The notes under the pieces: generated by a model
Databases searched by the model: none
Seen by the model: the letters and a program-made list of their open reading frames with translations, nothing else
What the model was told of the DNA's origin: nothing
Assembly (NCBI RefSeq): GCF_027497355.1
Contig: NZ_CP114909.1
Span: forward strand, 186,001 to 250,000
Length of the DNA: 64,000 bases
From: Micromonospora sp. WMMA1947
GTDB lineage: Bacteria; Actinomycetota; Actinomycetes; Mycobacteriales; Micromonosporaceae
Direction: 5' to 3'
Part shown: positions 1 through 64,000 of the stretch, in pieces
Layout of the letters: each line of letters begins with the position of its first letter
Position numbering within the stretch: position 1 is the first letter of the stretch
Position numbers and translations under genes: made by a program

Positions 1-451
1 ACGGGGTACGGATGCCACCGGTCAGCACCACCGTCTGGTCGGCGCGGGGGTTCTGGTAGAGCGCGTCGGCCACCGGGATGGAGTTGGTGACCACTGTCAG
101 CCCGCGTACCTCGGCCAGCCGGGCGGCCAGCGCGGCGGTGGTGGTGCCGGCGGAGAGCGCGACCGCCATCCCCGGCTCGACCAGGTCGGCGGCCCGCTCC
201 ACGATGGCGCGTTTCTCGGCCTGCTGCCGGACGGACTTGGCGGCGAAGCCGGGCTCCTCGGTGGAGCCGGGCCCGGCCAGTGTCGCGCCGCCGTGCACCT
301 TGTCGATGAGGCCGCGGTCGGCGAGCACCTCCAGGTCGCGGCGGATCGTCATGTCGGACACCCCGAAGCGGCTGACCAGGTGCGAGACCCGGACGCCGCC
401 GCGCTGGCGGATCAACTCCAGGATGGCGCTCTGCCGTTGCTGGGCGAGCAT
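1..451 (-). CDS. DeoR-family sugar regulator, partial (C-terminus off the window)
   Basis: Transcription regulator of the DeoR family; about 150 N-terminal residues are present and the rest lies beyond base 1. It starts MLAQQRQSAILELIRQRG and has the family's winged helix-turn-helix at about residues 20-58, with the diagnostic stretch SDMTIRRDLEVLADRGLI followed by VHGGATL. The downstream part shows the start of the sugar-phosphate sensor fold, with SAGTTTAALA near residue 95. The ATG at 451 follows a good GAGGAGG site. It lies 34 bases after the GH42 beta-galactosidase gene on the same strand, so the two are probably one operon, and the divergent sugar importer is its likely target. DeoR proteins normally sense phosphorylated sugars; the ligand here is unknown. 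Confidence 0.88.
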   Translation of the reverse strand, partial: MLAQQRQSAILELIRQRGGVRVSHLVSRFGVSDMTIRRDLEVLADRGLIDKVHGGATLAGPGSTEEPGFAAKSVRQQAEKRAIVERAADLVEPGMAVALSAGTTTAALAARLAEVRGLTVVTNSIPVADALYQNPRADQTVVLTGGIRTP

Positions 452-485
452 GGGGACCTCCTCGGCGCGAACGGCCACGTACCGG

Positions 486-2495
486 TCAGGCGGTCGCGGG
501 CACCGGTGCGGGCTCCTCGCGGACCACCGCCACCTCACCCGCCGGCACCTCCAGGGTGCCGTCACACCTGACGCCGCCGAGCAGCTCGACGCCGCTGACC
601 GCCAGCCGTGCCGGCTCGGTGGTGTGGTTGACCACGAACAGCCAGCTCCGGTCCGCCGAGCGGCGGCGGACCACCTCCACCCCGGGCGGCGCGCTCACCG
701 GTGGACGGACGCCGGTCTCGTCGAGCAGGCGGGAAACCAGCCGGTCGGTGGCCTCGTCGTCGAGGCGGGTGCCGACGTACCAGGCGGTGCCCGCGCCGAC
801 GGCGTTGCGGGTCAGCGCCGGCACGCCGGGCAGCGGCCCGTCGGTGTACGCGGCCAGCACCTCCGCGTCCTCGGCGTGCAGCCACTCGGTCCACACGTCG
901 GCGTGGGCGCCGTCGTCGAGGCGTACCGTCTCGCCGGCCCGCAGCGGGAAGAACTCCTCGACGCGTACGCCGAGCAGGTCGCGGTACGCGCCGGGGTAGC
1001 CGCCGAGCCGGATGTGGTCGTGCTCGTCGACGATGCCGCTGAAGTAGGTGACCACTGCGGTGCCACCGGCCTCCACGAAGCGGCGCAGCGCGTCGGCGTC
1101 GGCGTCGCGGACGAGGTAGAGCGTGGGCGCCAGGACGAGCCGGTAGCGGGACAGGTCGGCCGACGGGTGCACCACGTCGGCGGTCACCCCGGCCCGCCAG
1201 AGCGCGGCGTGCAGCGCCGACAGCCGGTCGGTGTAGGCGACGTCGACGCTGGGGTGGGAGTCGAGTTCGGCGCCCCACCATGCCTCGTAGTCGAACAGGA
1301 TCGCCACGTCGGCGTCGACGCGGCTGCCGCGTACCTCGGCGAGCGCGCGCAGGTCGGCGCCGAGCCGGCAGACCTCGCGGAACACCTTGGTGTCCGGCCC
1401 GGCGTGCGGGACCAGCGCGGAGTGGAACTTCTCCGCGCCGGCCCGGGAGGCCCGCCACTGGAAGAACAGCACCCCGTCGGCGCCGCGCGCGACGTGGGCG
1501 AGGCTGTTGCGGCGCATCTGGCCGGGCGTCTTCGCCACGTTGCGGGGCTGCCAGTTGACGGCGCTGGTGGAGTGCTCCATCAGCAGCCACGGCGCGCCAC
1601 CGGCGACGCCCCGGGTGTGGTCGGCGGCCAATGCGAGGTTGACCTGCGGCTGCGGGTCGGCGGCGGTGAGGTAGTGGTCGTTGGCGACCACGTCCACGTC
1701 GGCGGCCCAGGAGTGGTAGTCCAGGTACTTGATGCCGGTGCCGATCATGAAGTTCGTGGTGACCGGTTGCGGGACGAGCCGGTTCAGCAGTTCCCGCTCG
1801 GCGCGCAGCTGGGCGCGTTGCTCGTCGGAGGAGAACCGCAGGAAGTCCAGTTGCTGCGTGGGGTTGGCGAACGTCGGCGCGGTACGCGGCGGGTTGATCT
1901 CGGCCCAGTCGTGGTAGCGCTGGCTCCAGAACGCGGTGCCCCAGGCCGCGTTGAGCGAGTCCAGGTCGCCGTAGCGCTCGCGCAGCCAGCCGCGGAACGC
2001 CTCGGCGCTGACGTCGCAGTAGCAGTGCACGTTGTGGCAGCCGAGTTCGTTGGAGACGTGCCAGAGCACGACCGCGGGGTGCCGCGCGTATCGCCGGGCG
2101 ACGGCCTCGACCAGCGCGAGCGAGTGGTCCCGGAACACCGGCGAGCTGGGGCAGTACGCCTGCCGGCCGCCGGGCCAGAGCACCGTGCCGTCGGCCCGGC
2201 GGGGCAGCGTCTCCGGGTGCCGGTGTGCCAGCCACGGTGGCGGGCTGGCGGTGGCGGTGGCCAGGTCGACGCTGATACCGCCGTCGTGCAGCAGGTCGAT
2301 CACCCGGTCCAGCCAGTCGAAGACGTACCGGCCGGGGGTGGGCTCGAGCAGGGCCCAGGAGAAGATGCCGACCGAGACCAGGTTGACCCCGGCCCGTCGC
2401 ATGAGGTCGACGTCCTCGGCCCACGTCTGCTCAGGCCACTGCTCCGGGTTGTAGTCGGCGCCGTACCAGATGCCCTCACCGTGCCAGTTCCGCAT
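486..2495 (-). CDS. Beta-galactosidase, GH42 family
   Basis: A 669-residue enzyme that hydrolyses terminal beta-galactosides. It opens with the GH42 hallmark IWYGADYNPEQWPE. The acid/base glutamate is Glu150 in SNELG and the nucleophile is Glu307 in LLMEHSTSAVNW, both at the places usual for the family. A cysteine group CHNVHCYCD just after the acid/base resembles the zinc site of some GH42 enzymes. There is no signal peptide, so it acts in the cytoplasm on imported oligosaccharides. The C-terminal part (about 390-660) fits the trimerisation and beta domains. It sits upstream of the DeoR gene and diverges from the ABC importer at 2775, which fits a galacto-oligosaccharide uptake and breakdown locus. 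The ATG at 2495 has no strong ribosome site. Confidence 0.93.
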   Translation of the reverse strand: MRNWHGEGIWYGADYNPEQWPEQTWAEDVDLMRRAGVNLVSVGIFSWALLEPTPGRYVFDWLDRVIDLLHDGGISVDLATATASPPPWLAHRHPETLPRRADGTVLWPGGRQAYCPSSPVFRDHSLALVEAVARRYARHPAVVLWHVSNELGCHNVHCYCDVSAEAFRGWLRERYGDLDSLNAAWGTAFWSQRYHDWAEINPPRTAPTFANPTQQLDFLRFSSDEQRAQLRAERELLNRLVPQPVTTNFMIGTGIKYLDYHSWAADVDVVANDHYLTAADPQPQVNLALAADHTRGVAGGAPWLLMEHSTSAVNWQPRNVAKTPGQMRRNSLAHVARGADGVLFFQWRASRAGAEKFHSALVPHAGPDTKVFREVCRLGADLRALAEVRGSRVDADVAILFDYEAWWGAELDSHPSVDVAYTDRLSALHAALWRAGVTADVVHPSADLSRYRLVLAPTLYLVRDADADALRRFVEAGGTAVVTYFSGIVDEHDHIRLGGYPGAYRDLLGVRVEEFFPLRAGETVRLDDGAHADVWTEWLHAEDAEVLAAYTDGPLPGVPALTRNAVGAGTAWYVGTRLDDEATDRLVSRLLDETGVRPPVSAPPGVEVVRRRSADRSWLFVVNHTTEPARLAVSGVELLGGVRCDGTLEVPAGEVAVVREEPAPVPATA

Positions 2496-2774
2496 GACAG
2501 CAGAGGTTGCCCCCGAACAGCACCCAAGTCAACACTTTCCAACATCGACTGAAGTTCCAACGTTTACCGGCTCTTTGCCCTGCCGCACCGGCAACAGCGA
2601 CGCCTTTTTGCCCTCTTGACAGCGCCGCGCGAGGGGGTAGCTTCAAGCGCCACCGGCTGTTTTTGTTCGGACGTGTGGATTCTCGGTGGATCTGCGGCGG
2701 CCGACACGAACACCGCTCACCGCCAACGATCACGGTCCATGAGCGCAGCGCACCTCTTCCACGCAGGAGGCACC
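2496..2774. promoter_or_regulatory. Divergent promoter region of the galactoside locus
   Basis: This stretch lies between the divergent beta-galactosidase and importer genes. On the plus strand TTGACA at 2616-2621 and TAGCTT at 2638-2643 are spaced by 16 bases and make a good housekeeping-type promoter for the importer operon. On the minus strand TTGACT (2532-2527) could serve the beta-galactosidase gene, but the matching -10 is weak. The heptamer TTCCAAC occurs twice as a direct repeat (about 2537-2543 and 2555-2561), a plausible site for the DeoR regulator encoded nearby. The promoter is inferred from consensus; the operator is a guess. Confidence 0.45.
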
Positions 2775-4106
2775 ATGTCCCGTCCCCGCTCACAAGCCGA
2801 ATACCTCGCCCGGCTCGTACCCCCGTCCGTCGCCGGTCTGAACCGGCGCTCGCTGCTCGCCGGCGCGGCCGGCGCGGGGGCGCTGCTCGGCACCGGACTG
2901 CTCGCCGGCTGCGGCGACTCCGACTCCGGTTCCGGCGGCGACGCCAAGAGCGTCTCGCTCGGCTCGAACCAGTCGGACCCGAAGCCCAAGGACGTCGTCG
3001 CCAAGGTGATGGACGGCTTCAAGACGTCCGCCGGCGTGACCGTCAACATCAACACGGTCGACCACAACACGTTCCAGGAGAACATCAACAACTACCTGCA
3101 GGGCAAGCCGGACGACGTGTTCACCTGGTTCGCCGGCTACCGGATGCGGTTCTTCGCCGCGAAGGGCCTGGCCGGCGACCTCAGCGACGTGTGGGGCAAG
3201 CTCGACGGCTACTCCGACGCGTTCAAGAAGGCGTCCACAGGCGACGACGGCAAGCAGTACTTCGTGCCCGCGTCGTACTACCCGTGGGCCGTCTTCTACC
3301 GCAAGTCGGTGTGGCAGCAGCGCGGCTACGAGGTGCCCAAGACGCTCGACGACCTCAACACGCTCGGCGCGCAGATGAAGAAGGACGGCCTGAACCCGAT
3401 CGCGTTCGCGGACAAGGACGGCTGGCCCGCGATGGGCACGTTCGACATCCTCAACCTGCGGATCAACGGCTACCAGTTCCACGTCGACCTGATGGCCGGC
3501 AAGGAGGCGTGGACCTCCGACAAGGTGAAGAAGGTCTTCGACACCTGGGCCGGGCTGCTCCCCCTGCACCAGCCGGACTCGCTCGGCCGCACCTGGCAGG
3601 AGGCCGCCCAGTCGCTGCAGCAGAAGAAGAGCGGCATGTACCTGCTCGGCCTGTTCGTCGGCCAGCAGTTCAGCGGCGCCGACCTGGAGGACCTGGACTT
3701 CTTCACGTTCCCCGAGGTCGACTCCACCATCGGCGCGAAGGCCCTGGACGCCCCGATCGACGGCTACATGATGGCCCGCAAGCCGAAGTCCAAGGACGCG
3801 GCGGAGAAGCTGCTGACGTACCTCGGCTCGAAGGAGGCGGCGGACATCACGGTCAAGAACGACCCGAGCACGCTCGTCGCCAACAGCGGCGCGGACACCG
3901 GCGCCTACACCGCGCTGCAGAAGAAGGCCGCCGAGCTGGTCGGCTCCGCCACCGAGATCGCCCAGTTCCTCGACCGCGACACCCGGCCGGACTTCGCCTC
4001 CACCGTGATGATCCCGGCGCTGCAGCAGTTCATCAAGGACCCGAAGGACATCAGCGGGCTGCTCACCAGCATCGAGAACCAGAAGAAGTCGATCTTCACC
4101 AGCTGA
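2775..4106 (+). CDS. ABC transporter sugar-binding lipoprotein
   Basis: A 443-residue extracellular solute-binding protein of the family 1 type. The ATG at 2775 follows GCAGGAGG, so longer upstream reading is unlikely to be translated. The N-terminus has a twin arginine (NRRSLL, residues 23-28), a hydrophobic stretch, and a lipobox LLAGC ending at Cys46, pointing to Tat export and lipid anchoring outside the membrane. The mature part shows typical binding-protein segments such as VFTWFAGYRMRFFAAKGL and the C-terminal DFASTVMIPALQQF. It is the first gene of an operon with two permeases and the alpha-galactosidase, so galactosides are the likely ligand. No ATPase gene is present; a shared MsiK-type ATPase encoded elsewhere is common in actinobacteria. 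Confidence 0.92.
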   Translation: MSRPRSQAEYLARLVPPSVAGLNRRSLLAGAAGAGALLGTGLLAGCGDSDSGSGGDAKSVSLGSNQSDPKPKDVVAKVMDGFKTSAGVTVNINTVDHNTFQENINNYLQGKPDDVFTWFAGYRMRFFAAKGLAGDLSDVWGKLDGYSDAFKKASTGDDGKQYFVPASYYPWAVFYRKSVWQQRGYEVPKTLDDLNTLGAQMKKDGLNPIAFADKDGWPAMGTFDILNLRINGYQFHVDLMAGKEAWTSDKVKKVFDTWAGLLPLHQPDSLGRTWQEAAQSLQQKKSGMYLLGLFVGQQFSGADLEDLDFFTFPEVDSTIGAKALDAPIDGYMMARKPKSKDAAEKLLTYLGSKEAADITVKNDPSTLVANSGADTGAYTALQKKAAELVGSATEIAQFLDRDTRPDFASTVMIPALQQFIKDPKDISGLLTSIENQKKSIFTS

Positions 4107-4128
4107 CGGCGGAAGGGGGAAGGACATC

Positions 4129-5085
4129 ATGTCCGACCTGCCCCTGATCCAAGCGGATCGCGCCGTGCCGCCGCCGGCCGCGACCACCACCAAGGGTGGT
4201 CGCGGCCGCCGGCTACGGCTCCTGTCCCGCACCGACCGCGTGGTCATCACGCTCATGGTGCTGGTACCCCTGCTGCTCGTCGCCGGCCTGGTCTGGCTGC
4301 CCGCGGTGGCGACGGTGCTGCTCTCCGGCACGAACTGGGACGGCATCGGCCCGATCTCCGAGATCGAGTGGGTCGGGGTCAAGAACTACGACGACGTGGT
4401 GAACATCTACCCGCCGTTCGTCCCCGCGGTGCAGAACAACCTGCTCTGGCTGGCCGCGCTGTTCGTGGTGGCCACCCCGTTCGGCATGTTCCTCGCCGTG
4501 CTGCTCGACAAGGAGATCCGCGGCAGCCGCTTCTACCAGACCGCGCTCTACCTGCCGGTGGTGCTGTCGCTGGCGCTCATCGGCTTCGTCTGGCAGCTCA
4601 TCTACAGCCGCGACCAGGGGCTGCTCAACGGCGTGTTCGGCGGCGAGACCGACTGGTACGGCGACCCGAACGTCAACATCTGGGCCGTGCTGGTGGCGGC
4701 CGGCTGGCGGCACGTCGGCTACATCATGCTGCTCTACCTGGCCGGCCTGAAGGGCGTCGACCCGTCGTTGCGCGAGGCCGCCGCGGTGGACGGCTCCTCG
4801 GAGACCAGCACGTTCTTCCGGGTCGTCTTCCCGGTGATGCGGCCGATCAACATCATCGTGCTGGTGGTGACGGTGATCGAGTCGCTGCGCGCGTTCGACC
4901 TGGTCTGGGTCATCAACAAGGGCCGCAACGGGCTGGAGCTGATCTCCGCGCTGGTCACGCAGAACGTGGTGGGCGAGGCGAGCCGGATCGGCTTCGGCTC
5001 GGCACTGGCGACGATCATGCTGGCCGTCTCGCTGGTCTTCATCACCATCTACCTCTGGACCGTGATGCGGGAGGACAAGCGATGA
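4129..5085 (+). CDS. ABC sugar transporter permease (MalF/UgpA type)
   Basis: A 318-residue inner membrane permease with about six transmembrane segments; the first is near residues 40-65. The cytoplasmic coupling loop that contacts the ATPase is visible as LREAAAVDGSSETSTFFRVV followed by FPVMRP, the EAA motif of sugar permeases. It starts 22 bases after the binding-protein gene and its TGA overlaps the ATG of the next permease (ATGA at 5082-5085), so the genes are translationally coupled. The substrate is inferred from the neighbouring glycosidases only. Confidence 0.93.
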   Translation: MSDLPLIQADRAVPPPAATTTKGGRGRRLRLLSRTDRVVITLMVLVPLLLVAGLVWLPAVATVLLSGTNWDGIGPISEIEWVGVKNYDDVVNIYPPFVPAVQNNLLWLAALFVVATPFGMFLAVLLDKEIRGSRFYQTALYLPVVLSLALIGFVWQLIYSRDQGLLNGVFGGETDWYGDPNVNIWAVLVAAGWRHVGYIMLLYLAGLKGVDPSLREAAAVDGSSETSTFFRVVFPVMRPINIIVLVVTVIESLRAFDLVWVINKGRNGLELISALVTQNVVGEASRIGFGSALATIMLAVSLVFITIYLWTVMREDKR

Positions 5086-5960
5086 CCGCCGTCTCCGCCG
5101 GCCGCCGCCCCGTGCGGCCCGCCCGGGTCGCGCTGCACCTGTTCCTGGGTACGGTCGCCGTGGGCTGGCTGTTCCCGATCCTGTGGGCGGTGCTCACCTC
5201 GTTCCGCTCCTACGAGTACACCGCCGCCAACGGTTACGTGTCGCTCGGCGGCTGGACGATTGACAACTACGTTACCGCCTGGCGTACCGCCGAGTTCGGC
5301 AAGCACTTCCTCAACTCGGCGTACATCACCGTCCCGGCGGTGCTGCTCACGCTCTTCCTCGCCTCGTGCGTGGCGTTCGTGATCGCCCGGTTCAGCTGGA
5401 AGCTCAACATCGCGCTGCTCGGCCTGTTCACCGCGGCGAACCTGCTGCCGCAGCAGGCGCTGCTCATCCCGCTGTTCCGGATGTTCACCGAGATACCGCT
5501 GCCGGCCTGGATGAGCGACTCGGAACTGCTGTACGACAGCTACTGGGGACTGATCCTGGTCAACGTCGCGTTCCAGTGCGGCTTCTGCGTGTTCGTGCTC
5601 AGCAACTACATGAAGGCGCTGCCGCACGAGCTGTACGAGGCAGCGATGGTCGACGGGGCGAACGTGTGGCGGCAGTACTGGCAGGTGACGCTGCCGCTGT
5701 GCCGCCCGGCGCTGGCCGCCCTCGCCACGCTCGAGGTCACCTGGATCTACAACGAGTTCTTCTGGGCCACGGTGCTCATGCGGACCGGCGACAAGTTCCC
5801 GGTCACCAGTTCGCTGAACAACCTGCGCGGCGAGTTCTTCACCGACAACAACCTGGTCTCGGCCGGTTCCGTGCTGGTCGCGATCCCCACCCTGGTGATC
5901 TTCTTTCTGCTCCAGAAGCAGTTCGTCCGGGGTCTGACGCTGGGAGCCTCCAAGGGATGA
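5082..5960 (+). CDS. ABC sugar transporter permease (MalG/UgpE type)
   Basis: A 292-residue membrane permease pairing with the preceding one. The ATG at 5082 overlaps the stop of the upstream gene, and its own stop overlaps the ATG of the alpha-galactosidase gene (ATGA at 5957-5960). The EAA loop reads LYEAAMVDGANVWRQYW then TLPLCRPAL. The C-terminal sequence KQFVRGLTLGASKG is the usual end of MalG-type permeases (VxGLTxGAVKG). Six transmembrane segments can be traced. Confidence 0.93.
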   Translation: MTAVSAGRRPVRPARVALHLFLGTVAVGWLFPILWAVLTSFRSYEYTAANGYVSLGGWTIDNYVTAWRTAEFGKHFLNSAYITVPAVLLTLFLASCVAFVIARFSWKLNIALLGLFTAANLLPQQALLIPLFRMFTEIPLPAWMSDSELLYDSYWGLILVNVAFQCGFCVFVLSNYMKALPHELYEAAMVDGANVWRQYWQVTLPLCRPALAALATLEVTWIYNEFFWATVLMRTGDKFPVTSSLNNLRGEFFTDNNLVSAGSVLVAIPTLVIFFLLQKQFVRGLTLGASKG

Positions 5961-8167
5961 CGATCGTCCACCTGCGCCGCGCGCGGACCAGCCTGGTGCT
6001 CGACGCACGCGGCCCGGGGCTGCCCCGGGTCGTGCACTGGGGCGCCGACCTCGGCCCGCTGCCCGACGGGGATCTGCCCGCGCTCGTCGACGCCACGGTG
6101 CCGCCGGTGGTGCCGAGCAGCTTCGACGCGCCGACGGTGCTGTCGCTGCTGCCCGAGGCCAGTGCCGGGTGGAGCGGGCGGCCCGGTCTCGCCGGTCACC
6201 GCGACGGCCGGGACTGGTCGACGGCGTTCCGCCTCACCGGCCTCGACGTGCACGACGACCTCGCGGCGCCGTCGCCCCACCTGTTAGGAGGGGACCCTTC
6301 ACATGCACCAGGCGTTAAGAAGGGGCCCTTCCTTACCTCCGGGCGGGTGACGGTGCGGGCGGCGGACCCGGGCGCCGGGCTGAGCCTGACCGTCGAGATC
6401 ACGTTGGACGCGGCGGGTGTGCTGACCCTGCGGCACCGGCTGCGCAACGACGGCGACGGCCGGTACGAGCTACGGGAACTGACGCCCGTACTGCCGGTGC
6501 CGGCGGTCGCCACCGAACTGCTCGACCTGACCGGCCGCTGGTGCCGGGAACGCGCCCCGCAGCGGCACCCGTGGCCGATGGGCGCCTGGGTACGCGAGGG
6601 ACGGCACGGCCGTACCGGCCACGACGCCACGCTGCTGCTGGTCGCGGGCACTGCTGGATTCGGGTTCCGGCACGGCGAGGTGTGGGCGGTGCACACCGCG
6701 TGGAGCGGCGACCACGTCACCGCCGCCGAGCGCCGTCCGACAGGCGAGTCCACGCTCGGCGGCGGTGAGCTGCTCGCACCCGGCGAGATCGTGCTGGGGC
6801 CGGGCGAGGAGTACGCCACTCCCCTGCTCTACGCGGCCCACTCGGCCGACGGGCTGGACGGGCTCAGCGACGCGCTGCACACCCACCTGCGAGCCCGTCC
6901 GTCGCACCCGCGCACGCCCCGGCCGGTGACGCTGAACGTCTGGGAGGCGGTCTACTTCGACCACGACCTGGACCGGCTGCGGACACTGGCCGACCGGGCC
7001 GCCGAGGTCGGGGTGGAACGCTTCGTGCTCGACGACGGCTGGTTCCGCGGCCGGCGGCACGACCAGGCCGGGCTCGGCGACTGGTGGGTCGACGGCGAGG
7101 TCTGGCCGGACGGGTTGCAGCCGCTGATCGACCACGTACGCGGGCACGGCATGCAGTTCGGGCTCTGGGTGGAGCCGGAGATGGTCAACCCCGACTCCGA
7201 CCTGTTCCGCGCCCACCCGGACTGGGTGCTCCAGGCGCCGGGCCGGCTGCCACCACCGTGGCGCCACCAGCAGGTGCTCGACCTGGCCCACCCGGACGCG
7301 TACGCGTACCTGCTCGCACGGCTCGACGCGGTGCTGAGCGGGCACGACGGGCTCGCGTACCTGAAGTGGGACCACAACCGCGACCTCACCGAGGCCGGGC
7401 ACGCCGGACGGCCGGGGGTGCACGCGCAGACCCTCGCGGTCTACCGGCTGCTGGACGAGCTGCGTTCCCGGCACCCGGACGTCGAGATCGAGAGCTGCTC
7501 CTCCGGTGGCGCCCGGGTCGACCTGGAGATCCTGCGCCGTACCGACCGGGTCTGGGCCAGCGACTGCAACGACGCGTTGGAACGGCTGTCCATCCAGCGC
7601 TGGACCGGCCTGCTGCTGCCGCCGGAACTGATCGGCACGCACATCGGGCCGGAACGCTCGCACACCACGCACCGCGTGCACGACCTGAGCTTCCGCGCGG
7701 TGACCGCGCTGTTCGGCCACCACGGGATCGAGTGGGACATCAGCGCGATCGAGCGCGGCGAGCGGGCCGAACTCGCCGCCTGGGTCGCGCTGCACAAGCG
7801 GCTGCGCCCGCTGCTGCACGGCGGCCGGGTGGTCCGGGTCGACCACCCGGACCCGGCCGTGCAGGCCCACGGCGTGGTCGCCCATGACAGCTCCCATGCG
7901 GTGTACGCGGTCAGCCGGCTCGCCACCTCCGCGGCGCAGGTGCCGGGCCCGGTACGGCTGCCCGGGCTGGAACCGCAGCGGCGTTACCGGGTCCGCCCGC
8001 CCGCCGAGGCGCCGGAGCCGGCGATGCTGGAGCTGTCCCCGCCGGGCTGGCTGGCCTGGCCCGGTGACGGCATCACGGTGACCGGTTCGGTGCTGGGGTC
8101 GGTCGGCCTGCAACTGCCCGCTCTCCACCCCGAACAGGCCCTGCTGCTGGAGGTGGTCGCGGCCTGA
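5957..8167 (+). CDS. Alpha-galactosidase, GH36 family, with an embedded repeat element
   Basis: A 736-residue cytoplasmic enzyme that removes terminal alpha-galactose. The GH36 features are WEAVYFDHD, LDDGWFRGRRHDQAGLGDWW, LWVEPEMVNPDSD, the nucleophile Asp472 in YLKWDHNRD, and the acid/base Asp536 in ASDCNDALER. It is the last gene of the importer operon and is translationally coupled to the permease. Residues about 109-127 (6283-6336) are encoded by a 54-base palindromic repeat that also occurs in intergenic DNA at 44844-44897; the frame is kept, so the enzyme carries an extra low-complexity insert in its N-terminal beta-sandwich. Function is probably kept because the catalytic barrel is intact, but this is not proven. 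Confidence 0.93.
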   Translation: MTIVHLRRARTSLVLDARGPGLPRVVHWGADLGPLPDGDLPALVDATVPPVVPSSFDAPTVLSLLPEASAGWSGRPGLAGHRDGRDWSTAFRLTGLDVHDDLAAPSPHLLGGDPSHAPGVKKGPFLTSGRVTVRAADPGAGLSLTVEITLDAAGVLTLRHRLRNDGDGRYELRELTPVLPVPAVATELLDLTGRWCRERAPQRHPWPMGAWVREGRHGRTGHDATLLLVAGTAGFGFRHGEVWAVHTAWSGDHVTAAERRPTGESTLGGGELLAPGEIVLGPGEEYATPLLYAAHSADGLDGLSDALHTHLRARPSHPRTPRPVTLNVWEAVYFDHDLDRLRTLADRAAEVGVERFVLDDGWFRGRRHDQAGLGDWWVDGEVWPDGLQPLIDHVRGHGMQFGLWVEPEMVNPDSDLFRAHPDWVLQAPGRLPPPWRHQQVLDLAHPDAYAYLLARLDAVLSGHDGLAYLKWDHNRDLTEAGHAGRPGVHAQTLAVYRLLDELRSRHPDVEIESCSSGGARVDLEILRRTDRVWASDCNDALERLSIQRWTGLLLPPELIGTHIGPERSHTTHRVHDLSFRAVTALFGHHGIEWDISAIERGERAELAAWVALHKRLRPLLHGGRVVRVDHPDPAVQAHGVVAHDSSHAVYAVSRLATSAAQVPGPVRLPGLEPQRRYRVRPPAEAPEPAMLELSPPGWLAWPGDGITVTGSVLGSVGLQLPALHPEQALLLEVVAA
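6283..6336. repeat. 54-base palindromic repeat inside the alpha-galactosidase gene
   Basis: An imperfect inverted repeat: it begins GTTAGGAGGGGACCC and ends GGGGCCCTTCCTTAC, so the two ends are near-complementary. The same element, same length and about 80 percent identical by eye, lies at 44844-44897 between a P450 gene and an ABC transporter gene. The copy here is read through in frame, adding residues that include GGDPS and KKGPFLTS. Confidence 0.85.
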
Positions 8168-8182
8168 CCCCGCCCACCCCGG

Positions 8183-8239
8183 TGATCAAGGAGTTCGTGT
8201 CACCGCCGGCGTCCGAACGGGACACAAACTCCTTGATCA
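8183..8239. terminator. Long hairpin between convergent genes (GATCAAGGAGTT family)
   Basis: Two 19-base arms (8183-8201 and 8221-8239) pair with a single mismatch around a 19-base loop. The arm reads TGATCAAGGAGTTCGTGTC. It lies between the converging alpha-galactosidase and mannanase genes, where a two-way terminator would be expected. The same arm sequence recurs at 32540-32598, so it is a dispersed repeat and not a unique terminator. Confidence 0.7.
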
Positions 8240-8251
8240 ACCGGTTGGGGG

Positions 8252-9640
8252 TCAGGCGGGGGTGCAGGTCACCGCGGGGGTGGAGTTGGTGCCCTGCCAG
8301 GTGCCGATGAAACCGAAGCTGGTGCTCGCGCCCGCGCCCAGCCGGCCGTTGTAGTCGACGTTGCGGGCGGTGTACGCCGACCCGCTGTTGCTGACGCTCG
8401 CGTTCCACGCCTGGGTGACGGACTGGCCGTTGGCGTACGTCCAGCGGACCGTCCAGCCGGTGATCGCGGCGGCTCCGGCGGTCACCTTGACCTCGCCCTG
8501 GAAGCCGCCCTGCCACGAATTGCCGACGGTGTAGGTGGCGGTGCAGCCACCGGACGGCGGGGGCGTGGTGGGCGGCGGCGGGGTCGGGCTGACGGTCGGG
8601 CTGGTCGTCGGGCTCACGGTGGGGCTGACAGTCGGGCTGGCGGTCGGGGTGGTGCTCGCGTACACCGACGCCTCCCGGGAGGTGGCGGCGATGCCGTTGG
8701 CGCCGTTGAAGATCCGCTGACCCCAGCTGGTGAGCTGGGCCGGGTTGAACGCGGTCGTCATGTCCAGGTACTCCACGCCGCCGCCGTTGCCGCTCCACGA
8801 CCAGCCGAGGTAGCCGATGCCGTTGGCCTGGGCGTACGCCATGATGGCGTCCTCGTCCGGGTTGCCGTCGGAGTGGTTGAAGCCGAACTCGCCGACCACG
8901 ATGGGCAGCCCGGCGGTCCGGAACCGGCCCAGGTAGTCGCTGATCTCGGCGGCGGTGTCGAAGACGCCGTACATGTGGATGGAGAAGACGGTGTTGCGCT
9001 GCGCGTCGGCGGCGAAGACGGTGCCCGCGTTGTCGCGCATGGTGAACGACCAGTCCTGGCCCCAGTTCGGCGCGTCCACCATGATCGTGTGGGTCAGGCC
9101 GGCGGCGCGCAGCCGCTTGATCGCGTTCGAGGTGTCGGTGGTCCAGGCGCTGTAACCCTGGTTGCCGAACGGTTCGTTGCCGATGTTCACGATGACGTAC
9201 TTCTCCTGGCCCTTGAGCACGTCGGCGATGCTCAGCCAGTAGTCGGTGGCCTTCGCCAGCGAGGCGGCGGCGCCCTCCTCGCCGTACCCGGTGGTGTCGT
9301 GCACCTCCAGCACGCAGATCAGCCGGTTGGCCTTGCACAGCGAGATCACGTTCGCCACGTCGGCGGCGCTGTTCTTCGTCCAGCGGTCGCCGCTGGCGAG
9401 CACCACCCGGACGGTGTTCGCGCCGAGTGCCTTGATGTCGGCGAACGAGCTGGTCTGCTGCGGGTACCAGGTGTGCGCGTGGTTGACCCCGCGCATGACG
9501 AACTCGACGCCGCCTGCGTCGTAGAGCCGTCCGTTGGAGACGGAGAACCCGGTGGCGGCGTGGGCCGGCTGCCCGAGGGCGAAGACGGCGGCGAGGGCCG
9601 TCAGCAGGACGGCGCCCGCGACGGAGAGCAGTTTCTTCAT
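8252..9640 (-). CDS. Secreted beta-mannanase, GH5 (subfamily 8 type) with CBM2
   Basis: A 462-residue secreted enzyme. Signal peptide about 1-28 (MKKLLSVAGAVLLTALAA, cleavage after AHA). The catalytic domain (about 29-325) starts ATGFSVSNGRLYDAGG and contains RGVNHAHTWYP, typical of Streptomyces-type GH5_8 mannanases. The acid/base is Glu156 in GNEPFGN and the nucleophile is Glu251 in VVGEFGF. A Ser-Pro-Thr linker with repeated SPTV units (about 330-364) leads to a C-terminal CBM2 (about 365-462) with its end cysteines (GGCTATYT and VTCTPA) and conserved tryptophans, which binds cellulose. It likely attacks mannan in plant cell walls. The gene stands alone, with palindromic operator-like sites upstream. 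Confidence 0.92.
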   Translation of the reverse strand: MKKLLSVAGAVLLTALAAVFALGQPAHAATGFSVSNGRLYDAGGVEFVMRGVNHAHTWYPQQTSSFADIKALGANTVRVVLASGDRWTKNSAADVANVISLCKANRLICVLEVHDTTGYGEEGAAASLAKATDYWLSIADVLKGQEKYVIVNIGNEPFGNQGYSAWTTDTSNAIKRLRAAGLTHTIMVDAPNWGQDWSFTMRDNAGTVFAADAQRNTVFSIHMYGVFDTAAEISDYLGRFRTAGLPIVVGEFGFNHSDGNPDEDAIMAYAQANGIGYLGWSWSGNGGGVEYLDMTTAFNPAQLTSWGQRIFNGANGIAATSREASVYASTTPTASPTVSPTVSPTTSPTVSPTPPPPTTPPPSGGCTATYTVGNSWQGGFQGEVKVTAGAAAITGWTVRWTYANGQSVTQAWNASVSNSGSAYTARNVDYNGRLGAGASTSFGFIGTWQGTNSTPAVTCTPA

Positions 9641-9756
9641 GGCTGTCCTCAGGGGAAGGTCTCCCCCGTGCCCGAGCGGGGGTGCGGTGACGGTGACGAG
9701 GTGGTGGCGACTGAGCCCGGTAGTCGCCGCCCGGTTCCCGAACGGACGCAGGCATC

Positions 9757-9851
9757 AGCGTAGGGCGATGGAAGGCAGGAGGCAACCGGTTAAGCGGGAT
9801 CGGCCGGGAGGCGACACCGCTTGACGTGCCCACCTGAACTGAACCGGTTAA
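9757..9851 (-). promoter_or_regulatory. Mannanase promoter with two AACCGGTTAA palindromes
   Basis: On the minus strand TTGCCT (9785-9780) and TACGCT (9762-9757), 17 bases apart, form a plausible promoter for the mannanase gene. AACCGGTTAA occurs at 9784-9793, overlapping the -35, and again at 9842-9851. A palindrome centred on CG is typical of LacI-family operators, so a carbohydrate-responsive repressor is a reasonable guess. The second site also lies upstream of the rightward oxidoreductase gene at 9936. Confidence 0.45.
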
Positions 9852-9935
9852 GAGACGAATGCGAAAGCGGACAGCAGGGTTGACCCGCGCCGAGTGGGGT
9901 ATCCGTGGACGATCCGCCCGGGAAGGAGACGTGCC

Positions 9936-10898
9936 ATGGTCAACGTCGGTTACACCCTCATGTGCGAGCAGGCCGGCCCGAAGCAACTGGTCGACCACGC
10001 CGTACGCGCCGAGGCCGCCGGCTTCGACCATCTGGTCATGTCCGACCACTACTACCCCTGGCTGGAGTCCCAGGGCCACTCCCCGTACGCCTGGTCGGTG
10101 CTCGGCGCGGTCGCCCACGCCACCAGCCGGGCCGAGCTGATGTCGTTCGTGACCTGCCCGATCCGGCGGTACCACCCGGCGGTGGTGGCGCAGAAGGCCA
10201 GCACCATCGGGGTGCTCTCGGACGGACGGTTCACGCTGGGCCTCGGCGCCGGGGAGAACCTGAACGAGCACGTGGTGGGCGGGTGGCCGCACGTGCAGCA
10301 GCGGCACGAGATGTTCGAGGAGGCGCTGCAGATCATCCGGCCGCTGCTCAACGGCGAGACGCTGACGTTCTCCGGCAACCACTTCGACGTGCCGGACGCG
10401 TACGTCTGGGACCGTCCGGAGCGGCCGGTGCCGATGGCGGTGGCCGCGTCCGGCCGGCAGTCGGCCACGCTGGCCGCCGAGTACGCCGACGCCATGATCG
10501 CCACCGACCCGCTGTCCCACCTGATCGACATGTACGAGGAGGCGGGCGGCGCGGGCCGGCCCCGCTACGGGCAGGTGGCCATCTGCTACGGCCCGGACGA
10601 GGACGAGTGCCGCAAGATCGTGCACGACCAGTTCCGCTGGTTCGGCCTGGGCTGGAAGGTCAACGCCGACCTGCCCGGCCCGGAGTCGTTCGACGCGGCC
10701 ACCCAGTTCGTCCGGGAGGAGGACGTGGCCGAGGGCATCTCCTGCGGCCCGGACACCGACCGGCACGTCGAGGCGTTCAAGAAGTTCGTCGACGCGGGCT
10801 TCACCCACGTCGCGCTGGTCCAGGTGGGCGGCGACACCCAGCCGATGTTCCTCGACTGGGCCCAGGAGGAACTGCTGCCCCGGCTGCGCGAGCTGTGA
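9936..10898 (+). CDS. Luciferase-like oxidoreductase, probably F420-dependent
   Basis: A 320-residue TIM-barrel protein of the bacterial luciferase/FGD superfamily. The ATG at 9936 follows GGAAGGAG. It starts MVNVGYTLMCEQAGPKQLVD and contains GFDHLVMSDHYYPW, PIRRYHPAVVAQKASTIGVL and GRFTLGLGAGENLNEHV, the pattern of glucose-6-phosphate dehydrogenase-like F420 enzymes (TIGR03557 type). Actinobacteria make F420, so that cofactor is likely; the substrate is unknown. It is followed at 40 bases by a tiny membrane protein gene. Confidence 0.85.
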   Translation: MVNVGYTLMCEQAGPKQLVDHAVRAEAAGFDHLVMSDHYYPWLESQGHSPYAWSVLGAVAHATSRAELMSFVTCPIRRYHPAVVAQKASTIGVLSDGRFTLGLGAGENLNEHVVGGWPHVQQRHEMFEEALQIIRPLLNGETLTFSGNHFDVPDAYVWDRPERPVPMAVAASGRQSATLAAEYADAMIATDPLSHLIDMYEEAGGAGRPRYGQVAICYGPDEDECRKIVHDQFRWFGLGWKVNADLPGPESFDAATQFVREEDVAEGISCGPDTDRHVEAFKKFVDAGFTHVALVQVGGDTQPMFLDWAQEELLPRLREL

Positions 10899-10937
10899 CA
10901 GTCGCACCGCTACCTCCCCCGCTGAGGAGTTGACGCC

Positions 10938-11057
10938 ATGCGTATCGGGAACACCGAGATCCGTCCCGCCGGGGGCGGGCTCGGCTGCCTGCTGATGATC
11001 CTCTTCTCGATCGTCGCCTCGGTGGTGCTCACCGTGCTGCTCAACCTGGTCCTGTAG
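10938..11057 (+). CDS. Small 39-residue membrane protein
   Basis: A short reading frame starting MRIGNTEIRPAGGG and ending in one hydrophobic helix (about residues 15-38, LGCLLMILFSIVASVVL) with a TAG stop. The ATG at 10938 follows TGAGGAGTTGACGCC, a good ribosome site. A glycine-rich turn precedes the helix. Single-span proteins of this kind are common and mostly uncharacterised in actinobacteria. No function can be assigned. Confidence 0.6.
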   Translation: MRIGNTEIRPAGGGLGCLLMILFSIVASVVLTVLLNLVL

Positions 11058-11098
11058 AACCCGGCCCGGCGCGCGCGACGGCGACCCCAGAATGGGGC

Positions 11099-11752
11099 AT
11101 GCCCCTGCTGACCGCGCTGCCGCTGGCGCTGGAGATGGTCGCCGGGTCGAAGCTCGTCAGCGCCGTCGTCCTCGCCGCCGGCCGTCACCCGCGACGCAGT
11201 TCGGCCGCCTTCCTGGCCGGCGTGACAGTCGGCGTGCTCGGGCCGTTAACGCTCTGGTACGCGGCCTTCCGGGTGCTGCGGCACACCGCCGTGCACGGCA
11301 TCGGGGCAGGTGGCAGCCGCCGGCTCATCGACTGGATCGTGCTGGGCCTGCTGGTCGTCCTCATGGTGGTCACGTTCCGCAGGCGGCGGCGCGACCGGCC
11401 GCCGGGGTGGCTGCGCCGGTTGCAGGACCCGCGGCCCGCGTACGCCTTCGGTCTGGGGCTGCTGCTCGCCGTCGCCGTGCCGAGCGACGAGCTGGTCATG
11501 GCGTCGGTCGCGGGCAGCATGGCCGGGCACGGCCGGCCGTGGTGGCACCTGCTGCCGTTCGTGGCGCTCACCGTGCTGCTGCTGGCCCTGCCGCTGCTCA
11601 CGCTGCTGATCTTCGGCGAGCGCGCGGAGCGGCTGCTGCCCGCCTTCCGGTCCTGGACCGACAGGCACTCCTGGCTGGTCAGCGAGGCCGTCATCGGAAT
11701 CTTCGCGGCCTTCGTGGTGGCCGACCTGGCGGGGTCGTTCAGCCGGCCGTGA
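11099..11752 (+). CDS. GAP-type six-span membrane protein
   Basis: A 217-residue polytopic membrane protein with about six hydrophobic segments. It resembles the GAP/Sap group (peptidoglycolipid or sulfolipid addressing proteins) by its even spacing of spans, the early polar loop LAAGRHPRRSSAAFLAGV and the basic loop RRRRRDRPPGWLRRLQDPRP. Members are thought to help move lipids or small molecules across the membrane, but the assignment here is by general appearance. It converges with, and overlaps by 14 bases, the next gene on the other strand. Confidence 0.55.
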   Translation: MPLLTALPLALEMVAGSKLVSAVVLAAGRHPRRSSAAFLAGVTVGVLGPLTLWYAAFRVLRHTAVHGIGAGGSRRLIDWIVLGLLVVLMVVTFRRRRRDRPPGWLRRLQDPRPAYAFGLGLLLAVAVPSDELVMASVAGSMAGHGRPWWHLLPFVALTVLLLALPLLTLLIFGERAERLLPAFRSWTDRHSWLVSEAVIGIFAAFVVADLAGSFSRP

Positions 11753-12536
11753 GGTCCACGTCGGCCAGCACCGGGTAGTGGTCGGACGCCGAGTCGGCGT
11801 CACCGTCGCGGACCACCCGGACCGCGCGTACCCGATCGGCCAGCGCCGGGGTGGCGAGCAGGTAGTCCAGCCGCATCCCGGCGAACTCGGCGCCGCCGTG
11901 CCGGGTCGGCACGGTCAGGCCGCCGGGTTCGTCGCCGCCGGAGCGCGGCCACAGGTCGACCAGCCCGGCGTCGAGCAGCCGGGCCACCGCGCGGGTGTCC
12001 ACGGTACGGCCGTCGCGGCGCAGGTGCCGTCGCCGGTACGCCGTCGCCAGCCCGGCCAGCCGGGCGGTGTGGTCGACGGCGGGTTCCAGCGTGTTCAGAT
12101 CCCCGGCGAGCAGCGCCAGCTCTCCCCCGGTACGCCGCAGCGCGGCGGCGAGCCAGTCCGCCTCCATCCGCCGCCGCCCACCCGTGTACGGGTACAGGTG
12201 CGTGCTGAGCACGGTGAGCGGGCCCGCGCCGGTCGCGACCTGCACCCGGGCGGCGGCGTGGTGGAACGGGCGGCGGACCCGGCCGGCGCGCAGCACCCGC
12301 CACGGCGGGCGGACCAGCACCGCCACCGGCTGACCGAAGCAGGAGCGGGCCAGGTACGCGGCCATCCCGAGCCGGTCGGCCAGCCCGCCCAGCGTGGCGT
12401 CCATGCCGCGCAGTTCCTGCAGCGCCAGCACGTCGGGGCGCTGCGCGGTGACGACCGAGACGATCCGGTCCCGGCGGTCGGTGCCGTCGCCGTCCCGCCC
12501 GCCGGTCCGGATGTTCCAGGTCATCAACCGCAGCAT
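11739..12536 (-). CDS. Endonuclease/exonuclease/phosphatase family protein
   Basis: A 265-residue protein with the metal-dependent EEP fold. The signature residues are visible: Asn in LMTWNIRTGG, Glu in LALQELRG, Asp-Leu-Asn in LAGDLNTLEP, and the C-terminal SDHYPVLADV. There is no signal peptide or membrane span, so it should be cytoplasmic. The family includes DNA repair nucleases, sphingomyelinases and inositol phosphatases; the substrate cannot be decided. It starts four bases after the stop of the PAP2 gene on the same strand and is probably co-transcribed with it. Confidence 0.85.
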   Translation of the reverse strand: MLRLMTWNIRTGGRDGDGTDRRDRIVSVVTAQRPDVLALQELRGMDATLGGLADRLGMAAYLARSCFGQPVAVLVRPPWRVLRAGRVRRPFHHAAARVQVATGAGPLTVLSTHLYPYTGGRRRMEADWLAAALRRTGGELALLAGDLNTLEPAVDHTARLAGLATAYRRRHLRRDGRTVDTRAVARLLDAGLVDLWPRSGGDEPGGLTVPTRHGGAEFAGMRLDYLLATPALADRVRAVRVVRDGDADSASDHYPVLADVDLTAG

Positions 12537-12540
12537 CGGC

Positions 12541-14031
12541 TCAGTTCGGCCGGGCGGCCTTGGCCAGCTCGTCGTCCAGCTCGTCCACCTGTTCGGACTC
12601 GATCGCCGGCTGGTTGCCCTCGGCCACGTCGGCGTTCGGCTTGATCACCCAGTACAGCAGCGACAGCCAGAGCGCGCCGAGCAGGATCGCGCCCATGAAG
12701 TCGGTCGGGTGGTGCATGCCCCGGTACATCCGGGAGGTGGCCACGCCGACCGGCATCAGCACGGCCATGCCCACGAACAGCCACCGCCACCACCTGTCGG
12801 TACGCGGGAACACGATGACCGCCATGGCGACCCAGAGGCAGATGGTCGCCGCGATGTGCCCGGACGGGAACGACGAGGTGGGCATCGGCCCGTCCAGGTT
12901 CTCCACCGGCGGCCGGGGCCGGTCCACCACGCGGGCGCTGGCCAGGAACAGGCTCAGCTCGCCGAACATCGCCAGCACCACGTACAGCACCGGGCGCCAC
13001 CGCCGCCACACGGCCAGCACGATCGGGCAGAACACCAGCGAGACCAGCAGGATGGCGTGGGTGTCACCGAACTTGCTCCACCACCAGCTCAGCTCGGTCA
13101 GCGCGTCGGTGTGCCGCTCGGCGAACCAGCGCGGCACCTCGGTGTCGAGCGTGTCGAAGAACGTGCCCTTGGCGTGGTAGCTGACGAACATGCCGAACGC
13201 GTAGAGCACACCGAAGACGAGCACCCAGCCGACCAGCAGCTCGGCCACCGCCGAGCGGGGGTGCTCCAGCACCTTCTCCTCGTCCGGCGCGAGCGCCAGG
13301 TCCTCGCCCGCCTCCGGCTCCAGCCCCTCGCGCAGCGGCGGCACCGGCCGGCCGCGCTCGCGCCGCCACAGCCGGAAGGCGTACGCGGTGACGCCCAGCC
13401 AGGCCGCGCCGAGCAGCCAGCCGCCGATCACGTCGGACACGAAGTGCACGCCCAGCGCGATCCGGGTCAGCCCGACCAGGAAGATCAGCACGCCGGCGAC
13501 GGCGATGGCGGGCTTGCGCCAGCGCGGCGACATGGCCGGCAGGAACACCAGCAGCAGCGCCCCGTACGCGACGAACGAGCCGAGCGCGTGACCACTGGGG
13601 AAGCTGTTGCCCGGCGCGCTGGCGATCGGCACGTCCACCACCGGGCGCAGCCGCCCGACCAGCGCCTTGAGCGACGGGTCGAGGATCAGCCCGCCGACGC
13701 CGGTGACGATCAGGTAGACCGCCAGCCGGGACTGGCGGCGGATCAGCAGGCCCACCACGGCGATGGTGATCAGCCAGATCAGCACCGGCCGTCCGCCCAG
13801 GTCGGTGATCGCCTGGAGCACGGTGACCAGCGGGCCGTGCGGCGCCACCAGGTCGTTGAACCACTCGGCCACCGCGTGGTCGGCGTCGCCCAGCGGGCTC
13901 CACCGGAACCGGACCAGCATGAGCAGCACGCCGAACCCGACTCCCGCGCCGGCCACGGCGAGCAGGCCCGCGAGGCTCCGTTCGGCGAAATGGCCCAGCG
14001 GCCGGCGCCCGGCTTCCTTGACCGCGGTCAC
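12541..14031 (-). CDS. Integral membrane protein with two PAP2 phosphatase domains
   Basis: A 496-residue membrane protein with two copies of the type 2 phosphatidic acid phosphatase fold. The first copy has KALVGRLRP, SFPSGHALGS and the His/Asp of TRIALGVHFVSDV. The second has ARVVDRPRP, SSFPSGHIAAT and SRMYRGMHHPTDFMGAI. Both sets keep the catalytic Arg, His and His. The GTG at 14031 has GGGAGGTG seven bases before it, so I prefer it to an upstream ATG. PAP2 enzymes remove phosphate from lipid phosphates such as undecaprenyl diphosphate at the outer membrane face. Neighbouring lipid kinase and BrkB genes point to envelope lipid work. Confidence 0.88.
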   Translation of the reverse strand: MTAVKEAGRRPLGHFAERSLAGLLAVAGAGVGFGVLLMLVRFRWSPLGDADHAVAEWFNDLVAPHGPLVTVLQAITDLGGRPVLIWLITIAVVGLLIRRQSRLAVYLIVTGVGGLILDPSLKALVGRLRPVVDVPIASAPGNSFPSGHALGSFVAYGALLLVFLPAMSPRWRKPAIAVAGVLIFLVGLTRIALGVHFVSDVIGGWLLGAAWLGVTAYAFRLWRRERGRPVPPLREGLEPEAGEDLALAPDEEKVLEHPRSAVAELLVGWVLVFGVLYAFGMFVSYHAKGTFFDTLDTEVPRWFAERHTDALTELSWWWSKFGDTHAILLVSLVFCPIVLAVWRRWRPVLYVVLAMFGELSLFLASARVVDRPRPPVENLDGPMPTSSFPSGHIAATICLWVAMAVIVFPRTDRWWRWLFVGMAVLMPVGVATSRMYRGMHHPTDFMGAILLGALWLSLLYWVIKPNADVAEGNQPAIESEQVDELDDELAKAARPN

Positions 14032-14108
14032 ACCGCACCTCCCTTGTTCTTCTGCGAGGCGCGCTGTACCCGATCGGCGTGTCCCGTACACGCCGCACCG
14101 GCGTGGCG

Positions 14109-15110
14109 TCAGAGCGAGGTCATGTCACCGGTGTCGAAAAGTTCCTCGCGTTGCGCCTCCGGCTCCCACAGGTCCGGCTTGGCGGGCTCCTCCACGCCGA
14201 TGCGCATCGCTTCGAGCTGGGCCGCGAAGGCCAGCCCGCCGAACAGCGCGATCCCGGTGAGGTTGGCCCAGAGCAGCAGGGCCATCATGCCGGTCAGCGC
14301 GCCGTAGGTCTGGCCGAATCCGCCGCTGTACTTGACGTAGGCGGCGAGCAGCAGGCTGGCCAGCCACCAGATCGCGATGGCGATGGACGCGCCGAAGAAG
14401 AGCCAGGACAGGCCGGGCTGGCGGCGCCGGGGCGCGTGCCGGAACAGCACGGCGACGGCGAGCACGGTGAGGCCGAGGCTCAGCGGCCAGCGGATCACGT
14501 CCCACCCGGCCATGGCGAGGTCGCCCCATTCGTAGTGCCGCCGTACCGACTCGCCCATCGCCCGGCCACCGACCAGGATCAGGAAGCCGGCAAGCGCGGG
14601 CACGCCGGCGACCACCGCGAGGACCGCGGCGCGCAGGTACTTTGCCAGCGCCGGGCGGTCCCGCTCGACGCCGTAGATCCGGTTGGCGCCCCGCTCGATC
14701 TGCGCCATCGTGGTGGTCAGCGCGACCAGACCGGTGAGCAGACCGAGCGTCAGGGCCAGCTCACCGGCGTCCTCGGTACGCTCGCTGTCGGTCAGCAGGT
14801 CCTGCACCATGGCTTCGCTCTGGCCGGGCGTGATCGCCAGCACCGTGTCGGCGACGACCTTGCCGCCCTCGTCCACGCCCAGGTCGGTGATCAGGCCGGT
14901 GAGCGCGATCAGGAACGGCACCACGGCCAGGCAGAGCTGCAACGCCAGCGCCCGGGAGTGGCTGAAGCCGTCGCCGTAGCGGAACCGGATGAACGCGTCC
15001 CGCAGCAGGCACCAGCCGCCGTGCCGGCGCAGTGTGTGCCAGGCGTCGTCGGCGGACAACTCGTTCTCGGTCATCAACCGGGTCTCGGGGACCAGCTTGG
15101 TGCTACTCAC
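14109..15110 (-). CDS. YihY/BrkB-type membrane protein
   Basis: A 333-residue inner membrane protein of the YihY (BrkB) family with six or so transmembrane segments. Typical features are RDAFIRFRYGDGFSHSRALALQLCLA near the N-terminus and GGFGQTYGALTGMMALLLWANLTG in the C-terminal half. The GTG at 15110 has GAGGAGG before it and overlaps the stop of the lipid kinase gene by eight bases. The family was once wrongly called RNase BN; its role is still unclear. It is coupled to the lipid kinase gene. Confidence 0.87.
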   Translation of the reverse strand: MSSTKLVPETRLMTENELSADDAWHTLRRHGGWCLLRDAFIRFRYGDGFSHSRALALQLCLAVVPFLIALTGLITDLGVDEGGKVVADTVLAITPGQSEAMVQDLLTDSERTEDAGELALTLGLLTGLVALTTTMAQIERGANRIYGVERDRPALAKYLRAAVLAVVAGVPALAGFLILVGGRAMGESVRRHYEWGDLAMAGWDVIRWPLSLGLTVLAVAVLFRHAPRRRQPGLSWLFFGASIAIAIWWLASLLLAAYVKYSGGFGQTYGALTGMMALLLWANLTGIALFGGLAFAAQLEAMRIGVEEPAKPDLWEPEAQREELFDTGDMTSL

Positions 15111-16110
15111 GCCGAGCCTCCTCGACCAGGTGCTCACCACGCTCGCCGACCGCGTCGGCGTCCTCCGCCAGGTCGGGGTGCTCCTCGGGACGCGGTACGC
15201 AGAGCCAGAGCGACTCCGGGCGGATGGTGGCCTTGAGCGAGCGGCCCGGCTCGATCAGGTCGCCGTCGAGCTGCCGGGGCTGCGCCCGGGTGCTGGTGAT
15301 CTCGACCGACCGGGCCCGGAACACCTCCATGCCGGGCACCCGGTCGCGGCGGCGCAGCACCGCCCAGCCCATGGCGAGCCAGTGGCGCAGCGTACGCGGC
15401 GTCAGCACCGCCACGTCCAGCCAGCCGTCGTCCGGTTCGGCCTCGGTGAGCAGGCGTACCCCGCCCTGGAGGCGCCCGACGTTGGCGACCAGGACCGAGC
15501 GGGCCCGGCGGCGCAGCGGCGGCTTGCCGTCGATGCGCACCGACACCCGCATCGGCCGGTCGCGCAGGTGCCGGGCGGCGCCCACCACGTACGCCGGCCA
15601 GCCGATCCGCTTCTTCGTGGTCTCGGAGGTGGAGTCGAGCATCTGGGCGTCGAAGCCCATCCCGGCCATCACCGCGAAGCACTTGTCGCCGACCACGCCG
15701 ACGTCGAGGCGGCGCATCCCGCGCTCGACGGCGACCTGGAGCCCGGCGGCCAGGTCGCCGGAGAGGCCGAGGTTGGCGGCCAGCAGGTTGCCGGTGCCCT
15801 GGGGCAGCACGGCCAGCGCCACGTCGGTGCCGGCCAGCGCGGTCACGCAGGCCATCACCGTGCCGTCGCCGCCACAGGCGAAGACGACCTCCGCGCCCGC
15901 CTTCACGGCCTGTTCCGCCTGCCCGCGGCCCGGGTCCTCGACTGTCGTCTCGTACCAGGTCGGGGCCGGCCACCCGGCGGCGGCGAGCGCGCCGTCCACG
16001 GTGCGGCGGAACTCGTCCAGGTCGGCCACCTTGACCGGGTTGACCACCACTGCCGAGCGCGGGGTGCGGTTCTCCGCGTTCACCGGGCGCTTGTCGTCTG
16101 CACCGTCCAC
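15103..16110 (-). CDS. Diacylglycerol/sphingosine-type lipid kinase
   Basis: A 335-residue cytoplasmic kinase with the DAGK catalytic fold. The nucleotide motif GGDGTVMACVTAL and the following LAVLPQGTGNLLAANLGL are the family's most conserved parts; residues RSVLVANVGRLQGG belong to the second domain. It would phosphorylate a lipid such as diacylglycerol. The GTG start at 16110 lies six bases after CACACT and lacks a ribosome site, which fits a leaderless message. It heads an operon with the BrkB-type gene. Confidence 0.88.
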   Translation of the reverse strand: MDGADDKRPVNAENRTPRSAVVVNPVKVADLDEFRRTVDGALAAAGWPAPTWYETTVEDPGRGQAEQAVKAGAEVVFACGGDGTVMACVTALAGTDVALAVLPQGTGNLLAANLGLSGDLAAGLQVAVERGMRRLDVGVVGDKCFAVMAGMGFDAQMLDSTSETTKKRIGWPAYVVGAARHLRDRPMRVSVRIDGKPPLRRRARSVLVANVGRLQGGVRLLTEAEPDDGWLDVAVLTPRTLRHWLAMGWAVLRRRDRVPGMEVFRARSVEITSTRAQPRQLDGDLIEPGRSLKATIRPESLWLCVPRPEEHPDLAEDADAVGERGEHLVEEARRE

Positions 16111-16200
16111 GGCGTCAGTGTGCAGGACACGGGGCGTGACGGCGACCCGGCGCAGCGGGACGTTGCGAGGACCGCAAACAGGTTTGAAAGACGGGTGGCC

Positions 16201-16776
16201 TCAGGCGGCCTCACGCAGCGCCGCGTCGACGCGGCGTCGCAGGTCGTCGATGTCCACCCCGGCCTCGGTGAGCACCACCGCGGCCAGGCCGTTTCCCTCG
16301 CGCAGCAGGCCGAGCAGGATGTGTTCGGTGCCGATGTGCCGGTGGTGCAGCCGCAGCGCCTCGCGCAGCGACAGCTCCAGCACCTTCTTGGCGCGGGGCG
16401 AGAACGTGCCGTGGTCCGGTCCGCGACGCCACCACCGGCGCGGGCGCGGGGTCGCCTCGCGCAGGGCGTCGGGGCCGAAGGACTGCTCGATCCGGGCCAC
16501 TATCGCGGCGAGGTCGATGCCGATCTCGCGCAGCGCCGCCGCGTCCGCCTCGCCGAGCCCGTCCACGCCCTGCGCGGTGTGGCGGGCCACCGCGGCGCGC
16601 AGCGCGTCGGCGTCGACGCCGCCGGCCGCCAGCAGCCGTACCGCCAGGTTGTCGCTGTCGGCCAGTACGCCGAGCAGCAGGTGCTCGGTGCCGACCGGCC
16701 GCCGCCCCTCGGCGCGGGCCTCGTCGAGCGCGTGGTGCACCACGGTGCGGGCCCGGTCGGTGAATCGTTCGAACAT
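16201..16776 (-). CDS. Protein made of two Clp-N (ClpA/ClpC N-terminal) domains
   Basis: A 191-residue protein with two Clp-N repeats and no ATPase domain. The first begins MFERFTDRARTVVHHALDEA and contains GTEHLLLGVL; the second begins FSPRAKKVLELSLREA and contains GTEHILLGLLREG. Clp-N domains recognise adaptors and substrates of ClpC-type unfoldases, so this stand-alone form could act as an adaptor, decoy or aggregate binder. The ATG at 16776 shares its first base with the stop of the HTH gene upstream (TGATG), so the two are tightly coupled. A basic, tryptophan-bearing linker (RPRRWWRRG) joins the repeats. Confidence 0.88.
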   Translation of the reverse strand: MFERFTDRARTVVHHALDEARAEGRRPVGTEHLLLGVLADSDNLAVRLLAAGGVDADALRAAVARHTAQGVDGLGEADAAALREIGIDLAAIVARIEQSFGPDALREATPRPRRWWRRGPDHGTFSPRAKKVLELSLREALRLHHRHIGTEHILLGLLREGNGLAAVVLTEAGVDIDDLRRRVDAALREAA

Positions 16777-17012
16777 CACGCCTCCCAGCTGTCGCGTACC
16801 GCCGGTCGTCCGGCGTGCTTCTTGTGGACCGCCTGCCGGCTGACCTCGAGGGCGTCGGCGATCTCCTGCCACGACCAGCCCTGTCGCCGGGCGTTGTCGA
16901 CCTGGATCACCTCGAGCCGCTCCAGCAGCCGGCGCAGGGCGAGCACGGCGCGCAGGCCGACCTTGGGGTCGGTGCTGCCGGCCGCCGCCGCGAGTTCCGT
17001 AGCCTGACTCAT
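16776..17012 (-). CDS. Small helix-turn-helix regulator paired with the Clp-N protein
   Basis: A 78-residue DNA-binding protein. An N-terminal helix (about 20-45, rich in Leu, Arg and Glu) is followed by the helix-turn-helix WSWQEIADALEVSRQAVHKK. The ATG at 17012 is preferred because a good promoter places the transcript start on or next to it: TTGACA at 17048-17043, TACATT at 17024-17019, 18 bases apart, then six bases to the ATG. Two perfect inverted repeats TGTCAA-N6-TTGACA cover both promoter elements, so the protein probably represses itself and its partner. The function of the pair is unknown but suggests a proteostasis circuit. Confidence 0.8.
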   Translation of the reverse strand: MSQATELAAAAGSTDPKVGLRAVLALRRLLERLEVIQVDNARRQGWSWQEIADALEVSRQAVHKKHAGRPAVRDSWEA

Positions 17013-17014
17013 GC

Positions 17015-17060
17015 TGTCAATGTAGGTTGACAGGCTCCCGTGTGTCAACCTCAGTTGACA
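17015..17060 (-). promoter_or_regulatory. Promoter covered by two TGTCAA-N6-TTGACA palindromes
   Basis: The two perfect inverted repeats are at 17015-17032 and 17043-17060, with centres 28 bases apart. On the minus strand the TTGACA half of one is the -35 (17048-17043) and the other contains the -10 TACATT (17024-17019). The start codon of the HTH gene follows six bases later, so the message is probably leaderless. Binding of a dimer to either repeat would block RNA polymerase. Confidence 0.75.
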
Positions 17061-17090
17061 CGCGACCCGGCACGCCGCCCCGGGGCGGGA

Positions 17091-17516
17091 CTATGCCCGG
17101 GGCGGGGTGGTTTTGTTCGCGGTGGACGTCCGGTCGAACTCGTCGCGGTTGCGGACGATGTCGCTCTGGTGATCACGGACCCAGTGCACGAGCCCGCTCA
17201 CGGCCTCACTCAGTGAGTGGCCGAGCGGCGTCAGGGCGTACACCACCCTCGGGGGCACTTCCGGGTACGCGGTCCTGGTCACGAGCCCGTCGCGGTTGAG
17301 GGCGCGCAGCGTCTGGCCAAGCATCCGCTGGGAGATGCCGGCGACCTGCTCGTGCAGCGCGGTGAAGCGCAGCGGGCCGGACGCCAGGGCCGTGATGGTC
17401 AGCAGCGTCCACTTGTCGCCCACCCGCGCCAGCACGTCGCGGACGAGCTCGATCGTCTGAACGCAGTCCGGCGCGATCCCGCGCTGCGCAAGTTCGGCAC
17501 CAAGGACGCTTGCCAT
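17091..17516 (-). CDS. HxlR-family transcription regulator
   Basis: A 141-residue winged helix regulator. Family marks are DCVQTIELVRDVLARVGDKW, FTALHEQVAGISQRMLGQTL, LRALNRDGLVTRTAYPEVPP and VVYALTPLGHSL. HxlR proteins usually respond to electrophiles or redox stress through a cysteine near the N-terminus; here Cys18 in PDCVQ is the only candidate. It diverges from an SRPBCC gene and an FMN reductase gene, its likely targets. Confidence 0.9.
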   Translation of the reverse strand: MASVLGAELAQRGIAPDCVQTIELVRDVLARVGDKWTLLTITALASGPLRFTALHEQVAGISQRMLGQTLRALNRDGLVTRTAYPEVPPRVVYALTPLGHSLSEAVSGLVHWVRDHQSDIVRNRDEFDRTSTANKTTPPRA

Positions 17517-17598
17517 GCTCTTCCGTTCCTCGCGCGTCAGTAGCTGACTTCAAAGTGCGTATCGGGCAGCCGGACTAAATCCGTTGGACGCATGTTTC

Positions 17599-17611
17599 TT
17601 ACTAATCGTAA
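17599..17611. promoter_or_regulatory. Candidate operator between hxlR-like and SRPBCC genes
   Basis: TTAC-N5-GTAA forms an inverted repeat in the 141-base gap between the divergent genes. This half-site spacing resembles operators of HxlR/YodB regulators. The match is short, so the site is only suggestive. Confidence 0.3.
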
Positions 17612-17657
17612 CTGGCGTGCGGTCACCCGTTCGTGGCCGTGACAGCGGGAGGACGGC

Positions 17658-18146
17658 ATGGTCCGGCACGACACGTTCACGATCACGCGGCACCTCGACG
17701 GGCCGCCGGGCGAGGTCTTCACCGCCTTCGCCGACTCCACGATCAGGCGCCGATGGTTCCGGCTTCCCGGCAGCGGCGCCTCGTACGAGCACGACTTCCG
17801 GGTGGGCGGTGGCGAGACGGCACGCAGCATCTTCACCTCGCTGGACACGGCACCCGAGCGACTGGAATACCGGTCGCGGTACATCGACATCGCGGACGCG
17901 CGCCGGATCGTCTACGGCTACGAGGCTGTCGTCGACGACGAACTGCGATGGACCTCGCTGGTCACCATCCGGCTCGGCGCCGAGACGACCGGAACCCGCC
18001 TGGAGTGGACCGAACAGGTGACCTTTCTCAGATACACGGGGGACGGCAGTTCCGACCTCGCGCACCTGCGCGGCGCCAGCGTGCTGCGGCTGAACGGACT
18101 GGACGCCGCCCTGCAATTCGAATCGACGAGAACGGATCACTCATGA
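17658..18146 (+). CDS. SRPBCC-superfamily protein (AHSA1-like)
   Basis: A 162-residue protein with the helix-grip lipid or ligand pocket fold of the AHSA1/START-like group. It shows FTITRHLDGPPGEVFTAFAD, IRRRWF near residue 30, and TRLEWTEQVTFL near the C-terminus. Its TGA overlaps the ATG of the FMN reductase (ATGA at 18143-18146), so they are co-translated. Such proteins often bind hydrophobic small molecules; the ligand is not known. Confidence 0.82.
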   Translation: MVRHDTFTITRHLDGPPGEVFTAFADSTIRRRWFRLPGSGASYEHDFRVGGGETARSIFTSLDTAPERLEYRSRYIDIADARRIVYGYEAVVDDELRWTSLVTIRLGAETTGTRLEWTEQVTFLRYTGDGSSDLAHLRGASVLRLNGLDAALQFESTRTDHS

Positions 18147-18706
18147 CGAACATCGGGATCATCCTCGGCAGCACCCGCCCCGGCCGGGTCGGTCACCAGG
18201 TGGCCGAGTGGGTGGCGAAGCACGGCAGCCGGCACGAGGGCGTCGACGTCGAGGTGGTGGACGTCAAGGACTACGACCTGCCGGTCTTCGACGAGCCGCA
18301 GTCACCGCTACTCGGCTCCTACACCCACCCTCACACGTGGCGCTGGAGCAAGAAGATCGCCGAGTTCGACGGATACGTCTTCGTCACTCCGGAGTACAAC
18401 CGATCGATTCCCTCGGCGCTGAAGAACGCCATCGACTACCTCTACGGCGAGTGGAACAACAAGGCGGCCGGATTCGTCTCCTATGGCAGCAACGTCGGCG
18501 GCGCCCGCGCGGTGGAACACCTACGCCTCATCACGGCAGGTCTTCAGCTGGCAGGCGTACGCACCCAGGTCAGCCTGTCACTCGCCACCGACTTCGCGGC
18601 ATTCACGACGTTCACTCCTGGCGATCGCCACGACACCATGCTCCGCCAGCTCTTCACCGAGGTGGCCGTCTGGGCCGACGCGCTCGCGCCACTGCGCCGG
18701 CCCTGA
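18143..18706 (+). CDS. NADPH-dependent FMN reductase
   Basis: A 187-residue flavodoxin-fold reductase. The FMN phosphate loop reads IILGSTRPGRVGHQVAEWV, and the second flavin motif is VTPEYNRSIPSALKNAIDYL. A conserved loop SYGSNVGGARAVEHLR follows. These enzymes reduce quinones, azo dyes or flavin. With the HxlR regulator and the SRPBCC protein it may form a small electrophile or quinone response unit. Confidence 0.9.
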   Translation: MTNIGIILGSTRPGRVGHQVAEWVAKHGSRHEGVDVEVVDVKDYDLPVFDEPQSPLLGSYTHPHTWRWSKKIAEFDGYVFVTPEYNRSIPSALKNAIDYLYGEWNNKAAGFVSYGSNVGGARAVEHLRLITAGLQLAGVRTQVSLSLATDFAAFTTFTPGDRHDTMLRQLFTEVAVWADALAPLRRP

Positions 18707-18782
18707 CCGTGCAGGCCGCTCACGACCACCGCCAGTACCAAAATGCGCCCTGAAGATTCCACACCCCGGCCCGTCCCGGTGT

Positions 18783-18788
18783 TAGGTT
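18783..18788 (+). promoter_or_regulatory. -10 element, leaderless start of the PP2C gene
   Basis: TAGGTT ends six bases before the GTG at 18795 and there is no ribosome site. The spacing puts the transcript start at the start codon. Confidence 0.5.
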
Positions 18789-18794
18789 CCGCTG

Positions 18795-19595
18795 GTGTTC
18801 CGCCGCCGTCCGCTGGACCGGCCGGTCGAGTCCGCGCGCCGGCTCACCGCCGGCCGCCTCTGCCTGGAGATCGCCGGGGGTAGCGTGGTCGGGCACCGCT
18901 ACCCGGAGAACTACGACGTGCTGCACGTCGACCCCGACCTGCCGCTCGCCGTGGTCTGCGACGGGATGGGCGACGGCGAGGGCAGCCGGGTCGCCGGCAC
19001 GACCGCCGCGGAGACGTTCGTGGCGCAGGTCCGCGCCGGCTGGCCCGCCGTCGGCGCCGCCGCGCTGCGGACCGCCGTGGCCGAGACTCAACGGCGGGTA
19101 CGCCAGGCCGGCGCCGCGCAGTCCGGCCTGACCGGGTGCACGCTCACCGCGCTCGTCATCGAGCCGGACAGCGACCAGGGCTGGCTGGTGCAGCTCGGCG
19201 ACTCGCGGGCGTACCGGCTGCGCGACGGGCTGCTGGAACTGGTGACAGTCGACCACACCATGGCCTGGCTCGGGCTGCTGCACGGATGGTGGCCGGCCGA
19301 CTCGCCGGAGGCGGCACGGGCGCGCTACCAGCTGCTGCGATACGTCGGCCACCCGGACCGGCCCGAGCCGGACCTGCTCGCCGTGCCGCTGCGCCGCGGC
19401 GACACCTGGCTGCTGTGCACCGACGGGATCAGCGACCAGCTCGGCTACCACCGGCTGCGGGACCTGCTCGCCGCTCGGCGCGACCCGGCGCGCACCGCCG
19501 AGGCCCTGCTCGCCGCCAGCCTGGACGAGGGCGGCGAGGACAACGCCACCGCCGTCGTGCTGCGCGTCCACCCGGCGCTGCCCGCCCCGCGCTGA
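18795..19595 (+). CDS. PP2C-type serine/threonine protein phosphatase
   Basis: A 266-residue metal-dependent phosphatase. The metal-binding motifs are present in order: VVCDGMGDGEGSRVAG, LVQLGDSRAYRLRDG, LLCTDGISDQLGYH and EDNATAVVLRV. There is no membrane span, so it is a cytosolic enzyme, probably opposing a Ser/Thr kinase encoded elsewhere. It stands between the FMN reductase gene and the stress island and starts leaderlessly at GTG 18795. Confidence 0.9.
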   Translation: MFRRRPLDRPVESARRLTAGRLCLEIAGGSVVGHRYPENYDVLHVDPDLPLAVVCDGMGDGEGSRVAGTTAAETFVAQVRAGWPAVGAAALRTAVAETQRRVRQAGAAQSGLTGCTLTALVIEPDSDQGWLVQLGDSRAYRLRDGLLELVTVDHTMAWLGLLHGWWPADSPEAARARYQLLRYVGHPDRPEPDLLAVPLRRGDTWLLCTDGISDQLGYHRLRDLLAARRDPARTAEALLAASLDEGGEDNATAVVLRVHPALPAPR

Positions 19596-19678
19596 CCGCC
19601 AGTTCCGCCGACCCGCTCCGGCGCACCCGGTCCCGCGACTACGGTGGGTGAAAAGCACGGGTCGGGAGGTGAGCCGGG

Positions 19679-20509
19679 GTGGCCGCACCCAGCCACGGCG
19701 CGGTGGTGGTCGGCGTGGGCCGGTCCGAGGCCGATCTGACGGTGGTCCGCACGGCCGCCGCCGAGGCCGCCGCCCACGACCGGCCGCTGCACCTGCTGCA
19801 CGCGTTCAACTGGGCCGCGACGCCCGGCCCCGCCCCGGCCGGCGGCACCCGCACGGACGCGGAGAACGTGCTGGAGCACGCCGGGCAGGTCGTCGCCGAG
19901 TGCGCGCCGCAGGTGCCGGTCAGCGGCCGGATCGTCGAGGGCTCGCCGGTGGAGGCGCTGCTGCGGGTCGCCGACACCGCGTTCCTGATCGCGCTCGGTG
20001 ACGGCGGCATGTCCGCCCACCCGGACCGCGTACCGCCCGACACGCCGGCGGTGGACGTGGCCGCCCGGGCCGGCTGCCCGGTGCTGGTCGGGCGCACCGA
20101 GCCGGCGCCGCCCGGGCCACTGCTCGTCGGCTTCGACGGGTCGCCCAGTTCGCAGGCCGCCCTCGGGTACGCCTTCGACTGCGCGCAACATCGGGGTGCC
20201 CGCCTGCTCGCCGTCCGGGTGATCGAGCCGGAGTCCGGCGACCGTGACGACGGGCGGCTGGAGGAGGCGGTCACCCGGCATGCCCGGCGGTATCCCCGCG
20301 TCGCCGCCGACTGCGAGACCGTCCACGGTGACCCGAGGTCCGTCCTGCTCGACCGGTCCCGCGCGGCGCAGATCGCGGTGGTGGCCGCCTGGGGAGACGG
20401 GCCGGTGGGGTCCACGCTGGGCGCGGTCAGCCAGTCCCTGCTCTACCACTCGCCGGCCCCGCTGATCGTCGTACGGGGCGTTGCCGCGGACTCCGGGGAC
20501 GGGTCATGA
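19679..20509 (+). CDS. Universal stress protein, two UspA domains
   Basis: A 276-residue protein of two UspA repeats. The first (about 1-140) is degenerate in its nucleotide loop. The second (about 145-270) begins LLVGFDGSPSSQAALGYAF and ends SVLL...GSTLGAVSQSLLYHS then APLIVVRG, so the ATP loop has drifted (WGDGPVGST in place of the usual G2xG9GS). The GTG at 19679 follows GGGAGGTGAG. Tandem USPs are a main class of the mycobacterial DosR regulon, and this gene lies next to phosphoketolase and a second USP. Confidence 0.85.
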   Translation: MAAPSHGAVVVGVGRSEADLTVVRTAAAEAAAHDRPLHLLHAFNWAATPGPAPAGGTRTDAENVLEHAGQVVAECAPQVPVSGRIVEGSPVEALLRVADTAFLIALGDGGMSAHPDRVPPDTPAVDVAARAGCPVLVGRTEPAPPGPLLVGFDGSPSSQAALGYAFDCAQHRGARLLAVRVIEPESGDRDDGRLEEAVTRHARRYPRVAADCETVHGDPRSVLLDRSRAAQIAVVAAWGDGPVGSTLGAVSQSLLYHSPAPLIVVRGVAADSGDGS

Positions 20510-20523
20510 CGCCTGCGGGAGGC

Positions 20524-20537
20524 GGGACCAACGGCCC
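20524..20537 (+). promoter_or_regulatory. DosR-like box before the phosphoketolase gene
   Basis: GGGACCAACGGCCC matches the core of the DosR/DevR operator (GGGAC-N4-GNCCC). It lies 100 bases upstream of the phosphoketolase start codon, a reasonable activator position. A dosR-like gene is present at 29151-29789. Confidence 0.6.
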
Positions 20538-20636
20538 TGACCGGCGAGCCCCGAGGGGACGAGGCTGGACACGCCGGGGAAGAAGATGTGGTCCCCGAGT
20601 GGCAGCCGACTCCCAGCCACGAGAGGCTAAGGCAGC

Positions 20637-23039
20637 ATGGACACCGCGGTGAACCTGCACAGCCCCCTGACCGAAGACGAGTTGCGTCGGCTGGACGCCT
20701 ACTGGCGCGCGGCGAACTACCTGACCGTCGGCCAGATCTATCTGCTCGACAACCCGCTGCTGCGCGAACCACTCAAGCCCGAGCACGTCAAGCCGCGCCT
20801 GCTGGGCCACTGGGGCACCAGCCCCGGGCTCAACCTGCTCTACACGCACCTCAACCGGGTCATCGTGAACCGGGACCTGTCCGCCATCTTCGTCACCGGC
20901 CCCGGCCACGGCGGCCCGGCGCTGGTGGCGAACACCTGGCTGGAGGGCACCTACAGCGAGCTGTACCACCACATCCCCCGGGACGAGACCGGCATGCAGC
21001 GGCTGTTCCGGCAGTTCTCCTTCCCGGGCGGCATCCCGAGCCACGTGGCGCCGGAGGTGCCGGGTTCGATCCACGAGGGCGGCGAGCTGGGGTACGCGCT
21101 GAGCCACGCGTACGGCGCCGCGTTCGACAACCCGGACCTGCTCGTGGCCTGCGTGATCGGTGACGGCGAGGCGGAGACCGGCCCGCTGGCCGGGAGCTGG
21201 CTGTCGAACGTGTTCCTCAACCCGGCCCGCGACGGCGCGGTGCTGCCGATCCTGCACCTCAACGGCTACAAGATCGCCAACCCGACGGTGCTGGACCGGA
21301 TCCCCGCCGAGGACCTGCGGGACATGATGCGCGGCTTCGGCTACGAGCCGTACCTGGTCGAGGGCGACGACCCGGCGACAGTGCACCAGCGGCTGGCCGG
21401 CACGCTCGACCGGGCGGTCGACGAGATCGCCGCGATCCAGCGCCGGGCCCGCTCCGGCGAGCACGTCGAGCGTCCCCGGTGGCCGATGATCATCCTGCGG
21501 ACGCCGAAGGGCTGGACCGGTCCGTCCCGGGTCGACGGCAAGCAGGTCGAGGGCACGTTCCGCGCCCACCAGGTGCCGATCTCGCAGGTCCGGGACAACC
21601 CGGAGCACCTGGCCGAACTGGAGCGCTGGCTGCGCAGCTACCGGCCGGAGGAGCTGTTCGACGCCACCGGCGGTCCGGTCGCCGAGGTGGCCGAGCTGCC
21701 GCCGGCCGGTGACCGCCGGATGAGCGCCAACCCGGTCGCCAACGGCGGCCGGCTGCTGCGCAATCTGGAGCTGCCGGACTTCCGCGACTACGCGGTCGAC
21801 GTCCCGACGCCCGGCGAGCCGATGGCCGGCGCGACGGGTGTGCTCGGTCCCTGGGTCCGCGACGTGATCGCCCGCAACCCGGAGACGTTCCGCCTGTTCG
21901 GCCCGGACGAGGTCGCCTCGAACCGGCTCGGCGCGGCGTTCGAGGTCACCGACCGCGCGTTCGTGGGCGCCGAGATCCCCGGCGACGACCACCTCTCCCC
22001 CGACGGCCGGGTGATGGAGGTGCTCTCCGAGCACCTGTGCCAGGGCTGGCTGGAGGGCTACCTGCTGACCGGCCGGCACGGCATCTTCACCAGCTACGAG
22101 GCGTTCATCCACATCGTCGACTCGATGGTCAACCAGCACGCCAAGTGGCTGAAGGTGACCCGGCACATCCCGTGGCGGGAGCCGGTGGCGTCGCTGAACT
22201 ACCTGCTGTCCAGCCACGTGTGGCGCCAGGACCACAACGGCTTCTCGCACCAGGATCCGGGCTTCATCGACCACGTGGTCAACAAGAAGGCCGAGGTGGT
22301 CCGGGTCTACCTGCCGCCGGACGGCAACACGCTGTTGTCCACCATGGATCACTGCCTGCGCAGCCGGCACTACATCAACGTGGTGGTGGCCGGCAAGCAG
22401 CCCGCGCCGAACTGGCTGACCATGGACGAGGCGATCCAGCACTGCCGCCGCGGCCTGGGCATCTGGGACTGGGCCAGCAGCGACGAGGGCACCGAGCCGG
22501 ACGTGGTGCTCGCCTGCGCCGGCGACGTGCCGACGCTGGAGACGCTCGCCGCCGTCGACCTGCTGCGCCGCCACCTGCCGGACCTGAAGGTCCGCGTCGT
22601 CAACGTGGTCGACCTGATGCGCCTGCAGCCGCCGTCGGAGCACCCGCACGGCCTGCCGGACAACGAGTTCGACACCATCTTCACCAGCGACAAGCCGGTC
22701 ATCTTCGCCTACCACGGCTACCCGTGGCTGATCCACCGGCTCACCTACCGCCGGACCAACCATGAGAACCTGCACGTGCGCGGCTACAAGGAGGAGGGCA
22801 CCACCACGACGCCGTTCGACATGGTGATGCTCAACGACCTGGACCGCTTCCACCTGGTCATCGACGTGATCGACCGGGTGCCGGGGCTGCGGTCGCGCGC
22901 CGCGCACCTGCGTCAGGACATGGTGGACGCCCGCCAGGCCTGCCGCGACTACACCCGCCGCTACGGCGAGGACGACCCCCGGGTCGCCGAGTGGCGCTGG
23001 ATCCGCGAGAACGACCCGGCCGTGAGGAGTGGCGAATGA
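20637..23039 (+). CDS. xfp: Xylulose-5-phosphate/fructose-6-phosphate phosphoketolase
   Basis: An 800-residue thiamine diphosphate enzyme that splits xylulose 5-phosphate or fructose 6-phosphate with phosphate to give acetyl phosphate. The start region has [20 protein letters not shown] and [17 protein letters not shown]; the phosphate/ThDP regions include [17 protein letters not shown]-type [27 protein letters not shown], and later [13 protein letters not shown] and [19 protein letters not shown]. Length is normal for the family. Acetyl phosphate can yield ATP without respiration, which suits a hypoxia gene. A DosR-like box lies upstream, and the second universal stress gene overlaps its stop (ATGA). 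Confidence 0.96.
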
Positions 23040-23902
23040 GCGGCGAGGAGATCCTGGTCGGCTACGACGGTTCCGCCGACGCGGTGATCGCCCTGAACTG
23101 GGCGCTGGACGAGGCGGGCCGCTCGGGACGGCCGGTACGCCTGGCGTACGTCTTCGAGTGGCTGACCGTGACCGGCTGGATCGGTCCCGGCGTGGCCCCC
23201 GGCGTGTGGCCGGACGAGGCGGCCCGGCAGCAGGTCGACGAACTGGTCCGCAAGGCGGCGGCGGACGCCGCCGCCGACCGGCCGGGCCTGACCGTGCACG
23301 GCGAGGTGTTCGACGGCCCGCCCGCGCTGGTGCTCCAGGAGCGGTCCGCCGACGCCGGGATGCTGGTGCTCGGCAGCCGGGGCCACGGCGGCTTCGGCGG
23401 CCTGCTCGCCGGGTCCACGGCGGTCTCGGTCACCGCGCACGCCCATTGCCCGGTGGTGGTGGTCCGCGACGGCCAGGCCGCCACGTCCGGGCCGGTGGTG
23501 GTCGGCTCGGACGGCTCGGAGTCGGCGCTGCGGGCGCTCGGCTTCGCCGTCGAGCGGGCCGCCCAGCGGGACGTGCCGCTGCGGGTGCTGCGGGCCTGGG
23601 AGCCGCCGGGCGACAGGTGGGTGCCGCCGGACTTCGACCCGGAGCAGGTCGCCGCGAGCGAGCGCGCGGCCGCCGAGGCGGAGCTGGCGCCCTGGCGGGA
23701 GAGCTTCCCCGACGTGCCCGTCGAGATCGAGGCCGTCCCCGGCAGCGCGTCGGCGCTGCTGGTGGAGGCGAGCCGGTCGGCGCAGCTCGTGGTGGTCGGC
23801 AGCCGGGGCCGGGGCGGCCTGCGCGGCATGCTGCTCGGCTCGGTCAGCCAGCAGCTCATCCAGCACTCGCACTGCCCCGTCGCCGTGGTACGCGAGCGCT
23901 GA
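23036..23902 (+). CDS. Universal stress protein, two UspA domains
   Basis: A 288-residue protein of two UspA repeats. Repeat 1 starts [19 protein letters not shown] and carries the ATP loop [18 protein letters not shown]. Repeat 2 starts [19 protein letters not shown] and carries [18 protein letters not shown] then CPVAVVRER. Both loops fit the G-2x-G-9x-G-S/T nucleotide-binding pattern, so unlike its neighbour at 19679 both halves should bind ATP. The ATG at 23036 overlaps the stop of the phosphoketolase gene. It converges with the ATPase gene with one base between them. Confidence 0.93.
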
Positions 23903-23903
23903 C

Positions 23904-26252
23904 TCAGCGGCCGGTCGCGGTCGAGCCGTCCTCCGGGTTGAGCGAGAAGTAGTCCTCCTCCTCCTGGGCCAGGTGCAGGCGCAGCACCGCGTCCAGGCCG
24001 TAGAGCGCGGCGAGCAGGTCGGGCACCTCGTCACGGCGCAGCCGGCCGTCCGGCTGCGCCGTGAGGTGCCCGCCGATCCGCTCCACCAGCCGGACGATCT
24101 CCACGTGCGCCCGGCTCATCGTGGAGGTGGCCTCGTCGCTGCCGAGCGGACCGGCCAGCGCCGGGTAGAGCTGCCGGTCCTCGGCCGCCTCGTGCGGCAG
24201 CACCTCGTCGACCAGGCGCCGGTGCACCTCGCGCAGCGCCGGCAGGCACGCCGGGTCGTCCGGGCGGGTCGCCACCAGGTCGGCGGTGTCCCGCAGCTCT
24301 GCGAGCACGTCGCGGACGCCGCCGTGCTCGCTGGCGTACCTGTCGATCAGTTCGACGGTGTGCGCGGGCAGGTCGCGCCGCCGCAGGCCGCCGCCGAGCG
24401 CGCGCAGCGCGTTGAGGATCACCAGGACGTCGATGCCCTCCTGCAGGAACGCGCCGGCCACCGGGGGCAGCCGCCCCGCGGCCGCCACCAGCATCGCCAG
24501 CACCGCCAGTCCCATGCCGACGGTGGCGCTCTGCACCGCGATGCGGCGGGCGTACCGGGCGATCTCGACGGCGTCGGCGAGCCGGTCGAGGCGGTCCACG
24601 GTGAGCACCGCGTCGGCCACGTCCGCCGAGGCGGTCGCCCCGGTCGCGCCCATCGCCACGCCGACGTGCGCCTCGGCCAGCGCGGGCGCGTCGTTCACGC
24701 CGTCGCCGACCATCACGGTCACGGCGTGCGCAGACTCCTCGCGTACCCGCTCGGCCTTCTCCTGCGGCGAGCACCGCGCGATCACGTCGTCCACGCCCAC
24801 GACCTGCGCGACCTGCCGGGCCGTGCCCGGACGGTCGCCGGTCACCATGACCAGCCGGGAAAGGCCCGCCTCGCGCAGCCGCCGCACGGTCCGGCGGGCG
24901 TCCGGGCGGACCGGGTCCTCCAGCAGGATCGCGCCGAGCGGCCCGTGGTCGTCGCTGACCCAGACCGCGGAACGCCCGGCCCGTTCGGCGCGCTCACCGA
25001 GCCGGCCCGCCCACTCCGGCGGCTCCCCGGCGAGCTGCCCGACGTGCACCATCCGCCCGTCGACGCGCCCGCTCACCCCGTGCCCCGGTTCCTCGGTGAC
25101 CTGCGTCGGCTCGGCCAGCGGCAGCCCGCGCTCGCGGGCCTGCCGGACCAGCGCGGCGGCCAGCACGTGCGGGGAGAGCTGCTCGACGGAGGCGGCCAGC
25201 CGCAGCACCTCGTCCCGGTCGCCGCCCGGCGCCACCACCACCTCGGCCGCCCGGGGCCGCCCGGCGGTGAGCGTGCCGGTCTTGTCCAGCAGCAGCGTAC
25301 GGGCGCGGCCGAGCTGTTCCAGCGACCCGCCGTCACGGACCAGCACGCCGCGCCGGGCCACCCGGGACAGCCCGGAGACCACGGCGATCGGGGTCGCCAG
25401 CAGCAGCGGGCACGGTGTCGCCACCACGAGCACCGCCACTGCCCTGGTGAACTCGCCGGACAGCAGCCACGCCAGCCCGGCCAGCACCAGCGTGAACGGC
25501 ACGAACGCGGCGGCGTACCGGTCGGCCAGCCGTACCATCGGGGCCTTGCGGGCGGTGGCCTCGCCGGCCAGGCGGACGATGCCCGCGTAGGTGCTCTCCG
25601 CCGCGTTGCGGCGGGCCCGCAGCCCGAAGCCGGCGCCCGCGTTGACGACACCGCTGGCGACCTGTTCGCCGGCCGCGCGGGTGACCAGCTGCGACTCGCC
25701 GGTGACCACCGACTCGTCGAGCGTGGCCGCCTCCTCGACCACGCCGTCCACCGGCACCACGTCGCCCGGCCCGACGACCAGGCGGTCCCCCACCTCGACG
25801 CGGTCCAGCGGCACCACCTCGATCCCGCCGTCCGGCGTCCGGCGACGCGCCTGCCGGGGCGCGCGTTCCAGCAGCGCCCGCAGGTCACGGGTGGCGCGAC
25901 GCTGGGCGTACTCCTCCAGCGCCCGCCCGGTGGCGACCATCACCGCGATCACGGCGCCGGCCAGGTACTCCCGCACCAGCAGCGCGCCGAGCAGCGCCAG
26001 CACCGCGATGACGTCCACCCCGAACTGCCGCAGCCACAGCTGGCGCAGCGTCGTCCAGGCAGCGGGCACCAGGGCGACCACCGTGACCGCGGCCCAGACC
26101 AGCCGGGCGGCGTCGTGCGCGCCCGCGAACCACAGCGCCGCCCCGGCCAGCACGGCCGCGGTGAGCAGCACCAGCGGCGCCCACTCGGCCCGTGCCCACC
26201 GCCGGGCACGGGCCGGCTGCTCGGGTACGCACTCGCGTGGTTCGCTTCCCAC
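23904..26252 (-). CDS. P1B-5-type metal-exporting ATPase with C-terminal hemerythrin domain
   Basis: A 782-residue heavy-metal P-type ATPase. Motifs: phosphatase TGES near residue 190, the membrane metal motif Thr279-Pro280-Cys281-Pro282 (TPCP, the P1B-5 hallmark), the phosphorylated Asp323 in DKTGTLTAG, the HP-like SPH in LSPHVLAAAL, and GDGVNDAPALAEA. There is no N-terminal metal-binding domain. Residues about 640-775 form a hemerythrin-like domain with SEH, VLPHEAAED, SRAHVEI and LRLHLAQEEEDYF supplying the usual His and acidic ligands of a diiron site. Known P1B-5 proteins such as Sinorhizobium Nia export nickel or iron. In this island it may link metal export to oxygen or iron state. Confidence 0.9.
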   Translation of the reverse strand: MGSEPRECVPEQPARARRWARAEWAPLVLLTAAVLAGAALWFAGAHDAARLVWAAVTVVALVPAAWTTLRQLWLRQFGVDVIAVLALLGALLVREYLAGAVIAVMVATGRALEEYAQRRATRDLRALLERAPRQARRRTPDGGIEVVPLDRVEVGDRLVVGPGDVVPVDGVVEEAATLDESVVTGESQLVTRAAGEQVASGVVNAGAGFGLRARRNAAESTYAGIVRLAGEATARKAPMVRLADRYAAAFVPFTLVLAGLAWLLSGEFTRAVAVLVVATPCPLLLATPIAVVSGLSRVARRGVLVRDGGSLEQLGRARTLLLDKTGTLTAGRPRAAEVVVAPGGDRDEVLRLAASVEQLSPHVLAAALVRQARERGLPLAEPTQVTEEPGHGVSGRVDGRMVHVGQLAGEPPEWAGRLGERAERAGRSAVWVSDDHGPLGAILLEDPVRPDARRTVRRLREAGLSRLVMVTGDRPGTARQVAQVVGVDDVIARCSPQEKAERVREESAHAVTVMVGDGVNDAPALAEAHVGVAMGATGATASADVADAVLTVDRLDRLADAVEIARYARRIAVQSATVGMGLAVLAMLVAAAGRLPPVAGAFLQEGIDVLVILNALRALGGGLRRRDLPAHTVELIDRYASEHGGVRDVLAELRDTADLVATRPDDPACLPALREVHRRLVDEVLPHEAAEDRQLYPALAGPLGSDEATSTMSRAHVEIVRLVERIGGHLTAQPDGRLRRDEVPDLLAALYGLDAVLRLHLAQEEEDYFSLNPEDGSTATGR

Positions 26253-26371
26253 GTGTGGATCGTCTCAGCCCGGACGTGGGACGGACAGGGCGATGCGGGT
26301 AATCCGGGGGATGGAACGGCGTCCCCACCCGCCCGTGGGGCACGATGGGGAAAACAGGAAAGGTCGTGACG

Positions 26372-27382
26372 ATGAGCCACGAGACGCCGGCCGGCGATCG
26401 CCCGTTGACCACCGCGCTCGCGGAGGCCGCCGGAATGGCCGGCCACGCCCCCTCGGTGCACAACACGCAGCCGTGGCACTGGACGGTCCTGCCCGACGCG
26501 CTGGAGCTGCGGGTGGTCCGCGAACGGCACCTCAGCGCCATGGACCCGGAAGGGCACCTGCTGGTGGTGAGCTGCGGCGCCGCGCTGCACCACGCCCGGG
26601 TGGCGCTGGCCGCCGAGGGCTGGACCCCGGTGGTGGAACGGCTGCCCGACCCGGCCGAACCCGACCTGCTGGCCCGCATCACCACCCTCAAGCACACCGG
26701 CGCCGACCCCGACGCCATGCGCGTCGTGCAGTGCATGCAGGTGCGGCACACCGACCGGCGGCCGGTCAGCGACGAGCCGATCCCCACCGCCGCGCTCGAC
26801 GACATCGAGCGGGCGGCCACGCTGGAAGGCGTGAACCTGCAACTGCTCGACGACACCCAGAAGATCCAGCTCGCCGGCGCCGCCCAGCAGGCCGCCGCCG
26901 TCGAGGCGGACAGCCCGGAGCTGCGCGAGGAACTGGCGTACTGGACCAGCCGGGCCGGCACCGGCACCGGGCTGCCGCCGGAGGTGCTGCCCGACCAGGC
27001 CCCGCAGACGACCGTTCCGGCCCGCGACTTCGGCCGCGCCGGCTCGCTGCCGATCGGGCCCGGCCACGACAAGACCGCCGTGTACGGGATCCTGTGGGGC
27101 TCCGACGACGAGCTGATGAGCTGGCTGCGCGCCGGTGAGGCGCTCTCCGCCGCCTGGCTCACCGCCACCCGGCACGGGGTGTCGCTGGTGCCGCTGTCCG
27201 GTGTGGTGGAGGTCGAGGGCACCCGCGAGGTGCTGCGGCAGATGCTCTCCGGCCTGGGGTACCCGTACATCAGCATGCGGCTCGGGCTGGCCGACCCGAA
27301 CCACGCCGGGCCGCCGCACACGCCCCGGCTGGACGCCGCGCAGACGGTCGACACCTCGGCGGTCCGCGACCGTCTCGCCTGA
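26372..27382 (+). CDS. Acg-like nitroreductase-fold flavoprotein
   Basis: A 336-residue protein of the Acg family (Rv2032 type), a nitroreductase relative that holds FMN. The hallmark APSVHNTQPWHWTV is at about 25-38; the later segments TRHGVSLVPLSGVVEV and YISMRLGLADP fit the second half. I chose the ATG at 26372 because AGGAAAGG precedes it; ATG 26345 is an alternative. Acg genes are DosR targets in mycobacteria and are thought to bind FMN without normal reductase activity. It diverges from the ATPase gene and is followed after 42 bases by the dosS-like gene. Confidence 0.88.
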   Translation: MSHETPAGDRPLTTALAEAAGMAGHAPSVHNTQPWHWTVLPDALELRVVRERHLSAMDPEGHLLVVSCGAALHHARVALAAEGWTPVVERLPDPAEPDLLARITTLKHTGADPDAMRVVQCMQVRHTDRRPVSDEPIPTAALDDIERAATLEGVNLQLLDDTQKIQLAGAAQQAAAVEADSPELREELAYWTSRAGTGTGLPPEVLPDQAPQTTVPARDFGRAGSLPIGPGHDKTAVYGILWGSDDELMSWLRAGEALSAAWLTATRHGVSLVPLSGVVEVEGTREVLRQMLSGLGYPYISMRLGLADPNHAGPPHTPRLDAAQTVDTSAVRDRLA

Positions 27383-29143
<1,761 letters not shown>

Positions 29144-29150
29144 GGCGGCG

Positions 29151-29789
29151 TCAGGTGTTCTTGCCGAGCAGGCGGGTGGCCAGCACCGCCGCCTGCGTAC
29201 GCCGCTCCAGGCCGAGCTTCGCGAGCACGCTGGAGACGTAGTTCTTCACCGTCTTCTCGGCCAGGAACATCTTCCCGGCGATCTCCCGGTTGGTGAGCCC
29301 CTCCGCCACGTACTCCAGGATCCGCCGCTCCTGCTCGGTGAGCGACTTCAACTCCCGGGGCTGCTCCACGCCGCTGCGGATGCGCTCCAGCACGCGGGTG
29401 GTGATCGCCGGGTCGAGCAGGGACTGCCCCGCCGCCACCCGGCGGACAGCGTCCACCAGGTCGGTGCCGCGGATCTGCTTGAGCACGTACCCGGCGGCGC
29501 CCGCCATGATCGCCGCGAACAGCGCCTCGTCGTCCTCGTACGAGGTGAGGATCAGACCCTTGATCGAGGAGTCCACGGCGCGGACGTCCCGGCAGACGTC
29601 GATGCCGTTGCCGTCGGGCAGCCGGGCGTCGAGGATCGCCACGTCGGGGCGCAGCGCCGGGATGCGGCGCGCCGCCTCCTGGGCCAGGCCGGACTCGCCG
29701 ACCACCTCGATGTCGCCGCTGCTCTGGAGCAGGTCGGCAAGGCCACGACGGACGACCTCGTGGTCGTCGAGCAGGAACACCCGGATCAT
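29151..29789 (-). CDS. dosR: DosR/DevR-like response regulator
   Basis: A 212-residue NarL-type regulator very close to mycobacterial DosR. Receiver motifs are FLLDDHEVVRRGLADLLQ, phosphoacceptor Asp54 in AILDARLPDGNGIDVCRD, and LTSYEDDEALFAAI. The HTH region reads LTEQERRILEYVAEGLTNRE followed by IAGKMFLAEKTVKNYVSSVL and AKLGLERRTQAAV, almost the mycobacterial sequence. It converges with the dosS-like gene with seven bases between. Three DosR-like boxes lie upstream between it and the second acg-like gene, so it may control itself. Confidence 0.93.
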   Translation of the reverse strand: MIRVFLLDDHEVVRRGLADLLQSSGDIEVVGESGLAQEAARRIPALRPDVAILDARLPDGNGIDVCRDVRAVDSSIKGLILTSYEDDEALFAAIMAGAAGYVLKQIRGTDLVDAVRRVAAGQSLLDPAITTRVLERIRSGVEQPRELKSLTEQERRILEYVAEGLTNREIAGKMFLAEKTVKNYVSSVLAKLGLERRTQAAVLATRLLGKNT

Positions 29790-29825
29790 CCGTCCTTTCT
29801 ACCCGCTTTCCCGCCCCCGTAGCAC

Positions 29826-29839
29826 GGGTCGAAAGTCCC
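29826..29839. promoter_or_regulatory. DosR-like box 1
   Basis: On the minus strand this reads GGGACTTTCGACCC, matching the DosR core GGGACT at the left and G-N-CCC at the right. It is 37 bases upstream of the dosR-like start codon. Confidence 0.65.
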
Positions 29840-29857
29840 GTCCTGCCCGCGTCGGCC

Positions 29858-29871
29858 GGGACCGACGGCCG
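29858..29871 (+). promoter_or_regulatory. DosR-like box 2
   Basis: GGGACCGACGGCCG matches GGGAC-N4-GNCC with one miss at the last base. It is the middle of three boxes, 32 bases from box 1 centre to centre. Confidence 0.55.
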
Positions 29872-29881
29872 GGCCCAGGTG

Positions 29882-29895
29882 GGGACCTCCGGCCC
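29882..29895 (+). promoter_or_regulatory. DosR-like box 3
   Basis: GGGACCTCCGGCCC matches the DosR core GGGAC-N4-GNCCC fully. It lies 82 bases before the start codon of the second acg-like gene and 24 bases from box 2 centre to centre. Confidence 0.6.
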
Positions 29896-29976
29896 TGCTC
29901 ACCGCGCCGCCCGCTGACGCACCGTAGTGGTGTACCCGGCCGGGGAAGCCGGCGCCGCACGAGAGGGAGCACCACC

Positions 29977-30951
29977 ATGACGACCGAATACACCGGCGAG
30001 CAACTGCGGGCCGCGGTCGCCGACGCGGTCCGGGCGCCGTCGCTGCACAACACCCAGCCGTGGCGGTTCCGGCTCGTCGACGGCGGCATCGAGGTGTCCG
30101 TCGACCCGCTGCGCGGCCTGCCCGCCACCGACCCGACCGGCTGGGGCGCACGGATCGCCGCCGGGGCGGCCCTGTTCAACCTGCGGCTGGCGCTCGCCGT
30201 AGCGGGCACCCCGGCCACCGTGCGGCTGCGCCCGTACCCCGCCGACCCGGACGTCGTGGCCCGGCTGGTGCCGGACGTGCCGCGCCGTCCCACCCCGGTC
30301 GAGCAGAGCCTGTACGGGGCGATCAGCCACCGGTTCAGCAACCGCGCGCCGTTCTGGCCGGACCCGGTGCCGGCCGAGGCCCGCTGGCGGCTCGGCGAGG
30401 CGGCCCGCGCCGAGCAGTGCTGGCTGGAGCTGGTGATCGGCACCAGCGCCGTCAACGCGGTCGCCGAGGTCGCCCGCAGCGCCCACCGGGTGCTGGAACG
30501 CGACCCCGCGTACGTGGCCGAACGAGCCGAGTGGATCCGCTCCGAGCCGGCCCCGGACGGGGTGCCCATCGGCGCCGGCGGACCGCAGAGCGAACCGCAG
30601 GACCTGCTGCCCCAGCGCGGCTTCGGCGGCCGCAACCGCGCCCCCGGTCGCGACTTCGAACCGGAGCCGCTGGTCGCGGTGCTCGGCTCGGCCGGCAACA
30701 CGTCCGCCGACCAGATCCTGGCCGGGCAGGCGCTGCAGCGGGTGCTGCTCACCGCCACCGACGCCGGGCTGAGCGTGTCGATGCTGTCCCAGCCGATCGA
30801 GGTGCCCGCCGCGCGCGAGGCGCTGCGGATGTCGCTGGGCCGGTTCGGCACCCCGCAGATGGTGATGCGGATCGGGTACGGCCAGCCGGGCCGCGCCACC
30901 CCGCGTCGCCCGGTCGAGGAGGTGCTGGACCTCCCGGTCGCGTCGGCCTGA
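29977..30951 (+). CDS. Acg-like nitroreductase-fold flavoprotein (second copy)
   Basis: A 324-residue Acg family protein, paralogous to that at 26372. The hallmark APSLHNTQPWRFRLVDGG is at about 20-37. RAPFWPDPVPAE, TDAGLSVSMLSQPIEVPAAR and PQMVMRIGYGQPG mark the rest of the fold. The ATG at 29977 follows GAGAGGGAGC. It is divergent from dosR, with three DosR-like boxes in the 187-base gap. Roles suggested for the family are FMN storage or handling of reactive nitrogen during hypoxia. Confidence 0.9.
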   Translation: MTTEYTGEQLRAAVADAVRAPSLHNTQPWRFRLVDGGIEVSVDPLRGLPATDPTGWGARIAAGAALFNLRLALAVAGTPATVRLRPYPADPDVVARLVPDVPRRPTPVEQSLYGAISHRFSNRAPFWPDPVPAEARWRLGEAARAEQCWLELVIGTSAVNAVAEVARSAHRVLERDPAYVAERAEWIRSEPAPDGVPIGAGGPQSEPQDLLPQRGFGGRNRAPGRDFEPEPLVAVLGSAGNTSADQILAGQALQRVLLTATDAGLSVSMLSQPIEVPAAREALRMSLGRFGTPQMVMRIGYGQPGRATPRRPVEEVLDLPVASA

Positions 30952-31020
30952 CCCTTACCCCTCCGCAGGTCAGGCCGGCCGCCCCGGCCCCCTGTGCCGG
31001 CTGCGCGCTCCGGCGCCGAC

Positions 31021-32025
31021 TCAGGCCGGGAGCGTGGCCAGCAGGGCGGCTTCCCGCTCCGGCGCCAGGCCGACCGGGGCGCGCGCCGGGCGCCCCGCGC
31101 GGTCCGGCACGCGCCCCACCTCGCGCAGCCACCGCCAGGTGTCGGCGACCGTCTCGGTCACCGGCCGGCAGACCAACCCCGCCGCGTACGCCCGCTCGAC
31201 GTTGCGCTCCTGCAACCAGCGGTACTCGTGCCCCTGCGGAATCCACACCGGCAGGTCGTTCCACGGCTCCACCCCGGCCGCCAGAATCGGCTCCGGCGCC
31301 GTCCACCGCAGCGTCGCGGCCGACCCGGTCGCCGCCACCGCCGCGTCGAGCAGGTCACCCATCGTCGCGTGCCCGGTGCGACCCACCACGTTGTACGCCC
31401 CGCCGACGCCCTCGGCACCCCGGTCCAGCAGCCAGGTCGCCAGGTCGCGAACGTCCACGTACTGGATCGGCAGGTCACGCGGCCCCGGTGCCAGCACCTC
31501 GCCGCCCCGGGCGATCCGGTTCAGCCACCACGGCAACCGCCCGATGTCCTCCCCCGGCCCGAGGATCAGCCCGGCGCGCGCCAGCAGCGCCCGGTCACCG
31601 AACACCCGCGTCGCGGCGAGTTCCCCGCCGGCCTTGTTCGCCGGATAGTCACCGTCGTCGTCGGCGTCCGCGTCCGCCGCCACCGTCGGCGCCTCCTCGC
31701 CGGTGCCGAGCTCGACGGGTGGCGCGTACACCGAGCCGCTGGACACGTACACGTAGTGCGGCACGGCGTCGACGAGCGCCGACGCCGCGTCCCGTACCGC
31801 CCGGGGCGCGCCGTCCCACGTGTCCACCACCAGGTCCCACTCGCCGCCGGTGAGCGCGGCCAGCCCGTCCGGCGCGGTCCGGTCACCCCGCAACCGGTGT
31901 ACGCCGTCCGGCACCCGCCCGTGTACGCCCCGGTTGAACACTGTCACCTGCCAGTCGCGGCGTACCGCCTCGGTCACCACGGCACCGCCGACAAAGCCCG
32001 TACCGCCAAGCATCAGGAGTCGCAT
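31021..32025 (-). CDS. NAD-dependent epimerase/dehydratase (extended SDR)
   Basis: A 334-residue extended short-chain dehydrogenase. The dinucleotide motif is LMLGGTGFVGGAVV at the N-terminus; the catalytic area has VYVSSGSVYAPP and the Tyr-Lys pair in DYPANKAGGELAA. YVDVRDLATWLLDRG and GGAYNVVGRTGHATMGDLL follow. The sequence after SSGSVY includes an acidic run DADADDDGDYP that is unusual for the family. It resembles the group of nucleoside-diphosphate-sugar epimerase-like proteins of unknown substrate. It converges with the acg-like gene. Confidence 0.85.
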   Translation of the reverse strand: MRLLMLGGTGFVGGAVVTEAVRRDWQVTVFNRGVHGRVPDGVHRLRGDRTAPDGLAALTGGEWDLVVDTWDGAPRAVRDAASALVDAVPHYVYVSSGSVYAPPVELGTGEEAPTVAADADADDDGDYPANKAGGELAATRVFGDRALLARAGLILGPGEDIGRLPWWLNRIARGGEVLAPGPRDLPIQYVDVRDLATWLLDRGAEGVGGAYNVVGRTGHATMGDLLDAAVAATGSAATLRWTAPEPILAAGVEPWNDLPVWIPQGHEYRWLQERNVERAYAAGLVCRPVTETVADTWRWLREVGRVPDRAGRPARAPVGLAPEREAALLATLPA

Positions 32026-32183
32026 GCGTCCCAGCGTGCCGCCCCGCGCCGCCCGGCAGGCCCCCGTTCACGGTAAGCAGATCTGCCAACGGCAGAACCA
32101 CGGGTCAGCCCGGCACAGACGGGCGCGCGCCGCGCTGCGCGCGGCGAGCGGGATCTGCCGCGCCGTCCGCCCCCCTGCCCCGC

Positions 32184-32255
32184 CGATCTTGGAGTTGTGG
32201 TGCCACGAATTGCCCCGTTCAGCCCTCTTCGCGAGGTGCCACAACTCCAAGATCG
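32184..32255. repeat. Hairpin 1 of array
   Basis: Perfect 17-base arms CGATCTTGGAGTTGTGG (32184-32200) and its complement (32239-32255) around a 38-base loop. Confidence 0.8.
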
Positions 32256-32318
32256 CCGACCCTCGGGCCTTCACGGGGAGTTCTCGGGCCCCCGACCCGC
32301 CGAGTCCTTTAAAGCGCG

Positions 32319-32391
32319 CGCGATCTTGCACTTTGGTGCCCCGCAAACCGCGCGAATGGGACGTCCGGAGGGCGCAAACTGCAAGATCGCG
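32319..32391. repeat. Hairpin 2 of array
   Basis: Arms CGCGATCTTGCACTTTG (32319-32335) and its complement (32375-32391), 16 of 17 paired, loop 39 bases. Confidence 0.75.
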
Positions 32392-32447
32392 TGGCCCGTC
32401 GGCGGCCGCTGCGCTCCCGTTCGGCGCACGCCCTGCCCGGTCGCGTC

Positions 32448-32502
32448 GATCATGAACTTGACGGCGCCTGGTGTCCGTTTTGTCGCCGCCAACCTCATGA
32501 TC
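32448..32502. repeat. Hairpin 3 of array
   Basis: Arms GATCATGAACTTGACGGCG (32448-32466) and 32484-32502, 16 of 19 paired, loop 17 bases. Confidence 0.7.
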
Positions 32503-32539
32503 AACCCTGTGGAGGGGCGCCCGGGGAGGGCTTCTCCGG

Positions 32540-32598
32540 GTGATCAAGGAGTTTGTGGGCTCAAGGGGGCCGGGAGGTGCCACAAACTCCTTGATCAC
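32540..32598. repeat. Hairpin 4 of array, same family as 8183-8239
   Basis: Perfect 19-base arms GTGATCAAGGAGTTTGTGG (32540-32558) and its complement (32580-32598), loop 21 bases. The arm is nearly the same as that of the hairpin at 8183-8239. Confidence 0.85.
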
Positions 32599-32795
32599 GG
32601 GGTGCAGGGTGAGGTGCTCGGCTGGGCTCGGTGAGGGTTGGGCGGGTGTGGGGTGGGTGTCCGGTTCGGGGGTGGTGGGCGGCACTGTGGTGGCGGAATC
32701 GTGGGCGGGTGCCGGGCGTTGTAACCGGGTGAACGACCGAGCACCGGCTGCCGCCGAGCGAGGCGGTGCCGGCTGTGGGCACAGGCCCAGGGCCG

Positions 32796-33013
32796 CGGTC
32801 GTTGAGTACGTCTCCGACGGCGTGATCCCGCCCGGCTGGTCGTTGACGATGGTTGCGACGACGCGTCAGGGCCCCGGGAATCATCCTGGCCGACGGGTCG
32901 TTGAACATGGTTCCGACGACGTGAACCCTCCGCACCGCACCCCCCGGTGGTGGCGTGAAGGCCCCGGGAATGATGCCGGGTGGCCGGTCGTTGGACATGC
33001 TTCCGGCGCCGCG
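32796..33013. repeat. Degenerate direct repeat array before the lysozyme-like gene
   Basis: Four copies of a unit like CGTTGAACATGGTTCCGACG begin at 32800, 32841, 32899 and 32989; a second block GGCCCCGGGAAT occurs at 32870 and 32960. Spacing is irregular (41, 58, 90 bases), so this is neither a CRISPR nor a simple tandem repeat. Confidence 0.65.
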
Positions 33014-33121
33014 TAGAGGCCCCCGCCCCGCGAGCAGCCGAGAGAATCCCCAAGACTTTGAGCGCCTGACGGTGCCCACGCATCCCCCCGGGTGCGTTGC
33101 CCCCCGAATGGAGCACTTCTG

Positions 33122-33697
33122 ATGAACACGATTCTGCGTAAGAGCGTTCTGGGTATTGCTGGTCTGGCTTTCACCGGTGGCGTGTTCGCCGGCCCCGTCG
33201 CCGCCCACGCGGCCGACACCACCCACGCGGCGAAGCCGGTCACGGCGACGGTGCAGGGTGACAAGCTGATCCCGCACGGCGTGCAGGGCGCCCAGTCGCG
33301 CATCGACCTGAACGACGAGCAGACCGCCAACGTGAAGGCGATCATCGCCGCGACGAAGAAGGCCGGCATGGACGAGCGTGCCGCGGTGGTGTCGATCGCG
33401 ACGGCGTTGCAGGAGTCGAAGCTGGAGAACCTGGGTCACCTGGGTGACCGTAACGACCACGACTCGCAGGGCCTGTTCCAGCAGCGCCCGTCCAGCGGTT
33501 GGGGCACGGTGGAGCAGATCACCGACCCCGAGTACTCCACCACCGCGTTCCTGAAGGGTCTGAAGCAGGTCGACGGCTGGAAGGACATGCCGCTGACCAA
33601 GGCCGCCCAGACCGTGCAGGTGTCGGCCTACCCGGACCACTACGCCCAGTGGGAGCAGCAGGCCGCCGACCTCGTCGCCGAGCACTGGAACAAGTAA
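33122..33697 (+). CDS. Secreted lysozyme-like (transglycosylase-fold) protein
   Basis: A 191-residue exported protein. Signal peptide about 1-33 (MNTILRKSVLGIAGLAFTGG, cleavage after AHA). The mature part has a Lys/Ala-rich lead and a lysozyme-like domain (about 65-190): VVSIATALQESKLENLGHLG with Glu as catalytic candidate, NDHDSQGLFQQRPSSGWGTV, and TTAFLKGLKQV. This is the actinobacterial cell-wall lytic protein type found alone or on M23 peptidases. Codons such as CGT, GTT and GGT near the start are more common here than in neighbours, which suggests high expression. The ATG at 33122 has GAGCAC, a weak ribosome site. A strong terminator follows. Confidence 0.87.
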   Translation: MNTILRKSVLGIAGLAFTGGVFAGPVAAHAADTTHAAKPVTATVQGDKLIPHGVQGAQSRIDLNDEQTANVKAIIAATKKAGMDERAAVVSIATALQESKLENLGHLGDRNDHDSQGLFQQRPSSGWGTVEQITDPEYSTTAFLKGLKQVDGWKDMPLTKAAQTVQVSAYPDHYAQWEQQAADLVAEHWNK

Positions 33698-33720
33698 GAC
33701 GAACAACGAAGAACGCAGCG

Positions 33721-33759
33721 AAAGGCCGGCACCCCGAACCAACGGGGTGCCGGCCTTTT
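33721..33759 (+). terminator. Strong intrinsic terminator
   Basis: AAAGGCCGGCACCCCG pairs with CGGGGTGCCGGCCTTTT around a short loop, ending in a T run. It follows the lysozyme-like gene by 23 bases and also lies just past the end of the convergent LamG/PKD gene, so it may serve both. Confidence 0.9.
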
Positions 33760-33774
33760 CGCGTACCCGATGGG

Positions 33775-35421
33775 TCAGGCCGGGGGCAGCACGAACGTCC
33801 ACGTGGTGGTGGTCGTGCTGGCCGCGGCGCCGGTGGCGGTGAGTCCGCCGTAACTGCCGGTCGGCACGCTGCTCGCCGAGTCGGCGAGCAGGCCGGTCAC
33901 CCGGCCGCCGCCGGTCTGCGAGGTGTTGCTGCGCACCGCCACGCCCGCCGGTGGGGTGAGGACGGTGGAGGTGCTGTCGCCGTGCAGCCAGTACGACACG
34001 GCCCAGCTCTGCGCGGCGGTCACCGGCGCGTACGGGGTGATCCGTGCGGCGGTGCTCGCCGGGTCGGTGGCCCTGGCGAACACGGGCGCGACCGGCGCCA
34101 CTCCCCGGTACGCGGCCAGCACCAGGTTGCCCTTCGCCTGGCTGTCCAGTGTCACCCGGACCGCCGTGCCGGCGTCACCGGCGCTCGCGGTCTTCCACCA
34201 GGCCGTGGTGGTGGCGAAGCCGCCGTCGAGCCGGTCGAGCCGGGTCCAGCCGGTCACCCCGGTCGGCTCACCGGTGCCGGTGTGCGTGTTCTGGCTGAGC
34301 ACGAGCAGCAGCGTGTCACCCGCCTGCACGCCCGACGGGACGGTGACGGTGTGGCTGGTCCAGTTGGCGTTCGCGGTGGCCTGGCCGACGAACGAGATCC
34401 GCTCCGGTACGGGCGCGACAGTCACGTCGACGGTCGCGGTGCCGGTGGCGCCCCGGTCGTCGGTGACGGTGAGCGTGACGGGGTAGGTGCCGGCGGCCGC
34501 GTACGTGTGGGACGTGGTCGGCACGGAGGCCGTGCCGGTGGTGTCCCCGTCGCCGAAGGTCCAGCTGTGGTTCTGGATCGCGCCGTCGGCGTCGGTGGAT
34601 CCCGCGCCGGAGAACGTGCACACCAGCCCGGAGCAGGTCGGCGTCAGCGCGGCCACCGGCGCCTGGTTGGCCGGGCCGCCCGATCCCTTCAGGATCTTCA
34701 CGTAGTCGATGTCGCCGGCGAAGTAGTCGCAGGTGACCTTCGTACCGTCGCACTGGCTCTTGCCGCCGACGGACAGCGGCCACGTGTTGGCGATGGTGCC
34801 GGTCGGCCCGTTGAGGCGGCTGGTCCGCACGCCGTCGACGTACATCTCCACGTACGCGGAGGTGCGGTTGCAGGTGATCGTGTGCCACTGGCCGTCGGAG
34901 ATCGGCACGTCCGTGTAGCCGGTACGGGAGGCGCCGTCCGCGCCCCGGAACAGGCACTTCGGCTTACCGTTCGGCGCCTCGAACTTCCAGTAGCCGCCGG
35001 CGGTGTTGCCCTGTCCCTTCTGGAGGATGTTCCCGAAGGAGTACGTGGTCCGGTAGCGGATGGTCACCGAGAAGTCCCCGGCGTCCGGGTTGAAGTCGGT
35101 GCTGTGCGGCACCAGGTCGACGTGGCCCGGGACGTACTCCTGGTCGGTGGGCAGGTGCGTGGCGAAGCGGTGGCCGGTCGCCCCGGCGTAGAGCGCGCCG
35201 GTGACCACCTCGTCGCCGATCGCGCCGTGGCGGCCGTTGCCGCTGTAGTCGGTCAGGACGGTCGACGACGCCGGCTCGTCCATGCTGAAGAACGCCACCG
35301 TCCTGGTCGCGGTGGCCTGCGCGGGCGCGGCCGAGACCGTCACCCCGGCCGCCGCGACGACAGTCGCCACCCCTAATCGGGCGGCCGTCCGCCGCCACCG
35401 TCCCCGCTCGATCGTTGTCAT
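33775..35421 (-). CDS. Secreted LamG- and PKD-domain protein
   Basis: A 548-residue exported protein of unknown role. Signal peptide about 1-37 (cleavage after AQA, in APAQATATR). Residues about 40-225 form a LamG/concanavalin-like domain (VAFFSMDEPASSTVLTDYSG, FSVTIRYRTTYSFGNILQKG, DGQWHTITCNRTSAYVEMYV, YFAGDIDYVKIL). A PKD domain covers about 235-320 (SWTFGDGDTTGTAS, HTYAAAGTYPVTLTVTDDRG). The rest (about 325-548) is a beta-rich module beginning FVGQATANANWTSHTV, seen in other actinobacterial secreted proteins. The ATG at 35421 has GGGAGGCGG before it. Its domains suggest binding to a polysaccharide or surface. Confidence 0.85.
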   Translation of the reverse strand: MTTIERGRWRRTAARLGVATVVAAAGVTVSAAPAQATATRTVAFFSMDEPASSTVLTDYSGNGRHGAIGDEVVTGALYAGATGHRFATHLPTDQEYVPGHVDLVPHSTDFNPDAGDFSVTIRYRTTYSFGNILQKGQGNTAGGYWKFEAPNGKPKCLFRGADGASRTGYTDVPISDGQWHTITCNRTSAYVEMYVDGVRTSRLNGPTGTIANTWPLSVGGKSQCDGTKVTCDYFAGDIDYVKILKGSGGPANQAPVAALTPTCSGLVCTFSGAGSTDADGAIQNHSWTFGDGDTTGTASVPTTSHTYAAAGTYPVTLTVTDDRGATGTATVDVTVAPVPERISFVGQATANANWTSHTVTVPSGVQAGDTLLLVLSQNTHTGTGEPTGVTGWTRLDRLDGGFATTTAWWKTASAGDAGTAVRVTLDSQAKGNLVLAAYRGVAPVAPVFARATDPASTAARITPYAPVTAAQSWAVSYWLHGDSTSTVLTPPAGVAVRSNTSQTGGGRVTGLLADSASSVPTGSYGGLTATGAAASTTTTTWTFVLPPA

Positions 35422-35574
35422 GTGACCGCCTCCCTGCGCATCGGGCATCACAGTGACACGCCTGGTGGCAGCGGCAGAATAATCCGCACGGTGGACCTGG
35501 GAGACCGATGTAGCCGGTGCCGGCTGTCCGGTGGGAGACGACCGCCTGTCGACCGGCGGCGTGGTGACTCTCGG

Positions 35575-35646
35575 TGGGCGATACTGGGTTTGAACCAGTG
35601 ACCTCTTCCGTGTCAAGGAAGCGCGCTCCCACTGCGCCAATCGCCC
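35575..35646 (-). tRNA. tRNA-Val (GAC)
   Basis: A 72-base cloverleaf with acceptor GGGCGAT/ATCGCCC, anticodon GAC within TTGACAC, T loop GGTTCAAACC and discriminator A. CCA is not encoded. Identical to the copy at 39477-39548. Confidence 0.95.
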
Positions 35647-35657
35647 GGGCAATCGCG

Positions 35658-35730
35658 AGCGGACGACGGGATTCGAACCCGCGACCCTCACCTTGGCAAG
35701 GTGATGCGCTACCAGCTGCGCTACGTCCGC
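35658..35730 (-). tRNA. tRNA-Gly (GCC)
   Basis: A 73-base cloverleaf with acceptor GCGGACG/CGTCCGC, anticodon GCC within TTGCCAA, T loop GGTTCGAATCC and discriminator T. It lies 11 bases upstream of tRNA-Val. Identical to the copy at 39666-39738. Confidence 0.95.
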
Positions 35731-35890
35731 GTGCCGCCGGATTCGCGCCGGCGACGGGGTGAACTCTACCCGATCCCAAGATCGCCGTGCGGCAGACCCC
35801 CGCCGCGCCGGATGGCCGCGTGGTTGCGCTGCTCGCCGCCGGGGTACTGAGGCCGGTGACAGCACAACCATCCCCCCGAAGGAGGCTGTC

Positions 35891-36136
35891 GTGGGTATCG
35901 GTACGAGCATTTTCCTGATCGCGGTCGGCGCGATCCTCACGTTCGCGCTCAACGCCAGCGTCGGCGGGGTCGACCTCGACGTCGTCGGCTGGATCCTGAT
36001 GGCGGCCGGCGTCCTCGGCCTCATCATGACCACGCTGGTCTGGGGCCGCCGTCGCCAGGTGGTCACCACCACCGCCGAGCAGCCGGTGGAGTACCGCCGG
36101 GTCGAGGAGCGCCGGGACGTCGCCCCGCCGATGTGA
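35891..36136 (+). CDS. Small two-span membrane protein (DUF6458 type)
   Basis: An 81-residue protein with two hydrophobic segments (about 4-24, IGTSIFLIAVGAILTFALN, and 33-52, VVGWILMAAGVLGLIMTTLV) and a charged cytoplasmic tail ending RRVEERRDVAPPM. The GTG at 35891 has AAGGAGG before it. This pattern (short first span, VDLDVVGWIL) is common in actinobacteria and has no known function. Confidence 0.78.
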   Translation: MGIGTSIFLIAVGAILTFALNASVGGVDLDVVGWILMAAGVLGLIMTTLVWGRRRQVVTTTAEQPVEYRRVEERRDVAPPM

Positions 36137-36211
36137 CAGCACCGGGGCCGACGGAGCTGATCGGTCCCGAATCGGGCCGGCCGGATCACCCGATCCGACC
36201 GGCCCGCTCTG

Positions 36212-36970
36212 CTACGGCCGCTCGCCGGCGGTCACGGCGCCGTCGGTGGCCGCGGGGCCGGTGGCGGCGCGGTCGGTGGCGGCGCGGTCGGTGGCGGCGC
36301 GGTCGGTCGCGGCGCGGTCGGTGGCGGCGCGCAGCCCGTACCAGCCGATCGCGGCCACCAGCGCCACCTGCACCAGGTAGCTCACGACGACCACCGCACG
36401 ACCGGCGTCCTGCGGCACCAGCACGAACGCCACCACGTAGACGAGGGCGGCGATCACCAGCGGGCGGGGCATGGTGCGCCCGATCAGGATCCCGACGAGC
36501 GCCAGGACCATGCCGAGGACGATCGCCAGCTGGCTGCCGAGGATGGCCGGGAGCAGCCCGTCCAACTGGTCGTTGAACGTGTCGAACAACGCGCGTCCTT
36601 CCGGCTCGGGCAGCACGGACGGGTCGGCGGCGTAGGCGAACGGCAGCACCTCCGCGGTGATCGCCAGCGCGAACACCACCGCGCCGAGGCCGGCCAGGAA
36701 GGCGCCCACCAGGTTCAGCACGCCCGCGCGGCCGCGGGCCAGCGCGACGATGAACACCGCCGCGGCGGTCCAGGAGACGGCGTACGCGGGCCCGCCCAGG
36801 TAGAGGTTCATCGGCCAGTACGCGGCCCCCAACTCGCTGACGTCGTCGTAGTGGATCGCGCCGTCGAACGGCGGCTCCCACAACATGAACAGGGTCCGCC
36901 CGGCCAGGGAGACGAGGAGCAGGACGAAGAGGGCGACGAGCGCGGCGCGGCGCAACTGCGGTACGGGCAC
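36212..36970 (-). CDS. Six-span membrane protein with a pentapeptide-repeat tail
   Basis: A 252-residue polytopic membrane protein with about six spans. The N-terminus MPVPQLRRAALVALFVLLLV leads to an outer loop (WEPPFDGAIHYDDVSELG). No family is recognised beyond a likeness to uncharacterised actinobacterial membrane proteins. The tail has the unit ATDRA repeated four times and two variants, produced by a 15-base tandem repeat in the DNA. The tail should be cytoplasmic if the N-terminus is inside. The GTG at 36970 has GGAGG before it. Confidence 0.7.
   Translation of the reverse strand: MPVPQLRRAALVALFVLLLVSLAGRTLFMLWEPPFDGAIHYDDVSELGAAYWPMNLYLGGPAYAVSWTAAAVFIVALARGRAGVLNLVGAFLAGLGAVVFALAITAEVLPFAYAADPSVLPEPEGRALFDTFNDQLDGLLPAILGSQLAIVLGMVLALVGILIGRTMPRPLVIAALVYVVAFVLVPQDAGRAVVVVSYLVQVALVAAIGWYGLRAATDRAATDRAATDRAATDRAATGPAATDGAVTAGERP
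36260..36332. repeat. 15-base tandem repeat (minisatellite) in a coding region
   Basis: The unit GGTGGCGGCGCGGTC occurs at 36260, 36275 and 36290 exactly, at 36305 with one change, and partly at 36320. It encodes the ATDRA repeats of the membrane protein tail. Copy number changes would keep the frame. Confidence 0.9.
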
Positions 36971-37065
36971 GGTGGGAGCCTCCGTCGATTCAGGTGTCGC
37001 CCCACCGTGCCGGGAACCGGCCGCACGGGCATCGGCCTCAACACCTATCTTCGGGAAATCCCTGC

Positions 37066-38502
37066 TCAGCGCGGCTGTCGCGCGTGCTCCAGCCAGATCC
37101 GCGCCGCCCGTACCCGCCGGTTCGTGTCGCCGCCCGGCGTCAGGTCGAGCTTGACGAAGATGGCGCGCAGGTGGGCGTCGACGGTTCGCTCCGACACCAC
37201 GAGCTGCGCCGCGATCCCCGCGTTGCTGGCGCCTTCGGCGAGCGCCGCGAGCACCTCGCGCTCGCGCGCCGTCAGGCCGCCGACCGATGCCGCGCCCGCC
37301 CCGGCCGACGCCGGGACGCGCACCGCCGCACCGGAGGCGTCCGGCGCGGTCTCCACTTCCACACCGGCCGGCTCAGCGACGTCCGCCGTACCCGCCGCGC
37401 TGCCCGCCTCCGTACCCTCCGCTCCGTTGCGCGTCGTCACCGGCGCTGCCGGGGCGGCGGTCAGCAGCGCCGCCAGCCGGCCGGTTCCGGCCCACGCGCC
37501 GCCACCGACGACGACGGTCGTCGCCGACACGACCAGGGCGACCGAGGTCGGGCCGAGGGACGAGCCCGGAGCGGCCACGAGCGTGCCGGCCCCGACGACG
37601 AGCAGGGCCGCCGCGGCCAGGCCGGTCGCGCGCACCACGATGCCGACCCGGCGGGCCTCGGTGGCACCCCGGGCGGCGGTGACCGCGCAGGCGGCGGCGA
37701 ACACGGCGGCGCCGGACAGGGCCACCAGGAAGGCGACCGAACCCAGCGACGGCTCGACGTCACCGGGCGCGCGTGCGACGGCGAGGAGCAGGCAGAAGAC
37801 GACAGTCAGCGGCGCCGCGGTGGTGGCCGCGGCGGCCACACCGAGCCGCGCCCGCACGGTGTGGTGCGAGCCGAGGGCGGCCCGCCAGAGCGTCACCGGC
37901 AGCAGGAGCAGCGCCGCCACGCCCAGCACTGTGACGGCGGCGCCGACCGGGGCGAGCGCGGTACGCCAGGACTCCCCCGCGATGGTCGGCAGCCCGTCGA
38001 ACGGCTCGGTCGCCGTCGTCAGCAGCGCGTTGACGAGCGTGGCCGCGCCGAGCACGACGCCCACGTACCGGTGCGCCTTCGGGGTGGCCGCGCCGGTGCG
38101 GACGGCGGCCGAGGCGGTCAGTTGCAGAAGGGCGAGCGGCGGGATCCACGCCGAGTTCCACGCGGCGACCGCCGGCCCGGCCCATCGGTGGCCGGCCGCG
38201 ACGGTGGCCACCGCCAGGACGGCGAGCCCGAGGTACGCCAGCAGCGACGCGGCGAGCCCGGTCGCCAGCCGCCCGGCGGCGCGGTGGCCCGACCGGGCGA
38301 GCCGGAGCGCGGCGACGGATACGGCCACGGCGGCGACGGCCAGGGCGAGAGCACCGATCGGATCGGTCGCGAAGCCGCCGTGACCGGCCGCGCCCAGGGC
38401 GGCGAGCGCGATGACGCACGTGCCCGCGGTGATCCCGGCGACGACTGGTAGGCCCAGCAACGCGGGCACCGGGCGGACGGAGGCGGTCACCGGCACATTC
38501 AA
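37066..38502 (-). CDS. Membrane-linked LuxR-family regulator
   Basis: A 478-residue protein with about ten hydrophobic segments in residues 1-345 and a C-terminal LuxR/FixJ helix-turn-helix (about 411-470: LTAREREVLAALAEGASNAG, VSERTVDAHLRAIFVKLDLT). A low-complexity Ala/Thr/Val linker (about 345-405) joins the halves. The arrangement suggests a regulator that stays in the membrane and senses a membrane or outside signal. The start is uncertain: TTG at 38502 or GTG at 38496. No partner kinase is next to it. Confidence 0.82.
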   Translation of the reverse strand: MNVPVTASVRPVPALLGLPVVAGITAGTCVIALAALGAAGHGGFATDPIGALALAVAAVAVSVAALRLARSGHRAAGRLATGLAASLLAYLGLAVLAVATVAAGHRWAGPAVAAWNSAWIPPLALLQLTASAAVRTGAATPKAHRYVGVVLGAATLVNALLTTATEPFDGLPTIAGESWRTALAPVGAAVTVLGVAALLLLPVTLWRAALGSHHTVRARLGVAAAATTAAPLTVVFCLLLAVARAPGDVEPSLGSVAFLVALSGAAVFAAACAVTAARGATEARRVGIVVRATGLAAAALLVVGAGTLVAAPGSSLGPTSVALVVSATTVVVGGGAWAGTGRLAALLTAAPAAPVTTRNGAEGTEAGSAAGTADVAEPAGVEVETAPDASGAAVRVPASAGAGAASVGGLTAREREVLAALAEGASNAGIAAQLVVSERTVDAHLRAIFVKLDLTPGGDTNRRVRAARIWLEHARQPR

Positions 38503-38542
38503 CCCGCTGGCCCGCCCCGCGGTCGATGCCGCGCCGTCCGGT

Positions 38543-39361
38543 TCAGCTCCGCATCAGCTCGTTCAGCGCGTCGAAGTCGAGCCCACCGGCGAGCGCGCCG
38601 TACGTCCCGGCGCCGAGCACCTCGGCCGCCGCCCGCTGGGCCACCGCGTAGGCGGCCTCGGCCACCGCCGGGCCGATGCTGACCCGGGCCACGCCGAGCC
38701 CGGCCAGTTCGGCGATCGGCGGTGCGCCCGGCCCGGCCAGCACGTTCAGCGGCGCCGGGATCGCCGCCGCCAGCGCGGCCACCGTCTCCGGTTCCACGGT
38801 CCCGGGTACGAAGATCCCGTCCGCGCCTGCCGCCAGGTACGCCTCGGCGCGCGCGACCGTCTCGGGTACGCCACCGGCCCGGCGCAGATACGTGTCCACC
38901 CGCGCGTTGACGTACAGCGGGACGCCGGCGCGGTCGGCGGCGGCCCGGACGGCGGCGAGCCGGGCGACCTGCTCGTCGACAGGGCGCAGCGGTCCTCCGC
39001 CGTCGTGCCGGGAGTCCTCCACGTTGACGCCGACGGCCCCGGCCGCGAGCACGGCGGTGATCGTCTCGGCGACCTCGCCGGGGCTGTCGCCGTACCCGGA
39101 TTCGATGTCGGCGGTGACCGGCACGCGGACCGCCTCGGTGACCCGGCGGATCACGTCGACGGCGGTGTCCCGGGCGAGCACGTCGCCGTCCGGGGCGCCG
39201 CGGCTCCACGCGACCCCGGCGCTGGTGGTGGCGACCGCCCGGGCGCCGGCCGCGGCGACGATCCGGGCGCTCAGCGCGTCCCAGGCGTTGACGAGGATCA
39301 GTGGGTCACCGGGTCGGTGCAGGTCACGGAACCGCTGTGCTCGGGTCTGCTGATCGTCCAC
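38543..39361 (-). CDS. Isocitrate lyase/PEP mutase-family enzyme
   Basis: A 272-residue TIM-barrel enzyme of the PEP mutase/isocitrate lyase superfamily. It contains LVNAWDALSARIVAAAGARA, TADIESGYGDSP with the metal-binding acids, VGVNVEDSRHDGGGPLRPVD and FVPGTVEPETVAAL. The active loop lacks the KKCGH of isocitrate lyase, so it is more likely a carboxyphosphonoenolpyruvate mutase- or oxaloacetate hydrolase-like enzyme. The GTG at 39361 is six bases after CAGACT and lacks a ribosome site. Substrate not known. Confidence 0.87.
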   Translation of the reverse strand: MDDQQTRAQRFRDLHRPGDPLILVNAWDALSARIVAAAGARAVATTSAGVAWSRGAPDGDVLARDTAVDVIRRVTEAVRVPVTADIESGYGDSPGEVAETITAVLAAGAVGVNVEDSRHDGGGPLRPVDEQVARLAAVRAAADRAGVPLYVNARVDTYLRRAGGVPETVARAEAYLAAGADGIFVPGTVEPETVAALAAAIPAPLNVLAGPGAPPIAELAGLGVARVSIGPAVAEAAYAVAQRAAAEVLGAGTYGALAGGLDFDALNELMRS

Positions 39362-39436
39362 CGGGCCAGTCTGGGTGGGCGGCCGGGCCGCGGCAATGGC
39401 CAGCGGGGCGGCACTGGACTGATCGACGACGACGAG

Positions 39437-39469
39437 AAAGGCCGTACCGAATGATCGGCACGGCCTTTT
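39437..39469 (-). terminator. Terminator of the Gly-Cys-Val tRNA cluster
   Basis: AAAGGCCGTACCGA pairs with TCGGCACGGCCTTTT around ATGA with one mismatch. On the minus strand it lies just past the tRNA-Val gene, ending in a short T run. Confidence 0.75.
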
Positions 39470-39476
39470 CCGCTGG

Positions 39477-39548
39477 TGGGCGATACTGGGTTTGAACCAG
39501 TGACCTCTTCCGTGTCAAGGAAGCGCGCTCCCACTGCGCCAATCGCCC
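39477..39548 (-). tRNA. tRNA-Val (GAC), second copy
   Basis: 72 bases, identical in sequence to the tRNA at 35575-35646; anticodon GAC, discriminator A. Confidence 0.95.
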
Positions 39549-39560
39549 TCGTCTACTGCG

Positions 39561-39631
39561 AGGTGGAGACGGGATTTGAACCCGTGTACACGGCTTTGCA
39601 GGCCGTTGCCTCGCCTCTCGGCCACTCCACC
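39561..39631 (-). tRNA. tRNA-Cys (GCA)
   Basis: A 71-base cloverleaf with acceptor GGTGGAG/CTCCACC, anticodon GCA within CTGCAAA, T loop GGTTCAAATCC and discriminator T, which is the identity base for cysteine. It lies 12 bases upstream of tRNA-Val. Confidence 0.95.
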
Positions 39632-39665
39632 GAGGTTGCCCCCGAACTGCGTGGCGGCATCTCCG

Positions 39666-39738
39666 AGCGGACGACGGGATTCGAACCCGCGACCCTCACC
39701 TTGGCAAGGTGATGCGCTACCAGCTGCGCTACGTCCGC
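39666..39738 (-). tRNA. tRNA-Gly (GCC), second copy
   Basis: 73 bases, identical to the tRNA at 35658-35730. First gene of a Gly-Cys-Val cluster, an order also known in mycobacteria. Confidence 0.95.
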
Positions 39739-39999
39739 ACGCCCCCGGTGTTATCCGGTGACGGATGAGAACTTTAGCCGAGCCCGGGAACGGTTGCCAA
39801 ATCGGGTCCCCTTCCGGCGCGTCCGGATGTCGTCGGCGCCTCCTGGCCTCGGCTTCCTAGGAGCCTGGGTGGCTACCCTCGGAGGGCCGGCGGGCAGGGC
39901 CGCGACCTGCGGAATCCGCTCGGCGAGCCGAGTGTCCGGCATCCGACTGTGCTGCGGCCGACCGGCCGCCTCGGTAACTCCCTGTGGTCATACGGATGG

Positions 40000-40010
40000 G
40001 TTACCGTAAC
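40000..40010 (+). promoter_or_regulatory. Palindrome and -10 at the start of the TetR gene
   Basis: GTTACCGTAAC is a perfect palindrome around one centre base. It contains TACCGT (40002-40007), a -10-like hexamer exactly six bases before the GTG at 40014. It is a likely autoregulatory operator on a leaderless promoter. Confidence 0.5.
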
Positions 40011-40013
40011 GCC

Positions 40014-40616
40014 GTGACGAGACGAGCCGCCGAGATCCGCCTGGACGCGCTGCTGCGTACGGCCTGCGAGGTGATCGCGGAAAGAGGGCTCGCCAACACC
40101 CGCACCGCCGACGTGGCCGAGGCCGCCGGGGTCAGCCAGGCGCTCGTCTTCTACCACTTCGCGACGAAGGACCGGCTGCTCGCGCAGGCCTTCGCGTACG
40201 CGGTCGAGCAGGATCTGGCCCGCCTCGACGCGGTGCTGCGCTCCTCCGCCCCGCCGCTGGCGAAGCTGCGCCGGATGCTGCGCCTCTACGCGCCGACCGG
40301 CCGGGCGACCTCCTGGTCGATGTGGATCGACGGCTGGGCGGAGTCGCTGCGTACCCCGGAGCTGGAGAAGCTCTCCCGCCGCCTCGACCTGCGCTGGCGG
40401 CAGGACCTGGCCGCGGTGATCAGCGACGGGGTCGCCGAGGGCACGTTCGACTGCCCCGACCCGGCCGGCGCGGCCTGGCGGATCAGCGCGGTGATGGACG
40501 GGCTGGCGGTCCAGCTCTCGGTGCACGAGCGGGTGATCACCCGCCGGCAGATCGCCGAGTGGATCCGCCTGGTGGCCGCGCGCGAACTGGGCCTGGAGCC
40601 CAGCCAGCTCGACTGA
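40014..40616 (+). CDS. TetR-family transcription regulator
   Basis: A 200-residue regulator. The N-terminal DNA-binding domain reads TRTADVAEAAGVSQALVFYHFATKDRL in the usual place (about 27-55). The ligand domain contains WSMWIDGWAESLRTPELEKL, which resembles BetI-type members. GTG 40014 is preferred for its leaderless -10; ATG 39996 and 39984 are alternatives in the same frame. The target is unknown; the IS110 element lies just downstream. Confidence 0.88.
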   Translation: MTRRAAEIRLDALLRTACEVIAERGLANTRTADVAEAAGVSQALVFYHFATKDRLLAQAFAYAVEQDLARLDAVLRSSAPPLAKLRRMLRLYAPTGRATSWSMWIDGWAESLRTPELEKLSRRLDLRWRQDLAAVISDGVAEGTFDCPDPAGAAWRISAVMDGLAVQLSVHERVITRRQIAEWIRLVAARELGLEPSQLD

Positions 40617-40629
40617 CTGTGAGCATGGC

Positions 40630-40860
40630 GGGGTCGGTTCAGTAGTGATGAGCTGATGGCTGGCAGTGGCAGGCGTGACCCTTCGTCTGACTGGCTTTGT
40701 GCCCTTGGCGGGACTTGTCCGTCTGCTGCTGCCAGCGCCGGCCCGGCGGGAGACGTTTGGCCTGATCAGGAGCTTGACCGCCAGTTAGCGGCTGGCGTGT
40801 CTCATCACAGTCCTGCCATCTCCGCGCCGGACCGGACCTCGCGTCCCCCACGGTGAGGAG
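40630..40860 (+). ncRNA. Candidate bridge RNA region of the IS110 element
   Basis: The non-coding DNA before the transposase contains nested complementary parts: GTGATGAG (40645-40652) with CTCATCAC (40801-40808), CGCCAG/CTGGCG (40779-40784 and 40792-40797), palindrome CCTGATCAGG (40761-40770), and CGCCGG-type symmetry near 40736-40748. In IS110 elements such as IS621 this region encodes the bridge RNA that pairs with target and donor DNA. The exact RNA ends and loops are not determined. Confidence 0.5.
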
Positions 40861-40867
40861 AGAACGC

Positions 40868-41929
40868 ATGTCCATGCTGGCAGATCTGGTCGAGGTCGTC
40901 ATCGGCGTCGACACGCACAAAGACACCCACACCGCCGCGGTCCTCGATGCCCGCACCGGTGCCGTGCTGGCACGGGTCAGGGTGAACACCGACCCGGACG
41001 GCTACGCCGAGCTGGTAGCCCTGGCCGATGAGCAGTCAGGGTTGCGGGCCTGGGCGCTGGAGGGCACCGGCGGCTACGGCGCCGGCCTTCACCGTTATCT
41101 GGCCGATGCCGGTGAGCTGGTTGTCGAGCTGGACCGCCCCAAGCGGCCGACTCGCCGGGCCGGGGCGAAGTCCGACCCGATCGACGCCGAACGCGCCGCC
41201 CGTGATGCCCTGGCCCGCACCCGGCTGACGCAGCCCAAGACCGGGCCTCAGCGGGCAGCGCTGCAGATGCGGCTGACCGCCCGCCGGGCGGCCGTCGAGG
41301 CTGCCACCGCCGCCCAGCGGCAGCTGCACGCGATGGTCATCACCGCTCCCGAAGCGGTGCGAACCCGCTTTCGCGGGCAGCGCACCCGAACGATGATCAC
41401 CACGGCTGGCCGGCTGCGACCGACCACGGCCGGTGGCGACATCGAGGCCGCCACCGCGCTGGCAGTGTTACGTGATCTCGCCCGACGCATTCGGACCTTG
41501 GAAACGGAGGCAGCCAGCCACGAGACAGCCATCCGCATGATCGTGCGCTCCTGGCGCCCCGACCTGCTCGACCTCACTGGCGTCGGACCCATCGTCGCCG
41601 CCACCGTCCTGACCGCCTGGTCCCACCCCGGACGCTGCCGCAACGACGCCGCGTTCGCCATGCTCGCCGGCGCCGCCCCGATCCCTGCTTCATCCGGCAA
41701 AACCATCCGCTACCGGCTCAACCGCTCAGGCGACCGGCAACTCAACCGCGCCCTGCACACCGTCGCCCTGTCCCGACTGCGCTACGACGAACCCACCCGC
41801 GCCTACGCCGACCGCCGCCGCGCCCAAGGCAAAACCGACCGAGAGATCAAACGCTGCCTCAAGCGATACATCGCAAGAGACCTCTACCGACGCCTCGAAA
41901 GCCCACCCCAGCCACTTGACGCGCCATAG
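40868..41929 (+). CDS. IS110-family transposase (DEDD recombinase)
   Basis: A 353-residue transposase. The N-terminal RuvC-like part begins VVIGVDTHKDTHTAAVL with the first Asp of the DEDD set; EGTGGYGAGLHRYL and AKSDPIDAERAARDALA supply the Glu and later Asps. The C-terminal Tnp_20 part has DLTGVGPIVAATVLTAW and the serine nucleophile region MLAGAAPIPASSGKT. ATG 40868 follows GTGAGGAGAG. Length and motifs are complete, so it may be active. Codon use is slightly less GC-biased than its neighbours. Confidence 0.95.
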   Translation: MSMLADLVEVVIGVDTHKDTHTAAVLDARTGAVLARVRVNTDPDGYAELVALADEQSGLRAWALEGTGGYGAGLHRYLADAGELVVELDRPKRPTRRAGAKSDPIDAERAARDALARTRLTQPKTGPQRAALQMRLTARRAAVEAATAAQRQLHAMVITAPEAVRTRFRGQRTRTMITTAGRLRPTTAGGDIEAATALAVLRDLARRIRTLETEAASHETAIRMIVRSWRPDLLDLTGVGPIVAATVLTAWSHPGRCRNDAAFAMLAGAAPIPASSGKTIRYRLNRSGDRQLNRALHTVALSRLRYDEPTRAYADRRRAQGKTDREIKRCLKRYIARDLYRRLESPPQPLDAP

Positions 41930-41954
41930 GAGCGTCCACCCCACCCGCGGCGCG

Positions 41955-42800
41955 TCAGTGCCAGCGAGGACGGGGGCGTTCGAAAGGTGGCGGGAGCGGC
42001 TCCGGTTCGGCGTTCGCGGCGGCCGGGCGCAGCAGGCGGCGCATCCGCAGCAGCAGCCCGGCGCCGAGGAACAGCAGGAGGCCGCCGAGCAGGAACGCAG
42101 CCTGCACGATGCCGAATCCGCCGCTGTCCGCCACCGGCCGCCCGGCCACGCCACCCGGCGGCGGAGGCTCCACCACTGCCGCGTCGGTCGGTTCGTCGGT
42201 CACCGGGTCGTCACTGGGCTCCTCGGTGGGCGGCTCGTCGCTCGGCGTCTCGGTGGGCTCCGCGCTGCTCGGCGAGGGCGTCGGCTCACGCGCCTCCTCA
42301 CCTACCACCTCACGGGAGGCGGTCCGCCGGGCCAGCAGCCGCAACTGCGGGTCGTACGCCTCGGCGGCGAAGCTCACCCGCCCGCGCCCGACGTCCTCGG
42401 CGAACGCCACCCGGTAGCGGGCGGTCACGGTACGGCCGGGACAGAGCACACCCGGGTCGAGCTGCCGGTCGGTGAGCCGGGCGGTGTCTCCCTCGGTGCG
42501 GATCTCCAACGGGAACGAGCCGCTGTCCTCCACCCGGTCCACCTTGAGCTGGTCCAGCCGCAGGCCCTGCACCCGCACCAGCATCGACCAGCGCACCTTG
42601 ACACAGCCGCCCCCGTCGGAGCGGGACACCACGGCGGACAACGTCTCCACCCGGTTCCCCGCGGTGAACTCGTCCGGCAGACCGCTCAGCTCGGTGGAGA
42701 AGGCCGCCGCCGCTCGCGCCGGCACGGCCCCGCCGTACCCGGTCCCGGCCACGAAGGTCAGCACCAGTCCGATCCGCAGCGCCTGCCGCCACCCGCTCAC
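41955..42800 (-). CDS. Exported, C-terminally membrane-anchored protein with Pro/Glu/Thr-rich stalk
   Basis: A 281-residue protein: signal peptide about 1-31 (cleavage after ARA), a beta-rich domain (about 32-165) with paired cysteines in GGGCVKVRW and GVLCPGRTV, a stalk rich in Ser, Pro, Glu and Thr (about 175-220), and a single transmembrane helix (about 235-255) followed by basic residues RMRRLLRP. This is the layout of an outward-facing membrane-anchored surface protein. GTG 42800 is preferred to GTG 42803 because AGGAGG is too close to the latter. Function unknown. The IS110 copy lies directly downstream. Confidence 0.72.
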   Translation of the reverse strand: MSGWRQALRIGLVLTFVAGTGYGGAVPARAAAAFSTELSGLPDEFTAGNRVETLSAVVSRSDGGGCVKVRWSMLVRVQGLRLDQLKVDRVEDSGSFPLEIRTEGDTARLTDRQLDPGVLCPGRTVTARYRVAFAEDVGRGRVSFAAEAYDPQLRLLARRTASREVVGEEAREPTPSPSSAEPTETPSDEPPTEEPSDDPVTDEPTDAAVVEPPPPGGVAGRPVADSGGFGIVQAAFLLGGLLLFLGAGLLLRMRRLLRPAAANAEPEPLPPPFERPRPRWH

Positions 42801-42990
42801 CACGCCTCCTCACCCTCGGTCGTGTCCACAGGCAACGCTAGGAGCGCGCCGGGCACGCCGGTAGACGGGCGTGTTCGCATCCAACGCCACAACACGAGGC
42901 CTGTTTCACCGAGCGTGGTGAACCGGTCACGACCCCGCCGCGACACGCCCGGGATGCCGGTCCGGAACCGGGGTGGGACACAATTCTCCG

Positions 42991-43659
42991 GTGTCCGAGC
43001 TGTCCGCCGCGTTCGTCCGGCTGCACGCCCGTCTCGCCCCGGTGGCGTTCGTCCCCGAGGTGCTGCTGCACCAGGCCGACGAGCCGATCGGCCTGTGGGA
43101 GCTGACCGAGGGTGAGTTCCGCAGCGCCCAGCCGCCGCCGTTCTGGGCGTTCGCCTGGGCCGGCGGGCAGGGACTGGCCCGTTACGTCACCGACCATCCC
43201 GAGGTGGTCGCCGGCCGCCGGGTGCTCGACCTGGCCTCCGGCTCCGGCCTGGTCGCCGTCGCCGCCGCCCGTGCCGGCGCCGCCGCCGTCCGGGCGGTCG
43301 AGGTGGACGAGCGGGCCGTCGCGGCCGTCGCGCTCAACGCCGAGGCCAACGGGGTACGCGTCGACGCCGAACTCGGCGACATCCTCGACTCCGACGCGGG
43401 CGACGCCGAGGTGGTGCTGGCCGGGGACGTCTTCTACAGCGAGGCGATGGCCCGCCGGATGCTGCGTTTCCTGCTCCGGGCCGCCCGCGCCGGCGCCCGC
43501 GTCCTGGTGGGCGACCCGGGCCGGGCGTTCCTGCCCCGCGAACGGTTCCACGAGCTGGCCGCGTACGAGGTGCCGGTGTCCGAGGCGCTGGAGAGCGTAC
43601 GGGTGAAGCACACCACCGTGTGGGAGCTGGACCCGAACCCGCCGGGTGCCCGCCGCTAG
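42991..43659 (+). CDS. Class I SAM-dependent methyltransferase (ETFB-KMT/NNMT-like)
   Basis: A 222-residue methyltransferase. The SAM motif I is VLDLASGSGLVAVAAARAGA, followed by VEVDERAVAAVALNAEANGV and LAGDVFYSEAMARRML. The segment PPPFWAFAWAGGQGLARYV before the SAM fold is typical of the small group related to electron-transfer-flavoprotein lysine methyltransferase and nicotinamide methyltransferase. GTG 42991 is six bases after CACAAT and lacks a ribosome site. A cytochrome P450 gene follows after nine bases. Confidence 0.82.
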   Translation: MSELSAAFVRLHARLAPVAFVPEVLLHQADEPIGLWELTEGEFRSAQPPPFWAFAWAGGQGLARYVTDHPEVVAGRRVLDLASGSGLVAVAAARAGAAAVRAVEVDERAVAAVALNAEANGVRVDAELGDILDSDAGDAEVVLAGDVFYSEAMARRMLRFLLRAARAGARVLVGDPGRAFLPRERFHELAAYEVPVSEALESVRVKHTTVWELDPNPPGARR

Positions 43660-43662
43660 CGT
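43657..43662 (+). promoter_or_regulatory. -10 element, leaderless start of the P450 gene
   Basis: TAGCGT ends six bases before the GTG at 43669, inside the end of the methyltransferase gene. No ribosome site is present. Confidence 0.45.
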
Positions 43663-43668
43663 TACCGC

Positions 43669-44832
43669 GTGCTGTTCCGGGGCTGGGGGGAGTCCGTCGA
43701 CGGGCAGTGGCCCGACACGGCCACCGTCGTCGACCACGTCGGCGTGCCGCACCTGGTGGTGACCCGGCACGCGCTCGTACGCCAGGTGCTCACCGACCCG
43801 GTGACGTTCCGGCCGGACAACGCGCTCGACGCGGTCACGCCGATCCCGGTGGCCGCGCTGCGGGTCCTCGCCGGGCACCGGTTCCGGCTGCCGCCGACGC
43901 TGGCGAACAACGGCGGGGCGAGCCACCCGGAGATCCGGGGCATCGTCGCCGACGCGCTGCATCCGCATCGGGTGGCCGCGCAGCGCCGGTGGTTGACCGG
44001 GCTGGTCCGGGAGCGGGTGGCCGCACTGGCGGCGGAGCTGGACGCGGGCCGCCCGGTCGACCTGTACGCGGGTCTCGCCGCCGACCTGCCGCTGCTGGTG
44101 CTGGCCCGGCTGGTCGAGCTGCCGGACGCCCCGGTCGGCGCGGTGAAGGACTTCGCCCGGGCCGCGCTGGAGCTGTTCTGGGCGCCGCTGGAGGAGTCCC
44201 GGCAGCTCGCACTGGCCGCCGAGGTGGGCCGGTTCCACACCGTGCTGCGCGAGTTCGCCGCCACCGGGGGCGGGCTCGCCGCGCGGCTGCGCGACGCCGG
44301 GCACTCCCCCGACGTGGTGGTCGGGGCGCTGTTCTTCCTGCTGGTCGCCGGTCAGGAGACCACCTCGCAGTTCCTCACCCTGCTGCTGCACCGGCTGTCC
44401 GGCGAACCGGCGGTACGGGCCGGGCTGCGCGCGGGCACCGTCGCCGTGGACGACGTGGTCGAGGAGGGGCTGCGGCTGGAGCCGCCGATCGTCACGTGGC
44501 GGCGGGTGGCAGCCGTCGACACCACGCTCGGCGAGGTGGCCGTATCGGCGGGCACCAGCGTGGTGGCGTGGCTGGCCCGCGCCGGGCGCGATCCGGCGGT
44601 GGTGGACGCGCCGGGCGAGTTCCGCCCGGGGCAGCCCGGCTCGCGGCGGCACCTGGCGTTCGGCGCCGGGCCGCACCGCTGCGTCGGCGCGCAGCTGGCC
44701 CGGATGGAGGCCGCGGTGGTGGTCGCTGAGGCCACCGCTCTGCTCGACGGCGTGACGGTGGTGCGTCCACCGTGGTGCCCGGACAACCTCACCTTCCGGA
44801 TGCCCGACGCGTTCGTGGTCCGCCGCGCCTGA
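43669..44832 (+). CDS. Cytochrome P450
   Basis: A 387-residue soluble bacterial P450. The I-helix oxygen motif is LLVAGQETTSQFL, the K-helix ExxR is EEGLRLEPP, and the haem loop FGAGPHRCVGAQLARMEA carries the cysteine ligand. The N-terminus is shorter than usual (starts MLFRGWGESVDGQWPD), so about 15-20 residues may be lacking compared with typical CYP enzymes. Redox partners are not encoded nearby. The substrate is unknown. Confidence 0.93.
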   Translation: MLFRGWGESVDGQWPDTATVVDHVGVPHLVVTRHALVRQVLTDPVTFRPDNALDAVTPIPVAALRVLAGHRFRLPPTLANNGGASHPEIRGIVADALHPHRVAAQRRWLTGLVRERVAALAAELDAGRPVDLYAGLAADLPLLVLARLVELPDAPVGAVKDFARAALELFWAPLEESRQLALAAEVGRFHTVLREFAATGGGLAARLRDAGHSPDVVVGALFFLLVAGQETTSQFLTLLLHRLSGEPAVRAGLRAGTVAVDDVVEEGLRLEPPIVTWRRVAAVDTTLGEVAVSAGTSVVAWLARAGRDPAVVDAPGEFRPGQPGSRRHLAFGAGPHRCVGAQLARMEAAVVVAEATALLDGVTVVRPPWCPDNLTFRMPDAFVVRRA

Positions 44833-44843
44833 GCCCTGCGGGT

Positions 44844-44897
44844 GTTAGGAAGGGACCCTTTACCTACCGGAGGCGTTAATAGGGGGCCCTTCCTTAC
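44844..44897. repeat. 54-base palindromic repeat, intergenic copy
   Basis: Same element as at 6283-6336. It begins GTTAGGAAGGGACCC and ends GGGGCCCTTCCTTAC, with ends complementary. It starts 12 bases after the P450 stop codon and could act as its terminator. Confidence 0.85.
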
Positions 44898-44953
44898 GAA
44901 AGTCAGGGTGGGTGGCTGCCGTTCGACGGCGGCGGGGCACCCCCGCCGGCCCA

Positions 44954-44959
44954 TAGCGT
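44954..44959 (+). promoter_or_regulatory. -10 element, leaderless start of the ABC ATPase gene
   Basis: TAGCGT ends six bases before the ATG at 44966, with no ribosome site. Confidence 0.5.
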
Positions 44960-44965
44960 CGCCGC

Positions 44966-45898
44966 ATGATCACACTTCGTGCGTTGACGAAACGGTTCGG
45001 CGACGTGACAGCCGTCGACGACCTGACCGTCGAGATCCGCCCCGGGCAGGTCACCGGGTTCCTTGGCCCGAACGGCGCGGGCAAGTCCACCACCATGCGG
45101 ATGGTGCTCGGCCTGGACCGGCCCACCGCCGGGCAGGCCCTGGTGAACGGCCGGGACTACCGCACGCTGCGGCACCCGCTGCACGAGGTGGGCGCGCTGC
45201 TCGACGCGACAGGCGTGCACCCGGCCCGCTCCGGCGTGGCGCACCTGCGGGCGATGGCGCGCAGCAACGGCGTACCGGCCCGGCGGGTGACCGAGGTGCT
45301 CGACCTGGTGGGCCTGGACGCCCGCGCCGCCGGCAAGCCCGGCCGGGCGCTGTCGCTGGGCATGGGTCAGCGGCTCGGCATCGCCGGCGCGCTGCTCGGC
45401 GACCCGCCGGTGCTGCTGCTCGACGAGCCGGTGAACGGGCTCGACCCGGACGGCGTGCGGTGGATCCGGGGCTTCACCCGCCGCCTCGCAGACGAGGGAC
45501 GCACCGTCCTCGTCTCGAGCCACCTGATGAGCGAGATGCAGCAGACCGCCGACCGGGTCGTGGTGCTGGGGCGCGGCCGGCTGGTCGCGGACGCGCCGCT
45601 GGCCGAGCTGATCGCCGCCCGGCCCGCCGCGTCGGTCCGCGTACGCGGCCCCGAACCGGCCGCGCTCGCCGCCCTCGGCGACCGGCTGGCCGACGAGGGC
45701 GCGACTGTCACCGCCGACGAGGGCGGGATGTCCGTCGCCGGCAGCACCGCCGGCCGGGTCGGCGACCTGGCGCACGAGATGGGGGTACGGCTGCACGAGC
45801 TGACCCCCGTCGCCCCCTCCCTGGAGGAGGCGTTCCTGGAGCTGACCGCCGACAGCGTGGAGTACGCCGCCGGCCCGACCGGAGGTGGCACCCGATGA
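44966..45898 (+). CDS. ABC exporter ATP-binding protein
   Basis: A 310-residue ATPase. Walker A is GPNGAGKSTTMRM, the signature is LSLGMGQRLGIAGAL and Walker B is VLLLDEPVNGLDPDG with the H-loop in VSSHLMSEM. The C-terminal extension (about 220-310) is typical of DrrA/BcrA-type exporters. Its stop overlaps the start of the permease gene (ATGA at 45895-45898). A two-component system on the other strand adjoins the pair, as in antibiotic or envelope-stress exporters. Confidence 0.93.
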   Translation: MITLRALTKRFGDVTAVDDLTVEIRPGQVTGFLGPNGAGKSTTMRMVLGLDRPTAGQALVNGRDYRTLRHPLHEVGALLDATGVHPARSGVAHLRAMARSNGVPARRVTEVLDLVGLDARAAGKPGRALSLGMGQRLGIAGALLGDPPVLLLDEPVNGLDPDGVRWIRGFTRRLADEGRTVLVSSHLMSEMQQTADRVVVLGRGRLVADAPLAELIAARPAASVRVRGPEPAALAALGDRLADEGATVTADEGGMSVAGSTAGRVGDLAHEMGVRLHELTPVAPSLEEAFLELTADSVEYAAGPTGGGTR

Positions 45899-46716
45899 CC
45901 GCACCGTCCACGCTCGACCCGGCACGCCGGACCGCCCGGCCCGCTCCGGCCGGAAACCCGCTCGCCGGGGCGGTGGCCGCCGAGTGGACGAAGCTCTGGT
46001 CGGTGCGCTCCACCTGGTGGACGCTGCTCGCGGCGGTGCTGACCATGGCGGCCACCAGCGCCCAGCTCGCCATCTACGCCCAGAACGCCAACACCGACGA
46101 CGACCCGGCCAACAACCCGGGCGTGGTGAGCGTCGGCGAGATCGTGGCCGGGTCGCTGGAGCTGACCCAGTACGTGGTGCTGGCGCTCGGCCTGTTCGCG
46201 ATCACCAGCGAGTTCACCACCGGCACGATCCGCACCACGCTGCGGTGCACCCCGTCGCGGGGGCGGGTGCTGGCGGCCAAGGCGGTGGTGGTGGGCGCTG
46301 TGACGTTCGGCCTCGGGCTGCTGCTCGGCACTGTCGGCGCGGTGACGGCCCGGCCGGTGCTGGGCGAGTGGGGCCGCGCCCCGCTGGGCGGGACGGTGGC
46401 CGACGTGGTGGCCGCCGCGGCGTACCTGGCGCTGATCGGTGTGCTGGCGCTCGGCCTGGCGGCGGCGCTGCGCGGCGCGGTGCTGGCCCTGACCGTGCTG
46501 TTCGCGTTGCTGATGATCGTTCCGCTGTCGTTGCAGGAGCCGGACATCACCGTGCTCACCCGGATCGCCGACGGGTTTCCCGGCGTCGCGGGCAACCACT
46601 TCCTGGCCGGGGACACCACGCCGTACCCGGCGGCCGTGGGTCTGCTGGTGCTCGCCGCCTGGGCCGCCGCCGCGCTGGCGCTGGGCCGGTGGGCGCTGGC
46701 CCGGCGCGACGCGTGA
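45895..46716 (+). CDS. ABC exporter permease (ABC-2 type)
   Basis: A 273-residue membrane protein with about six spans. The lead AVAAEWTKLWSVRSTWWTLLA is the standard actinobacterial ABC-2 permease opening, and FAITSEFTTGTIRTTLRCTP SRGRVLAAK is the conserved coupling region. It is coupled to the ATPase gene. Substrate unknown; peptide antibiotics are common for the class. Confidence 0.9.
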   Translation: MTAPSTLDPARRTARPAPAGNPLAGAVAAEWTKLWSVRSTWWTLLAAVLTMAATSAQLAIYAQNANTDDDPANNPGVVSVGEIVAGSLELTQYVVLALGLFAITSEFTTGTIRTTLRCTPSRGRVLAAKAVVVGAVTFGLGLLLGTVGAVTARPVLGEWGRAPLGGTVADVVAAAAYLALIGVLALGLAAALRGAVLALTVLFALLMIVPLSLQEPDITVLTRIADGFPGVAGNHFLAGDTTPYPAAVGLLVLAAWAAAALALGRWALARRDA

Positions 46717-46731
46717 GCGGGGCGGGGCTGG

Positions 46732-47409
46732 TCAGCCGGTGGGCGGGACCAGCCCCGCCTCGTACGCGAGGATCGCCGCCTGCACCCGGTTGCGCACGTC
46801 CAGCCGGGTGAAGATGCTCGTCAGGTAGCTCTTCACGGTGCCCTCGACCAGGTGCAGCCGGCGGGCGATCTCGGCGTTCGACAGTCCCGCGCCGACCAGC
46901 GCCAGCACGTCGCGTTCCCGATCGGTCAGCCCGGCCAGCCGGTCCCTCGCGTACGGGCCACGGGCGAGCCGGCCGCCGCTCAGCTCGATCACCCGGCGCG
47001 CGACCCGGGGCGACAGGTACGCGCCGCCGTCGGCCACCGCACGCACCCCCGCCAGCAGTTCGCGCGGATCACCGGACTTGAGCAGGAACCCGGCGGCGCC
47101 GTGGCCGAGCGCGCGGGCGATCAGGTCGTCGTCGCCGAACGTGGTGAGCATGACCGCCGCCGTCTCCGGCACCAGCCGGCGGATCTGCGCGGCGGCGCTG
47201 AGCCCGTCGCAGCGGGGCATCCGGATGTCCAGCAGCGCCACCCGGGGCCGGTGCGCGCGGACCATCTCGACCGCGGCCAGGCCGTCGCCCGCCTCACCGA
47301 CCACCTCGATGCCGGGGTCGGCGGCCAGGATCGCCCGGACCCCGGCCCGGACCAGTGCCTCGTCGTCGGCGAGCACCACTCGCAGTGGGCGGTCGTGGTC
47401 GTCGCTCAT
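46732..47409 (-). CDS. NarL-type response regulator
   Basis: A 225-residue response regulator. Receiver: VVLADDEALVRAGVRAIL, phosphoacceptor Asp in VALLDIRMPRCDGLSAA, MLTTFGDDDLIARAL. HTH: LTDRERDVLALVGAGLSNAE and HLVEGTVKSYLTSIFTRLDV. Its ATG overlaps the stop of the kinase gene (ATGA). It lies 15 bases from the end of the convergent ABC exporter genes, which are its likely targets. Confidence 0.93.
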   Translation of the reverse strand: MSDDHDRPLRVVLADDEALVRAGVRAILAADPGIEVVGEAGDGLAAVEMVRAHRPRVALLDIRMPRCDGLSAAAQIRRLVPETAAVMLTTFGDDDLIARALGHGAAGFLLKSGDPRELLAGVRAVADGGAYLSPRVARRVIELSGGRLARGPYARDRLAGLTDRERDVLALVGAGLSNAEIARRLHLVEGTVKSYLTSIFTRLDVRNRVQAAILAYEAGLVPPTG

Positions 47410-49073
47410 TGTTCGATCCGCTCCTTGCTGACCAGCCGCCCGTCGGCGAAGCAGAGCCGCCAGGTCGCCTGGGCGAACGGGAAGTTGCCGTCGGTGTAGA
47501 ACTCGCAGCCCGGCGCGGCGCCGGTCGCGGGCGGGTCGGCCTGGCGGCGGGGCAGACCGAGCGCGTCGCGCGGCTCACCGAGGCGCAGCCGTTCGTAGCC
47601 GGACCGGTCCAGCACCGCGCCCGCAGTGGCGAGCGGGTAGTAGACGAGCGCCAGCACCAGGGCCAGCCCGGCGGGCGCGCCGATCGCCACGAGCAGGCTG
47701 CGTCGCGCCCGCCGCCGGGCCTCCCGCAGCCGCCGGGCCGCGTTTCCGTGTCCGTCCCGGCCGGGTACGCCGACGCGTCCGGCGTCGAACGGGTCGATCT
47801 CCGCGAGGTCGTCGTCGCCGGATCGCGGGGCGGTCGCCCCGGAACCGTCAGCCGGGCCGGTGACCGGCGGACCGGCGTCGGCGAGGGCCGGCGTCCCGGA
47901 GGCCCGGATCGGGCCGGCGACCGGTGAACCGGCGTCCGCGCGGCCGGACGGCGGCGTGCCGGGACGGGCCGCATCAGCGAGCGGGAGGTGTGCGGTGACC
48001 GCCCAGCCGCCGTCGCACGGGCCGGCCTCCAGCACGCCGCCGGCGAGGCGTACCCGCTCGCGCAGCGCCAGCAACCCGGAGCCGTGCGACGGCGGCCCGG
48101 GCAGCGGACCGGCCGGCGGCGGCGCGTTCACCACCGCGACAGTCACCACGCCGGCATCGCGTGCCACAGCGACGGTGACCGGGGCACCCGGGGCGTAGCG
48201 GGCGGCGTTGGTGAGGGCCTCCCGGACCACCCGGTGCACCGCGTGCGCGGGCAGCGGCGGCAGGTCCGCCTCGTCGGCGCGCAGCTCGACCGCCATTCCG
48301 GCGTCGCGCGCGCCGTCGACCACGTCGGCGACCGTCTCCCCCGGCGGCCGCAACGTGCGTTCCTCGCGCAGCACGCCGATCACGTCGTGCAGGCGTTCGG
48401 TGGCGGCGGCGACGCTCGCCCGCAGCTCACCGGCCGCCGCCCGGTGCGCCGGGGACAGGTCCGGCGCCAGTTCCAGCGCGCCCGCCCGCAGCGCGATGAG
48501 GCTCAGATCGTGGCCGAGCGAGTCGTGCATGTCCTGCGCGATACGGGCCCGCTCGCGCAGGCGTACCCGCTCGGCCTCGGCCCGGCGCTGCGCCTGCGCG
48601 TGCCTCAGTCCGGCGTCGGCGAGCGCGCGGTGCTGCCGCCGCAGCCGGCCCAGCAGCCAGGGGAACACCCCGGCGAACAGCAGCACCGAGGCGAGCAGGA
48701 ACCAGGTGGACGGCTCGGTGCCGAGCAGCCCCAGGTTGAGCACCGAGCCGGTGACCGCGATGGCGGCGAAGACGGCAGCGGCCGGTGCGGCCCGGTCGCT
48801 GCGCCGCCCGGCGAGGTAGCCGAAGACCGGGATGGCGAACACGACGTTGCCGTCGACGAGCGAGCCCGCCACCACCGCGAGCACCGCGACCAGCGGCCAC
48901 CGGCGCCCGATCCACACCGCCGTGCCGAGCAGCGCCAGCGCGGCGGCCAGCGGCGGCAGCTCGCCGATCTGCGGCGGGGTGAGCCGGCCGTACGCCACCG
49001 GCGCCGCCAGCACGGCCCAGAGCAGCAGGTCACCGGCCCGGCGCTGTCGTTCGCGGGGTTCCACGGCGGTCAC
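47406..49073 (-). CDS. Sensor histidine kinase with a C-terminal membrane-anchored domain
   Basis: A 555-residue kinase. Residues about 15-145 hold several transmembrane spans, then the HisKA_3 region ARIAQDMHDSLGHDLSLIAL with the phospho-His, and the ATPase domain with REALTNAARYAPGAPVTVAV and GSGLLALRERVRLAGG. Unusually the chain goes on for about 190 residues: a low-complexity linker with a 19-residue tandem duplication (ADAG-PV-GP units), one more transmembrane helix (LLVAIGAPAGLALVLALVYY) and a small outer domain with CEFYTDGNFPFAQATWRLCF. GTG 49073 is chosen; GTG 49064, which follows TAGCGT by seven bases, is possible. It pairs with the regulator at 46732. Confidence 0.88.
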   Translation of the reverse strand: MTAVEPRERQRRAGDLLLWAVLAAPVAYGRLTPPQIGELPPLAAALALLGTAVWIGRRWPLVAVLAVVAGSLVDGNVVFAIPVFGYLAGRRSDRAAPAAAVFAAIAVTGSVLNLGLLGTEPSTWFLLASVLLFAGVFPWLLGRLRRQHRALADAGLRHAQAQRRAEAERVRLRERARIAQDMHDSLGHDLSLIALRAGALELAPDLSPAHRAAAGELRASVAAATERLHDVIGVLREERTLRPPGETVADVVDGARDAGMAVELRADEADLPPLPAHAVHRVVREALTNAARYAPGAPVTVAVARDAGVVTVAVVNAPPPAGPLPGPPSHGSGLLALRERVRLAGGVLEAGPCDGGWAVTAHLPLADAARPGTPPSGRADAGSPVAGPIRASGTPALADAGPPVTGPADGSGATAPRSGDDDLAEIDPFDAGRVGVPGRDGHGNAARRLREARRRARRSLLVAIGAPAGLALVLALVYYPLATAGAVLDRSGYERLRLGEPRDALGLPRRQADPPATGAAPGCEFYTDGNFPFAQATWRLCFADGRLVSKERIEQ

Positions 49074-49110
49074 GCTACCCACGCCCGGCCGGGGCGGACA
49101 CCGACGAAAG

Positions 49111-49842
49111 TCAGGTCTCCTCGGCCCAGGCCCGCCAGTCGTCGAGCACGCCGTACAGGGCGGGAGTGAGCCAGCCGGGAGCGGACCGGCGGAACACGCC
49201 CGGGTCCATCCCGCCCGCACCGGCCGGCACCGCGCCGAGCAGGTTCGGCAGCAGCTCGGACAGGTTGAGCCAGTGCACCAGTTCCGGTTCGGTCGGCCAG
49301 GCGCCGATCACCACACCGGCCGGGACGGCCCGCCGTTCCAGCGCCTCCAGCGTCAGCGCGGTGTGGTTGAGCGTGCCGAGCCCGGCCCGCGCCACCACCA
49401 CCGCGGGCGCACCGAGCGACACCGCCAGGTCGGCCACCGTCCACGGCTCGCCGGACGGGCGCAACCCCATCGGTACGAGCAGCCCGCCCGCGCCCTCGAC
49501 GAGCACCAGGTCGTGCTTGTCCGCCTCCTCGCGGATCTCGTCGACCGCGTTGTACAGCTCCAGCGGCGGCAGCTCCGCCACCCGGGCCGCGGCCAGCGGG
49601 GCCAGCGGATCGGGGAAGCTGGCCAACGTCCGGCCGGTCAGCGGGGCGGCCAGCCGGGTCACCGAGTCGACGTCGCCGGGCTCGCCTGTCGCCGTACCCG
49701 TCTGGCCGGGCTTGACCACGGCGACCCGCAGGCCGGCCGCCTGCGCGGCGGCGGCGACGGCGGCGGTCACCACGGTCTTGCCGACCTCGGTGTCGGTGCC
49801 GGTCACCAGCACCGGCCCGGTCCAGGCGTCGCCGAGGCTCAT
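49111..49842 (-). CDS. bioD: Dethiobiotin synthetase
   Basis: A 243-residue ATP-dependent enzyme closing the ureido ring of dethiobiotin from diaminopelargonate and CO2. Family marks: VLVTGTDTEVGKTVVTAAV (P-loop), AVVKPGQTGTATGEPGDVD, LVEGAGGLLVPMG and GVVIGAWP. ATG 49842 overlaps the stop of bioF (ATGA at 49842-49839). The order bioF-bioD, divergent from bioB, is common in actinobacteria; no bioA is in the window. Confidence 0.95.
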   Translation of the reverse strand: MSLGDAWTGPVLVTGTDTEVGKTVVTAAVAAAAQAAGLRVAVVKPGQTGTATGEPGDVDSVTRLAAPLTGRTLASFPDPLAPLAAARVAELPPLELYNAVDEIREEADKHDLVLVEGAGGLLVPMGLRPSGEPWTVADLAVSLGAPAVVVARAGLGTLNHTALTLEALERRAVPAGVVIGAWPTEPELVHWLNLSELLPNLLGAVPAGAGGMDPGVFRRSAPGWLTPALYGVLDDWRAWAEET

Positions 49843-50975
49843 GGCGCACACTCCACGATCACGTCCAGGGCCCGGTCGAAGTCGGCCCGGCCCACCCCGG
49901 CGCTGACGGTGAGCCGCAGCCGGGACCGGCTGTCCGGCGTGGACGGCGGACGGAAGCAGCCGACCGCCACGCCCCGGTCCCGGCAGGCGGCGGCCCAGGC
50001 GGTCGCCTCCTGCGGGCCGGGCGCGGTCACCGAGATCACGGCGCCGTCCGGGGCGGACACGGACAGCCCGGCCGCGCCGAGCCGGCGCACCGCCGCCGCG
50101 ACCCGGTCGGCCAGCTCGGCGCGCAGCGCGTCACCGGCGCGGGCCAGGCGCACCGCGGCGCGGACCCCGGCCACCACGGCGGGCGGCGGCGCGGTGTCGA
50201 AGATGAACGTGCGGCCGGTCTCCACCAGGTGGCGGACGAACTCGGCCGGCCCGGCGACCACGCCACCGGCCCCGCCGAGCGCCTTGGACAGCGTCGCGGT
50301 GACCACCACGTCGGGCGCGCCGGCCAGCCCGGCGGCGGCGACCCCGCCGGCCCCGGCCGGGCCGGTGACGCCGAGCGCGTGCGCGTCGTCGACGAGCAGC
50401 AGCGCGCCATGGCGGCGGGCCACCGCGTGCAGCTCCGCGAGCGGGGCCAGGTCACCGTCGACGGAGAAGACCGACTCGGTCACCACCACCGCCGGGCGGC
50501 CCGGCGCGGCGGCCAGCGCCGCGGCCACCGCGGCGACGTCCGCGTGCGGCGTCACGAGCGTCTCGGCGCCGGAGATCCGGCAGCCGTCGATCAGCGAGGC
50601 GTGGTTGTGGGCGTCGGAGACGAGCAGCGTACGCGGCTGCGTCAGTCCCCGGACGGCGGCGAGGTTGGCCAGGTAGCCGGAGGAGAAGACGAGCGCCCGG
50701 TCGACGCCGAGCCAGTCGGCCAGGTCGTCCTCGAGCGCGTGGTGGGCGTCGGTGGACCCGCGCACCAGGCGCGACCCGGTGGCACCCAGCCCGTACGCGG
50801 ACAGGGCCTGCGCCGCGGCGGCGGTGACCTCGGGGTGGGTGGCCAGGCCGAGGTAGTCGTTGCCGGCCAGATCGACCACGGCGTCGTCGGCGGCCCGGGG
50901 GCGCAGCGTGCGGGTCAGCCCCGCCCGGGCCCGCAGCTCGGCGCGGCGGTCCAGGGCCGCCAGCCAGTCCGCCAC
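49839..50975 (-). CDS. bioF: 8-amino-7-oxononanoate synthase
   Basis: A 378-residue PLP enzyme joining pimeloyl-ACP/CoA and alanine in biotin synthesis. Marks: [53 protein letters not shown], and the PLP lysine in [20 protein letters not shown] 50975 follows GGGAGGGGA and gives the usual length; a longer frame upstream has no supporting site. It overlaps bioD by four bases. Confidence 0.94.
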
Positions 50976-51123
50976 CGTGCCGTCCCCTCCCGCCGACTTC
51001 CCGCCCCCCGCCGGGCGCTTCCGCGGGGCGAAGTTACCACCCGCGCCGAGGGCCCCGGCGTGGCGCGGTCCCGGCTCGCCGGAGGGCCCGTGGCGGCGGT
51101 TTCCCGCGCTCACGGTGGCCTGT

Positions 51124-51129
51124 TAGGTT
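51124..51129 (+). promoter_or_regulatory. -10 element before bioB
   Basis: TAGGTT lies seven bases before the bioB ATG, with no ribosome site between. The bioF start is 160 bases away on the other strand, so this gap holds both promoters; I see no clear BioQ- or BirA-type operator. Confidence 0.4.
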
Positions 51130-51136
51130 ACGAGCC

Positions 51137-52132
51137 ATGCCAGAGATCCTCGACCAGGCCCGCGAGCGGGTGCTGGGCAACGGCGTCGGCCTCGACGAGG
51201 CCGGCATCCTCGCGGTGCTGAACCTTCCCGACGAGCACCTGCCCGCCGCACTCCAGCTCGCCCACGAGGTCCGGATGCGCTGGTGCGGTCCGGAGGTCGA
51301 GGTCGAGGGCATCGTCTCGCTGAAGACCGGCGGCTGCCCGGAGGACTGCCACTTCTGCTCGCAGTCCGGCCTGTTCACCTCGCCGGTGCGCTCGGTCTGG
51401 CTGGACATCCCGGCGCTGGTCGAGGCCGCGAAGCAGACCGCCGCGACCGGGGCGACCGAGTTCTGCATCGTGGCCGCCGTGCGTGGCCCGGACGCCCGGC
51501 TGATGAAGCAGATGCGCGAGGGCGTCGCCGCCATCCGCGCCGAAGTCGACATCCAGGTCGCCGCCTCGCTCGGCATGCTCACCCAGGAGCAGGTCGACGA
51601 GCTGGTCGAGATGGGCGTGCACCGCTACAACCACAACCTGGAGACCTGCCGCTCCTACTTCCCGAACGTGGTCACCACGCACTCGTGGGAGGAGCGCTGG
51701 GAGACGCTGCGGATGGTCCGCGAGTCCGGCATGGAGGTCTGCTGCGGCGGCATCCTCGGCCTCGGCGAGACGGTCGAGCAGCGCGCCGAGTTCGCCGCCC
51801 AGCTCGCCGAGCTGGACCCGCACGAGGTGCCGCTGAACTTCCTCAACCCGCGCCCGGGCACGCCGCTGGGTGACCGCCCGGTGGTGGAGGGCAAGGACGC
51901 GCTGCGCGCCATCGCCGCGTTCCGGCTGGCCATGCCGCGCACCATCCTGCGGTACGCGGGCGGCCGCGAGCTGACCCTCGGTGACCTGGGCACCCGCGAC
52001 GGCCTGCTCGGCGGCATCAACGCGGTGATCGTCGGCAACTACCTGACCACGCTGGGTCGCCCGGCCAACGCCGACCTGAAGCTGCTGGAAGACCTGAAGA
52101 TGCCGGTGAAGGCCCTCTCGGCGACCCTGTGA
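51137..52132 (+). CDS. bioB: Biotin synthase
   Basis: A 331-residue radical-SAM enzyme that inserts sulfur into dethiobiotin. The 4Fe-4S motif [12 protein letters not shown] follows [30 protein letters not shown] and [10 protein letters not shown] are further BioB marks. It starts leaderlessly after TAGGTT. A small cysteine-rich gene resembling bsaP follows after seven bases. Confidence 0.96.
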
Positions 52133-52139
52133 GGCAGCG

Positions 52140-52358
52140 GTGACCGAATCCTCCCCCGCCGGCACGGCGGCTCCCGCCGTGCTCTGGTGCGACAGGTGCG
52201 GCGAGTCGGTGGCGGCCGGGCCGCACCCGGCGTGCGAGGCGGCCCGGGCGTGGGAGCCACCGCGTTGGTGCGCGTCCTGCCGACGGCGGATGAAGGTGCA
52301 GGTCGTACCGGCCGGCTGGTCGGCGGTCTGCGTCGAGCACGGCGAGCGGCGGGGCTGA
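52140..52358 (+). CDS. bsaP: Small cysteine-rich protein, BsaP-like biotin synthase auxiliary protein
   Basis: A 72-residue protein with paired cysteines in WCDRCGES, a further Cys in HPACEAAR, a second pair in WCASCRRRM and a late Cys in AVCVEHG. Six cysteines in so short a chain point to iron-sulfur or zinc binding. In mycobacteria a gene of this size and pattern directly after bioB (Rv1590) encodes BsaP, which helps biotin synthase keep its auxiliary cluster. The call rests on position and cysteine pattern. GTG 52140. Confidence 0.75.
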
Positions 52359-52361
52359 GGC

Positions 52362-52868
52362 GTGCTGCGGGGGCGGGCGGTGACGTTGCGGCCGGTGACC
52401 GACGCCGACGTGCCCGCCCTGGCCGCGATCCGGGCCACCCCCGAGGTGCGCCGCTGGTGGCGCGGCGGTGACGACCTGGCCGAGTCGGTCCGGGCCGACC
52501 TGGCCGACGACGCGTTGACGACCTACGCCGTCGAGCACGACGGCCGGCTGGTCGGCGCGATCCAGTGGTACGCGGAAACCGACCCGGACTACCGCCACGC
52601 CAGCCTGGACGTCTTCCTCGACCCGGCGGTACGCGGCTCGGGGCTGGGCGGCGACGCGATCCGCACCCTGGTCCGGCACCTGATCGACGAGTACGGCCAC
52701 CACCGGTTCACCATCGACCCGGCGGCGGCGAACACGGCGGCGATCCGGGCGTACGCGAAGGTGGGGTTCCGCCCGGTGGGCATCATGCGGCGCTACGAGC
52801 GCGGGGCGGACGGGCGCTGGCACGACGCGCTGCTGATGGACCTGCTCGCCGAGGACCTGGCCGGCTGA
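52362..52868 (+). CDS. GNAT-family N-acetyltransferase
   Basis: A 168-residue acetyltransferase. It has VTLRPVTDADVPALAAIRAT at the start, LDVFLDPAVRGSGLGGDAI as the acetyl-CoA loop (R/Q-x-x-G-x-G/A pattern) and NTAAIRAYAKVGFRPVGIMR near the end. It resembles aminoglycoside 6'-N-acetyltransferase-type GNATs, though that substrate is not established. GTG 52362 lies four bases after the bsaP-like stop, so it is in the bioB operon. Confidence 0.87.
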   Translation: MLRGRAVTLRPVTDADVPALAAIRATPEVRRWWRGGDDLAESVRADLADDALTTYAVEHDGRLVGAIQWYAETDPDYRHASLDVFLDPAVRGSGLGGDAIRTLVRHLIDEYGHHRFTIDPAAANTAAIRAYAKVGFRPVGIMRRYERGADGRWHDALLMDLLAEDLAG

Positions 52869-52876
52869 ACGAACGG

Positions 52877-52909
52877 GCGTGCCCGGCACCGCACGGGTGC
52901 CGGGCACGC
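52877..52909 (+). terminator. Terminator of the bioB operon
   Basis: A perfect 14-base stem, GCGTGCCCGGCACC with its complement, around a five-base loop, nine bases after the GNAT stop codon. No long T run follows. It also faces the end of the convergent xylanase gene. Confidence 0.8.
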
Positions 52910-52930
52910 TCTGTTCGAACGGTGTGACGG

Positions 52931-58876
<5,946 letters not shown>

Positions 58877-60442
58877 ATGGCTCTACGACTCGCCGAAGGC
58901 ACCTCCTGGTCCGACACGCTCGCCCGGGCGGTCGCCGCCACGCCCGAGGCGTTCGGCACCGGCCCCGACGGCGCTCCCACGCTGCACAACCTCGTCCAGG
59001 GCGACTGGCGCGCGCTCGGCACGCCCTCCCCCGTCCGCACGCCGGTGGACAACACGGTGCTGGTGCACCTCGCCCGGCTCGACGCCGAGACGGCCCGCGC
59101 CGCCGTCGCCCACGCCGCCGACGCGCACCGGGAGTGGGCACGGACCCCGCTGGCCGAGCGCATCGCCCGGGTCACCGACGCGCTCGACGCGCTCACCGCG
59201 CACCGCGACCTGCTCGCTCTGCTGCTGGTCTGGGAGATCGGCAAGCCGTGGCGGCTGGCCTGCGCCGACGTGGACCGCGCGCTGGACGGCGTGCGCTGGT
59301 ACGTGCAGGAGATCGAGCGGATGCTCGCCGACGGGCGGGAGCCGCTGCCCGGCCCGGTCAGCAACATCGCCTCCTGGAACTACCCGATGAGCGTCCTGGT
59401 GCACGCCGAGCTGGTGCAGTTGCTCGCCGGCAACGCGGTCATCGCCAAGACGCCGTCGCAGGGCGGCGCGGTCTGCCTCACCGTCGCGCACGCGCTGATG
59501 CGCCGCGCCGGGCTGCCCGCCACGCTGCTGTCCGGCAGCGGCGAGGAACTGTCCGAGGTGCTCGTCCGCGCACCGGAGATCGGCGCGGTGGCGTTCGTCG
59601 GCGGACGCTCCAACGGCGGCAAGGTCGCCGCCGCGCTGCTCGACTGCGACAAGCGGCACTTCATCGAGCAGGAGGGCCTCAACGCCTGGGGCATCTGGAA
59701 CTTCTCCCAGTGGGACTCGCTCGCCGCCCACCTGCGCAAGGGCTTCGAGTACGGCAAGCAGCGCTGCACCGCGTACCCCCGGTTCGTGGTCCAGCGCGAC
59801 CTGGTCGACGAGTTCCTCGACATGTACCTGCCGGTGGTCCGCTCGATCCGGTTCGGGCACCCGCTCGCCGTCGGTGACGACTGGTCGGCCGGCGACCCGC
59901 TGCCCGAGCTGGACTTCGGGCCGCTGATCAGCGCGGCGAAGGCCGACGAGCTGCGGCGCAAGGTCGACGAGGCGGTACGCGGCGGCGCCGTGCCGCTGCA
60001 CCGCGGCAAGCTCGACGGCGCGCCGTTCCTGGACGGGCAGGACACGTCCGCGTACGTCGCCCCGGCCGTGCTGCTGGCCCCGCCCGGCCGCTCCCGCCTC
60101 ATGCACGCCGAGCCGTTCGGCCCGGTGGACACGATCGTCGTGGTGGACACCACCGACGAGCTGCTGGCCCAGATGAACGCCTCGAACGGCGCGCTCGTCG
60201 CGTCCCTCGCGTGCGACGACGAGGAACTCGCCGGCAAGCTGGCGGTGGACCTCCAGGCGTTCAAGGTGGGCATCAACAAGCCGCGGTCCCGGGGCGACCG
60301 GGACGAGCCGTTCGGCGGCCGGGGCGCGTCCTGGAAGGGCGCGTTCGTCGGCGGCGACCTGCTCGTCCAGGCGGTCACGGTGGGCGGCGACGGCCGGCTC
60401 TACGGCAACTTCCCGGACTACAGCAGCTACCCGGCCACCTGA
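58877..60442 (+). CDS. PaaN-like aldehyde dehydrogenase
   Basis: A 521-residue aldehyde dehydrogenase resembling the phenylacetate-pathway protein PaaN. Features: SNIASWNYPMSVLVHAELVQ, AVIAKTPSQGG, FVGGRSNGGKVAAAL, the active cysteine in YGKQRCTAYPRFVV, and LDFGPLISAAKADELRRKVD. ATG 58877 follows GAGGAGATC. No other paa genes are nearby, so the pathway is uncertain. Its N-terminal portion (LHNLVQGDWRALGTPS) is longer than in common aldehyde dehydrogenases. Confidence 0.85.
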   Translation: MALRLAEGTSWSDTLARAVAATPEAFGTGPDGAPTLHNLVQGDWRALGTPSPVRTPVDNTVLVHLARLDAETARAAVAHAADAHREWARTPLAERIARVTDALDALTAHRDLLALLLVWEIGKPWRLACADVDRALDGVRWYVQEIERMLADGREPLPGPVSNIASWNYPMSVLVHAELVQLLAGNAVIAKTPSQGGAVCLTVAHALMRRAGLPATLLSGSGEELSEVLVRAPEIGAVAFVGGRSNGGKVAAALLDCDKRHFIEQEGLNAWGIWNFSQWDSLAAHLRKGFEYGKQRCTAYPRFVVQRDLVDEFLDMYLPVVRSIRFGHPLAVGDDWSAGDPLPELDFGPLISAAKADELRRKVDEAVRGGAVPLHRGKLDGAPFLDGQDTSAYVAPAVLLAPPGRSRLMHAEPFGPVDTIVVVDTTDELLAQMNASNGALVASLACDDEELAGKLAVDLQAFKVGINKPRSRGDRDEPFGGRGASWKGAFVGGDLLVQAVTVGGDGRLYGNFPDYSSYPAT

Positions 60443-60454
60443 TCCGCACAGACG

Positions 60455-60483
60455 GGCGGGGCCCCCGCATCGGGAGCCCCGCC
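60455..60483 (+). terminator. Terminator after the aldehyde dehydrogenase gene
   Basis: GGCGGGGC pairs with GCCCCGCC, and the inner CCCG/CGGG extends the stem with one mismatch. It lies 12 bases after the stop codon. Confidence 0.7.
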
Positions 60484-60616
60484 GTGTCACCGTCCCCCGT
60501 ATCGGAGGTCGGCCCCTGTGGCGCGTGACCGCGCCGGTTCCGGCCGCCGGGCCGTACCCCTCGGGTGTGCCGCGCCGTTGCGGCGCACCTCCGTGGTCCG
60601 GCCCGCGGCCGTCAGC

Positions 60617-61705
60617 TCAACTCGACCGCTGTGCCGGCACCGTCACCTCGGCCCGCACGACCGGATCCGCCGCCGGCCGCGCGGCCAGCGGCAGCGTCGC
60701 GGTGAGCACGCCGCCGTCGCGTTCCATCGCCACCGGCCGGTCGAGCCGGCGCAGCGTCCGCAGCATCGGCGTGTTCTCGGACTGCACGTGCAGCAGCACG
60801 GCGGCGTACCCGGCCCGGTCGGCGTGCCCGACCAGGCGGCGCAGCAGCGCCGAGCCGAGGCCCCGGCGCTGCCAGTCGTCGCGGACCAGCAGCGCCGCCT
60901 CGGCCTCGTCGCCCTCGCCGAGCAGGTTCGCCATCGCCACGACCGGCTCCGCCGCCCCGCCGGAGCCCGCCGTGGCGAGCAGTGTCACGCCCCGCGCCGG
61001 CTCCAGCAGCCGCCGCAACCGGGCCGGCGACGGGTCCGCCGCCCCGCTCAGGTAGCGCCGCTGCCGGCTGCGCGCCGAGCAGGCGGCGTGCAGGTCGCGT
61101 ACGCCGGGGATGTCCTCGGCGGTCGCGGCCCGCACCGACACCTCGCCGCCGTCCGGCAGCACCAGCGTGATCCGGTCGGCGTCCCGGCGGGCGAGCGTCG
61201 CCGCCAGCTCGACCAGGGCCTGCGCGCGGGCGTACTCGGCCGGGGTGAAGCTGGGCTCCCGGCGGTGCAGTTCGTGGGCGCCGCCGGCCGGGTCGGCGAG
61301 CACCATCGTCGTGCCGCCCACCCCGCCCGGCGCCACGGCGGGTGTCGGACGCCAGGTCACCGTGTCGGCGCCGAGCAGCGTGCGCAGCACCTCGCCGGTC
61401 GACTCCGGGTCACGGACCAGCCGCCCGGCGAGCCCGAGCACCCGGGTCGGCTCGTCGGCCAGCCCACGCGCCCCGCTGCGCGCGACCCAGCAGTCCCGGC
61501 CCCGGCCCCGCTCCACGGCGGCCCGCAGCTCCGCCTCGGTCACCTGCTCGGGCGCGTCGACCAGGAAGTCGTCGACCGCCCCGGCCTCGGTGGTGTGCAC
61601 CTGCACGCTGAGGATGTTGACCCCGCGCAACGCGAGGCTCGCCGTGAGCACCGACAGGTAGCCCGGCCGGTCGTCCACGGTGGCTCGGATCCGCCACAGC
61701 GCCAT
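60617..61705 (-). CDS. ACT-GNAT protein acetyltransferase (amino-acid-regulated type)
   Basis: A 362-residue fusion. Residues about 1-75 form an ACT domain (WRIRATVDDRPGYLSVLTAS, GVNILSVQVHTTEAGAVDDF). A middle region follows, then a GNAT domain (about 190-320) with VRAATAEDIPGVRDLHAACS, ALLVRDDWQRRGLGSALLRR for acetyl-CoA binding, and LLHVQSENTPMLRTLRRL. ACT-GNAT enzymes described in Micromonospora acetylate acyl-CoA synthetases and are controlled by cysteine or arginine bound to the ACT part. The regulating amino acid here is not known. A separate ACT-domain gene lies directly upstream on the same strand. Confidence 0.88.
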   Translation of the reverse strand: MALWRIRATVDDRPGYLSVLTASLALRGVNILSVQVHTTEAGAVDDFLVDAPEQVTEAELRAAVERGRGRDCWVARSGARGLADEPTRVLGLAGRLVRDPESTGEVLRTLLGADTVTWRPTPAVAPGGVGGTTMVLADPAGGAHELHRREPSFTPAEYARAQALVELAATLARRDADRITLVLPDGGEVSVRAATAEDIPGVRDLHAACSARSRQRRYLSGAADPSPARLRRLLEPARGVTLLATAGSGGAAEPVVAMANLLGEGDEAEAALLVRDDWQRRGLGSALLRRLVGHADRAGYAAVLLHVQSENTPMLRTLRRLDRPVAMERDGGVLTATLPLAARPAADPVVRAEVTVPAQRSS

Positions 61706-61785
61706 GGTTGTCTCCCTTCCTCAGCACCGACCATGCCGTCCGCCTGTTGCGGGCCCGTTGCCCCGGGGTGACGCGGGCCGACCGG

Positions 61786-62490
61786 TCAGGTGACGGTGGT
61801 CACTGGCGGCGTGCCGACCAGGTCCAGCCGGTCGCCGAGGATCACCGCGCTGGCGCGGACGAGCTGGGCGAGCCGGTCCACCTCGGTGGAGTGGAACCCG
61901 GCGGCGGCGAGCGGCTCGCTGTGGTCACGGGCGACCACGAGCACCAGCCCGGCCCGGCCGAACGGCGCCACCGCGTAGTGGTGCCCCTCCGGGCTGGTCA
62001 TGGAGCGCGCCCGCAGCGGGGTCACCTCCGGCAGCCGCGGCGGTGACGGCGCCCGCCAGCTCGCGTGGCCGATCGCGGCGACGCCGGCTTCGCCGCTGCG
62101 CGAGGCCCAGTCCAGGGGTACGACGGCGGCCACCGCCCAGTCCGCAGCGAGCAGCCCCGGCACCGCGTCGACGAGCGTGGCCACCCCGTCGACCGGGTTC
62201 GCCGCCACCTGGGCGAGCAGTTCGGCGTCCTGCCCGGTGGTGGTGGGCGCGCCGATCGCCCGCCACACGCCGTCCACCCGGACGCCGGGGATCGCGGCCA
62301 GCCCGGCGAGCATCCGCTCCACCCGCGCCGCACCCGGCCAGACCACCGTGAAGTCGTCCACCGCCCGGCCGCCGAGCCGTTCCAGCACCACCACCTGCAC
62401 GATGTCCGCGCCGGAGACGCCGAGTGTCCGGGCCACCTGGCCGAGCGTGCCCGGACGGTCCGGCAGGGTCACCCGAACTCTCAGCAGCAT
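61786..62490 (-). CDS. ACT-domain protein of unknown function
   Basis: A 234-residue protein. The N-terminal ACT domain (about 1-70: MLLRVRVTLPDRPGTLGQVA, ADIVQVVVLERLGGRAVDDF) is followed by a second part (about 90-234) without a recognised catalytic motif; it includes HHYAVAPFGRAGLVLVVARD, which may be a GAF- or ACT-like sensor fold. ATG 62490 has GGAGGGG before it. It is 80 bases upstream of the ACT-GNAT gene on the same strand, so the two may act in one amino-acid-responsive control. Confidence 0.75.
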   Translation of the reverse strand: MLLRVRVTLPDRPGTLGQVARTLGVSGADIVQVVVLERLGGRAVDDFTVVWPGAARVERMLAGLAAIPGVRVDGVWRAIGAPTTTGQDAELLAQVAANPVDGVATLVDAVPGLLAADWAVAAVVPLDWASRSGEAGVAAIGHASWRAPSPPRLPEVTPLRARSMTSPEGHHYAVAPFGRAGLVLVVARDHSEPLAAAGFHSTEVDRLAQLVRASAVILGDRLDLVGTPPVTTVT

Positions 62491-62605
62491 GTCTGATCCC
62501 CTCCGCTCGGCGGGCCGGCCGAGCGGCCGGCAGGCTGGGGCCCAGCCTGCCGGTTGACCATTTCGCCCCTGTTGCAGGGGCATGTCCCGCCGGGAAAACC
62601 CGACC

Positions 62606-62634
62606 TTGACAACAAAGCTGAGCTGCCATCAACT
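62606..62634 (+). promoter_or_regulatory. Promoter of the phosphotransferase gene
   Basis: TTGACA (62606-62611) and TCAACT (62629-62634) are 17 bases apart, and the ATG follows six bases later, giving a leaderless transcript. Confidence 0.6.
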
Positions 62635-62640
62635 AATCGG

Positions 62641-63714
62641 ATGACCGATCCGGCCGCCGATGTCGCCGCGCCCTCGACCGGTCCCGCCCCGCGCGGGCTC
62701 GACCTCGACCGGCTCGCCGCCCATCTGGCCGTCCACCGGCCGGACCTGAGCGGGCCGCTGTCGGCGCGGCTGATCGCCGGCGGCAAGTCCAACCTCACCT
62801 ACCTGCTGCGCGCCGGTGACCGCGAGGTCGTGCTGCGCCGCCCCCCGCTGGGTCACGTGCTGGCCACCGCCCACGACATGGCCCGCGAGCACCGGGTGAT
62901 CTCGGCGCTCGCGCCGACCGGCGTACCGGTGCCGGAGGCGCTGCTGCTCTGCGCCCACGAGAGCGTGATCGGCGCGCCGTTCTACCTGATGGCGAAGGTC
63001 GACGGCGAGGTCTACCGGCGGCGGGAGCAGACCGACGCGCTCACCTCCGCCCAGCGGCACGACCTCGCCATGGCGATGATGGACACGCTCGCCACGCTGC
63101 ACCGGGTCGAGCCGGCCGAGGTGGGCCTGGCCGACTTCGGCCGGCCGGAGGGCTACCTGGGCCGGCAGGTACGCCGCTGGGCCGGCCAGCTCGACCGGTC
63201 CCGCAGCCGGCCGCTGCCCGGCATCGACGAACTGCGCGACACGCTGGCCGCCAGCGTGCCCGAGGGCGCGAACGCGGGCCGGATCGTGCACGGCGACTAC
63301 CGGCTGGACAACCTGCTCGCCGGCGTCGACCCGGTGGCGGTGCGGGCGGTGCTCGACTGGGAGATGGCCACGCTCGGCGACCCGCTGGCCGACCTCGGGC
63401 TGCTGCTGACGTACTGGGACGTGCTCGGCGACAGCGACCACGGCGAGGGCAACCCGGTCGCCGACGGCATCGGGCCGCGCGCCGGTTTCCCCACCGGCGC
63501 CGAGCTGATCGAGCGGTACGCCGGACGCAGCGACGTCGACGTCGGCCCGCTGCACTGGCACGTGGCGCTCGGCTGTTTCAAGCTCGCGGTGATCTGCGAG
63601 GGCATCCACTACCGGCACACGCTCGGGCAGACGCTGGGCGAGGGCTTCGACCGGATCGGCGACATGGTGGCGCCGCTCGTGGCACACGGGTTGCGCGCGG
63701 TGAGGGAGAACTAG
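62641..63714 (+). CDS. Aminoglycoside phosphotransferase-fold family protein (acyl-CoA dehydrogenase partner)
   Basis: A 357-residue protein of the APH/choline kinase fold. It shows LIAGGKSNLTYLLRAGDREV, VLRRPPLGHVLATAHDMARE, the catalytic RIVHGDYRLDNLLAG and VLDWEMATLGDPLADLG. This subgroup is regularly paired with acyl-CoA dehydrogenases (ACAD10/11-like), where it phosphorylates hydroxy-acyl substrates before elimination. The stop directly touches the ATG of such a dehydrogenase gene. ATG 62641 is set by the leaderless promoter. Confidence 0.9.
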   Translation: MTDPAADVAAPSTGPAPRGLDLDRLAAHLAVHRPDLSGPLSARLIAGGKSNLTYLLRAGDREVVLRRPPLGHVLATAHDMAREHRVISALAPTGVPVPEALLLCAHESVIGAPFYLMAKVDGEVYRRREQTDALTSAQRHDLAMAMMDTLATLHRVEPAEVGLADFGRPEGYLGRQVRRWAGQLDRSRSRPLPGIDELRDTLAASVPEGANAGRIVHGDYRLDNLLAGVDPVAVRAVLDWEMATLGDPLADLGLLLTYWDVLGDSDHGEGNPVADGIGPRAGFPTGAELIERYAGRSDVDVGPLHWHVALGCFKLAVICEGIHYRHTLGQTLGEGFDRIGDMVAPLVAHGLRAVREN

Positions 63715-64000
63715 ATGGAGTTCGCGTACGACGACCGCACGGTCGAGCTGCGGCAGCGGCTGGAGGCGTTCCTCACCGAGTGCGTGTACCCGGCCGAGCC
63801 GGTGCACCACGAGCAGGTGGCCGCCGCCGGCGACCCGTGGGCCCGCCCGCCGGTGATGGAGGAGCTGAAGGCGCAGGCGCGGGAGCGCGGGCTGTGGAAC
63901 CTGTTCCTGCCCGACGCGCGCTACGGCGCCGGCCTGACCAACCTCCAGTACGCGCCGCTGGCCGAGCTGACCGGGCGCAGCCCGCACCTGGCGCCGGAGG
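63715..64000 (+). CDS. Acyl-CoA dehydrogenase, partial (C-terminus off the window)
   Basis: About 95 N-terminal residues of an acyl-CoA dehydrogenase. The start MEFAYDDRTVELRQRLEAFL and the segments ELKAQARERGLWNLFLPD, GAGLTNLQYAPLAELTGRS are typical of the ACAD11-like group. The ATG follows the phosphotransferase stop with no gap, so the genes are coupled. The active-site base and FAD motifs lie outside the window. Confidence 0.9.
   Translation, partial: MEFAYDDRTVELRQRLEAFLTECVYPAEPVHHEQVAAAGDPWARPPVMEELKAQARERGLWNLFLPDARYGAGLTNLQYAPLAELTGRSPHLAPE

Follow-up and report, generated by a model that had tools for sequence, protein, structure and literature searches.

The 54-bp palindromic repeat that is read in frame within a GH36 alpha-galactosidase gene, a ccdA-like gene, and a siroheme synthase gene (cysG) of Micromonospora is kept in its nucleotide sequence and not in the amino acids that it encodes, and this is well supported for all three inserts. 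Palindromic repeats that are read in frame tend to be discussed as a raw material from which new protein sequence can arise. The three genes, with 38 genomes in the case of ccdA, suggest the reverse, i.e., that the protein tolerates the insert and something acts on the nucleic acid. The explanation favored here, held with about even confidence, is a REP-like mobile palindrome of the Micromonosporaceae that is kept as nucleic acid, probably via a trans-acting recognizer.

The repeat family in the window and in the genome

The stretch of DNA analyzed (the window, 64 kb) represents positions 186001–250000 of the single-contig, 6.31-Mb genome of Micromonospora (G000). The repeat at 6283–6336 on the forward strand reads GTTAGG...CCTTAC and consists of two imperfect 23-nt palindromes with a spacing of 31 nt; the first unit (6283–6305) is diverged and was placed by this two-unit register, and the second (6314–6336) matches the family pattern exactly. 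A sequence-only reading of the same DNA had described this 54-base palindromic element together with an intergenic copy of the same length, and both were confirmed. The second copy (44844–44897, forward strand) is positioned 11 bases past the stop codon (TGA, 44830–44832) of a gene that appeared P450-like by eye and is identical to the first at 45 of 54 positions. Chance likeness of the two copies was ruled out by shuffling and by a whole-genome control: the pattern of the 23-nt unit found two matches in the window and none in 100 shuffles, and the unit consensus, allowing up to three mismatches, matched the genome 72 times on the forward and 74 times on the reverse strand (146 in all), whereas the reversed control had no match on either strand. 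The copies nearest to the GH36 element (95% and 94%) were found at 672 kb and 1.92 Mb. One hundred of the 146 unit matches were listed, and the stretches around 97 of these, in 40 regions, were analyzed. The usual form was the 54-nt dimer (65 of the 89 own-genome loci read), with GNAAGG at one end (the second base is T in 77 of 116) and GTTAA at the other. The units thus resemble REPs in being imperfect palindromes of 20–40 nt, present in high copy and often dimeric.

The dimer can be folded as one hairpin of ∼19 pairs. RNA folding of the GH36 copy predicted a single long hairpin at −27.7 kcal/mol (z −5.0), and five other sequences, i.e., three copies and the two strands of a consensus, gave z values from −2.9 to −0.9, the fold of the cysG copy being unremarkable (z −0.9). 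A search of the window with Rfam at gathering thresholds returned nothing but tRNAs. The tRNA-Val and tRNA-Gly genes occur twice, ∼4 kb apart (35573–35740 and 39474–39748), with tRNA-Cys added in the second set, and a GC-rich array of 15-bp repeats is present at 36220–36335. The plasmid and phage collections searched held no match to the repeat. Among the open-licence PMC matches listed for Micromonospora repeats, titles and abstract openings contained no description of the family, and a literature search with the sequence string (open-licence PMC) retrieved nothing visibly relevant to it.

No gene for a Y1_Tnp domain (RAYT fold) was found in the genome of this strain. A role of RAYT as mobilizer was not supported across genomes either, as Y1_Tnp was present in 13 of 53 element-rich and 32 of 107 element-poor genomes (p 0.58). 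The ORFs between seven close pairs of elements showed no obvious transposase by eye; the best of them resembled zinc-ribbon, SEC-C type, and possible DUF559-like proteins and an MFS transporter. Target-site duplications were not clear at any of the empty sites examined, where the intergenic DNA was too different. No candidate for a trans-acting factor of the element was found in this analysis.

Nucleotides and amino acids of the coding copies

The gene at 5957–8167 (forward strand, 736 aa) harbors the catalytic Melibiase domain (6.6e-114) together with Glyco_hydro_36N (4.3e-49) and Glyco_hydro_36C (1.5e-9) in Pfam, the domain set of a GH36 alpha-galactosidase, for which solved relatives include 4fnq. 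Its best named ortholog is that of M. chalcea DSM 43026 (95% identity). The gene closes an ABC sugar-transport set whose transport genes (2616–5960, forward strand) encode a binding protein (2616–4106) and two permeases (4129–5085 and 5082–5960), and its start codon shares bases with the stop codon of the permease gene before it (ATGA); the first permease was assigned by Pfam BPD_transp_1, and the other two roles would follow from ORF and context. The element, its GTTA end first, begins on the final base of codon 109 and stays open into codon 127, adding 18 residues, so that the proposed read-through of about 18 residues with no stop held for a gene identified by Pfam. Codon 110 (6284–6286), carried by the element, is the only TTA leucine codon in the gene. 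In the AlphaFold2 model (36 sequences, mean pLDDT 87), the only segment below 50 is that of residues 104–125 of the N-terminal domain (6266–6331), between the strands 92–102 and 126–137, and most of the inserted stretch falls within this segment.

The clean gap of 18 residues that had been expected in relatives was not observed, as the site proved to be a hypervariable loop. A motif combined with a length cut sorted 69 orthologs, this one included, from the 118 matching genomes into 14 with the element, 36 with another loop, and 19 in which the loop is short; the inserted residues are therefore not shared by all orthologs, and had they been, the likeness to the intergenic copy would have been put down to chance. 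As both the length and the sequence of the loop vary, the event is better described as an insertion into a tolerant loop. On a tree of the gene built after removal of the element columns, the distribution of the element required eight changes, and it follows that alleles were repeatedly exchanged, gained, or lost. The element-free orthologs often share an GGEAVRVSGEERDHDGAG-type loop (residues ∼95–134) with a patchy distribution, which suggests that loop alleles are exchanged between species. Just downstream of the gene, at 8178–8256, lies one copy of a second inverted-repeat family with arms near TGATCAAGGAGTTYGTG and CACAAACTCCTTGATCA; the other copy is at 32536–32614, and the two are 71% alike.

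The GH36 copy is one of six, among the 89 own-genome loci read, that lie inside genes, and all six are in frame; the gene calls used for these and for the intergenic counts came from a codon-usage script of our own and not from annotation. The other five are in the ccdA-like gene (DsbD_TM slightly below its cut-off), a biotin carboxylase gene, an AtuA gene (between its two domains), a methyltransferase gene (ahead of a THUMP-like domain), and cysG (where its two domains join), and the idea that such elements can be a source of protein insertions thus extends to five further genes of the genome. Wherever a model or a domain map was available, the copies were found to sit in loops or linkers, and in the four genes besides GH36 and ccdA, Pfam domains were detected on both sides of or around the element. 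For GH36 and ccdA, the copies are in frame within conserved genes and missing from some orthologs, in the manner of RPE. Intergenic dimers (n = 52) were open in one GTAA-first frame in 49 cases and in one GTTA-first frame in 50, the other four frames being open in three cases in total. At two own-genome loci, L032 (∼395.6 kb, an aminotransferase with a GntR domain) and L008 (∼1793.3 kb, adenylosuccinate synthetase-like), the gene runs into the element and stops inside it, and hence its last residues are encoded by the element.

In GH36, fourfold sites differed in 44 of 706 comparisons (6.2%) inside the element against 21.6% elsewhere in the gene, and amino acids in 20% against 8%; these values are for 12 alleles with the element, leaving out the two most diverged (G009 and G061). 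With all 14 alleles, the corresponding values were 86 of 918 (9.4%) against 23.4%, and 25% against 9%. Along the gene, 4 of 676 background windows were as quiet at fourfold sites (12 alleles) and 22 of 676 as variable in amino acids. The ccdA insert of 37 genomes differed at 454 of 5346 fourfold comparisons (8.5%) inside against ∼28% outside, with 0 of 196 windows as low, and the flanks of 18 codons on either side of the loop differed by 35% (before) and 28% (after). Its amino acids differed by 26% against 13%, and 15 of 196 background windows varied as much. The motif used for ccdA selected 43 inserts, favoring conserved ones, and divergence was computed on 37 of the 38 element-rich inserts. 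In cysG (23 genomes), the fourfold differences were 210 of 1896 (11.1%) inside and 32% outside, with 0 of 357 windows as low, and the amino acid differences were 31% and 10%; this locus was read in 30 of 160 genomes, and the four lacking the motif were all element-poor. The genomes for ccdA and cysG were the best-ranked matches to insert-bearing queries, and the samples hence lean toward insert bearers.

The inserts in ccdA and cysG are read in the opposite orientation to that of GH36. Per-position conservation of the ccdA insert correlated with that of the 52 intergenic dimers (rho 0.66), and at third codon positions the correlation reached 0.83. Pairing in the long hairpin, counted over cells, was 85% in element-rich ccdA inserts, 64% in the five recognizable element-poor inserts, and 91% in the intergenic family. 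As the rest of the ccdA gene diverged from <15% to 30–50%, the divergence of the insert stayed at 7.5–9.0% in every class.

Copies between genes and across genomes

Most copies are intergenic, with the GTAA end against the 3′ end of a gene. Among the GTAA ends facing a 3′ end, 77 of 82 lay within 10 nt of it, and in 24 the element supplied the TAA stop; for the GTTA ends, the corresponding figure was 13 of 35. The contexts of 83 copies were convergent in 38, tandem in 41, and divergent in 4, compared to 10, 31, and 11 among neighboring genes of the window. A location near 3′ ends, with convergent and tandem contexts over divergent ones, is a REP-like feature and has been published for the GTAG/CGTC REPs (PMC3733652, in the part of that paper available).

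Of 24 related genomes, alignment at the intergenic copy of the window was possible for 20, and in 9 of these the empty site was clean. A hairpin with 5 to 7 pairs, CTGAC-GAAA-GTCAG, was present in these nine and in two more genomes lacking the element, and at the clean empty sites it includes the stop codon of the upstream gene. The right half of this hairpin, GAAAGTCAGG (44898–44907, forward strand), directly follows the element, and the hairpin is intact in the element-free relatives. Four genomes (G047, G087, G143, and G102; L362, L363, L365, and L366) carry at this site a G+C-richer variant ending in CCCGCCTTAC. No terminator-like site, i.e., a stem plus a T run, was found around the copy. 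Ten further intergenic sites were compared to the sister genome G150, and an unrelated strong hairpin was found at two (291650 and 376955), with 15 and 16 pairs and 0 of 200 shuffles as long in each case; the other eight counterparts were unremarkable, 25 to 196 of 200 shuffles having stems as long. The view that the element substitutes for ready-made hairpins was not supported, given a strong stem in only 2 of the 10 counterparts. With two such cases, a role in 3′-end hairpins is faintly suggested, and the replacement of existing 3′-end hairpins by the element is a guess.

Among 160 Micromonospora genomes, 53 contained at least 20 units (element-rich), 45 contained 1–19, and 62 none; at the level of the family, matches occurred in 10 of 44 genera. 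The ccdA locus was read in 90 of the 160 genomes, 44 of the 53 element-rich ones among them, and 88 were scored, as G027 and G159 had no loop motif. The ccdA insert had a mean score of 35.5 in the 42 element-rich genomes, and the mean for the 46 element-poor ones was 11.9. At a cut of 22, the insert was present in 37 of the 42 and in 7 of the 46, i.e., missing in 5 element-rich and eroded or missing in 39 element-poor genomes; both thresholds (20 copies and a score of 22) were picked after the data were seen. Worn but recognizable copies were observed in several poor genomes, e.g., G064, G084, and G077. When genomes were paired phylogenetically on supported branches (11 pairs), the association of richness with an intact insert was not significant (median p 0.125), with on average 5.5 pairs in the same direction, 0.5 in the opposite direction, and 5 with no difference.

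G150, which is closely related to G000 by the trees of both ccdA and GH36, has almost no copies of the element. With six copies, it retains a nearly intact ccdA insert in an element-poor genome. The intergenic sites read in G150 showed clean absence and no eroded copies; decay of intergenic copies is hence not supported, and erosion was directly seen only in coding copies. In other genera, ccdA was read in 24 genomes, 6 of them without the loop motif, and the loop was insert-like in G310 and G313. In the genus g8, G238 and G240 have a variant of the element in which the two arms have changed in a matching way, AACGG..CCGTT (GTTAACAACGGACCGTTCCTTAC), and the ccdA insert of G238 carries the same variant.

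Possible causes of the conservation

A mobile, REP-like palindrome held by selection on its nucleic acid could bring these observations together. A trans-acting factor, which may be a mobilizing enzyme or a DNA- or RNA-binding protein, would recognize the element; the copies at gene 3′ ends might act as hairpins at transcript ends, and the recognizer would place all the copies, the coding ones included, under purifying selection. In a lineage that loses the system, the copies would go. A more specific version is put forward tentatively: one trans-acting factor would act on 54-bp hairpins at dozens of gene ends as well as inside genes, the nucleotides, TTA included, would be forced on the host proteins, and with the loss of the factor the network would be gone. 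The existence of both element-rich and element-poor genomes opens the way to searching for a recognizer through the presence and absence of genes, with G150 as the best contrast, and offers a direct test of the role of REP-like elements at gene ends.

It is also possible, if somewhat doubtful, that the copies undergo concerted evolution, overwriting each other by gene conversion or targeted re-insertion and so staying near the consensus with no selection on the individual site. The flat divergence of the ccdA insert and its link with copy number would be expected from such a process, and either concerted evolution or fresh insertion would account for the family centre ACCGGAGG in the GH36 copy of G061 and for the genus's own variant in the ccdA insert of G238. 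However, 11 of the 14 GH36 alleles have the private centre GCACCAGG and not that of the family, and two more have a one- or two-step relative of GCACCAGG. Within each of the genomes G096, G122, and G080, the copy in ccdA also differs from that in cysG (ACC in one and CCC in the other), and 54 bp offers little length for homologous recombination. Besides G238, the loop was read in four genomes of g8; none of them has the ccdA insert, and that of G238 may hence be fresh. Selection via a recognizer was favored over gene conversion because those 11 alleles keep their private centre and because the in-gene copies of one genome can differ in variant.

Retention of the element for its rare TTA codon, which would place the host gene under a UUA-reading tRNA such as bldA in Streptomyces, is considered unlikely. 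TTA is indeed rare, with 3 in 18943 codons of the called genes of the window, the one in the GH36 element among them, and it goes with the element: 13 of 14 GH36 alleles with the element have it against 2 of 55 without, as do 35 of 38 element-rich ccdA inserts and 22 of 23 cysG inserts. Yet the fourfold sites, which exclude TTA, are conserved as well, and TTA comes with the reading frame, being present, among the intergenic dimers, in all 49 open readings of the main GTAA-first frame and, for the main GTTA-first frame, in 47 of 50. The bldA-dependent TTA genes of Streptomyces, in the part of PMC4255298 available, are similar in that TTA is very rare in a GC-rich actinomycete gene; they differ in that the TTA described here was imported by an inserted repeat, and a bldA-like role outside Streptomycineae is doubted in the same source.

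That the low divergence reflects merely a recent recombinational spread of insert-bearing alleles is very improbable. The element is patchy on the GH36 tree, with its eight changes, and four of the 676 GH36 windows were as quiet, which such a spread could explain; the ccdA flanks, at 35% and 28%, are well diverged, and the insert value remains flat as the gene diverges. The notion that the 18-residue peptide itself became useful and was conserved can be set aside almost entirely: motifs such as LLGGAPLPAPGVNKGPFL and ARKGPLLTPPVEEGPPVN recur across many species, but amino acid change is above background in GH36, ccdA, and cysG while fourfold sites are quiet, and the inserted part of GH36 falls in the region of pLDDT <50.

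Rickettsia palindromic elements (RPE) are palindromic repeats that are read in frame in many genes. The repeat described here has another sequence and another host group, that of a free-living actinomycete with GC-rich codons. RPE are named in the available part of PMC3733652. In the portion of PMC5896051 available, the Coxiella MITEs are, like the present repeat, non-coding mobile sequences linked to protein evolution. For the present repeat, the limited search of the ORFs between the seven close pairs found no insertion sequence with matching ends, and its unit is shorter than the 70–300 bp given for MITEs in the accessible text of PMC3733652. The GTAG/CGTC REPs, as far as the same text covers them, are similar in form, being short palindromes that are often dimeric, high in copy, and near 3′ ends. 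The feet are GTAA and GTTA here as opposed to GTAG or CGTC, and the RAYT gene associated with those REPs has no counterpart in this genome. Conservation of coding copies at the nucleotide level, as observed here, is not described for the GTAG/CGTC REPs in the available part of PMC3733652. The same part reports that some copies of those REPs lie inside ORFs, where dimers or groups add 20–30 residues, and that their ends supply stop codons, TAG in that case and TAA in the present one.
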